In this document: piece after piece, positions 1 to 64,000 of the stretch
Layout of the letters: each line of letters opens with the position of its first letter
How positions within the stretch are numbered: position 1 is the stretch's first letter
DNA from: Fomes fomentarius
Taxonomy: Eukaryota > Basidiomycota > Agaricomycetes > Polyporales > Polyporaceae
DNA length: 64,000 nt
Assembly: GCA_022606135.1 (NCBI GenBank)
Contig: JABYQN010000014.1
Location: 372,001-436,000 of the forward strand
Reading direction: 5' to 3'
Program-made: the position numbers and the translations under genes
The notes under the pieces: model-generated
What the model was told of the DNA's origin: nothing
Databases searched by the model: none
The model's input: the letters and a program-made list of their open reading frames with translations, nothing else

Positions 1-22
1 GAGCAATGCTCACCTCGCGTGA

Positions 23-550
23 CTAGGGCTCTTCTCGAGTCTTAGGACATCCGCTGGGATACCTGTGATGGCCTGTGATTACCTCGCAAGGCCATGTCCA
101 GGAAGTGGAGAAGAAGTTGACAATACGAGGTGCGATAAGCTCTTGTAGCGTCCATCCTCTTCTATGCCATCTGCTATTTCTGAATGACAAGGGTGCTCCT
201 TCGTCATCGCCTGGCGCGGTCCCTACGGCGGCGTCTTTCGGAACATCCTTGAGATAAACGAAGCATGCGAGGGCAAGGCCGTACTAGTGAAACATGGAAT
301 TGATTGCCTCGGGAAGGGGGTCGATACATGCCCACCGATACCCTTGCTCCTTCACATCCTTGCAAGATTTTGTGATTTTGGGTGACAGGTGCCCGTAGTA
401 GTCTGCGTGTTTCTCCTGTATCTTCCTCAGCTCGTCGAAGGTTTGCTCTTGGCTGTCCCAAACGTGAGAAAAAGTCGCATATCCCTCCTCAACAGCCTCT
501 GGAGAGACGAACTCCCGAGGTTTCGGTGTGCTAGTATTCAAAAGCCACAT
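23..550 (-). pseudogene. HET-domain (heterokaryon incompatibility-like) gene, broken by in-frame stop
   Basis: Read from the Met at 550, the frame gives the usual HET start (MWLLNTSTPK, then YATFSHVWDS for the normal Y-A-I-L-S-H-T-W, then EQTFDEL and EAINSMF). A TAG at 284-286 interrupts it. Beyond the stop the same frame stays open to a TAG at 23-25 and still encodes HET sequence, including FRNSRWHRRGWTLQELIAP. Compared with the family, the WIDTCCIDK...SAELSEAINSMF region is also shortened to ACIDPLPEAINSMF. HET proteins trigger cell death on non-self recognition. This copy is read as a pseudogene that has kept its frame apart from one stop, implying recent loss. A sequencing error at 284-286 is the main alternative. 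The C-terminal effector part is not in the window. Confidence 0.75.
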
Positions 551-1549
551 CAAGACGATGATTCTGGTAGAGTTGTCAATGCCTATTTGGCTTTTCGTGA
601 ACGATTGGTTTGCGTATCGCTTATGGCATAAGGGAACAGAGCAGTGGAAGATGGACTTGCCTTCTACTACAAAGAACAATCTCGTTATCTGCAGTGAACA
701 TTCGACGATCGTCCCTCGACAATTTTGGTATGCGGCCTGGGGGATCGACTCTGCTAGAGATGGACCCAGATGTCCCAGGTCGCCCGCCGTGTCTTCTGTG
801 GACGCTGAGGTAGGCCGGCTCAGCACGGAGGGTTCTTGAGCGGGTGTACTTCTCCAAGCACTGCCATGTGGGTGCAATACAAAAGGGGAGATGGGAGAGG
901 TCGCCGATGGTGATGCTAATTCAGAACAGAAACCGACATGCTAGTTGGAGTAGGGGTAGATGGAGCAATACGAGATTTTCGCTTGTGCCGCCCTGCATTT
1001 CTTCGAGCCCCGGTGTTTTCCAATGAAGTATGGGTTTGCCCCGCTTGTCAGGAGCACCGATGTGTCGCAGAGATCGCACGTAACAACATAGTATTGATGT
1101 CAAGAGAAAAGCGAGCTTCAAACTGGGTACCATCTTTGAGTGTGAGGACTTTGGGCTCTCTAGAGGAATCCTGCATGGTGTAAGAGGGTCAAACTTGCAT
1201 ACGAGGATCTACTGAGCTGATGTCATTGCGACAATGATCAAAGTGCAAGATATCATATAGATAAAATTGTGCATTCCATTAAGCGCTCTTGGCCTTGTTA
1301 ACGGCAGTAAGAATGTTCTTGCGTATGTACTGCCCAAAAAAGCTTTCATATTCTATACTGTGCACATATATATGTCAAAAATCAAATATGAAGGCATAAA
1401 AAGCAGTAGGGAAGAAGTTATGGACGAGTTCGCGCAAGAGGGGCATTGGAGTTGAAAATAGGACCCTGGACACCAGATTCACAACAACATGATGTCAGCG
1501 CTAGCTCGCCTCAACGGCCCCTGTCATTCCCCAACCACGACTCACCGCA
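551..1549. other. No recognisable gene
   Basis: The HET reading frame stays open upstream to 877 but carries no family sequence there. The rest is AT-richer DNA with no ORF or motif I can assign. Confidence 0.5.
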
Positions 1550-3802
1550 ATGGAGTCCCACACTGAGATCCTCAAACCAAGATTATCCATGGAGTTCAAC
1601 GTCACTTTTGGACGCGAACGCGGGTAAGCTCCCGCTGTCGGCCCTATAGCCATCGTCGCCAACCTAGACTTATTACTAGATCGTACTAACTGGGAGGGCT
1701 GGAAGCCATCCCCTTCGGAGTGGACGCAGTTAGATAATCCCTGGAAAGCGTTTGAAAAAAAAGTGGCGCAAGCATAAGGGACCAGTCTACAAAGTAGTCG
1801 ACGGTGCTCGGATCATCGATATTTCTGACCTTCGCCATCTGGTCGCAGACGTCCCTCCGTCGATCCTTGTGCGTACCTGCTATGACAATGCTGTCGTTGC
1901 CACGTTGCGCACAGCTGCCGTAGCATCTGACTCCGACATGATCTTTACTGGGCAGCCTGGTATCGGTGAGCGTTCTCTCTGTTCAATTTCCCTATTCAGA
2001 TCCAACTAACGACACCTCAGGCAAGACTACCTTTCTCCTTTACCTCCTTGTTCTGCTGTTGCAGCGCAAGCAGGTTGTCTTGCTCACTCTAGACCCCTCC
2101 AAACCGTCGCTCCTCTTCTACCATAATCGTGTCTATAAAGCCACTACATCGCCTGACATAGAGAACCTTCCCAGCCCCGACGGTCCCTTGTTGATCTAGT
2201 CGCTGTTTGAGGCCAATCGGGAGCTTTTACCGGAGTGTGCCTATCAAGCTCCAATACTCTTCCCTGTTCAGGCGCCCTCTCCAAATCCCGCACTTTACAA
2301 GTCATGGCGGAAGAAGCCGAACCCTCTTCTCAGTGCGTTCCCGCTGTGGAAACGTGAAGAGTTCAAACAGGGGTAGGATTCCTCCCACTATTGTCTCATC
2401 GGTGCTGATTTCAGTTACTAGACTGCAGCTGCATAAAGGCCTTGCCCACCTCCAGGGAGAGTTAGGCTCGATGTTGGAGACGTGGCAAGACCACATCCGC
2501 GACTCCTCTTTCACGTACTCTTGTGCCCTTGACCTGCTCAGAGCCGCCTGTGGAGACAAACGGCCTGAATCAGTGGACGCGGCGGTGGATCTCCTCCTCG
2601 AAGCCTGCATCACAGCATTTGGATACGTTGCCCGTGACGTATTCAGGGCCATAGTGGGACCTGGTGGTTATGAAGACCTTCTTGATACGCACGAGGAGGC
2701 ATCTCAGCTCCCGTACGAAAAACTGGAGGAGATCGTCAAGGCGGTTGTAGGCTCGAACAGCCTCGGAAAACATGTTCCTCACCGTGTGGTGTGTATCCGT
2801 CCCCGCACCAACGCGGGGGAGCGGGTGAGATGGCGCATTGACTTCAAGTCGGATATGATGGCGAAGAAGATGTCGGAGAAGTGGGCCGACGCACAGGAAG
2901 GAAAAGTGCGCGAGCTCATGGCATATCTTTCCACCGCCCCCGCAGGAAATACATTTGTCGGGTGGTTCTTCGAAGCACTTGCGCATCGCCGCATTCTAGC
3001 TGCGGACGGCGCTCAGGAGTGCTGGTCACTCAAGCCGATGACCTTTCGAGAACCTTCTACGTTCGTTCTCCGCATCTCAGCCGCGTCTATACCCAAGATC
3101 CCCAAGAAGCATCGGCTCCCTGTCCCTTTCGATACGGAGTCCATCACCAGCGAGCAACTCGAGCTGAGGGATGACGAGTATTACATCCCCAATATAGCCA
3201 ACTTCCCTCTCATCGACTCTTTCCTTGTCACTTTCGAACCTGGTTCCTCTGCGGCGGCGCCGTCCGCTGATCTGTGATTATTTGAGATGACGACGTCGGT
3301 GCGGCACCGAGGTACGTCGACGTCGACGGGCTACGACAAGATCCAGAACATTATCTCCATGCTCGAGAAGCAGCTCAGGACGCAGACGTCTCACGTGGAG
3401 CCTCCCAAGAAGCGAAGGAAGCTGCAGGTTCCGAAGTCAAAGGTTCAGAAGGTCCAAGTCCACTACGTCCTTGTTTGTCCTGCAGGCAAAGAACACAGGA
3501 AATGGGCGCTCCCTCCAGGCTGGGCTGACAAAGTAAGGGGTGACGGATATCTCATGGAGCTCGACGTGTTACACTCAACGCAGGCTGGCAGGGTGTCGGG
3601 CGATGAGGGGAAAGAGCCGGACTGCGGGTGTGTGCACGTGGTCGAAGAGTCCGGTCGTGTCTACACAAGTGAGTGGTGGTGTCGCATCGCAGGGTCAGGA
3701 ACTATGAACGACGAACGAAGAGAGTTATGGCTCTGTGACATGTCTGAATACAGACGACGAACGAGTACCATTTTCGCGTCTCCTTGGCTTCCCACAGCTT
3801 GA
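1550..3802 (+). pseudogene. P-loop NTPase, Crinkler/RHS-like family, multiply broken
   Basis: Recognisable blocks in order: NWEGWKPSPSEWTQLDNPW (about 1688-1745), a junction at an A8 run (1755-1762) where the frame shifts into WRKHKGPVYKVVDGAR, then DMIFTGQPGIG. An intron at 1966-2020 splits the Walker A motif, giving GQPGIG|KTT. The next exon runs to 2372, is interrupted by an in-frame TAG at 2197-2199, and resumes with SLFEANRELLPECAYQ. A second intron (2373-2421) leads to a long exon (GLQLHKGLAHLQG to 3277) ending in TGA, after which the same frame continues with VHYVLVCPAGKEHRKW. The arrangement (N-terminal W-rich segment, P-loop, long variable C-terminus) fits large basidiomycete Crinkler/RHS-like families; the exact family name is my inference. 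At least one frameshift and two stops make it a pseudogene. The 5' end is unresolved: the only GT-AG pair there would make a 26-nt intron. Confidence 0.6.
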
Positions 3803-5220
3803 ACCGAAGCGCATCTGACGTACGCTCTCCTTCGCCCGTAGGCCGACGTCCAAGAGATCACAGCAGCACTCGGCGGGCAGGATTGACAAAAATATTCCGA
3901 ATTCTAAGGGACTGAGCGTGTGCCACTGGTACATGACGGAACATGGGCGAGCACAGAACACGGATGCGTATGCATATAATCGACAACAATGCGAGTGGCA
4001 GTCGACCATCCCTTCCATCTCCTCGCGCATCATGCATCCTCCTCCTTCAGCCACTCCTCGTCCGTCACGTTGTTCGCCTCAGCGGCGTCCACAGCCTCGA
4101 GCAGCTCCAACGCGCCAATGTAGAGGAGCAGTTCGCTCTGCCGGGTTGAACTTGAATGTCTAGTCGGAGTCTCTGGTTGAGTCGTCCCCAGGCCCGGGAG
4201 CATCAGCAGAAATACTCACAGGGTGTGATGCGGTGTGGTTTGCACTCAGAACTCGCTGTCAAACGTCCCTGAACACGGTGCTTCCTCAAACGTTCAGGCA
4301 AATGTCCTCAGATACGGTGCTCCTCAATCGTCCAACTCACCGGGCTCGTCGTCATCACCACCTTCCTCATAACCTTGGTCCATTACTAGTAGTACCTTAC
4401 CCCAGAGCCCCGAGTCTGTCTAAGCACGACAAGGTTAGCTCAGCCACAATTTATACGGTACTTGCAGGCGGCCGCGTGCATCACTATGTGTTCTGACTCT
4501 CAGTGAGACTCGTGAGACTGTGAGTTCGTCCCCCGTGTCGTCCGCCAAGCGGCGACTCAGACAAGAGCGACGCGCGCCGCCACCGTTGCATCATCGGATG
4601 ATGTTCCCTGCAGCTAAAGCCACCGCTAGTGAGTGCGGTGCACAAGGCACTTGAAAAAAGGAACTTACGCTGTGCTGCGTATAACAACGCATTCGGAGTC
4701 ACAGTTCTCTCTCTCCTCGACCCGAGAGAACCAAGGGATAGTGATTGATCTTCCTTCTACACATGAACAAGGACTAAAAAACTATATTCGTACAAAGGAT
4801 ACATATACGCGCGATGACGATGACTGGACGGACGGAGAGGTGCAAGGGTGAGGATGGGGAGGAGGAAATACGCTACAATGTGCGCCTCTCGCCGCGCGAG
4901 AGGGCGATGGATTATCTGGGGAACACTCGGGAAGGGAACACAGCGCCTGGCAGGAAATGGAGGGGTGCAAAGGGCGGGAAAGACAAATCGAGGGATGTCG
5001 ATGATACTACCAAGAATACCGAACACAGAACACCGGACACTAAACACCAAACACCGTACACCAAACGGGCATATGCATATGCAGCTACCTATCCTCCAAG
5101 CTCAATCGTCATACGTAGCATGCGGGGAACAGGCGAGTGTCATTTGCAGGATCATGCTGGGGGCGGAAACATGGAACATGGAACATGAGATGACGCGTTC
5201 GGCCCAGGACGGCCTGCCTT
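3803..5220. other. Intergenic, no recognisable gene
   Basis: Contains short direct repeats of ACACC/AACACC type around 5020-5070 (CCGAACACAGAACACCGGAC...) and no ORF with protein-like composition. The right end probably holds the 3' UTR of the minus-strand transcription factor. Confidence 0.5.
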
Positions 5221-8200
5221 TCATCCGATGATGGGCGCAGCCATATGGTACTGATTGAAAGCGTTATCGAACCCGTTCGGCACCGTGTCCATCGACTGTG
5301 GCGACTCGGGCCACGTGAACCTGCGCAAAGCAAGGGACAAACTTGCGTGAGCACACATTGCACTGACAGCTCGCTCGCTTTGAGATAAGAAAAACCGTCC
5401 ATACCCAGGCATCATCATGTCCTTCCAATAGTTGGGGTTCTGCAACGCGAGCAGCGGGCCCCACGAGTCGTCCTGCTGCTGTCCAAACTGGTACATCCCT
5501 TGGCCGTCGCCGTTGACGGCGGTGTACGCGGGCTCGTCGAACGCAGGCGAAGTCGGCATCGTGAACGACGAGTCCGAGAAGGACGCAGGGCTGCTTCCCG
5601 CGATGCTCTCGTACGAGCCGCCGGGGGCGGAGCCGAGGCTGCCAAAGGGCGCGTTCGAACTGCTCGTGGACGATGGCGACGGCTGGAAGGCGTTGTTCGC
5701 CTGCGGGGGCGCGCCGCGGGTCGCCGTCTGTGGTGGGGGCTGTGAAGGAGGCTGCTGATCCGAAACACGAGCACTCACCGCCAGGTCGCGGCGGTGCTTC
5801 CTCAGGAGCGAGTGGAGGAAGCGCGAATGCAGCGCGGGCGTATGCCGCTCGTCGATCGCGACTTCGGGCGAGCCGAGCTTCTCGATGAGGCGTGAGATGA
5901 GGTCGAAGATCTCCTGCTGCCGCTCGCGCGGGACGAAGCTTGCGAATTCCGCGCGCAGGAGCTTGGGAAGAGGTGCATTTGTCAATGACGTCACGGGAGC
6001 TCACACATGCAGGGCGAACGTACCTTGAGAAGGAACGCGGATGCGAATGACGCAAACACAAAGTAGCCGTCTGGACACGTCTTCATGTAGCCGGTTGGGA
6101 TCAGCCGCTCGACAATAGTGGTTATGACCATCTTCGCAGACTCGAAGCACTGCGAACAGTTCAACACGCCTTCTCCTTGAGCGGACGTAATCAACTTGCC
6201 TTTTCGATGAAGAACTCATCCTCGGCTTGCAACCCACGCTTAAAGGCTTGCTGGAAGCCGAACGAGTACATGACCAGTCTTGAGTAGTTCGTGAGGCTAC
6301 CAGGAGACAGTCAGTTCATGCGGAAGGACAATCAGAGACGGACTTACAAAGGAAGTAGCTCGGCACGGAACTTGAGCGCAGGATCTGCAAACCACGCTTA
6401 GCGAACACATACGTCAGTTCCATATGGTGGAAAGACAAACCGGTGAGGTCAGAGTCGCGCTGGAAGCGACCCATCCACTCTTCAAAGTACTGGCGTAGCT
6501 GGTCATCATGCTCAATGATGACGGAGCGGAAGTCCAGGTTCTGTCGCCATGCAGTCAGTCGCGGCATACTCGTTCGGAGAACTGTCAACTCACCTGGTTC
6601 AAACCGGTGGGAGACTCCGGGTCGGAGTAGATGGCGTCATGGAAGCGAGAGACGACTCGGAGCATTTGCGCGTAGGCCGAGGTTCCGATGTTCAGCTACA
6701 CGGAAGCGGTCAATCTGGCGTCTCGGGATCAATCGTGCGCTCAGACATACAGTTGAGTTCATCCGGGACGACTTGTACCAATCGGCGGAGTGGCGGATCG
6801 TGCTGTCCAAATCGTTCACGTTATGCTCAACAAACGAACGAGCAAGTCTACTCACTAGTCCTCCTTGATAGTCGAAGGCTTGCCGAACTGGGCCGCCGTC
6901 GAACGATCGAGGTTGAAACAGAGCATCCACACGCGCGTCTGGTTGATCATCTCGCGCTCTTGCTTTTCGGTCTTGGGCTTGACGTTGGACACAACATGCA
7001 GGTTCAGATCGGTAGCAATCCTGGTGTGCACGGTCAGATTGAGCAGCCGAACAAATAAGCCATTTAACTCACCGAATGGCAAGGCCCGTGTAGAGCCAGT
7101 TCCTGTCCTCCTCCCATCTGCGGGCGGGGACGCCATAAAGGCTCATGAGGATGTAGGCCTGCGAAAGCTCGACGGACTTCCAGCCGTTGAGGAGGGCAGA
7201 GGCCGCGGCGTGCTTGGCAAAGTGCATCGCGATGGGGTAGATCTCGGACTTGTCCGTGTAGTATCGGGAAGAGATCGCGCACACTGGCACCACGCTGTGA
7301 GTGGCTTGCGGATGGGCGGATGGAGCGAGGATGACATACCGACAGTGAAGAGGAACGGACAGCGTGCAAAGGTCGAGGCCGGCGTGTGCAGCACCGGGTC
7401 GAGCACGTCGCAGTGCACGTTCACCCGCTCAAAGTATCTGACAAATTGGGTCAGAGACGCTGCGGTCCGATGCATGGACGGACGTACATTTTGAACAGCT
7501 TCTCCACGTCGTCTGGAGTAACCAGACCATGAACCAGGATGTCCGGTGGGCTGACGCTCTCGATCATCGTCGCACGCAATCCAAGGTTGAAAGCAGGCCC
7601 TGGGTCGAAGAACGTCTCGCACGCGACGCCCTGTGCACGAGGAGGATGAGCACCATCTCACACCCGACGTTCGCGCGCTCAGACTCACCACATCGTCGTC
7701 CGAGGACGCATCGTCCTTGGGCTTTGCCGGCGCCTTCTTTTTCCTCTTGCTCTTGTTGTCTAGCGCGAGGTTCGCGAGCAGTCCGATCGGGACGGCCTCG
7801 TTCGCCAGCGCCGTCGGCCGATCGTCTGCGTCCTTGAGCGGCTCGTCATCTTCGGGCTGCCCGACGCTGCCCCGCTCCGTAGGCTCGCCTGCGCCGCCGT
7901 CCTGACCTTCCTCGTCCGATTCATCGCTCGGCTGCCCGTCGGCACGCGTGTCCATCTTGAACGCGCTCACGCCGCCAGGCGCCCCGGCCGCCTGCACGCT
8001 CGCCTGCAGTCTGTCCAGCCATGCGAGCACGTTCTGGTTGTTCTGGTCCGTCGGCGACGTCGCCATCCGGTACGACGCAATCGACATCGGCGTGGCCAGA
8101 TAGGGGTTGTGGATCTGTAAGTGACGGAGGAGTAAGTACGGGACGCGACATCCATCGCGAGTTGTGGACCCGGCGCCGCCAACGCCGACGCACCTGTTTG

Positions 8201-10148
8201 AGCAGCGATTCGATGATGGCATTCTTCTGGCGGATCTGTGCGAGAAGATACTCGCGTTTACTGTGCCCGGGCGAAATCACGGTCCAGTCAGCGAAATCGT
8301 CCCCGAGAGCGTCACCGGACGAGAATGAGCAACTGTCTGCGGACATCACCACGCAGCGTTCGACACGGGCGAGAGAACGTCCGGCCGTTCTCTTAAGTGT
8401 CCAGCAGCGCATTGCCCAACACTCACTTTGGTGCATTCCGGGGCTTGCGTCCTTCAACGATGCACTGATGCCCACCCGACTTGCAGCGCTTGCACGTGTT
8501 GTCGTCGGCCGGGAATTCGCACCTCATCTATCGCACCGCCATACAGACGCATCAGTCTCCGGGCATGCACCACGCCATACATGGCAGTCTTGCCAGCCAC
8601 GGCCGCTGGCCAGTGATAAACGGCACGCACCTTGAGCTTCTTACAATGCTTACACGCCCCGGGACTAGCATATCGCCACCGAATTACAGCCCAAGCGAGA
8701 GCACATCGAGGCAGCGAACGCCGACGCGGGACGGTAAGCCGTATAGACGCCGGGAGGGTGATATTTCCGCGAGCGGCGGACGTTACGGAAGCGTATAAAT
8801 GCCCGATTTTGCCGGTTGCGTGCGTCGAGGAGGAATGCAATGGAAGAGAAAGAGGAAGAAGAAGAAAAACACGAGGAGTGCGAGAGGGAGAGAGAGGCGT
8901 CAGCACACGGCACAACTCCGCGACTGATATCCGAGACTTACAGTCTACTCGGCATGGATTGTCCCTGCGGCGGCGGCACGCTCACCGTCGTGAATCCGCC
9001 GTCCATGCCAAACGGCCGATCGTCGTCGCTCTGCGTGTCGCTGTCCTCGCCGTCGTGCGCATCGTCCACGCGTGCGCGCTTCGTCTTACCCCGGCCCCGC
9101 CCGCGTGCGGCGCTTCCGGACGGGTTCCGGGAGGAGGATCCTTGACCGCGGCCGTGGCCTGCGGGGTTATGCTGAGATGCCAGGGGATAAGCATGAGTAT
9201 GGCCATCGTCGGTGCCACCCACCGAAGGGGTCGAGACAGAGGACGAGAGCGCGGTGAGTTCCGACGTGGGCGTGTAGGCCGATGTCGACGGGTGTTGTTC
9301 TGGCTGGTAGCCGACAAAGTTGTAGGAGGAGTGTATATGCGGCTGGGGTTGTGGCTGCTGCTGCTCGGCGGCTCGTGGGACCTCGGGGTAATAGTACTCT
9401 GCTCCGGGGGTCTGCTGGAGGCCAAACGGCGGCTGCTGATGGGCCGGGGACTGTTGTGACTGCTGGAACGATCCGGAGGGGGCCCCGGGAACGCGGATTT
9501 GGGGGACAGAAGAGTAGCTCACGGGAGCGCCGCCGCGCTGGGGGATACGGCTCGAGGGGAGGGCGCGTTGGGGGCGATCGGCAGGGCCGGGCTGCCCTAC
9601 GAGGTGGTGCGAGTCGTAGCGTGCGCCCTGGTCGGTGTACTCCTGCACGAACGGATACTGGCTCTGGCCCGGGTTCTGGGCGGGAGCGACGGGGACGTGG
9701 TGGAGCTGGGACTGTTGCGGGAACTGGACGTTACCGGCCATGCCGCCGCCCTGCGCGTAGGTGTATTGGGAGCTCCCGCTGCCGTAGTGCTCCATTACCC
9801 ACTGTTCGTAGTTTGGGCCCTCGGGGACGACGGCTTGGTTGGGGTCGTAGAACGAAGGGGGAGGGCCGATCATGGAGGGCGACGCTTGCGAGCGGGATAC
9901 TGGAGGAGGTTGGCAAGAACGTTCAAGGCCCGCGAGCGGACAACGGATAGCAAAGTCAAAGTACTCACCGGAAGAGGGCAGATTCGCAAGCTCAGGCTCG
10001 AAGGTTGGGGCTTTGTTGAATAGCGGAGGAGGAGATAGATCAGAAGAGCGTCGCGAGCAGCGCCTACCTAAAAGGAGGACATACCACCGGAGTCCCGCTG
10101 GTTCGCTGAGTGGGCCGGGGAGCGACTGGCCCGTTGAGAGCTGGACAT
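5221..10148 (-). CDS. Zn(II)2Cys6 fungal transcription factor with middle homology domain
   Basis: Proposed join, 5' to 3' on minus: 10148-10085, 10010-9969, 9899-8942, 8664-8631, 8527-8427, 8260-8194, 8114-7689, 7630-7488, 7437-7340, 7283-7073, 7020-6856, 6802-6751, 6695-6594, 6540-6441, 6384-6348, 6296-6200, 6149-6024, 5961-5405, 5320-5221. All phases agree and give 1159 residues. The N-terminus is Gln/Pro/Ser-rich. A basic GRGRGKTKRARV patch precedes the binuclear cluster (Cys 359, 362, 369, 378, 381, 388), which is assembled from three exons. A helical REYLLAQIRQK...IIESLLK linker (about 401-422) may dimerise. The fungal transcription-factor homology domain runs from about 564 to 905. The tail is Ser/Pro/Gln-rich and ends ...HMAAPIIG. 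Expected role: nuclear sequence-specific regulator; targets unknown. The start at 10148 was chosen because two upstream mini-exons splice in frame; 9873 is an alternative Met. One intron (6150-6199) has a GC donor. Confidence 0.88.
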
Positions 10149-13100
10149 GAACTTGATGAGGTTGTCAGTTCTCCACGCGGTTTAAAACGCCAGCAGTGCA
10201 ATCGATGTCGCTGGTGAGGCGGTGTGCTCTGGCCTGGGCTGTGCCAGGAAGTCTGACCACGATGGCCACTTGCAGTCCTCCCAGAACGTTCGTGACGCGT
10301 AGAATGCACTGCCCAGCAACCGCCTTGAGCACTAGACGGTCCCAAGGAATGCGTACAGTGAGAGCAAGGAGCACAGCTGGGCTCGAGCAGGGTGCGCCGT
10401 AGTAAGCCGTGTCAGATGAACTTATATTTGCGGCCGTCCGAGGCGCTTGAAGCAAGGAAGTTGACAATTCCGAACTAATTTTTGAGACAGATTCAAGATA
10501 CGCGGTCGGACGCGCTGCAGAGAAAGAGCAATGGAGTAGGATGCAGGTAGGATGTGGCTGACGTGGAAGTTGTGTGCGCGAAGGTGGTGCCCCGGATGCG
10601 GCTGTTCGAGGAATGTACGAACCGATCACAAGCGCGATTCATACACACTCTCAATAAGGATTAGATTGTCGCCTCTGCGCCGACAATCGACGGATGTCAA
10701 AGTTGTACACATTGCATTGGTTCTACGGCCTTCCATAGCCAATTTACTTGTACTAGTATCTAAGCATAGTAGAGCGGAGACTTGAAGAGTATACTCGAGC
10801 AACAACATGGACCTCATCGTGCCGCCGGTGAAACCACCGTGCCCGATCGGTCCCTTCGAATTTGTGCAACAGGACCGGGGTATCGGACAGCAAGGCCCGG
10901 TGGCGACTATGCGCACGGCAGGTTTTGAACGAACACAGGCTGTTCTCACATATGGGTCTGTTGCAGTACTCGCCAGAGAGTGACCCATGTATGCTAAACT
11001 GGAGACGGCCACTGAGAGGTCGCGTGTACGGGATTCCATATTCATGTTGCGTTCATAGCACTTGAGCACCCTAGTGTAGATCGCCTCCAGGCCCTCAGTT
11101 GCCCGATCAAAGCTATAAGGTTCCGGATTCCCAGACATGCCTAAATCTGAACCGATTGGAATCGGTGAGAGTAGGTGGGTAAGCCGTACCGCGTGAGGTC
11201 AACGTATATCGAGAGAAATATTTCCGACATACCTTTCCAACACCTCAACGTCCGGATAACCATAGCGAGTGCTCCTTCCGCAATTGTCTTTTGGTCACTA
11301 TGGACACAATTGCAATGACTTCCCTGTCAGTGGTGTCGGTGAACTGCGGCTGCGTATCGCTCTCACGACTGAAGCAATGATGCCACTCGTTGGGGGCAAC
11401 AAATGCCGCGCGCGCCGTGTTCGACAGTACGCTCACTAGCCTCCAATGAGAACCCATCAATGTCTATGAGATGCTGAGAAGGTACGTACTGGATACTAAA
11501 TTACACTTTGTGTGCCAATCCCACTGCGGTCTCCGAGAAGGTGATGTTGCGTCTCCGGTGACGCACTATCGCCGGGTTTTCTACTCGCACGACCCGTCCA
11601 GACGCTTGTTTAAAGCGACCTTGCGACTTCTGAAACATGGATACCAGGATCGAGAGCTCCTCGGGACAAACCACGGCTCGGAGAAGGTGCAAAGGCGATT
11701 CGCGAATGATAATTTCCGGAGAGTTCTTTGACCTCGAGGTGTCAGCTCCGCAGACCGTGTAATGGATGCATGGGCGAAGTAGACGGTTGCTGAAAGCCTG
11801 TACCACGTTCACGGTCCGAATGCATATAGGGTTAATGACATACCGCGTAAAATGCTTGTATCATCTCCCTGGCTTTCTGTGATTTGATGCTCATATTGCG
11901 AGTGCCATGCCACGACCATGGGCCAGGGTAGATATATCGCTTCGGCGCTCCGCTCTTGGCGGGTCGACATGCGTACGTCCCGGAGCTAACTTGCGGTTTA
12001 GTCAAGTTCGTCGTCCCGTGATAGCGATACCGCAGATAGCTATAGGACGCACCATAGAAGGGGCATACACGCACACATTTTAGGGTGCCCGTAAGGTAAG
12101 TACAACCAACACGAACTGGCACACCGGGCCAGGCCCTGGAGTCAGTGAGAAAATACCCTAGATAGTGAGTCATGTTATGCACTGGGGGGTAGGCATATGG
12201 TATAGGGTCCAACGAATTGTGCTCAGCGCTTGACGAGTAAGGATGCGACCATTCCTGGCCGGATCTTGCGTGTGCACGGAGCACACAGGCCGCACACAGG
12301 CCGCACATATGAGGTATTTGCGAACCTCCTGCCTGTGAGGATATCGGTCAACGCTTGGACTAAATGGAGTATCTGGAAGATGCCTGCCACGCAATCGTTG
12401 TCGCGACGTCTCAAGGTTCAACCCGTGTGATTTTCTTCAAGTTCCTTCTTAATGTATCGCTTGAGTGTCGGGCGCTCCGAGGTCTGGGATCCAACGTGTT
12501 TTGCATGCTATGCATACTTGTATGTTTAGTAGCGCTGGTAAGAGCAGTAGGCGCAGACGTATGTGGTGTCTTAGAAGGGAATTGTGGACCAGCACGCCAG
12601 GTGTCAAGCACGAGATACACGTGGTAGAAGAAGGGTGCATGCTTGGGACGCCTGTCAGTATCGGAGGTTCCCACGCGTCTTCGGCTATCGTGGTCAGCGC
12701 TTGTATTACCATTCCGGGCACCGTTGCCTTGTCTCTTCAGCACCTCCTCACACTAACTTGGTCCTCACACGCGTACACAGTTTGCAAAAATATTGGTCGT
12801 CACTATGAGTGATATTCTCTCAAAATATTTGGAGGGCAAGATTGTGAGTCATGTGGTCATATGCAGTGCCACGTACTACAACCCGAGTTCCCTAGGATTT
12901 CGAAGGGCAGAAGACCGTCGAGCAACTCTCAAGAAACACTCTTATTGTTGCGACTGTGCGTTGACTCATTCTTGACAAGAATACCCAGCTCATCGTCTGG
13001 TTCAGATTGTCTCGTTCGTGATTGGATTCGCTGCTCAGTCGTTGCAGGTGCTGTTCGGCGTGTTCGCCTTGTTCGTAGTGCTTCTGAGTGCGGTGAGTGT

Positions 13101-14187
13101 CCGTTCATACTCCCATGAGTTCTACCAAGCAAGTATCGCCCGAAGTTGTATGCACGTAATCGAACACGCATGGGGGGGTATGATCTGAGTAAAATGGCAC
13201 GAGTGTCGCGTCGCTCCTCGTAGACATCTTGCCCAGACCTTGCGAAGGAATCTGGGGATGTATATGAAGAGCTTTCGACTGACTACCGGTGGTTATGGAA
13301 GAAGTGCTAAGATATTCTACTGTACGTTCACCACATTTCTGCGCAAGCTTCCTTCATATACCGCTGTGTTGGTGGACGTAGCATCCGAGTGGACGCATAA
13401 TAGGTGCATAATCCCTGATGTATGTGATCATTGCCGTTTGATAGCCCTTGCGAATGCAGCATTGTGTACGCATATCTGTTCTTGTGCAACGGAGGAGTTT
13501 CTTGATATGTCTTGTGCTTAGTCTTGCGCAGGATGTGTTGCATCGTTTTCCGTCGCCCTATTGGTGACGGCATGTATCCTCGTATCCCTTCTCCGCATAG
13601 TCCTCATTACATCACTGACATGATTTTATTTTAGGCTGTGATCCCACCTTGGCCAGCGTATAGGCGGCACCCGGTGAAGTGGCTTCCAGCCCAAGGCGCC
13701 AACGCATAGCGACCTGTGTACTCTGTCGAGCACCCACGAGGTTACCTACCAAGTCTCCTTCGGCTCAGTTTGACACGAAACTCGCTCGTGAACTTTGCGC
13801 TGTGAAACCGTGTGCCTTGTGTTCGGAGTTTCTATTCACAGCCACTGCCCACATCTGCTGACGACCATCGGTCCCGACTTCTTACTACCTGTCATACGTG
13901 ATCCGTACCGTACATCGTCGTGTAATGTAGCAGCTTTCGAAAAGTTGTATTTGTTGCTTGCTGTATGCGAGCGTATGCGAGTGTGTGTATGCGAGATCGG
14001 GGGGACAATGCAAGAAAAATGAAATTGATGTTGGATGAGAGGTCCGGCAGTATGGCGGCGGCAGAATTATCGTTCACTAGGGCGCTCGATTGCCCTCATG
14101 CGCGGTCACTGAACTCCTTCATCAACTTCCACCACCGCTGTCCTCTACGTCGTCTAACTCGTCGTCGCCGACCTCTTGCGCCGGTTT
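10149..14187. other. Gene-poor stretch, no confident gene
   Basis: The first few hundred bases should hold the transcription factor promoter. Minus-strand ORFs at 10626-11138, 11245-11460, 11501-11812 and 11832-12308 have some protein-like segments (for example RATEGLEAIYTRVLKCYER) and may be remains of one gene, but I recognise no family and cannot join them by splicing. Plus-strand pieces at 12800-13520 contain several GT donor-like and AG acceptor-like sites, again without a recognisable product. Confidence 0.4.
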
Positions 14188-17100
14188 ATGGACACATATC
14201 CCGCTGGCCTGACTTTTCCCGAAAAGCAAGAAGGCGTATCGACCCCCACCCACGGGGGCATGGTCGCAGGCCCTGAGTACGACGTGCCCATTACACAGAA
14301 ACCGGTAGCAGCCCCATCACCCGACACAGAACAACAGACGACCATGGAACGCACCGAAAGGACGGAGAGATATGCGCAACCGCAGGCGAGACCGTCTTCA
14401 ACGACACAGAGACCCCGTCCGGTGTCGATGCCACCTCAGGCGTACGCTACAACGCCTAACGGGGACCGCGATCAGCGTCAGGAAGACACCAGACCTGGAC
14501 GCACAGAGGCGGGTACATCGGGCAAGTCACGCAGCGGGACCCGGATACTGGGAGATTACACGCTTAGCAAGACGTTGGGGGCGGGGAGCATGGGCAAGGT
14601 GAAGCTCGCACATCACAACATCACGGGCGAGAAGGTGAGCATTCTCCGCTCGAGTTCCCATGCTGTCTAGGACCGTAACATACGTGACCTTCCGCCCAGC
14701 TCGCGGTCAAAATCCTCCCCCGCGTGTCCCCCAGCGGGTCCGCAGCGGCGCCCACGTCCGACGCGGCGGCGAAGCAGGCGTCCAAGGATGCCTCGAAGGA
14801 GATAAGGACCCTTCGTGAGGCCGCGCTGTCGATGCTGCTCCACCATCCCTACGTATGCGGTATGCGAGAGATGATCATCCACCAGCACCACTACTACATG
14901 GTGTTCGAGTACGTCAGCGGCGGCCAAATGCTCGACTACATCATCAGCCATGGGCGACTGCGGGAACGTGTCGCGCGGAAGTTTGCCAGGCAGATTGGGA
15001 GTGCGCTGGATTATTGCCACAAGAACAACATTGTGCACCGGGGTACGTGGTTTCGTTATCCGAACTAGATTTTGCTTTGTTCAGGCCATGCCAGACCTCA
15101 AGATCGAGAACATCCTCATCTCGCATTCGGGCAACATCAAGATCATTGATTTTGGTTTGTCCAATCTATACAATCCTGCCGAGCGTCTCGCCACGTTCTG
15201 CGGCTCCCTGTACTTTGCCGCACCAGAGCTTTTGAACGCCAAAGTCTACACGGGTCCTGAGGTCGATGTGTGGAGTTTTGGAGTCGTGTTGTACGTCTTA
15301 GTATGCGGTAAGGTACCATTCGACGACCAATCCATGCCTGCGCTTCATGCGAAGATTAAGCGTGGGCTTGCGGAGTACCCGGTCTGGTTGAGTGCAGGTA
15401 TGTAGTCATTCGTTAGTCATACGTCCATGTATGCTCACTAATCTGGTCATGCAGAATGCAAACACCTCCTCACGCGAATGCTTGTGACAAATCCTTCCGC
15501 TCGAGCTTCACTCTCGGAGGTCCTGAACCACCCATGGATGACACGCGGATACCGTGGCCCTCCGGACTCACATCTGGTCCATCGCGAACCCCTTCGAGCG
15601 GACGAGCTGGATCGTAATGTCATCAAGGGTATGAAAGGGTTTGAGTTTGGGACGGAGGAGGAGATCGAGCAGAAGCTCGTCGAGGTACTCGAATCGGATG
15701 CCTATTACCGTGCTGTCCAGCACTGGGAACGTAAACGGATGTCCAACGGGCGCAACGGACACCGCTGGGGCGAGTCGTTCTCCAACTCCTCTCTTGCCAT
15801 TTCCTATGACGGTAGCTCAACTACTAAGGTTGACCAGTCTCCCTCCAAGAAGTCGAAACGCTTCTCTGGCTTCGACTTCTACCGCCGCAAGTTATTCTCC
15901 CCTTCCTCCTCCCCGCCTAGCACCCCTCTAGCACACTCTCCGCCCAGCTCCCAGTCGCACCTGTCGAACTCCTCACTCCTTGAGTCTGCTCGCGAGCCAG
16001 CGGATCCGACATATGGATTCCATCCCCTGGTCTCTATCTATTTCCTGGTCCGCGAAAAGCTCGAGCGCGAGAAGGTCTACGGTCCGGGCCACTTTGCAAG
16101 CTCGCAGCTCTCCCTGGAAGCCGGATCTCGACCAGAAGCCGCTGCTACGGATGCCCCCGCGCCTTCAGCGTCCGCGAAGCAGCTCTCCCAGCCCTCAGTG
16201 CGGAAGCGCGACCCACCCATCTCAGGCAAGCCGGATTACAGCATGCCCCTTCCCCGTCTCCCTGCTCCAGAGACGTCGCATTATTCTGGGCTGTCCTACG
16301 ACGTTACTCCCGCAACCCCTTCTCCGACTACCTCTTCCTTCCCTCAGCCCCGTGCGCGCGATGCCGCCCTATCGCCCACAAAGGTGCCCCAGTCGCCCGC
16401 GTTACCAAGGGCCGTCGCGGCGTCCCCTGCCCGAATGTCAATGTCAATGTCGATGCCGCGCGAACCAGCAACAACCGCACATCGCCGGAGTCACAGCCTC
16501 AGCCAGCGCCCGAGCGTTCGCGGATGGCATGGCATGTTCGGATTGGGCGGTGCAGACGAGATGATGGCCACTGAGCAAGGAACGCTACGGCCTCGCAAGG
16601 ACATCCTGGAGCCGCCGCGCACGGCCGGTCCCGAGTTCGGCACGTTCGCAGAGAAGATGGACGCACCCAGGGAGGTGGAGGAGAGGCAGAGCGAGGAGGA
16701 GCCGCGTACGCCCCTGCTGTCTGCAGGCGCGACGCTCGTGCGCAAGTTTGGCAGTATTCTTGGTGGACGCGGAGACGATTCCCGGCGCGCGGCCACGCCC
16801 ACCAAGCGCGGTAGCATCCTCACCAGTTTCTCACCGCGGCCATCCGGGGAGGGTGACGTCCAGGAGAAAGAGAAGGAGAAGGAGAAGGAGAAGAACGGGG
16901 TGCAGTTCAGTGCAGAACCGGAGAAGACCGCAGAGGCTGCTGAGGAGGAAGCTGGCCAGATCACTCAGAGCCAGAGTCAGCCTGTAGGCTCCATCCATCG
17001 CCGTGCGGCGACGATCCTTGACCCATCGGGACGTTCGACTCGTCATGAGCGGAGGAGCAGCACCGGTGCCGCGCTGATGTCGCAAGTTGGCGGAACCATC

Positions 17101-18145
17101 GGACGCCATCGTAGACCATCCACCGGGAACGCTTACGGGTACTCGAAGCCTTTGGGTGAGCGGTTGTTTGGGAAGACAGAGGAGGAGGATGAGCAGCAGA
17201 CGGTGAACGAGCAGTCGCCGGGCGAGAATGGTGCCGGAGAGGTTACCAATGATGAGGCGCTCGCGGGTGAAGACAAGGAGTTCAAGCCTGTCTACCTCAA
17301 AGGGCTGTTCAGGTAAGCGTGTCCCACAGCTCGTCGGATGCTTCATGTTGCTGACGTTTGATTAGCGTCGCCACGACCTCAACAAAATCGCCCAATGTCA
17401 TCCAAACGGACATCAAGCGTGTGCTGGCACGCATGCAAGTGCAATACCGCGAGACGAAGACCGGGTTCGAGTGCATCCACATGCCTTCGATCGACGTTTC
17501 CTCGATCCAACCCCCAGCCCCCAGTTACCACCAGAAGCGGCCATCATTTGGCTCTCACGATGACAGACAGCGGACTGTTACGAAGAAGTCGTCGAAACGG
17601 TCGTTTGGCATGAGGAGCAAGGAGAGAGAGCAGCCAAAGGACAAGGAGCTCCCAAGCCGGCCCTCCGGCGGCACCACTCTCAGCACCACTGCGAGCAGTG
17701 CATCGTCCTCGTTCTTCCACGTCTCTTCCAACGCGCACACGGCGATCGTCGAACCCGCTCGGTCTGGAACGCTTGAAAACCTCGCTGCTGCCGAAGAGTC
17801 CCCTCGCTCGCAGTCGCCGACAAAGGGGAAGACCTTGCCACCTATACCCCATGATCTCGTACCGGCAAGTCCCCAGCCAGGACCAGCATCGCCGTTACCC
17901 ACTGGCGAGGTCGACCCCAATGTCTTCGAGACCATCGGCGCCAGCTCGCTCGCTGTGCGCTTCGAAATCAACGTCGTGAAGGTGAGTTGCTATAATCGCT
18001 CGCCTTATCTATCTGTTACTGATACAGGCCTGATTGACAGGTGCCCTGGTTGCCCCTCCACGGTATACAGTTCCGAAGACTGGGCGGCGATGGCTGGCAA
18101 TACCACATGCTGGCCCGGCGAGTGCTCACGGAGCTCAAGTTATGA
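14188..18145 (+). CDS. kin1: KIN1/MARK-type serine/threonine protein kinase with C-terminal KA1 domain
   Basis: Join 14188-14634, 14700-15042, 15095-15397, 15455-17312, 17366-17981, 18041-18145; phases agree, 1223 residues. An in-frame TAA at 14155 precedes the start. Kinase domain about 125-390: glycine loop [12 protein letters not shown] (130-141), Lys153 in LAVKIL, HRDLKIEN (Asp264), DFG 282-284, activation loop [14 protein letters not shown] with Thr297 as the expected activating phosphosite. A long Ser/Pro-rich, low-complexity region follows (with an acidic/basic [10 protein letters not shown] run). The last two exons encode a KA1 domain ([16 protein letters not shown] ... [28 protein letters not shown] ... 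LTELKL). KIN1-family kinases control polarity, septation and exocytosis at the cell cortex, with KA1 binding acidic lipids. No lesion seen. Confidence 0.9.
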
Positions 18146-19081
18146 CAAAGGCTTGACCGCTGGTAGTTTTTCCCCCATGTCGCGTGTATCCTCGTCGGTT
18201 CTTGCTTCCCGGTTCTCCGTTTCATTCGACTCGGCTAGCTAATTGCATCGTAGTACATACACACACCGCCTTTTATCTCCTTCGCGCTTCCCACAGAGCT
18301 GGGAAGCCTTCCGTCTTTCCTGGCCCGCTTCCCCAACCAACCCTTTTAGTACGACCGGTCTCCTGGGCTCAAACCACCACGTCTTTCCTTTCTTTTTTGC
18401 GACGACTCGGAACGCGCGCGCTCTCGCATATTATGCTGCTACGTAGCTACGACAACATCCTTTCTCCTTGTATGATGCTATACCGACACGGAATACCAAG
18501 ACCCTCACGGCCCCCCACGGGGTGACATCGCCTCCTTGGGCGCTCCGAGCATGCATCGGCAATCAAGTAGTTGAATCCGTTAACCCTGTCCGCTCTTTCG
18601 CTCTTTCAACTGTCCCCCCACCCTGAGATGAAGTAAAACGCATTTGCTTTGGTGAAAATGTGAGCGGGATTATTGGTACAGTCGTTCGTTCGGAGTTGAA
18701 GTACTTATTCGTATCTAGGAATTTGGAATTCTATGGAAGCAATACTGCGAAGCTGGCAATGGTGCAGTGTATCACCGACACGACAGGTGACTCTATAGAC
18801 TACTTATGGATTATTCCATCAGCGTTCTGTTCTCATTTCTGCATCATGATCTCAGCCAGACCCCACCAATTGGTCTGGGTGTTCCGATAACCGTTGTACG
18901 CTGCTGGTGACAGATGGGGCCCAGGCTCGCGCACATCCCTCACAGATGGTATTTGTAGCCACAAGTTGGCACTAAGTATGTACTGCAGAGCAGCTCCCTG
19001 CCAGATCCTCCTGGCTCCAGCCCGGGTAGTACGGAAGAAGACGAGGACGACTGGATTCGCGCGAGCGGACGAACGACGACC
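18146..19081. other. Kinase 3' UTR and intergenic DNA
   Basis: Pyrimidine-rich sequence directly after the kinase stop fits its 3' UTR. No gene seen up to the F-box remnant. Confidence 0.5.
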
Positions 19082-20258
19082 ATGTCCCTGCACGAATGTC
19101 CGATAGAGCTCCTGGAGCGGATCGTCCAGCATATCCCCGACGAATCGACTCTTCGTTGCATGCGCGCTGTCGACCGCACGTTCTGCAAGCTCGCGACCCC
19201 CCGCGCGTTCGGTAACGTCTATGTGGCCAACAGCCACGAGTCCGCTGTCGGATTGCGATCCCTGAGGGAGAGCCCTCACCTGCACTATGTCAAGACTATT
19301 GTGGTCCGTTGCAATGACTACCCGAACCCCATGTGCGCAGGTAGATATCTGTGTTTGTCGGCCCATAGACAGCGAAGAGGCGTGGACTGACTTGTGATCG
19401 AGATTTTCACTCACCCAAAGAACCTTGAAGCCATGGGTATCGCTCTCATGTGGCTCCTCAGCTGTTTATACGTATTCCCGGCCCTGACTGCGCTCGACCT
19501 CGCCTGAGCCCCTAGCGTTCGTGGTCCGCATCGAAACGCACAAGGGGAGCTCCTAGTGGACGAACCAACGAAGCGTTTCCTCCTCCAATCCGTCATCCTC
19601 ACGGCGCTTGGCACGCAGAGTGCTCAGCCCCCGCGCATCCGCTCCATATCTTTCAGAAACCTCACACCTTACCCGTTTCGGTACCGGAGTGCGGAATCGC
19701 GAGCTCACGCCCCTCCTGTCCTCGCTCGAACACCTGACCATCTCTGCGCACGGCGTGGGCAGCTTCCCGCCCGCGCCGGACAACAACGCGGTGGAACGGA
19801 ACTCTGGGAGTCGATGTGGCGGGAGCTGATCTCTAGATCTGTGCATCTCCTCATCCCGCCTCGACTCGTGCCCGATGTACGTCGACGCCAACGAGGCCAA
19901 TGCGCCGGAACACACCTGGGGGAATGTCTGCGAGCGGTTCCACGACGAGCTTCAGGCGCGCGTCGATCTGCGGATCTCCTTGCGCACGCATTGGGGCCTC
20001 GATCAGATGCACACGTCCGACGAAGTGCGGCTGACGTACGAGAGGTCGCCGCTCACCGGCGTCGGCTACACCAGAGGTGAACGCTGCGCGGCGTACGAGG
20101 CGGCGGATCGTCCGACGTTGGATAAGCTGCTCTCTGCGGTACAAGCCAGAAAGAACCGGTTAGGGCAGCCTGCCCATCCGGACCTACCCTATGCTCCTAT
20201 GGCAGCAACTACAGAAACGAAACGAGAAACCGAAGCTCTCCTCATTCCTGTCGTCTAG
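19082..20258 (+). pseudogene. Decayed F-box protein gene
   Basis: Starts MSLHECPIELLERIVQHI, a typical F-box N-terminus, followed by LRCMRAVDRTFCKLATPRAF. A plausible short intron begins at about 19341. After it the homologous reading hops between frames: EEAWTD then VIEIFTHPKNLEAMG (shift near 19393); a stop in CTCGCCTGA near 19502, after TALDLA; then ELLVDEPTKRFLLQ, then VRNRELTPLLSSLEHL, then a last frame MYVDANEANAPEHTWGN to 20258. At least four lesions are needed to connect these pieces, so the gene is dead. In life such proteins recruit substrates to SCF ubiquitin ligases. This F-box is not obviously related to the F-box-like cluster at 36-53 kb. Confidence 0.7.
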
Positions 20259-20885
20259 ACGGATGGGATGGCACGCTAGAAGCTGTAAGTCTCCTGCGTG
20301 CACACTCCTACTTGTGGCCGCTGATACTGTCTTTACTTGGTCCCGAGATAGCGAAAGAAAGTCATGACTTGCGAGGCATCATTTGCCACCCTTGCCACTG
20401 TGTGGTCCGTGTTTACACATGCTGTACTTAAGTCTGCTCTTATTAGACGTATTCCGAGAGTGACATGAACGCACTATGGTCCGTATATAGCGCCGGTTGC
20501 TTGTTCAAGTAAACCTCCAAGATCCAAGTCGAACATCAAGGCAACTTGAGCTCGGCTGATGGTGCTTGTACTCAACTGATGTAGCGGCCTTGTGAATTCT
20601 AGCACGACTACACAGAGCCACAACTGTCATGTTGGTGTGATCTTCTGTCAGGGATCTTCGCGTGACAATTATTCCAATAGTACCGCAGTCTGTTGATACT
20701 ACATACTGCACTTGAACTTCATCTGCACTGTATCTGACTCACTCAAACTGACTGGAGATGACACATGTCACATATTCCCAACCGAATACCAAGCGCATAC
20801 AAACTCCACATCATGCAATCAATCGTTATAGGTAGTACCAGGTATTGACCTCCATCCCCCTGCCACTGTGCAAGCGACACGGTAC
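20259..20885. other. Intergenic between F-box pseudogene and hydrophobin
   Basis: No ORF or motif of note. Probably includes the hydrophobin 3' UTR at its right end. Confidence 0.5.
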
Positions 20886-21368
20886 TCAAATCTGAACAGG
20901 AATGCAGTCAATGGCAACGGCACCCTGAAGATGGAGGACAGTCAGAAGATAGAGCCCATGTAGTAAACGTGATGTGATGCGTACGTGACTGGTGTCCTTG
21001 CAGCACATGGCCTGGTTGTTGCAGCTCGCGGAGAGTCCGACCCCAATGATTGAGATGGGGATGCACTGCAGGCCGAGGACAACGTTGAGGTTGTCCAGGA
21101 CGAGATCGAGTGCGCTGAGTGCATCGGTGCCGTTCTTGGAGCTCGCCTGCCATGTGCGGATAGATACAGTTTAGTCAGTCCGATGAATGCATGGATATGA
21201 GAGGATAGGGTCACGACCCCAACATACGAGTGCGGAGGTGTCACAGCATTGAACGGGGCCAGAGTTGCAGGTGCTGTTCAGGTTGTGGTGTGGCTTGTCG
21301 ACGGGGTTGGCAGCGGCTTGGAGGAGGGGCATGGCAGCGATGGCAAGAGTGAGGGCCTGAGAGAACAT
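20886..21368 (-). CDS. Class I hydrophobin
   Basis: Join on minus: 21368-21228, 21146-20985, 20924-20886, giving 113 residues. Signal peptide MFSQALTLAIAAMPLLQAAA is followed by a short polar segment. The eight cysteines lie at 34, 41, 42, 75, 89, 95, 96 and 108, that is C-X6-CC-X32-C-X13-C-X5-CC-X11-C, inside the class I spacing. The last exon encodes only GAVAIDCIPVQI. Hydrophobins are secreted and self-assemble into amphipathic layers on aerial hyphae and fruit bodies. The exon 2 donor was set at the GTACGC after ...KDTSH because it keeps the final cysteine in frame. A TATA-like element lies about 107 nt upstream. Confidence 0.92.
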
Positions 21369-21474
21369 CTTGATGGCGCTGCGTGAAGCTGAAGTTGCTT
21401 GTGGAGGGTTCTGCGGAGGAGGAGGAGGAGGAAGATGACTTGGAGGATGATGGAAATCTGGTGCACTAACAGAG

Positions 21475-21484
21475 TATATAAATA
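21475..21484 (-). promoter_or_regulatory. TATA-like element of the hydrophobin gene
   Basis: TATATAAATA on plus, read as TATTTATATA on minus, 107 nt upstream of the hydrophobin ATG. Strongly expressed small secreted genes of fungi often have such boxes. Confidence 0.5.
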
Positions 21485-22322
21485 CTCGTAGGGCTGAGTC
21501 CCTGTTAGCCACATGTCAACCTCACCATATCATGTCCCTGTTAACCACAGTCATCCGTGCAGCTCCAGTTCTGTCAGCCACAGTCACCCTCACATCCGAT
21601 CTGCACTGGCATGTCAGCCTGGCAAGATTGCACTGGTCGCAACCTCAGGTTCGACCCGTCAGCCGCATGGTAGGACTGATTAGTACGATGGCCATGATCT
21701 GAAGCTTTGCACAATGGTCCCTACTATATCATGTATGTAATGCACAGATTTTGAGGACAATACATCACGGACTTGTGCTGCTATCACCTGCCGCGCGAGT
21801 GAAGTTCTGTGGATGTGTTAGTGAATTCCGTGGCTGTGCATTGACTCACGCGAACTCACTGTCATGCAAAACGGGCCAAACGGAAGTAGAGATGACGAAT
21901 CCGAGTCGTACATTTGAGGTTTTGTGATTCACAATGTCAACTTGAAGATCGTAAATAATGTGTTGGCGTCGGACTAGTTACTAGTAGTCAGCAAAAGGAG
22001 GGAATCGCTCAGGCGTGGTACCCTTTTTAGTGCTATGTACGCGGTGTACTAGTTCTAGGAATCCCGAAATACTGCACCCTTAGCAAAGCAATGACCAGGC
22101 CCTGCTCGCGTCCTCTGAGAGGAGAGGGGAGCGAAGCTGGACTGACAATTCGAATAGCTTATTGACTGCAGCGGTCCAGTACAATATAACAACTAATGCG
22201 GGCGCTGTGTCCTGGGCACCGAGTCATCCAAATGGGTGGTTCTTGAGAGCGTTCTAAAATGGGCGGACTATAAGGTAGTAGAATGCACAATTCTCACGGC
22301 GGCAGATTTCTACCTACCTACC
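21485..22322. other. Hydrophobin upstream region
   Basis: Carries spaced near-repeats of CTGTTAGCCACA / CTGTTAACCACAGTCATCC / CTGTCAGCCACAGTCACCC around 21507-21590, possibly promoter elements. A GGA-rich tract sits in the 5' UTR at about 21414-21432. No gene seen. Confidence 0.4.
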
Positions 22323-24298
22323 ATGTCTCATCCTACTGCGGAGTCCCGAAGCACGTCTAGCACGCAGAGTCCTAGAGTATGGCTGAGTGAGTCATCTGAT
22401 CTGTCGAATATCTACAACTCACCATCTCTGTAGTCACCGGGGCCTCATCTGGCCTCGGCCTCGCGATCGCCCGTGTAGCCTTGGAACGAGGAGACATCGT
22501 AGTCGCGACACTCCGTAAGCCCGAGGCTCTCAAAGCACAGTACCCACCCGAACGTCTCCTCGTGGTGAAGGTCGACGTAAATAATCGCGACGACACTGTC
22601 ACAAACGCGTTCAAGAAGACAGAAGAGACATTCTCGGCCGACTTGATGTTGTCGTGAGCAACGCAGCATGGGGTATCATGGCCGAGGTAGAATCGACGCA
22701 CGAGAGATGGTCGAGACGAACGTTTGGGGTGGCGCGCACGTCCTGCGGAAGGCCGTACGCTTCTTGCGCGACGTGAATGGGCCTGGGAAGGGCGGCCGCA
22801 TCGTACACATCAGCTCAGGCACGGGAACTCCAGGATACCCTGTAACCGGATTTCAGAGTGCGAGCAAGCACAGTGAGCAGCGTAGCAGCCACTTGCATAT
22901 CTTCGGTATCTCATACATTCGTAGCCACGGAAGGACTTGCGGAGACGTTGTCGATGGAGCTGGACCGGAGGTGAAGTATAAAAGTGAGCGAGTAGACGCA
23001 ATATAGCCGCGAATAACATTGATACCTTTGCACACGGTGATAGACCTGGAATGCGGGAGTGTGCACGAGGTCGAAGGTACGAGAGTCCGGTCGTGTGTAC
23101 ACAAGGGGAGCCGGCCGGAGTGAGATTTAGAGAGGAAGTCAAGTATAACGAGTGTAGATGGTCGCTGAGGATGTCGAGAGTCGAAGCCGAGGGTCTGTAG
23201 GGTGTGAGTCGAGCGTCGAGAGTAGACGGAGAGCGTCGGGAGTCGAGATGCGAAAGTCGGAAGTCGAGAGGCGGAATACGAAGGTCAAATACGGGGGAAA
23301 CAATGCTTGTATTCGAGTGTGAGCTACTATAGTTTGAGTATCTACCAAAGTCCGAGGCCAATAGCCAGCGATGGAAAAAGCTGCAAAGGTGCTGGAGTGT
23401 GAGGGGCGCGGTGAAACTAAAGTGAATTGTAAGCGACCGTAGGCGAGCCTCGACGCGCCGAGTTCTCGCAGCGAGACACCATCTACAGTAAGTACCGTAG
23501 GGAGTGGCCATCGGGGGGTTTGGTACTGTAAGTAAGGGTGTGGAGGATATGTATGAGTGTGTCCGTTGAGGAAGGAGGGATGAAAGAGCGGGCGGTGGCG
23601 GATTGCTGCAGGGAACGTCTGGCGAGTGCTCAAACTGAAGCTCGTCGAAGAGTAGTTCGCCATGGCCGTATCCGCGAGGCTCGGCGACCGTCGTGAAGGC
23701 ATGTCGCGTCGGTGCTGGCTGGCTCGGCTCGTGTCGGCTCGATCCCTGGCGCCTGTTCGAGATGTTTCCTACAAAATCGAGGGCTCGGAGTGTCGGTGGG
23801 TCGTATAGGCTCAACGGCGTGTGCGAAGGATGTCGGTGGGACGCGTCGTCGGCGGTGAGTCGTGGTGGTACCAAGAGGAGAGGCGATGGCGCTTGTCGGC
23901 GCGCGCTTCGATTACTAAATGCGGCACGTACTCGCGTAGCATGCGCTGCTGTGCATCAACGGCCCGCGGGTGACCATTGTCCCCTTATACGCACATTCAA
24001 CCAATGCAGCCGCGGATGGGGAAGTACTCACCGCCTCCCGCCTACGACAAGCTGGGGATGCAGTCACTGATTACTCAGAATTGAACGCCCTCATCTCGAC
24101 CCTGGAGGGTAAGACCACGGACTCCTTGTACGACGTCGAAGGAGACTGTACCGGCTGAGCGAACTGTCTTCTACCCCACTTCGGCTGGTCCTTGGAGAAA
24201 AAAAACGCTGGATATGGCTTGGGAGAAGATGGAGAGCTTCTCTCAGTAGGTGGAGGAATATGCGTCTTGATCAGAAGGGCTCGCCAGAGATGAGTAGG
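22323..24298 (+). pseudogene. Short-chain dehydrogenase/reductase, broken paralogue of the 25240 gene
   Basis: Exon 1 (22323-22386, MSHPTAESRSTSST...RVWL) splices to 22434 to give ITGASSGLGLAIARVALERG, the nucleotide-binding loop. Exon 2 shifts frame at about 22632 (ETF to RLDVVVSNAAWG) and again between 22690 and 22712 before RDVNGPGKGGRIVHISSGTG and the YxxxK-region equivalent FQSASKH, where the Tyr is already replaced by Gln. Exon 3 (EGLAETLSMELD) lies near 22925-22965. Exon 4 homology resumes only at about 23965 (EGKTTDSLYDVEGDC, matching the intact GEAKDPLYPLKGDT) and reaches about 24298, with the conserved Trp codon now TGA at 24268. Intron 3 is about 70 bp in the intact gene, so roughly 1 kb has been inserted. 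Confidence 0.75.
22975..23960. repeat. Insert of about 1 kb in the SDR pseudogene, with GTCGAG-rich low-complexity core
   Basis: Occupies the position of intron 3 compared with the intact paralogue. Between about 23150 and 23290 it is a degenerate array of GTCGAGAG / GTCGGAAGTCGAG units. The complementary strand of the repeat is stop-poor in one frame, which explains a 354-codon antisense ORF here. I see no transposase or reverse transcriptase and could not define terminal repeats. Confidence 0.5.
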
Positions 24299-25239
24299 GA
24301 GGGATCACTACCAAGTCTTCGATAGCGCGCCGGTTTGTAGTCTCGTGGAGAGCGTCCGGCTGTGAAGAGCGAGTCTGGGATATTGTGAGGGCGTAAATGG
24401 GGCGTATCCGACGATGTAGTGGGACACATAGTTCGGCCTATAGCTTGCCTCGGTTTCCTTGACGGCCCTGCCTGCCCACCTCGGAGACATGGCCATCCGG
24501 CCGACCCGTCGACCTGTTGCTTCATGCTGCTATATGACGGGAATTGATGTTGGCTGTTCAAGGTATTGGCAAAAGGAATGGGGAGCAGAGAGCAGAGAGC
24601 AGACGAGCACCCAGCGCGAGACAGGCAATTTGCAGCGTAGAGGAGACAATGACGGGCGCACGATAATATCCATGCGAAACCCAGATTGGTGGGTGCCAAG
24701 CATAGTCCTGTCGAGAGTGAATAACGCATGTTCTCATGCTCGACGAAAGTGGAGGAACCTAGTCATATTCCCGTTTTGGGCTGCGTGTGCGTAAGAGGAG
24801 TTAGACGGTCAATGTACGACACGTTTACCCACCCACCAACCTCACTGCTGATTCACCTTGCGGCTTCGGTCTCTATATGGGGACTTGGTGATAATCCAAT
24901 TGCCGTGAAGAACAGCGGAATCGGGCGGTGCCGCCCGACAGATGCATCCTTTCTACGTAGTTTGCGGGCCCGACGCGCAAGTGGTGGTTGAAAGGGGGAC
25001 CAAAATCACACCGGAAGGAGTGCGAGGTGAGCTGTATATCCCGGTGTCGCACCGACGGTTTCTGACTCGTATATGAATTACTCAGCCAGACATCCAATAT
25101 CAAATCTTTTTCGCGAGCGAGCGGTTGTGCTGGTTGTGAAAGATGAAATGAGGATTTATACGACCCGGGGATGGAAAGTGGGCAGTACACACACCTCAAA
25201 CTCCAGCAGGATCATCCCTCCTCTGTCTCTTCTTTCACT
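24299..25239. other. Spacer and promoter of the intact SDR gene
   Basis: Includes a short AGAGAGCAGAGAGCAGA tract near 24586. No gene seen. Confidence 0.45.
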
Positions 25240-26327
25240 ATGCCTGACTCCAGAATTTGGTTCAGTACGTCAATGCCTGCCATGGATGAAATCGTCAGGC
25301 GTTCAACGAACCTTTATTCTTTACTCTCCAGTCACAGGTGCATCTTCCGGCTTCGGTCTCCAAATGACCAAGCTCGTCCTCGAGAGAGGAGACATCGCGG
25401 TTGCGACGCTACGCAAGCCCGAGGTACTCAGAGATCTCACAGACAAGTATCCTCCCCAACAACTGCTCGTGCTCAAAGTCGACGTCACGATCCCGGAAGA
25501 CATCGCCAATGCTTTCCAGCGGACGAGAGAGACGTTCGGACGCCTGGACGTGGTCTTCAACAACGCAGGGTACGCCGTGCTCGGGGAGGTAGAGGGCACT
25601 CCGGACGACGCGGCTCGGGCGATGTTCGAGGTGAACTTCTGGGGTGCTGTCCATGTTGCGCAGGAGGCCGTGAAGTTCTTCCGCGAGGTGAACGCACCGC
25701 GCATGGGTGGTCGGCTCATCCAGATCACCAGCGGATCGGGGATCATCGGGTATCCTTCCGTCGGATTCTATTGTGCGACGAAACACGGTAAGTCATATGA
25801 AAGAGTGTGTCGTCCGGACAGCTCAATGCTCGCTTTACTCTGCGCACAGCAATGGAGGGGCTCACTGAGACCCTCGCCAAGGAACTCGATCCTGCGTGGA
25901 ACATCAAGGTCAGTGAATTATGGTATTCTCCCCATTTCAATACAATGATGAACGCTGTATCTTTTTTTCTACGAACAAGGTCACTCTGGTCCCTCTCGGA
26001 GCGTTCGCCACCAACGCCATATCCACAGGAATGGTCAAACTGCCCGCACACCCGGCCTACTCAACCAATCCGTCGCTCCCATACACAGCGTACCGTCGCG
26101 CGATTCTCGCGAGCACGGGGGAGGCAAAGGATCCGCTGTACCCGTTGAAGGGAGACACCGCGAAGGCGGTGAAGGTCTTGTACAAACTGAGTGAGGTCGC
26201 CTCGCCGCCTCTCCGACTAGCCCTGGGGAAGGATGCCCTGGACATATGCAGGGACAAGGCTGCCGCTGTCCTAAAGGATGTAGAGGATTATGCGTCGTGG
26301 TCAGAGGGGATCGAAAGAGATTACTGA
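25240..26327 (+). CDS. Short-chain dehydrogenase/reductase (classical SDR)
   Basis: Join 25240-25264, 25332-25787, 25850-25908, 25980-26327; phases agree, 295 residues. The Rossmann motif TGASSGFG (10-17) begins almost at the N-terminus, DV sits in LKVDVT, and NNAG is at 85-88. The catalytic set is Ser142 (ITSGSG), Tyr155 and Lys159 (YCATK), then the post-catalytic GLTETLAKELDPAWNI segment. Classical SDRs of this kind are NAD(P)(H)-dependent oxidoreductases; the substrate cannot be told. No targeting signal or membrane segment is evident, so it is probably cytosolic. It is the intact sibling of the pseudogene starting at 22323 and shares its intron positions, implying tandem duplication. Confidence 0.92.
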
Positions 26328-29300
26328 GTTTTACTTACTCTTCAGCCATTGGATACAAATATACGAGTCCACATGTCCAAGTAAGGATCTGATGTCATCG
26401 GGAAGTTCTTGCAAATGATTCGAGTTGTGCTATGCATGCATCGCGGAGACCCCGATTTCAGATCGCATGTGCGAAGACCTCCCGCAGAGTAACAGTAGCC
26501 AGGTCCAGGGAGCACTTGCTGCTACGGCCCGCGGCCGACTGGGATTTGCAGAAAACCCCAGCGATGATCCTCTTGAGAGAGTTGAACTGGCGATGAGTGA
26601 GTGTTCGTCGTCCGCGGTCGTCAAGCATCGACAGATCCTGCGAGGAAGTCCACGAGGAGAAAGAGGTGAGCCGAGAAGCTGTAGCTGCTGGCATGCCGTT
26701 GGAGTCGTCCGGCTCGGGAGATGGCTAAGTCAAGCTATAGCGATGACCCTCGTCGTGGTCCTAGCTCTCCCCTGTACATGCCTCTCTCCTCTCGCTGACT
26801 AAGCGAACCCTAACCTCTCATCTCCTCTCTCCTCACGTCCTCTGCTGGCGCCCTCCATATCCTACTCCAGCGTGTTTGACGGGCGAGGAGTGGGCAGAAG
26901 CTACGTACAGTAGATGTTTGACCACATCGATGTTGCCGACCGTGGAGATGTCGACCTATGATACGTCGATCAAAGCTCTTCGGTCTATACATCGGCAAAG
27001 GGAAGTGAGTCGGCATACAGCGAAAAGACGACTGCGGCGACCTTCGGGGCCTGCGGTACTGAGGTAGCAGACTCCATGAAAGGGGTCGAAGCATTGCTGG
27101 TGAGCGAGGGCGAAGGATGTGGCGGAGGACAGGTGAACTCCAGACTCGACGAAGGGGTCAAAGTACAGACATGTAGCGACCTGGGGCTGGTCTTAATCTT
27201 CCAACATCTTGACCTGGAGGTGAGGAATGCGGCTGGTGCGGGATTGATAGCCCTAGTAGACAACCTAGACAACATAGACAACCTCAGTCTCCAAATCGAG
27301 GTAACGGAGAGGTCGCCGGAAGAGGCAGCCCGGAGAGCCAGACATATGTGGAGAGCGGGGAGTCTTGACCAATGCCTCCGTGACCTCCGTAACCTCACAT
27401 CCGGGATGTTGCTCTGCGAGCGGCAACGGCAGTTGACTATGACGACTACAGACTCGACACAAAAGGCGGGTGTGAGGACAAGGACACATACCAGAAGCAG
27501 GATACAAGCATCGAGTGTTTGGGAGGACGTGTTGAGTGTAAACCACACAGTGCTCGATGAGCGCCGTGATTTTGAACTTGACTTGCAGTTGGAGGATTGA
27601 GTTGTGCGTGACTGCGAATGCCAGCATTACTTGGTATGACAGCATGCGACTACCAGCCTGAGGTGTCGAGCCTGGGGCCAAAGCCGGAGCTATCTCTGAA
27701 AATCCACATCTGAAAGCTCACCGCCTCATCCCTATACAAAAACGATTTGCGCGCGACCTACGAACCGGTAGGGACTCGGCCCTCACAAAGCCAGGAGATC
27801 GTCGCTCACCTTTCACTTTTCCATGACATTTCTCTAGTTCCCAGGTCCGCTAGCAGAGTCGTCGTTTTGTAGTAGGGCCTCTCGGCGTCCTAAGGCTAGA
27901 GAAACCAACGCCATGCGGCAACTTGAAGCTTCAAGCCCAACTCCCGAGGCTGGCGTCCAACGTGTTTGCGTTTAGGTACTGATCAAAGGTATTCAGCTTT
28001 CTTCGCAGTTCAAGCCGGAGGCAACAGAGTGTGGAATGACAAAGAAGATCATTGAAGATGTAGAGACACAGGCTGAGCATGCTTTGGACCTGAACGAGTG
28101 ACGAGGAGAGCGCTAAGTTTTACTTATCCGAGCCGATTACGTAAGCGACCTCCTGCAGCTTCAACTTGTCCACGAGTCGCTCCCCGGTCGCTCCCAATGC
28201 AGGCTGAATGCTACTTCCTCAATCTCTTGGTCTATCTCTTTTTCCTCAAGGTCTCAACCTTCAAGGGTCTCTCACGTGATTAACACAAGACGAGAAGTTC
28301 GGATTGTGACGCCGCTGGAGGACATGGCAGCCGAGCGATTTCAACTGAGTGAAGTTGTGACCGTCTCCACACCACCAAACTTCTTCAAGTTGAACGGCAC
28401 CGCACAGTTATTGCTATACCAGGCATGAGAGGGGCTCAAAAGATCTTTTGCGCTCAATTGTCTTACTCATAACATATTCTGCAGCGTGATTGGTGAGCAT
28501 ACTTTGTTTTGACGTCTTCCTTCCGGGTCATCCCAGCACACCGTTAAAGATAACAGTATCTCGCCCTCTCGTTCCCGGAGACGGAAATCCCTCTCTCACC
28601 TGAAAACCATCACCCAGTGGCTCCGCACTGACATCGAATCTGCACACACTCGAGCCGGAAGTGAAGTGCATTCGCTTACTTGAAGCCGATAGAATCCTGT
28701 TGCTCGCGTGCACCGCTGCAATACAGATCGGAGCAAAATACTCAGTGCTGAGCGCTGCTGTTGTGTGGGTCAGTGCTAGAGACCACTGGTCTGAGTAAGT
28801 ACAGGCCGTCTTTTCTTTCGACGCATACTCTGCGAAGAGGTCTCGTGCAAGGCGTTTGCGGAGCGACCTCGGTGCCCTTCCGCGACGCAATCGAGGAGGA
28901 AGTCGAGAGTGGTGTACTTCTATAGCTCTGGATGGTCGTGGGTCCCAGCCCTGTATGCTTCTCCGTGGACGGACTCATTGCGAGAGTGCCTGAGTGGAGG
29001 GGTACAGATGTGGGCCCAACGAAGGGCGTGGGCTTGACGCGGTCGTTCTCGAGTTGCCGGATCCGGATGGGGAAGCAGAATGAGGCTCGACGTTTGCCAT
29101 TGCGGGGCCGGTGTGCTACAGGAAATGGCCCTCCCCACATGGGTTCCGAGGGTCCCGTGGGCGTTGTGTTTCACGCGCTGATACTCTTTGATAGGATCTT
29201 CGGCAGAACGAGACCGATTCGATTCGAGTCTAGGTTTGGCATTGGGAGAGAGGTATCTCCTTAGAGATGGCAGAACTCTATGGGATGTGGGACGTGCGTG
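26328..29300. other. Long stretch without a recognisable gene (part 1)
   Basis: ORFs exist (plus 27076-27600, minus 26985-27548 and 28528-29140) but have biased or shadow-like composition, overlap one another, and match nothing I know. A small array of GACAACCTAGACAACATAGACAACC lies near 27259. Segments at 28000-28090 and 28310-28430 have some codon-like structure and could be exon remains. Confidence 0.4.
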
Positions 29301-32109
29301 TGCGCGTGAAGTCTGGCCCTACGCTACGAGAGGCATGCCCAGTGCAGTGTGTAGTAAACGTCCCACCGGAGTTTGGAGTGAGGGCGATTGTGGCGTCATG
29401 CGGCGAAATCTTCTCTGTACCTTTCGTGTGAGTACGTTGACTCTGATAGGTACCTCCCTCACCTTCCGTGCAGAGAACCTGGCAGCACGTCTGATATGCT
29501 CCGTAGACTCGGAGATCCAACTTTCATCGGTGCCTACTAAGGCCGATGACACAACATCTTTGGCGTGGGGGACCTAGGCAGGGAATGGGACGATGGACCT
29601 TAACGCCGCACCAGCGGCATCGATGTGGTACTACCAAACACCATTTGGTACGTCTGAGACCACCTTGGGACCTTGGCCGATACGTCATTTCACGGAGAAC
29701 TGCGAGCACGGAGGAGCTTGCCAAAGCAAGCGCCAAGGGTTGTTGTGGATCCACGCATTCATGCTCCGTCCTATGTATACTTCGCAGGACTCATGGGCAC
29801 TTGTTGCTCGAGACAATTGCTGAGTGTGCTCCTTGTACTCTCCCTCTACTTGTGAGTGAGTCTAATGAGTATTTTTACCCTCATGCATCGAGGCTCAAGA
29901 TTACCGCAAACAGCGCACGTATCAAATTTCCGAGAGCCCATCTTCGACGTCAATCATCTCCGCTCTTCCACCCCCGCCGCTCCGCGAGCTAGTATTATCA
30001 AGGCTGTGTAACAGAAAGGTCAGATGGAAAAAAGGTCAGCTGGAAAACCACCTAATAGGCTCCTTCTCTACGTGCCACAACATCTAGATGCGGTTCGTCG
30101 GAATGAACCTAGCGTTCCTCGCGACTGCCGTCGTTGGCCGAGTTCGTCGCGCTCTTCGAGCATTCCCCGCGGAGAGCAGCGAGGCACACACTCGGAATTT
30201 GTCTCTTGAAGTTGTGCCGCTGATAGAATGAAGCGTTTCCCATTGGTAGAGACGGTGCCGTCAATGCGACCGTGCGCACGAGGATATCTGGGAGCATCTT
30301 GGGCATTGGGCAAGCGGCTTGAGGGCCATCCTTCCGATATATCATACTAAAGATACTGGCGTGCCTTACAGGTGGTGTTGGCATATAGTCAAGTGAGATT
30401 TAATCTGATCCTTGAGTACTGAGTCCGTACCTTCCCTGAGTGTTCGTTGCGAAGAAAAGGCTCAAGGATGCGAAAATTCGAGTGCCTATAAGCTGATTAA
30501 TTCAACGCAACTGAAGCAAAATAGGGTGTACGGAATCAGATACAACGGATGTATGCAAGACCTGGTGGAGGGAGAGACCGTGACAGAGCTGAGATCCTCA
30601 GTGACACCCGGCGGCGCCCGAGTCGGGGATCGATTATGTAATGTGCCTTGGCTCGACTTTCGACCAGCTTGAAGTTGTTCTGTCTTCCCCTTTAGACTCA
30701 TAGTTCAGATTCTTCAGAACTAGTCGCCAACTGTGGCATATACTTTCTTCGGGTCGCGATGCTTGCTCACTTGGATAGACTGGTTGATCTTGGCAAGCTG
30801 CCAGTGGAGGTGGTCCTCAGGCTGCCCTTTAGGACGTCGGGTGCGAAGATGTCTGCTGCGTGCGCGGGCATCCTCGACACACTCACTGGAACAATGTTCT
30901 ATAATCGGCCAGGTTCAAGTCATGCATCCGAAAAAACTGAGTCCTTCCGACCGGAGATGTCGGGCTCTGCAAGTCTTCCACGTCGTCCGGTTTTGACTGA
31001 CCGCAGACACAGTGAACGCCTAGTGTTCTGTTCTGACAGAGTAAGATAAGCTGTAACCATTCTTGCACACCGCTCACTTCTCATGTGGCAGATCGACTCG
31101 GCCTGTACGTCCCCGGAGGGATGTCGGACACACATCGTACACGGGCATGGAAAACATCAGCGCACTATCATACCACCGCGCGCGAAGCCCTCGATGCGCC
31201 CCCGGTACGACAGCTTAGCAGACCCTGGCGGCAGGACGATATACTCTGGCGTCCTACGCCCGTGCGGCGCGCACAATGCACGAGTCAGCATGACAACAGT
31301 CCGCCTCGGCCTCAAAGTGGGCCCTGTGGAAGGGCGTATAATCAAGACGCCGTCGGTGCGCTGGCATGTCACCCCCGTGCCATGTCAGCCTCCTCCACAC
31401 CACACAACGCGCTCCATCGCCCAATAGCATCCCAGGCGCCGTGCGACTCCAACTGCGCACGAACGTGCCATGCAGCGTACTCGCGGCGTGCACACGTAGG
31501 ATTCGAGCTTCGGTGACTCCTGATACGCCATCTAAGTACTTCTCCATCCACTTCTGCAGGTTCGCAAGACACTACGCAGGATCGCAACTGCAGAATTCGG
31601 GCGGGCTGCTCACCGCGAGGATGGGAAATTGACTGTGAGAAGTAGCGCGCCCGACGTGATCTCGGACTGTTTGTCAGCCGGAACTCAAACCCTAATCGCA
31701 TAACGCCCATGTCCCAATTACTCCCGCCGTTTATGTCTCGGGCTTCCCGCAATAGCTGGACAATAGCTGGACAGAGCTGTGGTTAGCTGGGCACTGCTGT
31801 GGCCCAGAATTATTGAAGAAGAGGCGGAAGGCAGGTAGAGGCCGAACCTGTCGAGTCTTGCCTGTTCTATCGACGCTGACCTTCTACCAGAAGGGCAAGA
31901 TCAGAGAAAGAAGGGCAGCGACGATACTCACGATATGCCACAACGTCATGAAAGCAGCCCTGAATACTCCGGCCCGCGAAGACGCTTGCTCGCAAGCATC
32001 AGGAAGCTAGGCCCCATGGGCCACTTAAAGACGCTATGGGCATCCTCCGTTCACAGCAGGTGTTCGCCCTCGCTCCTCCTAGCCACTCGCCTCGCTGAAG
32101 CAGCTCGCC
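29301..32109. other. Long stretch without a recognisable gene (part 2)
   Basis: No family recognised on either strand. Plus ORFs at 30759-31049 and 31085-31516 were inspected and not supported. The last few hundred bases are presumably the promoter of the first membrane-protein gene. Short repeats such as AATAGCTGGACAATAGCTGGACA occur near 31751. Confidence 0.4.
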
Positions 32110-33390
32110 ATGCCTAAGACCGAGATTCCCCTGCTTCAGCATGGCTTCTACGTCGGCAACAACTTCAATGCCATCATCTACGGTATGCCTTCGCACCCCG
32201 TTCCTTTCGGTAGTGCTTTGCTGAAAGATTGGGCTTGGTAGGCATGGAGCTGGTCGTGTGGTTCCTGACGATACGCGCGATGTTCAGCAGGAAACACAAA
32301 CATGTCCAGTCCGACAAGTTCTTCCTGATCTTCAGTACCGTCCTACTCCTCCTCAACACCGTGTTCGTCGCGACCCAAGCCGTCTTCGGAGAGGAGATGT
32401 GGATCACCAACGCGGATTACCCAACAGGCATGGACGGCTATCTCGGCGACTTTGTGTCTGTATGGTATCAGACCTTTGGTACTGCTGCCTCCATCGTCCT
32501 GAACTTACTTAGCGACGGTCTTCTTGTAAGTGGTTCTTTAAACTCCCTTGATTACCCCACATGCGACCGTGACTGATGCATGTTCGCCCAGATCTACCGA
32601 TGTTGGATCGTGTGGGACGATGTGCGCGTGATTGCGTTCCCGTCCATCATCTACCTCGCCTCATTCTGTACGTCTCGCCTCACACGAATCTTGCGCGCGC
32701 GGGCGCCCCTCACTGCATGCTGACGCTGGATTGCCTCATGTGACTTCACAGCGCTCGGAATCGCCCAACTCATCGAGTCAGGGCTCCCCCACTCGAGCTA
32801 CTTCGCCGGAGTGGCGAAGAAGCTCGGTATCGCCTACACGTCGACCATCATCGGCCTCGAACTCATCGTTACCGCGCTCATCTGTGCGAGGATCCTGTGG
32901 GCGGGCAGGATGTACAGGCAAGCGATGGGGCCCGACGTCGGGCGCGCGTACACGAGCGCAGCTGCGATCATCGTCGAGTCCGCGGCGCTCACGTCGCTCT
33001 GGGGCATTGCGTACCTCGTCACGTTCGCGCTCGGGCACGATCTCGAAATATTCTTCCTGTCGATTTACGTCATGATGACGGTGAGTTTCTTTTTGTCTTT
33101 GGAAATCCACGCGGCGCTGTTACTGTGGCTGACGAGAACGGGTTTGCCACCCACTACAGTGCTTGGCGCCGCAGCTCATTGTTTTGCGCGTCGTGAGCGG
33201 CCGGGCTTGGACGCGCGACAGGTCGTCGATCCAGACGACGAAACTCGAGTTTACCGATCGCTCGACGACGCGTGTCGGCGCGCAACCGCACAACCCCGAT
33301 TACGACGACGAAAAGTTCAACATCTCACCCATCTCTCGGACAACTAATGGGTCTGCGTTCTCATTAAGGGGCGTCACTGAGGAGGCATAA
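32110..33390 (+). CDS. Seven-helix integral membrane protein, basidiomycete-expanded family (copy 1)
   Basis: Join 32110-32182, 32242-32525, 32592-32667, 32752-33080, 33160-33390; phases agree, 330 residues. Starts MPKTEIPLLQHGFYVGNNFN. Seven hydrophobic segments can be picked out, including FLIFSTVLLLLNTVFVA, FGTAASIVLNLLSDGLLIY, the helix after GVAKKLGIAYT, a helix in VESAALTSLWGIAYLVTFAL, and a last one ending VLRVVSGRAW. A polar tail of about 60 residues follows. The family has no assigned function that I know of; a receptor or sensor role is only a guess from topology. Intron positions are identical to copy 2 at 34717. Confidence 0.88.
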
Positions 33391-34716
33391 AACGAGACCA
33401 CCTCGCTACCATCAACTTGCTGGGAGGTTCTGAGAGATGCATCCCTTTATTGTTATAGTAGTTACTATCGTCCTGAACGTCTTCACTTCTTCACTCCTTT
33501 CTGTCATACTGACGGTGTACTATGTGTTCGTAGTCATATACCAATGCGTCCTGCGTGCATATCCTTTGCGGAACGTTGTTTGTTTTAATACACGGATTTC
33601 ATTGAGTGTTCCCCTTGAAAGGTCAAACTGATACGAACCAAAAATAGAGGGATGATATTCGGATTTCATCGTCCCGACTTCAAATTTAATGCATCCGACG
33701 CAGATAAGAAGTCCCCTTTCATCCGGAATCCCTCAACCTCCGACAAAGAAGTTCAGGCCAGGCTGTGTACACAGTCTGCTCCACATCTTCTATCCACACT
33801 GTGCTTCAGGCACATGAATTTGGGAACTCGGCCAGAAGCTGTTGCATAATGAGATGGGACCAGCGGTGACTAGTGAAGGTCTTGGGCATGAGGAACTTGG
33901 CCGATGTGACCGGGCCGGTGGAGTCTTGCCTCAACTTGAGACCGTGTACCTCTGGTTATGTGCAAGAAAAGTTCTGACAAATCCAGTTTGCTTGTCCATG
34001 TCAGGGCTTAATGCCAAGTTCATGCATCATGACTCCGAGAATATAGCTCCTGCGGACTGCGGATGAAGGTGGAGAAGAACGATGACATGATGGATGGAAA
34101 CGGGGGAAACACGTGCCAGTGTGGCCGGCGCGTTCGTGGTGGCTTCCCATACTATTACTATTACTCATGCATGATGATTCTATGCAGTGAAGTAGTATAA
34201 CGGATTGCAGTACTTGCTTGCCTCCAACCCACGCCTACTACTTACAGAACTGGTGCAGCCGTTTCTCCTGATTCACTCTCAGTATGATCTCTGATATCTG
34301 ACTTTCTATTACTAGTACCGCCAAACTTGAAGCTTGAGCTCGGTCGGGCGGGGTACAAAAACAAAAACAAAACCACTTGCCACATCAAGACCATTCAAGT
34401 TGTCACCAAGATACAATGCTGCTACCGAGAGTCAGTCGACGAGCTCCACTGCTCCACTGCTCCCCGGCTATCGTCAACTGCCGATACCGCCCTTCCCCCT
34501 CGCGGAGAACTGGAGCTTGCTGTTGCATTCAAAGTGCAGCTCCATCTCGCCGCCATGAGAGCCGTCAGCAGTGCTGGTGATGGTCTGTCTTATCAAACTA
34601 TGCCTTGTTCATCTCATGGTCCAGTTTACTCATAAGGCCTACCGTGACCTTCTATGCACAGTGCAGACCCCAGACGTGGAGACCTCACCCCTCCGGCTAC
34701 TTAACTCCGAGGAATC
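33391..34716. other. Spacer between the two membrane-protein genes
   Basis: No gene seen. A run of ACAAAAACAAAAACAAAAC lies at about 34355 in the promoter region of copy 2. Confidence 0.45.
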
Positions 34717-35987
34717 ATGACACCCGCCTTCCAGCACGCGTTCTACGTTGGCAACAACTTCAATGCGATTCTCTATGGTGAGTGCTGTTCATGTACTAGT
34801 GTTGAGGCTGTGAATAGGACTCCGAGCTCAAACTGACCACCGGGCCCCCTCCACATACCACAAAGGAATCGAGTTGATGCTGTACTTCCATACTCTGCGG
34901 GCTTTAGTCAAGAATTATCGGAGGAGCCACCGTCTGAATGTCTTCCTCGTTCTCTTCAGCAGCCTGCTCCTGCTCTTGAACACCGTGTACGTCTCGACCG
35001 AGGCTCTCTTTGGAGAGCAGATGTGGATCACCAACAAGGACTATCCGGGAGGGCAGGATGCGTATGTCGAGGACTTTGCGTCAGTCTGGTATCAGACCTT
35101 TGGGACTACTGCGTCTATTGTCCTCAATTTAACCAGCGACGCACTCTTGGTATGTGAGACGGTCCCGTGAATTGCTTTCACTCGGCTGACTCCGACCACG
35201 CAGATATACCGTTGCTACGTCATCTGGGCCGACGTTCGTCCGATACTCTTCTCCAGTGTGTTGTATCTTGCTACCTTCGGTGAGTCACAGCGGTCCTGCT
35301 GTTTCCTTCCTACCGCTGTACCCTGACCTACTACATCACTGGTCAGCGACGGGACTCTTGCAGCTCGTAGAAACCGGACGCCCTCGTGGGAACTACTTCT
35401 TCGGCGTCGCGAAGAAGCTTGGGATCGCATACACGACCATGGTGATCAGCAACGAACTCATCCTCACCGCGCTCATCTGCGCACGCATCATTCACATCCG
35501 GCGGTGGTACGACACCAAGTCGGGATGGCGCTCGCATACCGGCGCCATTTCCATCGTGGTCGAATCAGCACTGCCCTGCACGCTGTTCGGGTTAGCCTAC
35601 CTCATCACCTTCGCGCTCGCGACGAACCTCTCCGTCTTCTTCCTCTCGGTGTATGCCATGTTCACTGTGAGTACCTGTAGTCCCTTTCTGAGGAGGAGTG
35701 TGCCACTAAAAGGCTGGTTGATTGGCTCTCGCCACATTCAGTGCATATCGCCGCAGATGATCATACTGCGTGTGATCAGTGGCCATGCATGGTCGCTCAA
35801 GACCACGGAGACTATCTTGAGCAGCGCTCCGATCGACTTCTGCCCCAGTCAACTCTCCACGGGCTTCGCGATGGACATAGCAGCAACCGTCACATCGTCG
35901 TGCGAGGAGGCGTGCGAGGAGGATACGAACGGGGAGAGACCTTCAAGCGGCGCACCCAAGCCGACCACTGTCGCCGAGGTCTGCTGA
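34717..35987 (+). CDS. Seven-helix integral membrane protein (copy 2)
   Basis: Join 34717-34777, 34866-35149, 35204-35279, 35347-35666, 35742-35987; 328 residues. Exons 2 (284 nt) and 3 (76 nt) have exactly the lengths of copy 1. The conserved path is NNFNAILYG, LLLLLNTVYVSTEALFGEQM, WYQTFGTTASIVLNL, IYRCYVIWADVRP, NYFFGVAKKLGIAYTTM, VISGHAW. The C-terminal tail is acidic with a Cys-containing CEEACEED stretch and differs from copy 1. This copy, not copy 1, is the closest relative of the truncated copies at 38008, 45010 and 50685. Function unknown. Confidence 0.88.
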
Positions 35988-36317
35988 TGTTGGGCGAACT
36001 CGGCATGATTTCTGAGATCGGTTCGGTGAATGGCTGTGAGTTTATCGGCCTGTTGAATTGTACTCTATTCACGGATCTCAAGGGCTGTGAAAAGAAGAGC
36101 GAAAGCGCCAGTTCACAGGTGCACAGGTTATGGATTGCAACAAGATCCAGTGTGTGTGCCAGTGCACTGCTCGATACTGAAGGCCGGAGCTGATGCTTCC
36201 GCATCGAGACCATCTCGTCCTCTGCGAGTCGGGGCCGCAGGCCGTGCGGCGTGATGGGCAGCGATGCACCCGCTTATGGGGATGGACAGGGCTCTTCCAC
36301 CGGTGGACGGTCGGACA

Positions 36318-36385
36318 CTCACGCCCTTCAGGGCGGCGTACTTTGATGTGAACGTCGTCGTGCTTAGCTGCAGTCCAATCGATAT
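36318..36385 (-). repeat. Orphan exon-like fragment, repeated at 44901-44966 on plus
   Basis: On minus it reads QLSTTTFTSKYAALKG followed by a GTGAGTG donor-like site. The plus-strand copy at 44901 reads QLSTTTFTSMYAVLKG plus the same donor. The parent gene is not in the window and I do not recognise it. Confidence 0.55.
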
Positions 36386-36604
36386 CATACGTAGTTAGTC
36401 GCGATGTCTGATGGCTGCATGTATACCTAGTGTACTGGATTGACCGAAACCATCTTTCTCCCCATTGATCATCCAAGGCGCTCACGATCTCCCCAGAGAT
36501 GCAAGAGATATACTGATGCGATACGTCCTAGTGATGACGTATTATATTACACAAAGTCCAAAATACCATCACGATACACAATGAGTAACTCGAATCACAA
36601 AGCC

Positions 36605-37903
36605 AGTTAATAACCTGTCAACGGGATCAAATTGCCCCAAACGTCAGCAGGAGAACACGACCCACACAACACAGGGCTGCACTCACCGCAACGCACACTA
36701 ACGTGCAGAATCCCACGATTTTGCAACCCCGGAAAGCACGCGGTGACGTCCTCGACCCACCGCACCTCATCCTGCCTCTTGTAGTACCTATAGACGATCG
36801 TCAGCGCGATGCGGCGCAAGCTGCCAAACATTGGCTGCGAGAAAATGCCGTTTATTTCTGACAAGCCGGCGAGCAACCTCTCATAGTTTCCCGCTTTGAC
36901 AGTTTGATGGACCTCGACGATGCGCAAGTGCTCCGAGCGTATTCTCTTGAGCGCGCGCACGGCATTGAGAAAGGAGTCTACTTCGAGCTGCTCAAGACAC
37001 AAGAAACATGATGAGTCTGGGAAAGATGTAGGTCATCAAGCGACTGCGATGGACGCCGAAAATTAAATGGCTTACCTCCATCGTGAATGAAGGGAATAGC
37101 CCGGAGGGTGAGGGTCTTCACATTGGCTCCCCATACGTCGGCAAACATGTCCATGTTGGATGTACCCCCCCTCATCTGTGGATGCCGACATTAGATCACT
37201 GCCAATTGAGAGATGAACGGGCTCATACTAGGACGGTGGTCAGATTGTTGAAACGCCTCGGTGTCGTGGGGAATGTCGTAACATCGTTTGTCGAAACGGG
37301 CCAATACAGGTAAGATACGCTCACTTTCCTGATGTGAGGGAACGACCATAGAACATCAAGAAAGTCCGCAAAGGAGTTGAAGTGGAGATGGGTGAGGGAC
37401 AGCTCCTGAAGTGAGGGGCAGGCGGCGGCGAATAGTTTTGCAAAGTCGAGCGCCGCCGGTGGCATGGGCCACAAGAAATCTGGACGGCCGATCTCGAGGG
37501 ACTGGAGATTGGACAGGCGGGCGACGACGTGTGGGGGGAAGGGCATATCGAATTGGTCGTCGTCTTGAACAGCGAACTCGCGAAGGCGAACATGAGGTCC
37601 TTCACCATGAGGGCCAGATCATCGTCGCACTCGGTCATGGTACGTGCAAATAATGGGACTCGGGAGCGGTAGTAAAGAGTGATGGTGCGATATAAGTGGA
37701 AGCGGGCGCGTAGAAGCGCTCATGGCCTTGGATGTGAGTGCGCATGCGACGCACAGTCGTTGTCGGCACTGGTAAGCGTATGATTCCACGCGATAGAACG
37801 CGACCGCAGATATGTGCGCATTCAGGTCCTCGACCGCCGCGTCGATTATGAGCCAGAGGACCTCTGCGGGGACTTGCGGCTCATCATTCGTCCGTTCTTG
37901 CAC
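36605..37903 (-). pseudogene. F-box-like cluster member, frameshifted (copy 0)
   Basis: Homologous along its length to the intact copies at 45811, 49393 and 51486, including the tiny last exon (GT TAT TAA after a ...GATCCCGTTGACAG acceptor). Lesions: a 1-nt deletion just after the ATGATG start, an altered junction after ALTSKAM (near 37720), and further shifts between 37640 and 37550 before VVARLSNLQSLEIGRP. Later exons read MDMFADVWGANVKTLTLR, then CFLRLEQLEVDSF, LTIVYRYYKRQDE and WVEDVTACFPGLQNRGILHV, and are largely open. It may still be transcribed antisense to plus-strand DNA. Function lost or reduced. Confidence 0.75.
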
Positions 37904-38007
37904 GGCGCGTTGTTTGGCTCGCTTTGGACACTACCGTTCAGGTTATTTGCACCTGTTTGGAAATCACGACCTCCCAGTCGCTCATCCATTTATTCACGCC
38001 CGTCGAT

Positions 38008-38747
38008 CAGACCATACCTGGGTCTATCGTCCTCAATCTATTCAGCGACGCACTCCTGGTGTGTGAGATGGTACCATATGCATGAAGACTGACTCGGTTA
38101 CGCAGATAGACCGTTGCTACGTCGTTTGGCCTGACGTTCGTCCCATACTCTTCTCCAGCATACGTGTTGTATCGCGCTACATTCGGTGATTCACAGCAAT
38201 CCTACTTTTACTTCCTACTGCTTGCTGTGCCCCGATGTACTGACCAAGTCAGCGACAGGACTCTGCCAGCTCGCAGAAACCAGACGCCTTCATGGGATCT
38301 CCGAACTACTTCTTCGGCGTCGCGAAGAAGCTTGGAATCGCATATACTACCATGGTCATCAGCAACGAAGTCTTCCTCACCGCACTCATTTGCGCACGCA
38401 TCATGCATATCTGGTGGTGATACGACACCAAGTGCAGGTGACGCTCGTATACCGGCGCACGCTGTTCAGGGTGGCCTACCTCCTCACCTTCGCTCTCGAA
38501 ACGGGTCTTCTTCCTCGCAATATATGAGATGTTCACTGTGAGTACCTGTAGGGCCTATCGCTGCAGGTGATCATATTGCGTGTGATCAGAGGCCATGCAT
38601 GGCCGCTCAAGACCACGGAGACTATCTTGAAAGTGCTCCGATCGACCTCTGCCCCAGTCAACTCTCCACGGGCTTCACGATGGACATCGTAACCGGCACG
38701 TCGTCGTGCGAGGATACGGGTTTGAACGGGGAGAGACCTTCAAGGCC
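38008..38747 (+). pseudogene. Truncated 7-TM membrane-protein gene (copy 3)
   Basis: Begins abruptly at CAGACCATACCTGGG, equivalent to the middle of exon 2 of the 34717 gene (WYQTFGTT...), so the first two helices are missing. Exon 3 equivalent reads DRCYVVWPDVRPILFSS. In exon 4 the frame is lost after AETRRLHG. The end (GCTCAAGACCACGGAGACTATCTTG to about 38747) matches exon 5 of copy 2. It shares a derived short intron (CTGTAGGGCCTATCGCTGCAG) with the minus-strand copy at 45010, showing the two came from one already damaged ancestor. Confidence 0.8.
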
Positions 38748-39622
38748 TTACTATGTATATACCCTCCTTCCGTCTTGCGAGTGCCTACTTCTTCGCGTAC
38801 CACACTCTATACTGCACGATGCGGGCGTAGAACCGCCTGTGGTATCAGCCAATGCCGGTCTGACTGAAGTGACTCAAATGTGACCGTCCATGACCTCATA
38901 GAAGCATTATGCGCCACGGCTTTCGGGTGCAAATACATACCCTCCCACAATACGGCACAGGCACAAGATGCGGCGCGTATACAACGCGGCAGGGCCTATC
39001 TCATCTGTCTTTCTGCGCCGTACAGCAGCGCCAATACACACTTCTGACCCTGAGACAAGTCACTATGCTCGCCTAGGCTGCCTGCGGGTCTGCGGAATTC
39101 TACGAGCCTGCTCCCCACTTAGCACTATGCAGCCCAACTCGGACAGAAGGAGTGCACGACTCGGATGTCCGCGACCCCGCTGACACGCGTTTGCGCCGAG
39201 GTGCGATGCCTCCTTGACGATGCTGCGGTAGGGCGGTCATGCATCGCGGGCCGCGGCGGCATGAGACTCGGATTCTGCGTCCAGAGCGTCTGTGTACACG
39301 AGCATGTCATGAGTCTGGGTTGTTGTTCTGTGCGCCATGCATCGACAACGATCATGAAGTTTCTCCCCATAAATATCCTCCCTAGACCAGGAGGATCCTC
39401 CTGGTACCTGATGGGCGCATTGTCCAAATCTTGTAGTCATTCCTCATGTTGACTCGTCGAGCCTTCGGGCAAGACACGGCGATATGAATGCAGATAAGTA
39501 CTACTGAGTCTATCTGAGATGGTTGGCAGCCTGTGATCAGATAAGATGCGTCAATTGGAACAGGATGCACCTACATGAAGAGTGATAATTCACGCATGAC
39601 GGTAGCGGCGATCATTGTTATT
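38748..39622. other. Spacer, no recognisable gene
   Basis: Small ORFs on both strands (39125-39452) overlap each other and have no protein-like features. Confidence 0.45.
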
Positions 39623-40319
39623 CTAAGAATGCTCGACTTGCTGGTACGAACGCCAGCTCCTCCAATTCTCTTCCATCGTGTCGTACAGTAGTGGCCAATT
39701 TCTACATTGGCGCTGGCCACTGGCGCGCACAGCGGTGAAATTCCTCGCCATGGCGTTTGCCGGCTCAAGCGTGCTGTCCGCCGAGCAGAGTACGAATTGC
39801 CGGATGACGTTCAGACATCGAGATACGTGCGCGCGGAGGGCTGGACTCGCCGGTGGCTCTTGCTGGAAGGTGGAGACAAGAAAGCGGGAGCAGTGTAGCT
39901 GGTAGGAGAAGCCGGTGTTGAAGAAGCGGTGGTTGGGACCTAGGCGTATGTTGCTATCACCTGCCGCGCCGGTGTAGGCCCATTCGAGTGTGGATTCGGG
40001 GCTGGTGAGGCCATAGTGCACGCTTTCTTCGAAAGCTAGCGTCACCGGTCTCCTCACAGAGGTAGATTCTGACGGAAATGGGAGGTATGGGGGATAGTCG
40101 TCTTCAACGAACGCTGTCACAAAACACGTCAGGACGCAGTGCAAAAGGAAGAGACATCTAGAAGGCGGACTCACAGTAGCCTGAAATTGGTGGGTCTCGC
40201 AACCCCGCAACACGCTTCGTTTCCTGCACGAAGATGACATCCATGACGATATTTGCACCGCATAGAAAAAGCAAGAGAGTGCTTGTAAGCGAGAGAGGAT
40301 TGGGGGCGGAGAAACGCAT
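39623..40319 (-). CDS. UstYa-like (DUF3328) membrane-anchored protein
   Basis: Join on minus 40319-40175, 40113-39623; 211 residues. A hydrophobic N-terminal helix (LTSTLLLFLCGANIVMDVIF) is followed by the domain FVEDDYPPYLPFP ... VHYGLTSPESTLEWAY ... IRLGPNHRFFNTGFSYQLHC ... HVSRCLNVIRQFVLCSADST. UstYa-family proteins carry two HxxHC motifs and act as copper-dependent oxidases or cyclases on ribosomal peptides (ustiloxin, cyclochlorotine type). Here the motifs are YQLHC and HVSRC, each missing one of its two histidines, so activity is uncertain. The start was chosen as the first Met in the spliced frame; an upstream TAG closes that frame. It is divergent to Argonaute, with a shared promoter region of about 770 bp. 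Confidence 0.75.
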
Positions 40320-41088
40320 GAGGAGCTCGTCGTCGTCGAGGTGATACTTGCATCCTCGGAGAGCCTATTGACGTTATTTGGCAGTGTGTTGGAGGAGGCG
40401 GTGCGATTCCTGTACAAACTTTATGGGTACCCTCCAGATCGTTCAGCTTGATGAAGTGTGAGGAGGAGGTCCACTGAATTGTTATTCACGTTGTCATCAG
40501 AGTGTCCTCCAGCCAGCCACTACAGTCCCAGCGGGAGATATCCGCTTAGATCTGTCGCTTCATGGATCGATCAACCCTTTTGTTACTGGGAGTATTCTTA
40601 CTCAGTAACAATGGCCTCATAAGGTTTATTCTCACGGTAAGAATGATCTAACCGAAATGCCTCTGACGCTAGCGCTCGTCACTACCGCAGCTACCACTCC
40701 GTTCCGTGGATCATAGCGACAATCAGGGTGGTTCAGGAAGCTAGCGAAGGAGGTCCTCGCTCTTCTATTCTTCTTATTCCACGCGGACAACACGCAGCAG
40801 TCGCGATCTTCTTTCTACGTATTATCTCGCCGACACGGAGTATCACCGCTGACTCGGAATGAAAAGTAAGTGCCTCAGATACATAATTCGTCGCTTGGCC
40901 CGGTTTTACGGTGGTGCTGCAGCGTACATGTCACTATCGGCTGTACGACCCTGTGCACGAGCCAGCGCCTCGTCAATCTATTTAACTCCGAGTCAACGCA
41001 TTACGCTGCTTTCCCCACTCGTCTTTCATTCCTCTCTTGACAACTCAATCGCTCACAACCTTGCTTTAGCTCCTAACATCATCCATCT
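40320..41088. promoter_or_regulatory. Divergent promoter region between UstYa-like gene and Argonaute
   Basis: No ORF of note. A TATA-like CTATTTAACTC lies at about 40978, some 110 nt before the Argonaute ATG, and the immediate leader is pyrimidine-rich. This block next to the ATG recurs in degenerate form at 56206. Confidence 0.4.
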
Positions 41089-44000
41089 ATGAGTCAACAA
41101 CAGCAATCACGCGCCGGCCGCGGTAGAGGCCGTGGCGGACGTGGGTCAGCACCCTCGACCCGGGGAAGAGGTAGTTCCGCGCCCTCTGCTGCAAGTGGTA
41201 CCACTGCCGGCGCCGGCTTCCAACGCGGCGCCGGTCCAAGAGGCGGTCCCCCTGTCTCTAGCGGAGGACGGGGCGGAGGGCCATCTGCCCCACCCACTCG
41301 TGGCACTCGTGGTGGGGGAGGCTTTCGTGGTGGAGCTCCAGGCCCTGCCCAAGTCTTCGCTGCCGACCAACCTTTGGTCCAGCATCCCCGCCTCGCTGAG
41401 CTCGACCAGCTCGTCCAGTCCTTCAAGCGTCTCCAAGCGAACGCTTCGCCGGAGATGCCCCTCCGCCCTGGATGGGGTCAGCTAGGAAGAGCTGGCCTTG
41501 TCCGGACCAACTTCTTCGCAGTCACCATACCCCCGAATAAGGTATACTATGAATATGAGATCGCCATATCGCCGAAGGAGCAAGCGGCGAGAATCGATCG
41601 CAGGTCTCGTATCATGGAACTCGTTGAGCGTAGCCCCCAGTTTGCGCCCTTCGTTCAGCACGTTGCACACGATCGGAGCCAACGGATGGTCTCGGCTCAG
41701 AAGCTGCCGCAACCGCTAGAGATCCCCATCCGCTATCTTGAGGAGGACCAAGCAGACGACCCGAATGCAATGACCTTCACTGTGGAAATTAAACTCCTTG
41801 GCGAGTTAAACACGTCCACCCTCGTCAAGTGAGTCTCTTGTTTTATAGAAAAGATGCCGCTCTTCCTGACAATCGCACCACAAGATATATGAGCGGCAAT
41901 CCACAGCACCGCGATATCGATACGCAGCCTCTCGTCTCTGCTCTCAATCTCATCCTCCAGCAGTACGCGTCCAAACGTGGCGTGCGCGTTGGCAAGAACA
42001 AGTATTTCTTCCCGTCCTCGTCCGACCATTACCCGCTGTCTCTCGGCGTGGAGGCGTACCGCGGCTTCTTCATGTCCATACGGCCGATGTACAAACAGTT
42101 GATGGTGAACATCAACGTGTGTATGACGGCTTTCTATCTCCCAGGCAACCTTGGGGAGGCCATGCTCGCCTTCCTTCAGCGGTCGAAGGGTGGTATGCCG
42201 CACGCCTTTGCCTACAAGCTCAAGGTTTCCACAAAGCACCTCGGGTTCACGCGGAAATACACTATACATAGCATCATGAGGAATACGACAGCTCGGAAAG
42301 AGAAGTTCAACTGCGCCGAGCTCGGAGGCATGGTCACCGTTGAAGACTTTTTCAAACGCAGTACGTCCACTCACTTCGTATCACGGAGATGTGGCTGATT
42401 GTCCGATACAGAGTACCGCATCACACTCCGTCACGCACAGGACCTCCCACTGATCAACGTAAGCGGCAACAAGGCCAAGCCTGTCTATCTGCCTGTCGAG
42501 ATCTGCGAGATCATGCCCGGCCAGGCGTATCGACCCAAACTCGACGCAGAACAGACGGCAGCAATGATCAAGGTGGCCTGCAACCCGCCTGCGTTCAACG
42601 CGGACGCGATCGTCAACCAAGGCTTCGACGACCTCGGACTCCGGCCAGACGCAGCCGGTGCCTCTCTGGGGGCGTTCGGGCTGAGTGTCAGCTCCGAGAT
42701 GTCCGGGATCCCTAACCGTCTTCTCCCCGCGCCCAACATCTCATATCGCTCCGGTCGCCCGCCACAAGTCCGTGACGCGGGCTGGAACATCCTTGAGGTG
42801 AAGATGCAGGAGGGCGGGAACATGTCGAGCTGGGCTGTCCTCCTTGTCCAGGAGGGTCGTCGCGACGAGTTCAGAGGCACTGGCGACCCCCAGCTCGAGA
42901 CGTTCTTGAAGGCCTTCCTCGCAAAGTGCAATGCGGCTGGTGTCGTTGGGGCCAACACCCCTCCGAAGGTCATGTCCGTCGACCTCCCGAGGCCAGGCGG
43001 AGACACGCAGAGCAGGGACGGCGCGATAGAGGCGATCCGGCAGACGCTCCGACAGAACCTGGACCGGAACAGGAAGCCGAGCTTCATCCTCGTCCTCCTC
43101 TCCGGCATCGACAAGTACATCTACCCTGGTATCAAGAAGCTTGCGGACGTCGACATGGGCATACACACCGTGCACATGCTCCTCAACAAGGCGCGCGACG
43201 GCCGGCCGAACAAGCAGGACCAGTACTTCTCGAACGTGGTGCTGAAGGTGAACACGAAGCTGGGTGGGCGGAACCACACGCTGGACGACAATTCGATGCG
43301 CTGGCTGAAGGAGAAGAAGACGATGATCATGGGCATCGACGTGACGCACCCGTCGCCGAACAGCATCCCGGGCACGCCGAGTATCGCGGCGGTCGTGGCG
43401 AGCACGGACGATCGCTTCACGCAGTTCCCGGCGAGCTTGATGTTGCAGAAGCCGGACTGGAACAGGGAGAGCAAAGAGGTGCGGCTTGCATTGCTTTGCT
43501 ACATTGTCCGTGCAAGACTAATGGTGGTGGTTTAGATGGTGGAGTCGTTGAGCCAGATGACGATTGAGCGCCTTCAGCTCTACAGGAAGAAGAACAGGTC
43601 CCTCCCCGATCGCATCATTGTGTATCGTGATGGGGTCTCGGAGGTAAGTGCATCAGCTCGTTCGTTCGGCGGGTCTCTGATGCATATCGGTGTATAGGGA
43701 CAGTACGATCATGTCATCGTCGAAGAGCTACCGAAGCTACAGGCGGCATTCAAGCAAATCTCGCCCTCGGCACCTTACAAGCCTGCGCTGACGATCATCG
43801 TCTGCGGCAAACGCCACCACGCACGGTTCTTCCCGCAGAACTCGGCCAATGCGTCGCGCAACGGCAACACGCTCCCGGGCACGGTCGTGGACAAGGGTAT
43901 CACAGACATCTACAACTTTGACTTCTATCTCCAGGTCCGTAGCACACACGTCGTCCTCGTATCCTTGCGTCATTGCTGACGAAACTTGCTGCTGCTCTGC

Positions 44001-44364
44001 TCAGGCGCACAACGGGCTGCAAGGCACAGTCCGGCCGACGCACTACACGGTCGTGTACGACGAGAACCGGCTGAGCGCGGACGTGATCCAGCAGGGGACG
44101 CACACCGCGAGCTATCTGTACGCACGGGCGACGAAGGCTGTGAGCCTCGTCCCTGCGGCGTACTACGCGGACATTGCGTGCGAGCGGGGCCGGGACTACT
44201 TGAACGTGCTGATGAACACCGCAGACGATCGGTCGTCGATCGGAGGCGGGAGCAGAACCACGGCGGATAGAGAGGCGGAGAAGGAGCGGGTGTTCGAGAC
44301 GGCCAAGGGGACGTGGGGGAACGGGGTTCATCCGGATTTGCGGGAGAGCATGTTCTACATCTAG
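41089..44364 (+). CDS. ago: Argonaute protein
   Basis: Join 41089-41828, 41885-42360, 42412-43478, 43536-43643, 43698-43934, 44005-44364; phases agree, 995 residues. An Arg/Gly-rich tail (GRGRGGRGS..., residues 1-90) precedes the N domain (LGRAGLVRTNFFAV). The linker and PAZ regions follow (MSGNPQHRDIDTQPLVSALN, AYRGFFMSIRP, YRITLRHAQDLPLINV), then MID and PIWI. PIWI catalytic positions are Asp715 (MGIDVTHPSP), a Glu within RESKEMVE (758 or 761), Asp793 (YRDGVSEGQ) and Asp932 (YYADIACERGRDY). The last replaces the His of animal Argonautes, a DEDD tetrad as in other fungi. Expected role: small-RNA-guided slicer in quelling-type silencing and transposon control. The gene looks intact. Degenerate pieces of relatives lie at 47146 and 56206. 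Confidence 0.95.
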
Positions 44365-45009
44365 CATGCTTGGCAGCTTGGGACACATGTTGGCTTGGGA
44401 TCGGAAGACCGGCTGTTCCTCGAACGCTAGGCTGCGTTTGTGGACATCTGACATTGATTGTACTGTGTTTTTGTATTTTTGTATCTTTGTATCTTGCATT
44501 GTGGACTTCGTGTATGCTTCATCGCTAGGACATATCGCATTGGTGTATTTCTTGCAGTTCTGCGGAGATTGTGAGTGCATCGAACGATCCATTGGAGCAC
44601 CAGTTTTTCGACGTCTGCTGCCAGTTCACGATGCATCCGTAACATCATGGACGGTATTTGAGTCACTTCAGTCAGACCGGCATTGGCTTATAGTACCACA
44701 GGAGAGGTTCTATACGCACATCGTGCAATAACCGTAGATTGTGGTATGCCAAGAAGTAGGTCCTCCACAACACGTATGGAAATCCTCATTCTATCGACAG
44801 GTACGCCTTTACGCTATCCTCGAATATTCCTGTGGCATCATGCCTCTAGCTAGTACTTTACCTCGTCTACCAGTTGTAGCAGGCGGCGGTCACGCCGTAA
44901 TGCTCCCACAGCTAAGCACAACGACGTTCACGTCAATGTATGCTGTTCTGAAGGGTGTGAGTGCCTGACTGTCCCATGATGGAGAAGGGTCGCTCCGTCC
45001 CTACAATTG
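44365..45009. other. Argonaute 3' region with orphan repeat
   Basis: T-rich 3' UTR-like sequence (TTTTTGTATTTTTGTATC near 44467). Holds the plus-strand copy (44901-44966) of the exon-like fragment at 36318. Confidence 0.5.
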
Positions 45010-45628
45010 GCTATCACGCCGCCGGTGGTCTTGAGCGATGAGGCATGGCCACTGATCACGCGCAATATGATCATCTGCAGCGATAGGCCCTACAGGTATT
45101 CACAGTGAACATATCATATATCGCGAGGAAGAAGACCCGTCCCGAGAGCGAAGGTGAGGAGATAGGCCACCCTGAACTACGTGCGCCGGTATACACGCCT
45201 GACCTACACTTGGTGTCGTACCACCACCGGATGTGCATGATGCGTGCGCAGATGAGTGCGGTGAGGAAGACTTCGTTGCTGATGACCATGGTAGTATATG
45301 CGATTCCAACCTTCTTCGCGACGCCGAAGAAGTAGTTCCCATGAGGACGTCCGGTTTCTACAAGTTGGAAGAGTCCTGTTGCTGCCGCAGTCAGTACATC
45401 AGGGCACAGCAATAGGAAGGAAACCGTAGAATTGTTGTCAATCACCGATTGTAGCGCGATACAACACGTATGCTGGAGAAGAGTATGGGATGACTCGGAA
45501 CGTCAGGGCAAATGACGTAGTAACAATCTATCTGCGTAGCCAAGTCAGCCTTGATTCATATGGTACCATCGCACACACCAGGAGTGCGTCGCTGGATAGA
45601 TTGAGGACGATAGACCCAGGTATGGTCT
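45010..45628 (-). pseudogene. Truncated 7-TM membrane-protein gene (copy 4)
   Basis: Minus strand, from the same truncation point as copy 3 (CAGACCATACCTGGG). It reads SIVLNLSSDALL, then after a gap TGLFQLVETGRPHGNYFFG and KKVGIAYTTMVISNEVFLTALICA, then shifts before RVFFLAIYDMFT. No start or first helices. It is head-to-head with the F-box gene at 45811, about 180 bp away. Confidence 0.8.
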
Positions 45629-45810
45629 GCCAATCGACGCGTGGAATGAACAAATGGATGAGCGACTGGGAGGTCATGATTTCCAAATGCGTGCAAATAA
45701 CCTGAACGGTGTCCAAAGCGAGCCAAACAACGCGCCTCCTATCCGAATTGGCGTAGTTGGGCATCGTCCTCACTACATACACATCCTCCAGGTACAAGAA
45801 CGGACGAATG

Positions 45811-47102
45811 ATGAGGCCGCAAGTTCCCGCAGACATCCTCTGGCTCATCATCGACGCGGCGGTCGAGGACCTGGATGGGCAGATCTCTGGCCCGGACGTG
45901 TTACATCGCGTGGAATCATACGCTTACCAGTGCCGACAACGACTGTGCGTCGCATGCGCGCTCACATCCAAGGCCATGCTACCACGCGCCCGCTTCCACT
46001 TGTATCGCAGCATCACTCTTTACTACCGCTCCCGAGTCCCATTATTTGCACGTACCATGGCCGAGTGCGACGATCTGGCCCTCATGGTCAAGCACCTCAC
46101 ATTTTGGCTGGCCGAGTTCGTTGCTCAAGACGACGACCAATTCGATATGCCCTTCCCCTCACACGTTGTCGCCCGCTTGTCCAACCTCCAGTCCCTCGAG
46201 ATTGGTGGTTATGAGTTAACTCATCGCTTGTCGCCCATGCCACCGGCCGCGCTCAGCTTTGCAAAACTGTTCGCCGCCGCCTGCCCCTCACTTCAGGAGC
46301 TGTCCCTCATCCAGATCAATTTCAATTCCTTTGCGGACTTTGTTGATGTCCTATGGTCCTTTACTCACATCCGCAAAGTGACCATATCGGACCTGTATTG
46401 GCCCCTTTCGAGGGCCCTTTTGACAACCGATCTCACAAGACTACCCACGAGACCGTGCAACAATCTGACCACCGTCGTAGTATGAGACCGTTCTTCTCTC
46501 GATGGACCGTGATCTGATGTCGGCATCCAAAGATTGCGCTTGGTATATCCGATATGCCCATGTTCGCCGACGTATGGGGAGCGAACGTGAAGACCTTGGT
46601 CCTCCATCCTGGTCCCCGCATCGACGTTAAAGGTAGAGCCATTTCAGCGTCCATCGTAGTGGCTATGTGACCTACATCTTTCCCAGACTCATCATGTTTC
46701 TTGCGTCTTGAGCAGCTCAAAGTGGATTACTTTCCCGATGCCGTGCGCGTGCTCAGGATTATACGCTCGGAGCACTTGCGCATCGTCGAGGTCCATCAAA
46801 CTGTCAAAGGACAAGAGTATGAGAGCTTGCTCGCTGACTTGACAAAGATAGACGGCATTCTCTCGCAACCGATGTTCCGCAGCTTGCGCCGCGTCTCGCT
46901 GACAATCGTCTATCGGGACTACTACTACAGGTCGCAGGATGAGGCGCAGTGGGTCGAGGACGTCACCGCGTGCTTTCCTGGGCTGCAAGATCGTGGGATT
47001 CTGCACGTTAGTGCGCGTTGCGGTGAGTGCAGCCCTTGTGTTGTGTGGTCGTGTTCTCCTGCTGACGGTTGAAGGACTTTGATCCCGTTGACAGGTTATT
47101 GA
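45811..47102 (+). CDS. F-box-like protein, cluster copy 1 (intact)
   Basis: Join 45811-46479, 46533-46632, 46687-47022, 47095-47102; 370 residues. N-terminus VPADILWLIIDAAVEDL resembles an F-box helix, then CVACALTSKAMLPRARFHLY. The body contains leucine-rich-like strands (VVARLSNLQSLEIGG, CPSLQELSLIQINF, FTHIRKVTISDLYWP) and ends WVEDVTACFPGLQDRGILHV. The last exon adds two bases, a Tyr codon and a stop; this odd mini-exon is conserved in copies 0 and 2 and so is believed. The start could also be the ATG at 45808. Probable role: substrate receptor of an SCF ubiquitin ligase (inference). Divergent from truncated 7-TM copy 4. Confidence 0.8.
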
Positions 47103-47145
47103 ATGCCTGTGCGCTTCGAGTTAGTCAATAGGGGTATCTAATAGT

Positions 47146-47550
47146 ATGATGATTTACCATTCAGTCAAAAGCTTCACAACGGAATTGGCGAAGCTCCTCC
47201 TGGGCACGCACACGGTGCACTTGCTTCTCATTCACGCTTGCAACAACAGCCCCAACAAGCAGGTCCGGTACTTCTCAAACGCAGTGGTCAACACGAAGCT
47301 GGGTGGGCGGAACCACACGCTGGACGATGACTCGATCAAGTTGCAACATATGATCGACACCAATTTGTATACGACCGAGGTTACGCTGAACCTCATGGAT
47401 CCTCGGAGCTGAGACGTGATTAGTACTTGTGTGTGTGCTAATCACAAACTCGCATCGGTCAATGAGCATTGCTGATCAGTTAACATATAACTTATGCAGC
47501 CAATGCTTCGCACAACGGCAACATGCTCCCCTAAGTCCACGTTGCACGAT
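47146..47550 (+). pseudogene. Argonaute fragment (PIWI region), degenerate
   Basis: HTVHLLLIHACNNSPNKQ, RYFSNAVV and NTKLGGRNHTLDDDS match the intact gene's HTVHMLLNKARDGRPNKQ, QYFSNVVLKV and NTKLGGRNHTLDDNS, with a long stretch identical at DNA level around AACACGAAGCTGGGTGGGCG. A second piece at about 47505-47535 (AATGCTTCGCACAACGGCAA) matches the intact gene near 43848, so about 500 bp between them is deleted or scrambled. Not functional. Confidence 0.8.
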
Positions 47551-49392
47551 TGCACCGGGCTGTACCCAGACCCGTACCGCCCTGACTACCTCTCCCAAGT
47601 TTGTCCAATCCCCAACGACGCGCTGCTATTCTCTTCACCAGGCAACATCTTCGGAGGCTCGCCCAAGCACGCGACGCTGCTGCGTGCGCTGCCTTCGTCT
47701 GCGGTGTTATTCTCGTCGAGGGCTGATTCGTCCGCGAGGTACGTTCATATGTCGAGCCGTGCGCATCAAGGGAGGCTGATTGTCCGTGTACAGCTCTCAG
47801 CCCATCCAATACGGCGGCAGCGTCGGGCTTGCTCCTCCAGGCGGCAGACTAAGAGGTAGTAGGTATCCCTGCCAGTCGCAGTGTGCTCGTCTCCCACTCT
47901 GTTGATGGCACTCGGTCATCCAGAGGCTCCTGTGGACGGCTCAAGTCAGCGTTGTCCGCTACGGTCTAGCGAGCACCTATAAGCATGAAGGTATGTTCAT
48001 TCCGGACGGGGCCGTCGACGAGCGATGTCTGACCCGTCTTGACCAGGTGCGCGTCGTGCAACCACGCCCTGTCTGACAACAGGCACACCCTGTCCGACAC
48101 GTTCTGCACACCTTGGGGTACCGTCGACGGTGGGCGCGTCGCCACGCTAGTGCTTCCCGTGGCACACCGCATGCACACTGCGACAAGGTATGTACATTTC
48201 TGTTTGGGTTCGTGTTTCAAGACAAACTGTCTGCACGAGATCATGTAACGGTAGGGAGCGCCCTTAGAGATTCGGCTGTGTACACAAAGAGTGGGTAAAT
48301 ATCAACGTACTCGCTTGTTTTCGCTGTGGGAGATGTGTGACATGGGGCAGAACTAGTGCATTATACAGATGAGGGCGGTCTACAGATGCGCTGCGAGCGC
48401 AGAAACAGCACAGCGATTCACGACTCAATGGCCCTGCAATGGCCCTGCGAACGACTCTGAGCAGAGAACACACCTTCAAATTGGCCAGACGACACACAAG
48501 TCTGAGGTCGGTGTGAGATAAGGTGGAGGCTGGTTGAGGCTAGTCAGAGAATGGCTTGTACGGTAGGATTAGCGACATACTTACTATGGACGGCTTCTGA
48601 CATATGTGCCGCAGCACGGTGTGAGAGGGCAAGTGCAGGAGTCAAGTTTACTGCATAGAGTGCACCTCCACGTCGTCGTCTACTTCGCGCTCGCAGCGAT
48701 CGTCCGTCGACTTGCCATTCGCGTCCTACACTTCGTTCAACATGATTCACGGCGGTACTTGGCACGGATCCATGCTCCCGCCAGATGGCTGACCGAACTC
48801 CTAGCTGACCGAACTCCACCCATCCTCCGATGCTGCCGGGCTCGGAAGACTGGCCGATAGATCTTCCACCCACCGATGGCTGAGGGCAACGACAAGACTG
48901 ACACGCTGGCCTGGGGCAGAGTGTGGCATTCTGAAAAGGTACGCACTTTGATTTTCGTTCTACTGGTAGAGCGGAGACGTGCATGCCCAATTCATGCTTG
49001 TGGAGCGTCCCATTCGGACGGCGACAAGGTAGGTGCATGCGTTCGGAATTAGTTCGTCTTTCGCTCGCCAGGGGGCAGGCAGTTGTGGCGGAGCATGAGG
49101 ACGTCCTCGGGCTGAGATCAAATAATAGACGGACAGGGTGAGACGGGCGGGGGTGCGGAGGACGAGCACGGCCAGGTTCTGTGCCGGCCAGGTTGAACGC
49201 CAGCGAGAGCGAGGATGTGCGAGAGAGGGCAACGAGCGCTGAGCCGGCGAGCGAGTGACGCGCCAAAGGCTGTCACACGGCGCGCGATCAGTGAAGATCT
49301 CCGCGTGACAGTGACCGTGCGCTGCGCTTCGTTTCGGACTTGACTAGTGACTACATACATACACCTCCTGCAGCTGCACAAACGGACGAATC
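47551..49392. other. Region without a supported gene
   Basis: One ORF (47494-47859) contains a protein-like run (PDPYRPDYLSQVCPIPNDAL) that might be a scrap of an alpha/beta-hydrolase, but support is too weak to call. Sequence around 48000-48200 and 48960-49030 shares short motifs (for example GCGACAAGGTA), suggesting old duplication. The last 40 bp before 49393 resemble the leader of copy 1. Confidence 0.4.
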
Positions 49393-50638
49393 ATGAGGCC
49401 GCTTCCCGCAGAGATCCTCTGGCTCATAATCGACGCAGCGTTCGACGGCCTCGATTTTGTCGTGCTTCACTGGCGCGCCCAAATCGCATGCGCATGCGCC
49501 CTCACATCCAAGGCCATCCTTCCACGCGCCCGCTTCCACTTGTATCGCATCATCAACCTCTACGACCGCTCCCGACTCCCATCCTTTGCACGTACCATGG
49601 CCGAGTGTGACGATCTCCCTCTCATGGTGAAGCGCCTCAGACTTGACTTCGCCCAGTTTGTTTCTCAAGATGACGGCCACTTCGATGTGCCCTTCCCCCC
49701 ACACGTCGTCGCCCGCCTCTCCAACCTCCAGTCCCTTGAGATTGGTCGTCATTTTAAGTACACCCCGCCACATATGCCACCGGCCGCGCTTGGCTTCGCA
49801 AAACTGTTCGCCGCCGCCTGCCCCTCACTTCAGGAGCTGTCCCTCATCCAGATCAATTTCAATTCCTTTGCGGACTTTGTTGATGTCCTATGGTCCTTTC
49901 CTCACATCCGCAAAGTGACCATATCTAACCTGTATTGGCCCCTTTCGACGCCCCTTTTGGCAACCGATCTCACAAGACTACCCACGACACGGAGCAACAA
50001 CCTGACCACCGTCGAAGTATGAGATCGTCCTTGTGTCGATTGCCCGTGATCTCATGTTGGTACACAGCTTGAGCTTCGTGTATCCGATATGAATATGTTC
50101 GCGCATGTATGGGGAGCGAACGTGGAGACCCTCATCCTCAATCCTGGTCCCTTCATCGACGATAGAGGTAGAGTCATTTCAGCATCCATCGTAGTGGCTT
50201 GATGACCTACAGTTTTCCCCCAGAATTATCGTCCTTCTTGCGTCTTGAGCAGCTCCAAGTGGTTGGCTTCGCCAATGCGATGCGCAAGCTCGGGAAAATA
50301 CGCTCAGAGCACTTGCACATCATCAAGGTCGAAGAAATTGTCAAAGACGAACAGTATGAGAGCTTGCTGGCCCATTTAACAGAGATCGACGGCATTCTCT
50401 CGCAACCGATGTTCCGCAGCTTGCACCGCATCGTGCTGACGATCATCTATTGGGGAAAATACTACAAGCGGCAGGAAGAGGCGCAGTGGGTCGAGGACGT
50501 CACCGCATGCCTTCCAGGGCTGCAAGATCGTGGGATTCTGCACGTTAGTGCCCATTGTAGTGGGTGCAGCCCTGTGTTGTGTGGTCGTGTTCTCCTGCTG
50601 ACGTTTGGGGAAGTTTGATCCCGTTGACAGGTTATTGA
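49393..50638 (+). CDS. F-box-like protein, cluster copy 2 (intact)
   Basis: Join 49393-50016, 50068-50167, 50224-50559, 50631-50638; 355 residues. Starts MRPLPAEILWLIIDAAFDGL. The middle carries ARFHLYRIINLYDRS, VVARLSNLQSLEIGR, CPSLQELSLIQINFNSF. Exon 2 gives LELRVSDMNMFAHVWGANV and exon 3 FLRLEQLQVVGFANAM. Exon lengths 100 and 336 equal those of copy 1. The upstream leader (ACACCTCCTGCAGCTGCACA...ACGGACGAATCATGAGG) resembles that of copy 1. Without the last mini-exon the frame would run 29 codons longer into the intron. Confidence 0.8.
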
Positions 50639-50684
50639 ATGCCTTTGCGCTTCAAGTTGATCGTGATGGCATTTTGGACTTTGT

Positions 50685-50830
50685 GCGTGTGAGTGTATAA
50701 TATAGCATGTATCGAGAGGAAGAAGACGGAGATGTCTGTCGCCCCTCACGAGCGTGAAGGTGAGGAGCTTGTAAGTCAACCTGAACAGCCTCCAATGAGC
50801 TGGAAGAGTCCCGTCGCTGAGATAGCAAGG
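50685..50830 (-). pseudogene. Eroded scrap of the 7-TM gene (copy 5)
   Basis: On minus it reads AGCGACGGGACTCTTCCAGC, then TACAAGCTCCTCACCTTC, then GACATCTCCGTCTTCTTCCT. These match three separate parts of exon 4 of the 34717 gene (ATGLLQLVE, YLITFAL, NLSVFFLSVY). It sits upstream and antisense to F-box copy 3, as the other truncated copies do to their F-box neighbours. Confidence 0.7.
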
Positions 50831-51485
50831 GTACAGCAGTATGAAGGCAGCGCGCGTTCAGAAGTGTCATCGCCCGGGAATAATGACCGGGAATAGGTCG
50901 AAAGTATAGGTGGTCCATTCTCTTATTCTCTTCGTAGTTCGTTCTCTTACTCCAAATTCTCTTCTTCTCTCCGTCGAGCATCATCTATTCTGAGCATTCC
51001 GAAGTTGTTCAACAACCTCTCGAGTCGCAACTCGTTCCCTCTAGATTTGCTCAACCCAGGCATTCTGAACTGCTAGTCCAGGTAGCATATCAAAACACAA
51101 TTTTGATACACGTTAAAGACCGTAGAATGCAACGAGTAGAGACGCAAGGAATAGATTTGCGACAAGGAGACTTGCAACTTGTGGAATGGGCGCCTATTCT
51201 CGCCTACTTGCGTCCTGCCCACCATCTCCATCCTCCTCTCCTCTCCTCTCCTCTCCGATTCTGGGCTGGCTGCAACGCACCAAAAATTGAAGACGCGTAT
51301 GGACTTTGGCACACGTCTCCAGGCTTCTCGCTGGTACCGCACGTCTCCAGGCTCTTCGCAGGGAATGCGCTGTAGTTCAAGTGTGAGTCCAGATCTCACG
51401 CAGACTCGTCGCGCTGTGCTGGTGAGGTCGCCATCAGGGGCTCAAGCGCTCATCCTCACTCCACATCCTCCAGGTGTAAAGAATC
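50831..51485. other. Spacer before F-box copy 3
   Basis: Contains a CTCCTCTCCTCTCCTCTCC tract near 51233. No gene seen. Confidence 0.45.
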
Positions 51486-52795
51486 ATGAAATCGATCCCA
51501 GCAGACATACTCTGGCTCGTACTTGACGCGGCGGTCGAGCACCTGGATGCGCAGATCTTCGAGGACGCGTATAGATTCACCATTTTTCACGCCCGCCTTC
51601 GCGGAGAACGACTGCGGGTGCCATGCGCATGCGCCCTCACATGCAAGGCCATGCTTCCACGCGCCCGCTTCCACTTATATCGCAGCATCGCTCTCTACGA
51701 CCGCTCCCGACTCCCATCCTTTGCACGTACCATGGCCGAGTGCGACGATCTGGCGTTCATGGTGAAGCACCTCACATTTGGCCTCGCCCAGTTCAATGTT
51801 TCCGCCAAAGACAACGACCACTTCGGTGTGCCCTTCCCCCCACACGTCGTCGCCCGCCTGTCAAACCTCCAGTCCCTCGAGATTGGTGGTGCGCGGAACC
51901 CGTCGCCGATGCCACCGGCCGCACTCGACTTCGCAAAAATGTTCGCCGCGGCCTGCCCCTTACTTCTGGAGCTGTCCCTCACCAGGCTCGATTTCGACTC
52001 CTTTGCGGACTTAGTCGGTGTTATCTGGTCGTTCCCTCACATCCAGAAAGTGACCATATCTTACTTGTATTGGCGCCGCCCGACAACCGGTGTCACAAGA
52101 CTCCCCACGACACCCAGATGCTGCAACAATCTGACCACCGTTGTAGTACGAGACCGTTCATCTGTCGATTGGCCGCCATTTGATGTTGGCATCCACAGGC
52201 TGGGGTATGTATATCATCGGCTGCACACATGTTCGCCGGCGCATGGGGAGCGAACGTGAAGACCCTGCTCCTCCAGCCTGGTTCCTGCATGCACGAAGGA
52301 GGTAAAGCCATTCTAGCGTCCATCGTCGCTCAACGTTAACCTACCATCTCTCCCAGAATTCTCGTCTTTCTTGCGTCTTGAAGAGCTCGAACTGCAACGT
52401 AGCATTTCCAGCGGTGCTGCCGTGCGCGTGCTCGGGAAGATACGCTCGGAGCACTTGCGCATCCTCCAGCAACATGTCAAAGATAAACCGTATGCGTGGA
52501 TCCTGGAGGACTTGACAGAGGAAGGCGGTGAGATGGACGCCATCCTCTCGCAGCCGATGTTCCGCAGCTTGCGCCGCGTCTCGCTGACGATCATCTATCG
52601 GAACTACTCCACACAGCGCAATGAGGCACGGTGGGTGGAGGACGTCACGGCGTGCTTTCCTGGGTTGCAAGGTCGCGGGATTCTGCACGTCAGTGCGCGT
52701 TGCAGTGAGTGCAGCCCTGTGTTGTGTCGTTGTGTTCTCCTGCTGACATTTGATGGACTTTGATCCCGTTAACAGAGCGTTACCGTCTGATATGA
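51486..52795 (+). CDS. F-box-like protein, cluster copy 3 (intact, most divergent)
   Basis: Join 51486-52145, 52199-52301, 52357-52704, 52776-52795; 376 residues. Starts MKSIPADILWLVLDAAVEHL; continues CACALTCKAMLPRARFHLY, VVARLSNLQSLEIGG, FLRLEELELQRSI and WVEDVTACFPGLQGRGILHV. Exons 2 and 3 are 3 and 12 nt longer than in copies 1 and 2. Exon 4 differs, encoding KRYRLI before TGA because the acceptor context changed from GACAGGTTATT to AACAGAGCGTT. Same inferred role as the others. Confidence 0.78.
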
Positions 52796-53967
52796 CCGGT
52801 CGAACCAGGTCGAGCCGCTTCTGGCATGCCCTCCATACCGGCGTCAAACTGAACATGTCGAGTAACGAGTATCATTCGTGCATGGAGGTGAGGATCGATA
52901 TGCGGAAATAATTAGCTGGGACGTGGGAGCGGACTGTGCACATATGCCTGTGACATACGAGTGCATCTAATAGTCCAGGATGGTTAATGGCGCCGTGAGT
53001 TTATGACCCTGCCAGTGTATGAGAACCAGCTCTCTCGTCTGTTACGCAAGATGATATCCAGGATGGGCCTCCTTGCAAGACTGAAACACCGAGCAGCCTG
53101 TGTCCTTGTGATTGTACCTATGTCACATCGCCCGAATGACGGTGTGAGGAACATCATAATCCACGACCTGGAGCATCGAATGTGTCGGAATCTGGCAAGA
53201 GAAGCAAGGGTGGAAGATTGCTAGCGAACCTTCTGCTACGGTAGGGGTACGGGCCAACGTGTTTGCCACGATGTCCCAATGATAATTGGGCGCTGCCATC
53301 CGGGTTCTCTCGTTCGAGAAATCCCCTCAGGGCGGAGGTTATACAAGAAGCCGGATGGTTCTGTGTTTTGCCGCCGGTAGAACATTCGGCGGATAAAGAC
53401 TCCTATACAGCGCCGTCTCGTAACTTACGCCCACAACGCTGAAACACCGACATTCTCGCGGCCTCTGGATACGCCCAGCGTTCCAGCGGCAGCGCTGACT
53501 GGCGTGATCATCACGGGGGTGAGATCGGAAGGACACACTCCGGTGCAAAACAATTCATTAAAGGCGGCGAGGATGCAAGAGTTGGCTCCGGAGGGTACCT
53601 CGCCGCGTGCTTGCGGCGACGTCAACTGCCTGAAAGGCGGTACAATTACGGCGTGTCGTAAACAGTATGCACCGCTGCAGACTTGTTCGGTGCTGCTAGG
53701 GATGAATGGACGCTCTAGAGGCTATGAAAAGCGGTTCCAAGGCCGTCGAAACCAAGGCGAATCGCAAGGAGACCTCATCAACCCCCTCGGCGACGATAGA
53801 TCGTCGGAAACGTCAGAGAAGCTCGTGCATCCCATGCTCTTCCCATCTTCTGATCTAAATAAACCCACCGATGACCAAGGCCTCGAGGGTCTATAAAAAG
53901 GGTGACATGAACGAGAGGTCCCCTCACTCGACCTACCAGCCTCCGAGGACGCACCCGAGGACCCGTC
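52796..53967. other. Spacer and promoter of the repeat-peptide gene
   Basis: An ORF at 53504-53896 has no recognisable features. The TATA box of the next gene is at 53892. Confidence 0.45.
53892..53900 (+). promoter_or_regulatory. TATA box of the repeat-peptide precursor gene
   Basis: TATAAAAAG, 76 nt before the ATG at 53968. Confidence 0.6.
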
Positions 53968-54312
53968 ATGCAGATTACTACCGCCCCTCGTTTCTTCTCT
54001 GCTCTGCTTGTAATGCTGTTCGCTCTCCAAACGGCGCAAGGGCTCCCACTGGCAGCGACAGGGACTACTCCAAGTCCTGATGACAGTATGTCAGCTGCCG
54101 CGTTAACCACACAACGTATGACTGACCTCGACCGAATCCTCCATGAACAGTTGGGCCTACGCACGGACATGGTCTCCGCGACGAAGCTAGCCTTGCCCCA
54201 GTTCAGGACGACAGTACGTCATAAAATTCAAGACACAGATATCTCACCTGCTGATTCGTGCGAAGTTGGCCCGACTCACGGACATGGTCTGCGCAATGAA
54301 GCACGACTCTGA
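53968..54312 (+). CDS. Small secreted precursor with two IGPTHGHGLR repeats (intact member)
   Basis: Join 53968-54085, 54151-54213, 54266-54312; 75 residues. Signal peptide residues 1-25 (MQITTAPRFFSALLVMLFAL...), then a spacer LPLAATGTTPSPDD. Exon 2 encodes IGPTHGHGLRDEASL plus APVQDD; exon 3 encodes IGPTHGHGLRNEARL and stop. Each repeat occupies its own exon, and both introns are phase 1. The frame is supported by comparison with the second member at 62521: the four repeats differ almost only at third codon positions. No dibasic site flanks the repeats; each is followed by (D/N/E)EA after LR. I know no named family with this motif. Candidate roles are a ribosomal peptide natural-product precursor or a secreted signalling or metal-binding peptide. 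Confidence 0.75.
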   Translation: MQITTAPRFFSALLVMLFALQTAQGLPLAATGTTPSPDDSMSAAALTTQRMTDLDRILHEQLGLRTDMVSATKLALPQFRTTVRHKIQDTDISPADSCEVGPTHGHGLRNEARL

Positions 54313-54639
54313 GAAAAGGTGTCCTAGACCCTGTGTGTGGTCGTCATGGCATTAGTCCTCAACGTCGTCTGGTCACCATATGTCACATGAGGAAGACCCA
54401 CCTCCCATGTCTTCATAGATACAATGACAGTTGCTTGAATGTGAGATAGTGCTAGAAGTTTTGCTGCATTCCCTGAAGGCAGATTGCAGCCATCCACGAT
54501 GTGAATCCAACGCTGAGGATGAACAATACGACATGAGTGCGCTATGGACGTAGGTCACGTATCATAGTGCGGAACGATGAATGACACACATATCTGTGGG
54601 TATTCACGCGAGACACGGCAGCTGTGAAGGAGGCAAAAT
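54313..54639. other. 3' region of the repeat-peptide gene
   Basis: Nothing recognisable beyond the probable 3' UTR. Confidence 0.4.
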
Positions 54640-55160
54640 CAACGCGCAATCAGTAATCCACCGCGGAACGTACCACAAGCGTCGACGCTGAAATCTTGAG
54701 ATCCGGTTAAAGGAGCAAATTGACCAAGTGTCCATTTGCTACTCACCAAGATACGACTCTCGCAATTTTCAGGGCCGCAAGTCTCAGATCGATGCCAAAC
54801 GAAGCCATGACCCATGTAGTCCGTAGCCACTGCGACTGCCAGTCTCTGCATAGACCCTGAACAAGGGTTCAATACATGTTTTGACGGAGATCGTAAACGT
54901 AGGAACACAACTTGTCTCGTCCGCGTCACCAGTAATCAACCTTGTACCGGTCATGTTGAAGGTTGAGTAGAACACATCCGCCTCAAGAATCGGGCTGAGG
55001 AGCATCATCCGTATTCCAGTCCCACAAGGTCAGTGTGCCATTGTCACCGCCCGAGAAAAGTACGCCCTCCGAGTTGGCAGAGAGCGTGTTGATAATCGCG
55101 TTCTGCCCGCTGAGGTTGAAGACGAACATGCCTTCCGGGCATTGAAGTTTCCACTATTTG
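54640..55160 (-). pseudogene. PRP46/PLRG1 WD40 gene fragment (3' half)
   Basis: On minus it reads [20 protein letters not shown], then [12 protein letters not shown], then [20 protein letters not shown], then the last-exon equivalent GTCTATGCAGAG. The same order occurs in the better copy at the right edge, but frames are broken and exons are missing. The homology stops near 55160 at the PEGMF codons. Confidence 0.75.
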
Positions 55161-55767
55161 GTGTAACGTCTGGCTCATGCACATCGACTCTATCAATGCT
55201 GCACTGGCACCACTGTCTGTACAACCGGACCAAGCGACGAGTTTTAGAATGAACCTGAGGCACTCACTTTTAACTCAACAGTGATACTCCGAGTTGTAGG
55301 CAGCTTGTGAGTTGGAAGGAAGATCGCGACTACTACGGCACAGACTCAGAGTGGACGATGCAGCTGCGTCGATAGTCGCGAGCGCTGGCCTCAGACGCCT
55401 CCACTGGTCGTCACGTGTATTGGGTGCTCGTCTGCTCTCTGAGTCTCTCCTCGACTTGAACTTCCTCTTGCATGTCCTTGCTCTCGCTATCACAGCTCTC
55501 TACTATCTTCTCGTCCGCTCCCTTGCACTTTCTTTCACTCACTCTCACTGCGCTCTGACCACGCCTCGAAGAGCCTTCTCAACGTGTAAATTTGAACCTT
55601 GCGTCGGGCTAGCTCACGCTGTCATTAACCGGTCACATCTAGACTGTGCGGGGTCTCAGGGGTCTCGAAATCCGTGCCTGTTCTCGTGCGGATAGAACAA
55701 GGTGTGTATCTGATTACTCTGGTTGCTACATCGCTCGTTTGTGCTGACTCTACTGAGCAACGCTTAG
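55161..55767. other. Spacer between inverted PRP46 fragments
   Basis: Holds an ORF (55312-55695) with no recognisable domain. No other gene seen. Confidence 0.4.
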
Positions 55768-56205
55768 ATGGTCAACCTTGAAGCAAACAAGGTCATTCGG
55801 CACTATCATGGTCACTTGTCGGGGGTATATGCGCTCAGTCTACACCCAACACTCGATGTCCTCGTTACTTCTGGTCGTGACGCGTCTGCACGAGTATGGG
55901 ATATGCGTACAAAAGCGCAGATTCACGTCCTCTCGGGCCACACAGCCACCGTCGCAGATGTGAAGTGTCGGAGTCCGTCCGACCCGCAAGTGATCACGGG
56001 TAGTATGGACTCGACTGTACAGTGCGTCCTTTCATTTCAACTTACCTCACAGGGACGCGTGTTCACAATGAAACGCATTCGGCAGACTATGGGGCCTCGC
56101 GGCCGGCAAGACGATGGTCACGCTCACTCACTCACCCTGTCCGAGCGCTTGCAATCCATCCGCAAGAATATACCTTCGCCTCCGATTTAGCAGGCGGTAA
56201 CAACT
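55768..56205 (+). pseudogene. PRP46/PLRG1 WD40 gene fragment (middle), frameshifted
   Basis: [54 protein letters not shown] and [12 protein letters not shown] are two or three clean WD40 blades of the spliceosomal NTC component. After the intron ending CGGCAG the frame gives [15 protein letters not shown] (Asp of WDLAAGK lost) and then shifts where the right-edge copy has [13 protein letters not shown]. Homology ends at GCAGGCGGTAACAAC near 56200, where Argonaute-like sequence starts directly. Confidence 0.8.
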
Positions 56206-56510
56206 TTCTCCACTCATCTTGCAGCTCTTATTATCATCATCGATCTATGGGTCAACAATAGCAATCACGCGGTCGCCGGGGTAGAGGCCCGTGGCGGACG
56301 CAGATCAACACCCTCGAGTCTGGCACGCAGGTAAGAGGTACTTCCGCGCCCTCTGTTGGTGGGACCGAGCTACAAGTCAGCTCCAGATGTGGTACCACTG
56401 CAGGCGGTGGGCCCCAACGTGTCGGGGGCCCAAGACCCCTATCTCTAGCGGAGGACGAGCACGGAGACGCGAGGTCGGACGAGAATGGGCTCAATCTTTG
56501 ATGAGCTGAC
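56206..56510 (+). pseudogene. Argonaute 5'-end fragment, degenerate
   Basis: ATGGGTCAACAATAGCAATC and the following GGTAGAGGCCCGTGGCGGACG track the start of the intact gene at 41089 (ATGAGTCAACAACAGCAATC, then GGTAGAGGCCGTGGCGGACG). The leader sequence just before the ATG also matches (ATCATC...ATCTATG). The fifth codon is TAG and several indels follow. Ends near 56510. Confidence 0.8.
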
Positions 56511-57391
56511 TGTTCCTGAACTTTACAGCTCCTCCGATGTTATGGGTTGGTACGCCAACGTCGCTTAGAAACCATTGTTGTGATGAAAGACAGTGTCGAA
56601 CATGTGCATGGCGTAGGCAAGAGCAACGATGTCAATGAGCGCGACAGTTGCAACTGCGGCAGACAGCCATAAGAATGAGGGTGGAATGCCTATGCCTTCT
56701 TGCGGTGAGGGTTGGACGTCTTATTTGAGTGGGGTACTTCTCTTGAGAGACAATCAGCTCTGGCGTGTGGGTGGCATTCAGTGATACCTGCTGGGAGGGT
56801 GGGGTCTACGAGGCTACGTACCCTCAGAGGAAGTCTCTATACCAATCAGAGTCAAGGCATTCTCGGGGGAGAATTTCTTGGTATCCAGCCTTTTATTCAC
56901 ACATATCATGAGCGTACGAGGATGAGGATAGGTGCGATGATCGCAGGGCCTTCAAGCTGGGGACCTCGAGTTTGAAGGCGGTCTTCAGGCCATGGAAGTT
57001 TTTAATAAATTGAAGATATGCTATTACCTTTACATCCTGGAGGCAAGATTCTAGTAAGAGCTTCTGGTGTGCGCCCGAGTCTGACACGAGGCAACCATAT
57101 GAATATACCGCTCACCGAGGGGCTGTATCATCATCCTTCGCAGTCGGAACATTGGGTTTCAGGCGTGCATGATCAAACCTTTTGTCAGTGTCAATCAACC
57201 TCCGAGTATACACGCGTTTGAGTCTACACAACTTGCCTTTTGCAGCTGCCCCTCGAGGAGATGGTGGAAGTCAAGCATAAACCAACTTCTCACGAGTCCG
57301 ACGAATATAAAAGGAAGGGAACCAGCGGGGGCATAGCACACTACCATCGCTGTGCCCCGCCGACTGCCACTACACATCTGGTGCTACTGTC
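56511..57391. other. Spacer and promoter of the 57392 gene
   Basis: No gene seen. A TATA box (TATAAAAGG) lies at 57306-57314, 78 nt before the ATG. Confidence 0.45.
57306..57314 (+). promoter_or_regulatory. TATA box of the 57392 small secreted protein gene
   Basis: TATAAAAGG, with the same spacing to its ATG (78 nt) as in the 53968 gene (76 nt). Confidence 0.55.
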
Positions 57392-57712
57392 ATGAACTTC
57401 AAGTTCTACTCGACCACCGAGCTCCTCAGCATATGCTTTGCTGTCCTTATAGCCATACTTGCGGTTCATGCGCTTCCACAGCCGGTCAGCCCAGGTCCTG
57501 ATGACTGCCCCCCTCCAAACCCAGTGAGCCTGAGAGGTAGGTCAACCAAACATCTGACATTCACGCCGGGACAAGGGGTTGTTGATGAGTTCATGCATCT
57601 GCAGACGTTGAAGGACCACCTAAGGAGAACTGTTGGCTGTCGTGATGCGCACGACTTTGGCCGTCACAGCGGAACAGCAGGTGGGTCATGGCCTCACCGT
57701 AGTTTGCGATGA
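57392..57712 (+). CDS. Small secreted protein, possible third relative of the repeat-peptide family
   Basis: Unspliced it gives 106 residues: signal peptide with LLSICFAVLIAILAVHA, then LPQPVSPGPDDCPPPNP. The opening LP...SPGPDD resembles LPLAA...SPDD of the 53968 protein. Alternatively the GTGAGC after PPPNP is a donor and an acceptor at GAACAGCAG joins VGHGLTVVCDENS, ending at about 57869; that would carry one diverged GHGL unit and two cysteines. I cannot decide between the two models. TATA box and leader look like those of a real gene. No known family. Confidence 0.4.
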   Translation: MNFKFYSTTELLSICFAVLIAILAVHALPQPVSPGPDDCPPPNPVSLRGRSTKHLTFTPGQGVVDEFMHLQTLKDHLRRTVGCRDAHDFGRHSGTAGGSWPHRSLR

Positions 57713-57869
57713 AAACTCATTCGACGGAGCAGCTCATACTATCAATTGTGATTCTCACAAGACTCGAAGAAGATATGGTGACTCTGACGGACTTCTAGCG
57801 ATGTACAATGTACAATGGTCGATGTTTCCACCGAGCGAATACACGTCTGCACACCTGCACCTTACTTGA

Positions 57870-59658
57870 CCAATTGAATGACAAATTCGAGTAATTTGGT
57901 TGATGTGTATGGACTCCTAGCGTTGCTCAGCAGTGTGCATAGTGTCTACAAGTTCCGTCTGCTGACAAGTGAAATCTGGGATGTTACTCTATCCCCGCCG
58001 AGTCGAACATCTGCTTCCCCCTTACAAATATGGGTAGGTTACATTGACAGCGCTGGTATCTCAAGTAGCATTGGATTGGCTAGACATCTCCGGTAAGTTG
58101 TCGGATGTAACTCAACCATCTCGCAATCCTAGAGGCTGGCGCTGCTTCAGCTGCATAGGACACCCGAGGCCACCGACTACGAAGCAACAGGTGACTCATG
58201 TAACCGATCTTCTTCTCCGTAGTGAATATTGCTGGCATCTGTCACTTTTGACACTGGCCACGGGCAGTGCATTGAGCTCCGAGCGGAAACTCAAAGTCAG
58301 AATTCTGCTCGGTCGGTGCTGCGGCGAATATCTGGGTTAGTGGTGCATGTGGAGATTTTGCTCCTAAACCCGAGAGGAGGAGGAGGAGAACCAACTTCGG
58401 TCAACCGTGAGACACGCTCTAGCTCGAACCCTATCTGATCGCATTATTCCTGGGCGTAACAAACTCAGATTCTGCGCTTGCAAAAGCGGAAAAAGCATCC
58501 TAATCAAGAAGGAGGAATGACAGCGTTCGCAGTCGTCAACTTTGTCCAGGAACGAACTGTCTACAGACCGCCCACTGGCCATAAACCGGTACTTACAAGA
58601 ACCTGCGCCACTAGCTAGCGGGTGGCTGTGCAGACGCGGCTCACGGAGCGCCCGTCAATCGGTCCGAATCATGTACAATCCGATTAACGCCACGCAGCTT
58701 GATAAGATTACACCGCTTGTGAGATAAGATAGCAAGATACTTGAGAACGCTACTAGTACTCTCTCTTCCACCACCTAAGCCGATGCGCCGCCACTGCATG
58801 CACACCCTATCAATTGACCTCCGCGTTCACGGTTAACACCTCCAGCACGACGCCGGTCCCCCAATGATCACCAAGCTTTCGATACAGTCAATCTCACGCA
58901 GTCAAGTTCTCATTCATGTCTCTCCCGTATCCTTCCCGTTGGCGACGCGATACCCGAACCAACGCGTCCACGCCCCTCGTGCCATTCGTCATGAAGCTCG
59001 ACCCGCGAACGCACCCTCGCCCTTGCGCAAGCTCAGCACTTGCTCAGCGCCACTACCCGGGCAAATGCTGTTCAAACATTCACGTTGTCATCACCGCGCG
59101 CGACTTTCTTCAGTTACAGCACACATGTTCTTTGGGATGTTCTTCATCACGAAATGATGGAACTGAGTATCTCCCAGCACGGAGCACTTCTTGGGATGTA
59201 TCACTGAGAGCTTCTGGGTCTCACGGATACACTGAGACACACTGACTCGAACGTATTACGGAACCCTGTGAACTCTCACAACCCACAAGTGATCAGTACC
59301 CCACAGCGGGTATGCCCCCGTTTGAGGCTCAAGTTAGAGGCTCCGCCCACTATAGTCCTAAACAGCGCCCACCACCCCGCTATAAGTTGGGTTCCTGGAT
59401 ATCACTCGAGCCAGCGCTTATGATACCCGTTCCAGTACGCTTCTACTTGTGTCGCTACTACGTCTGTGTTGCTCACCGCTACAAACAGGTTCAAGAGCAC
59501 TTGTGTCGCCTCAATGCTCATTACCCTCCGCTCCTTACAGTCTGACTTATCTTCGTGTTTTACGTACTGGTACTGGTCTGCTAGTACATTGATCTAATCG
59601 GTTGATGTGTCCCCCTCATCGCACTTAGTGTCTCTCGAAAAGAACCACATCGACCAAT
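57870..59658. other. Region without a supported gene
   Basis: Apart from the UstYa-like scrap at 58526, several plus-strand segments have intron-like borders (for example GGTAAGTTGTCGG near 58091), but I cannot assemble a protein. A GGAGGAGGAGGAG tract lies at 58375. Confidence 0.4.
58526..58610 (+). pseudogene. Scrap of a UstYa-like gene
   Basis: After GAATGACAG it reads FAVVNFVQERTVYRPP, parallel to FAIVNFVWEPSTHRK at 61106. The preceding AAGGAGGAATGA is also shared. The rest of the domain is absent. Confidence 0.5.
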
Positions 59659-60587
59659 CTATCCATGATACTTGAAATCAATCTTCTCGTAAATTGGAAC
59701 CTAGAATTGTACATCATAAGTAAAAGCGGAGCACGATCTATGAATGGCTCACATTACGGATGTTGGTAGTGGTCAAGGCGACTGCCACGCCAACTTTTGC
59801 GGCCTGAATAGAGCCCTGAGACAGGATAGGCAAAGGAGTCTTACAACTGATCCTACCTCTCTGAAAGCTAGCTGGAACATGGCACTCGCAACTCCCTTGC
59901 CTTGATAATCGCGTACCATAGCAAGGTTGCACCAATAGGTATTACACTCTGCTTCTGTTATCCCGATCATCTCGTCATTGACGCGGGGAACTTCTTTACC
60001 CATCTATATGACATCGAGCATGCATGAGTATCCTTGTCCCGTGAAGATGCACATCGACGCTTACAGCTCCGGGATAGTAAGCCTGACCCTCAGGAGAAAG
60101 TGATTGCATGAACTCTTTGACTTTCCCGACCTTCTGCTGTTCCTCACTGACGGCATGTGAATCGTGAGTAGTCAGCGACAGAACGTCGAGATATATCACA
60201 AGACGCACGTGGAGCCCATCAGTTGGCCAGGAAGAGCGAATAGGGTGAAGGCCACGAGACTTCCGAGTTCATCTCTCGCGATGTACAGATGCCCGGCGCC
60301 GGGGACAAGTGCCAGAGAACGGATTATGACACGGCCAAGACTCGGTATAAGTGATAAGTTGCCACCCGTAAGAGCAATCGCGGCGGGATCTACGGTATGA
60401 TGAATCCTCTGATCAGGTGCATTGTCAAACGACGCGCCTGCAGCCATGAGGTTGGAGAACAAGTCAGTCGCTTCCTCTGTGAGGGCCTCTGCAACGCAAT
60501 GTACATCAGGAAATTGCGCGATCACAGTGGCCACTGATTACCTGTCGGATTGGGAACCAGCTGGATGTTGACGTTAGCAGGAGCCAT
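59659..60587 (-). CDS. GNAT-family N-acetyltransferase, C-terminus truncated
   Basis: Join on minus 60587-60542, 60488-60209, 60146-60065, 60003-59857, 59815-59753, 59700-59659; 219 residues. MAPANVNIQLVPNPTE, then GAGHLYIARDELGSLVAFTL, ALPGQLMGSTEEQQK, and the acetyl-CoA loop MVRDYQGKGVASAMFQLAF (R/Q-x-x-G-x-G/A type), then VPIYEKIDFKYHG and TAG. Past the stop, in another frame, lies DWSMWFFSRDTKCDEGD, the expected C-terminal strand. A deletion that removed the loop between HG and DW has therefore truncated the protein by about 20-25 residues. The fold may survive or the gene may be dying. Divergent to the UstYa-like gene at 60973. Confidence 0.75.
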
Positions 60588-60972
60588 TGCAATATGAGCT
60601 GAAATACGGAGGAGGGGACGTCGAGCCTTTTACGGAGCTGGGCCATCACTTAATCCCGGTACAGATCACAGGTGCAGCTTCTGCGACGTGAGCAGTTGTT
60701 TTCCAGAAGGGCGCTCAAGTGGTTCTTGAGCGCTGTGGGAAGTACTGTGGAGGAATGGAAGAGAGCACACATTATCCGATCATCCTCGCAAGACCCATTG
60801 GGCGCTGCGCCGTGCTTGCGGTCTAAAGCGTAATAGGACTGCAGTTCGCAGGACGCATCGCCACTGATGTAGATTTGAGCGCAACTTGAGAGAACGTTCT
60901 ATAGGCGGTGCATCAACCTCAACTAGACTGACGGGGGAGCAACTCACACCTGCACTCGAATTCACTACCCAT
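60588..60972. promoter_or_regulatory. Divergent promoter region, GNAT and UstYa-like genes
   Basis: Short intergenic stretch between two divergent genes, a common cluster layout. I see no clear TATA box on either side. Confidence 0.35.
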
Positions 60973-61586
60973 ATGCATCTCTCACCACGGATCGCCAAAC
61001 ATACGTTCGCAGCTTTCTCCGTTGTTCTCGTCGCGAACGTTCTCTTCAAATTATTCGGCCGCCTGGCGATTGACAGGATAAGGAGGAATGAGAGTGTCGG
61101 TCCAGGTTCGCCATCGTCAACTTTGTCTGGGAACCATCCACTCACCGGAAGCTAGTTCAATGGGATTTAGATGGAAAAGAGGTCGTCCTCCAAGGCGACC
61201 GCTGGACCCGATACCCACTCCACGACTCTGCTCAGCAATGGGCCGCCCTCTTTCCCGAAGGAGGAATAGTACACCTGGGTACAAAACACACCCCACACAC
61301 GGTCTCGATGATGCACCAGCTCCGATGCCTGGATGTCGTCCGCGACCAACTCACTCGTCCTAGGGCAGCCCGCGATATTGAACCAACACGTCACTGCATG
61401 AACTATCTTCGCGAAACCTTGATGTGCCGAGGCGACCTCCAGATCGATCCATACCAGTACGCGCATAAGATTAACGCGGTGCATCCTCATCCAATCCGGC
61501 GATGCAAGGATTGGCGGGTCGTCTACGCGAAAGTCGCGGAGTACCAGCGCGCACACGCAGTCTGGTTGGAGGCAGACCCGGAGTGA
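60973..61586 (+). CDS. UstYa-like (DUF3328) protein, 5' frame uncertain
   Basis: The main part from 61106 reads FAIVNFVWEPSTHRKLVQWD, RWTRYPLHDSAQQWAALFPE, GIVHLGTKHTPHTVSMMHQL, then RCLDVVRDQL, RHCMNYLRETLMCRGD, RRCKDWRVVYAKV and EYQRAHAVW. The pair HQLRC / TRHC...LR..LMC..D is the UstYa signature, each missing one histidine of HxxHC. Upstream, ATG at 60973 opens a frame with a membrane helix (FAAFSVVLVANVLFKLF) and IDRIRRNES, but that frame is +1 to the domain. The only splice pair would be a 12-nt intron, so either a frameshift or an unseen first exon is involved. Family role: copper-dependent modification of ribosomal peptides. The damaged repeat-peptide gene lies 0.9 kb downstream. Confidence 0.65.
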
Positions 61587-62520
61587 CAGAACTTTCGGTA
61601 TAATCCACGGGTCGCATTTGAAGATATTTGGTCAGTGCCTGTCTATCATCAAAGAAACCAGATTAACACGAGGCTGTGATCGTGCATGGCTTGTGTAGGA
61701 AACATACGGAGTGGGTTCAACACCAGCACTTGTGTCTCCCAGACCATTGTTGTACATGTAGTTGTCAAGGCCTCGGTCGAGACACATGAGATTTGGTACC
61801 ATTGCGTATTCACTGAGATGATGTTGTGTTCCTTGAGGACAGAGATTGTTGTGCTAGCTAAATTTTATGTGGAAGATCTGAGAGTTGCTTACCAGGATGA
61901 TATCGCAGTCAAACGCAGATGCTAGAAGATGCATCATGGAAGTGAGCCCGAAACAACGGCCGGTGGAAGGAGGCGAAAAAATGCGCCTTCGACCCGCGCC
62001 GTGACAGTCTGTAAGCGCAAGCCTTGGAAACTGAAAAGTGCCCAGATAACCTCTCTGGAAAGGTCGGTGACATGATACTCTAGAAGGCTGTGTATGTTGT
62101 TGAGTTGCATCAGATGCGTGTCAGCCTTGCACAAGCTGTCGCATGGACTGGTGGTCTAAGACCGAGTCATAGGCGGCTCCCATGCCAGTCAAACTCCGGA
62201 CGCAAAGAGACATGAGGCTCGAACTCGTATGGATTGATGCGGAGCTGCGTAGGAGAGGGTTGCGATGCACAGACGTCTGGATGTGGTGAGGACGCATATC
62301 ACAACTCACCATTCGCCGGCGGGTACCTCTCCGCAGAGTCGCGGCGACTCCAGTATCCGTAGGTTGTTCTCAACTAGTGATATCAACGCCGGCATTGAAG
62401 GCAGGCTGGTTCGTCATCAAGGGTCGCGCGTACGCAAGGACGGCGAAGGGTCATCGGAGTGACCGCGCGCACCTCTCCACAAATTTTCGACTCTGGAAGT
62501 TCCGCCACGATCTACCCACT
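61587..62520. other. Spacer with possible antisense UstYa-like remnant
   Basis: On minus around 62165-62070 the run DHQSMRQ then (one base off) LCKADTHL resembles the second UstYa motif (HC..LRQ..LC.AD). Too short to call as a gene. Confidence 0.35.
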
Positions 62521-62849
62521 ATGCACCTCATTACCGCTGCCCGCCTCATCTTGTCCTCCTTGTGGCTAGGCAGACAACGCAAGAGTTCCCGATAGCGGAT
62601 GAGAGTGCTGCACCGAGTCCTGCGAACAGTACGTTGACTACACCCTTCTGACGGTGATCTTACTGACCTCCCACAGTTGGGCCACCTCACGGCCATGGTC
62701 TTCGCGAGGAAGCTAGCATTTCCCCGGGAGAGTATAACAGTACGTCAACAAAACTGTGAACGGGGGTTTCGTCTACTCACTCAAAAACAGTCGGACCGAC
62801 CCATGGTCATGGGCTGCGTTATAGACCCTGTAAGGAAGTCCATCCATGA
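62521..62849 (+). pseudogene. Repeat-peptide precursor, second member, signal peptide frameshifted
   Basis: Exons 62521-62628, 62677-62739, 62791-62849. Exon 2 is 63 nt, exactly as in the 53968 gene. It encodes IGPPHGHGLREEASISPGEY plus Asn; exon 3 encodes IGPTHGHGLRYRPCKEVHP and stop. Exon 1 aligns with the signal peptide of the other member: MHLITAARLI in the ATG frame, then LVLLVARQTTQEFPIADESA in the next frame, paralleling LLVMLFALQTAQGLPLAATG. A 1-2 nt indel near 62549 therefore breaks the start. The repeats themselves remain perfect, so the damage is recent or a different start is used. Confidence 0.7.
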
Positions 62850-63333
62850 CGTACGCGATCCGACACGATATTGATACTGGCCATTTATGTTACCCGGTAC
62901 CCAATGTACTATCGAGCTGAGGTTGGATGTATATCACAACTACAGGAAGAAGCTTTTTAACACACCTCCGTGGCCGTATGAATATGACTGTTTGACCACC
63001 TGATGTCGTGTGGCATCTCTGCGTCCATCGATAACGTGTGCAACGAAATGCGAAGCTATAGACCGTCCAAGTTAGTTTGCGAGTCCTGAAGTCTCATGCC
63101 AATGCCCGACAGCAAAAGAATTGAAGTTCACTAACAATGACAGACGATCCTCTACAACGGCTCGAGGTATCCCAAGCGATGAGATCCGGTCATATCACAC
63201 TTGCAGCGAGTGTTCGTTTGCTCACCAGCCCCGCGGGAGTCGAAATCGCACTAGACCGATGATCGACCACAGCTCCGAGGCATCTAGTATACGCATAATG
63301 TGGCACCTGGAGTACAATACATATAATCCACAG
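62850..63333. other. Spacer, no recognisable gene
   Basis: Probably 3' UTRs of the convergent flanking genes. Confidence 0.4.
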
Positions 63334-64000
63334 CTACTGTGACTGCTCTGCATAGACCTACAGAGACGTTTAGTACACAAGCCGCCAAAGCCTGAAGTGT
63401 CGCGACGCACCTTGATGGTCTTGTCCGCCCCACCAGTTATCAACCTCGTCCCTGTCATGTCGAAGGTTGAGCAGAACACGCCTGCCTCCGCCTCCAAAGA
63501 ACCAGGCTGAGGGACATCGTCCATGTTTTGGAAGGCAGTGCCCGTATTCCAATCCCACAAAGTCAGCGTGCCATTGTCACCGCCCGAGAAGAATACACCC
63601 TCGGAGTTGACAGAGAGCGTGTTGATGATCGCGTTCTGCCCGCTGAAGTTGAAGACGAACATGCCTTCCGGGCATTTCCACTTCTTGATGTTGTTGCCGC
63701 CTGCTGATGCGGACGCGAAGGTATATTCTTGCGGATGGATTGCGAGCGCGCGAACGGACTTCTTATGGTGCGTGAGCGTGACCATCGTCTTGCCGGCCGC
63801 GAGGTCCCATAGTCTGCCGGATGCATTTCAGTGTGAACATGCGTGCTTGTGAGGGAAGTTGACGTGAAGAGACGCACCGCACAGTCGAGTCCATACTACC
63901 CGTGATCACTTGTGGGTCGGACTCTTGACACTTCACGTCTGCGACGGTGGCTGTGTGGCCCGAGAGGACGTGAATCTGCGCTTTTGTACGCATATCCCAT
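63334..64000 (-). CDS. prp46: PRP46/PLRG1-type WD40 splicing factor, 3' part (runs off the window)
   Basis: Join on minus >64000-63878, 63813-63411, 63357-63334; phases agree and no lesion is seen in the part present. WD40 blades: [125 protein letters not shown], then a short last exon VYAEQSQ. PRP46/PLRG1 is a subunit of the NineTeen complex required for spliceosome activation. The C-terminus is shorter than in animals, which continue past KVYREDD. The 5' part is beyond the window, so intactness is unproven. Fragments at 54640 and 55768 are relatives. Confidence 0.8.

Follow-up and report, generated by a model that had tools for sequence, protein, structure and literature searches.

The window, i.e., the whole stretch of 64,000 nucleotides analyzed here, contains a small, apparently unannotated gene of the tinder fungus (Fomes fomentarius), hereafter gene 1, in which the same ten-residue unit, IGPTHGHGLR, opens both the second and the third exon. 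A second locus, gene 2, carries the unit twice more. What does such a gene produce, and are the UstYa-type genes found around it connected with this product? As developed below, gene 1 may be the precursor of an undescribed peptide product.

Gene 1 reads as a secreted precursor

Gene 1 (53968-54312, forward strand) reads as a 75-residue secreted precursor. Its first exon (53968..54085) encodes a putative signal peptide and a Pro/Asp-rich spacer, MQITTAPRFFSALLVMLFALQTAQGLPLAATGTTPSPDD, and ends in phase 1; a TATAAA motif (53892..53897, same strand) is located 76 nt before the ATG. The second exon (54151..54213), whose first codon is split by the intron, is 63 nt long and reads IGPTHGHGLR DEASLAPVQDD, while the third (54266..54312) reads IGPTHGHGLR NEARL before the stop. 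The two predicted introns (54086-54150 and 54214-54265) are both in phase 1. The N-terminal signal peptide is predicted by a hydropathy scan only (best 9-residue mean, 3.1). Reading the translation by eye, we found no KR, RR, RK, or KK pair after the signal peptide; the unit contains no Tyr, Trp, or Phe, and the tails of gene 1 are also devoid of aromatic residues. The earlier note had proposed a secreted multi-copy precursor with signal peptide and spacer, and this is the best reading for gene 1.

In a database search with gene 1, two of the 53 candidates scored were matches (P0001 and P0002), both being short unnamed frames that cover exon 1, with 92% and 90% identity across 39 residues. No annotated relative was found in 5.8 billion sequences, a search that distant relatives could escape, since ten residues are too few for the unit to score there. 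In the genome, gene 1 gave a weak match on contig C2 (E 0.37), and the letters GPTHGHG were not found in the literature searched.

The repeated unit is conserved at the codon level

The unit is present at four sites in the window (54153, 54268, 62679, and 62793). With up to two mismatches allowed, 0.14 sites are expected by chance in the window, and four sites were obtained in 0 of 100 shuffles. A looser exact pattern matched four times in the whole genome, always at these four sites, and the reversed pattern, used as a control across the whole genome, gave no match. The unit indeed opens exons 2 and 3 in both genes, as had been claimed, and the exon coordinates also confirm that the introns are in phase 1 throughout and that exon 2 measures 63 nt in both copies.

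When the four units, two per copy, are compared, the numbers of variable sites at codon positions 1, 2, and 3 are 1, 0, and 9, respectively (hypergeometric P 6.7e-6), and third positions hold 14 of at least 15 changes. Comparing the four sequences, we found again that the third base varies in eight of the nine codons from G to R and that the sole amino-acid change is T to P. Moreover, when exon 2 is compared between the two copies, the linker differs at 7 of 11 residues and the unit at 1 of 10. This third-position bias, together with a linker that drifts faster than the unit, argues for selection on the peptide itself, a proposal of the earlier note that is thus well supported.

Gene 2 looks like a decayed duplicate

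The locus had been described as a two-gene family of secreted precursors, which holds for gene 1 and only in part for gene 2. Gene 2 (62521-62849, forward strand) has kept both unit exons, i.e., exon 2 (62677..62739, 63 nt, IGPPHGHGLR EEASISPGEYN) and exon 3 (62791..62849, IGPTHGHGLR YRPCKEVHP before the stop), and both of its tails contain Tyr, one of them starting with it. On the other hand, the ATG frame of its exon-1-like stretch (62521..62628) differs from the frame of the repeat exons: the ATG at 62521 leads to a stop after 24 codons, and no ATG is found in the repeat-exon frame back to the upstream stop. As the sequence stands, gene 2 shows no signal peptide, and no TATA[AT]A motif is present within the 120 nt before its ATG, where gene 1 has its TATAAA at -76. 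With a first exon whose frame does not match that of the unit exons, gene 2 looks like a decayed duplicate, the decay being at its 5' end. It would have remained for a long time under the same constraint as gene 1 and would have lost its intact first exon later. The surroundings are duplicated too. Indeed, the stretch with WD40-gene sequence that comes after gene 1 (54914..56204) is found again in pieces behind gene 2 (63418-64000). Three of these pieces are inverted and one is direct, with a similarity of 79-99% depending on the piece.

Predicted splicing of gene 1

The splicing of gene 1 is predicted from its sequence. Without splicing, gene 1 is a 114-codon frame open from 53968 to its stop, and the exon model could be wrong, gene 1 being this single frame and the repeat a remnant of duplicated DNA. 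We consider this highly improbable. Indeed, the unspliced frame covers the last unit only, while the third-position bias matches the unit frame in all four units. Furthermore, P0001 and P0002 end nine residues past exon 1, within intron 1 and presumably at a stop, so that the unspliced frame seems not to be conserved in relatives, and both introns of gene 2 carry stops that are in frame with its exons. Together, these early ends and in-frame stops support splicing.

UstYa-type genes around the precursors

The most useful context for gene 1, absent from the earlier note, is its neighborhood of UstYa genes. These encode enzymes of a type that modifies peptides in fungi, and they may act on the gene 1 peptide. 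The genome contains ten UstYa (DUF3328) matches, seven of which are located inside the 131 kb around genes 1 and 2, a clustering as tight as this being reached in none of 20000 simulations in which ten loci were placed uniformly. The distance to the nearest match is 6.9 kb for gene 1 and 1.0 kb for gene 2. In the window, an A-type gene (60973..61586, forward strand; C8Q74DRAFT_317592, annotated protein P0031; PF11807, 49.8 bits) carries HQLRC as motif 1 and PTRHC as motif 2, and a B-type open frame (39626..40420, reverse strand) carries YQLHC and HVSRC. A hand-guessed splice site in the UstYa gene at 61 kb disagreed with the annotated protein and was rejected. Compared with the copper motif HxxHC(x)nHxxHC, each of these two proteins is without two of the four histidines. 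CctR, a copper-dependent DUF3328 enzyme described in PMC12435403, belongs to the same family, and it is reported there to lose its activity when the conserved His and Cys residues of the motif are replaced by alanine; here, in contrast, the A-type protein reads HxxRC and xxxHC, and the B-type YxxHC and HxxRC. Both HxxHC motifs are complete in the frames C14:358263 and C14:478789, which lie at some 67 and 52 kb, respectively, from gene 1.

We submitted to a Pfam scan 20 frames picked by base composition from the 70 listed between 30 and 64 kb (at least 85 residues). UstYa, WD40, and argonaute domains were above the cut-off, and no peptidase, methyltransferase, or P450 was found in these 20 of 70 frames, a sample that may miss tailoring genes; the UstYa frame at 39626 stood outside it and was itself scanned in part. 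The S41 peptidase profile (PF03572) gave no genome match at E 0.001, with two candidates scored, in a search that intron-split genes could escape. AntiSMASH-predicted RiPP clusters are reported for F. fomentarius in PMC11827164, a 2025 study that also covers gene expression in 27 conditions, and the UstYa genes described here may already be inside one of these clusters.

Other candidate precursors

Between the two copies, a candidate third precursor (57392..57645, forward strand; exons 57392-57536 and 57605-57645) reads MNFKFYSTTELLSICFAVLIAILAVHALPQPVSPGPDDCPPPNPVSLR and DVEGPPKENCWLS on either side of a single phase-1 intron, with a TATAAA motif at -86, and has no other genome match at E <= 10. 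In contig coordinates it starts at C14:429392, and together with C14:475489 and 482587 it makes three small candidates among the UstYa genes. All three are predicted signal-peptide genes with a phase-1 intron, contain Cys plus Tyr or Trp, have no copy of the gene 1 unit, and have their nearest UstYa match 2.7 to 3.6 kb away, i.e., nearer than that of gene 1. A database search with these three as an alignment scored two candidates, none at E <= 10. A Pfam scan of four precursors returned no family above the cut-off (the best, DUF5437 with E 0.049, being below it), and no credible match to P0003 came from a sequence search of the PDB (best E 1.9).

The filters of these precursor scans were set after gene 1 was known. 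Without the Asp filter, the scan of the 164-kb region yielded seven phase-1, four phase-0, and three phase-2 candidates, and ten simulated sequences yielded 0 to 3 phase-1 candidates each (17 in total), a weak control as simulated DNA contains no genes. The pattern [PS]D[DN] is present in 4 of the 7 real phase-1 candidates versus 0 of the 17 simulated ones. Around the remaining UstYa loci, which are on C4 and C11, the scan covered 34 kb and found no phase-1 candidate; it missed there a small gene at C4:783219 because its first exon is shorter than the 75-nt minimum; a looser scan listed it. This gene also combines a signal exon, a phase-1 intron, and a short exon, and it has a paralogue on C12, a contig without UstYa match. 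Hence, the architecture alone is no proof of a link with UstYa.

Comparison with known precursors

Dikaritin precursors (ustiloxin, phomopsin, and asperipin, from UstYa/UstYb clusters) and the present genes have in common an ER signal peptide, predicted here for gene 1, a repeated short unit (two core-like units per gene), and PF11807 genes close by, at the distances given above. Unlike in dikaritin precursors, no Kex2 dibasic site separates the repeats, the unit offers no aromatic residue for side-chain crosslinking, and the repeats are apparently separated by introns. The clusters differ as well, as the UstYa proteins of the window are without both full HxxHC motifs and the genome gave no S41 match, a UstP-like S41-type peptidase being a component of dikaritin clusters. 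Some dikaritin clusters are nevertheless reported in PMC12048977 to be without an S41-type peptidase. As for the Kex2-processed repeat proteins (KEPs), they are likewise small secreted proteins with repeated units, but PMC7329392 and PMC6339444 define them by Kex2-separated repeats, of which gene 1 has none. DUF3328 genes are found near 103 of 1680 basidiomycete KEPs (6.1%, PMC7329392), and the words intron and exon are absent from the main text of both papers. Judging from sequence, gene 1 is neither a textbook dikaritin nor a textbook Kex2-repeat precursor, because dibasic sites and aromatic residues in the unit are missing and the two UstYa proteins of the window are each short of two copper histidines out of four.

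A proposed mechanism and its alternatives

The best reading, to which we give about an even chance, is that of a multi-copy precursor resulting from symmetric-exon duplication in a UstYa-rich region. Gene 1 would be a small secreted precursor, with exon 1 providing the signal peptide and the spacer, and each later exon bearing one copy of a short peptide that starts with IGPTHGHGLR. The two copies would derive from the tandem duplication of a 63-nt symmetric phase-1 exon, an event that brings in a further copy and leaves the reading frame intact. After entering the secretory pathway, the precursor would be cleaved, most likely behind the single Arg of GLR, releasing a His-rich peptide possibly oxidized by the UstYa-family enzymes encoded nearby. 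Against this explanation stand the lack of a dibasic site and of an aromatic residue in the unit, the 6.9 kb to the nearest UstYa match, the incomplete copper histidines, and the missing S41 match.

Alternatively, the unit could serve for recognition or processing, and the core would be the varying part behind GLR, as it is in those RiPP precursors where a constant leader precedes a changing core. The products would then be DEASLAPVQDD and NEARL for gene 1, and EEASISPGEYN and YRPCKEVHP for the duplicate. Indeed, it is the stretch after LR that changes fast between the copies of exon 2, the candidate at 57392 likewise reads ..SLR before DVEGPPKENCWLS, and the Tyr of both gene 2 tails, N-terminal in one, recalls the N-terminal Tyr given in PMC9233826 as the crosslink point of ustiloxins and phomopsins. 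However, aromatic residues are missing from the gene 1 tails, one of which has just five residues, gene 2 seems to be broken, and the other nearby candidate precursors are without the unit, which makes this possibility unlikely. It is also conceivable, if doubtful, that gene 1 encodes an unmodified small secreted peptide, e.g., a metal-binding one through His-Gly-His or an effector-like one, and that the UstYa genes serve precursors such as C14:429392, 475489, and 482587, which contain Cys with Tyr or Trp and are nearer to UstYa matches. The unit without aromatic residue fits this proposal, as does the similar two-exon gene whose paralogue is far from UstYa, but the exon-separated repeat and the UstYa-rich location would then be a coincidence.

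The author of PMC7329392 raised the possibility that the motif of the cyclization factor might differ in basidiomycetes, or that cyclization is rare in this phylum. Intron-split short precursors without Kex2 sites, beside UstYa genes with an altered motif, offer a concrete route to such a differing motif, and this route is testable in a cultivable wood-decay fungus. If it is correct, a signal exon followed by symmetric phase-1 core exons, with UstYa neighbors, would become the rule by which to search for such products. More generally, and as a conjecture that we ourselves find rather improbable, polypores could possess a class of peptides whose precursors grow by symmetric core-exon duplication, are cleaved at a single Arg rather than by Kex2, and are modified by UstYa pairs, with an A-type HxxRC partner that has half of the copper histidines. 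If this were true, such polypore precursors would be overlooked by any survey that screens annotated proteins for repeats separated by Kex2 sites.

Selection on a Peptide Unit Repeated by Exon

The window corresponds to C14:372001-436000 in the genome of Fomes fomentarius, the tinder fungus, a polypore (40.9 Mb, 24 contigs). By a whole-genome pattern search for the ten-residue IGPTHGHGLR-type unit, we found four matches, every one at gene 1 (window 53968-54312) or gene 2 (62521-62849). Gene 1 has predicted exons at 53968-54085, 54151-54213 and 54266-54312, with the predicted spliced product MQITTAPRFFSALLVMLFALQTAQGLPLAATGTTPSPDD-IGPTHGHGLRDEASLAPVQDD-IGPTHGHGLRNEARL. The earlier note had proposed selection on the peptide itself, and comparison of the four units (1 and 2 in gene 1, 3 and 4 in gene 2) bears this out. 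Indeed, variable sites at codon positions 1, 2 and 3 number 1, 0 and 9 (hypergeometric P 6.7e-6), the third position takes 14 of at least 15 changes, and in exon 2 only 1 of 10 unit residues differs between the genes, versus 7 of 11 linker residues (Fisher P 0.024), these P values being guides only because the units are related by descent. When ten changed sites were placed at random on one unit, at most one amino-acid change resulted in 0 of 20000 placements.

Splicing is predicted. Gene 1 is also open when unspliced, in a frame that reads just one unit; both introns of gene 2 hold stops in frame with its exons. Two short database relatives of exon 1 of gene 1 (P0001, P0002) end nine residues past that exon, presumably at a stop codon, and the SMS that follows exon 1 in both would fit a retained GTATGTC donor.

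Gene 2, an Apparently Decayed Copy

The structure first claimed for gene 2 holds for the two repeat exons and the introns and fails for exon 1, which is out of the repeat-exon frame; no ATG lies in that frame between the repeat exons and the upstream stop. Judged from its sequence, gene 2 is apparently a decayed copy; alternatively, the frame break in exon 1 may be an assembly error. Third-position differences from the two gene 1 units number 4 and 4 for unit 3 and 9 and 7 for unit 4, with at most one first-position and no second-position difference, and since the differences are nearly all at the third position, the apparently decayed copy seems to have been under constraint during much of its life. 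WD40-gene sequence is present downstream of both copies, in pieces 79-99% alike; a segmental duplication, rearranged later, is therefore likely.

A UstYa-Rich Region

The UstYa family (DUF3328, PF11807) has 10 matches in the genome, 7 of them within C14:354-486 kb. In 20000 uniform placements a cluster this tight never arose, although part of the tightness is due to local gene duplication. One UstYa protein on C14 has the same sequence as F. fomentarius C8Q74DRAFT_1304876, and that at 61 kb of the window is C8Q74DRAFT_317592.

Two kinds of UstYa protein are found here. A-types (HxxRC and xxxHC, two of four copper histidines absent) lie at C14:354140, 433257 (window 61257), 468751 and 485268 and at C4:781838; B-type frames at C14:358263, C14:478789 and C4:781086 keep all four histidines. 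The two types are found near each other at C14:354/358, 411/433 and 469/479/485 kb and at C4:781-782 kb. Database proteins P0003-P0081 form a basidiomycete group with HxxRC and xxxHC, defined by motif. HxxRC replaces the first HxxHC in 77 of these 79, and the second motif is without its first His in 76 of the 77 parsed for it, so that these 76 lack two or more of the four histidines; the A-type seed of the search favours A-types, so these shares apply to the proteins found with that seed. Since the copper-dependent DUF3328 enzyme CctR is reported to need conserved His and Cys (PMC12435403), A-types may, by analogy, be partners, not self-sufficient enzymes.

Other features of the region were recorded. 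At window 39626-40420 (-), a B-type open frame whose two motifs are degenerate, reading YQLHC and HVSRC, adjoins an argonaute gene at 41077-43532 (+), whose ArgoN, PAZ and Piwi domains score over cut-off. At window 50002-52775, direct repeats that are 79-88% alike are spaced by about 2.1 kb, and the open frames scanned there had no Pfam match. At C14:459627 (-), an open frame that has a signal peptide and a CC pair in its start resembles a hydrophobin.

Other Candidate Precursors

Three further candidate precursors were found: C14:429392 (window 57392), in the UstYa-rich stretch, and C14:475489 (+, ending ..SPLIDCGYL) and C14:482587 (-, ending ..SPLVDYCYL), a related pair, each between UstYa genes. 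All three combine a signal peptide, a spacer with PDD, SDN or SDD and a single phase-1 intron; their final exon is short and contains Cys together with Tyr or Trp. When two of these candidates served as queries in genome searches, no relative outside the pair appeared at E <= 10, and a precursor scan near the UstYa pair at C14:354-358 kb gave no candidate. With a looser scan, a small secreted two-exon gene of the same exon logic was found at C4:783219 (-), adjoining the C4 UstYa pair; its paralogue at C12:1177621-1177737 (-) lies on a contig with no UstYa match, which makes a tie between genes of this shape and UstYa less convincing.

Proposed Maturation and Novelty

Database searching returned no annotated relative of gene 1. 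The literature searched contained no occurrence of GPTHGHG and no paper joining Polyporales with UstYa; from 2018 on, none combined exon, core peptide, precursor, RiPP and basidiomycete. According to a 2025 study (PMC11827164), F. fomentarius has ten RiPP core enzymes. Assignment of gene 1 as a dikaritin or Kex2-processed repeat protein (KEP) precursor was set aside because several class tests failed.

We propose that exon 1 would deliver the peptide to the secretory pathway and that each core exon would supply one copy, core-exon duplication keeping the frame because these exons are phase 1 at both ends. With dibasic sites absent from gene 1, the peptide would have to be released by some other cleavage, the most plausible position being the single Arg in GLR|[DNEY]. 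DUF3328 proteins include peptide-oxidising copper enzymes such as CctR (PMC12435403), and by analogy UstYa proteins could modify the gene 1 peptide. In conclusion, gene 1 is a real precursor gene under selection, its unit repeated from exon to exon, and lies in a UstYa-rich region together with one apparently decayed copy; its splicing, product and modification are proposals.
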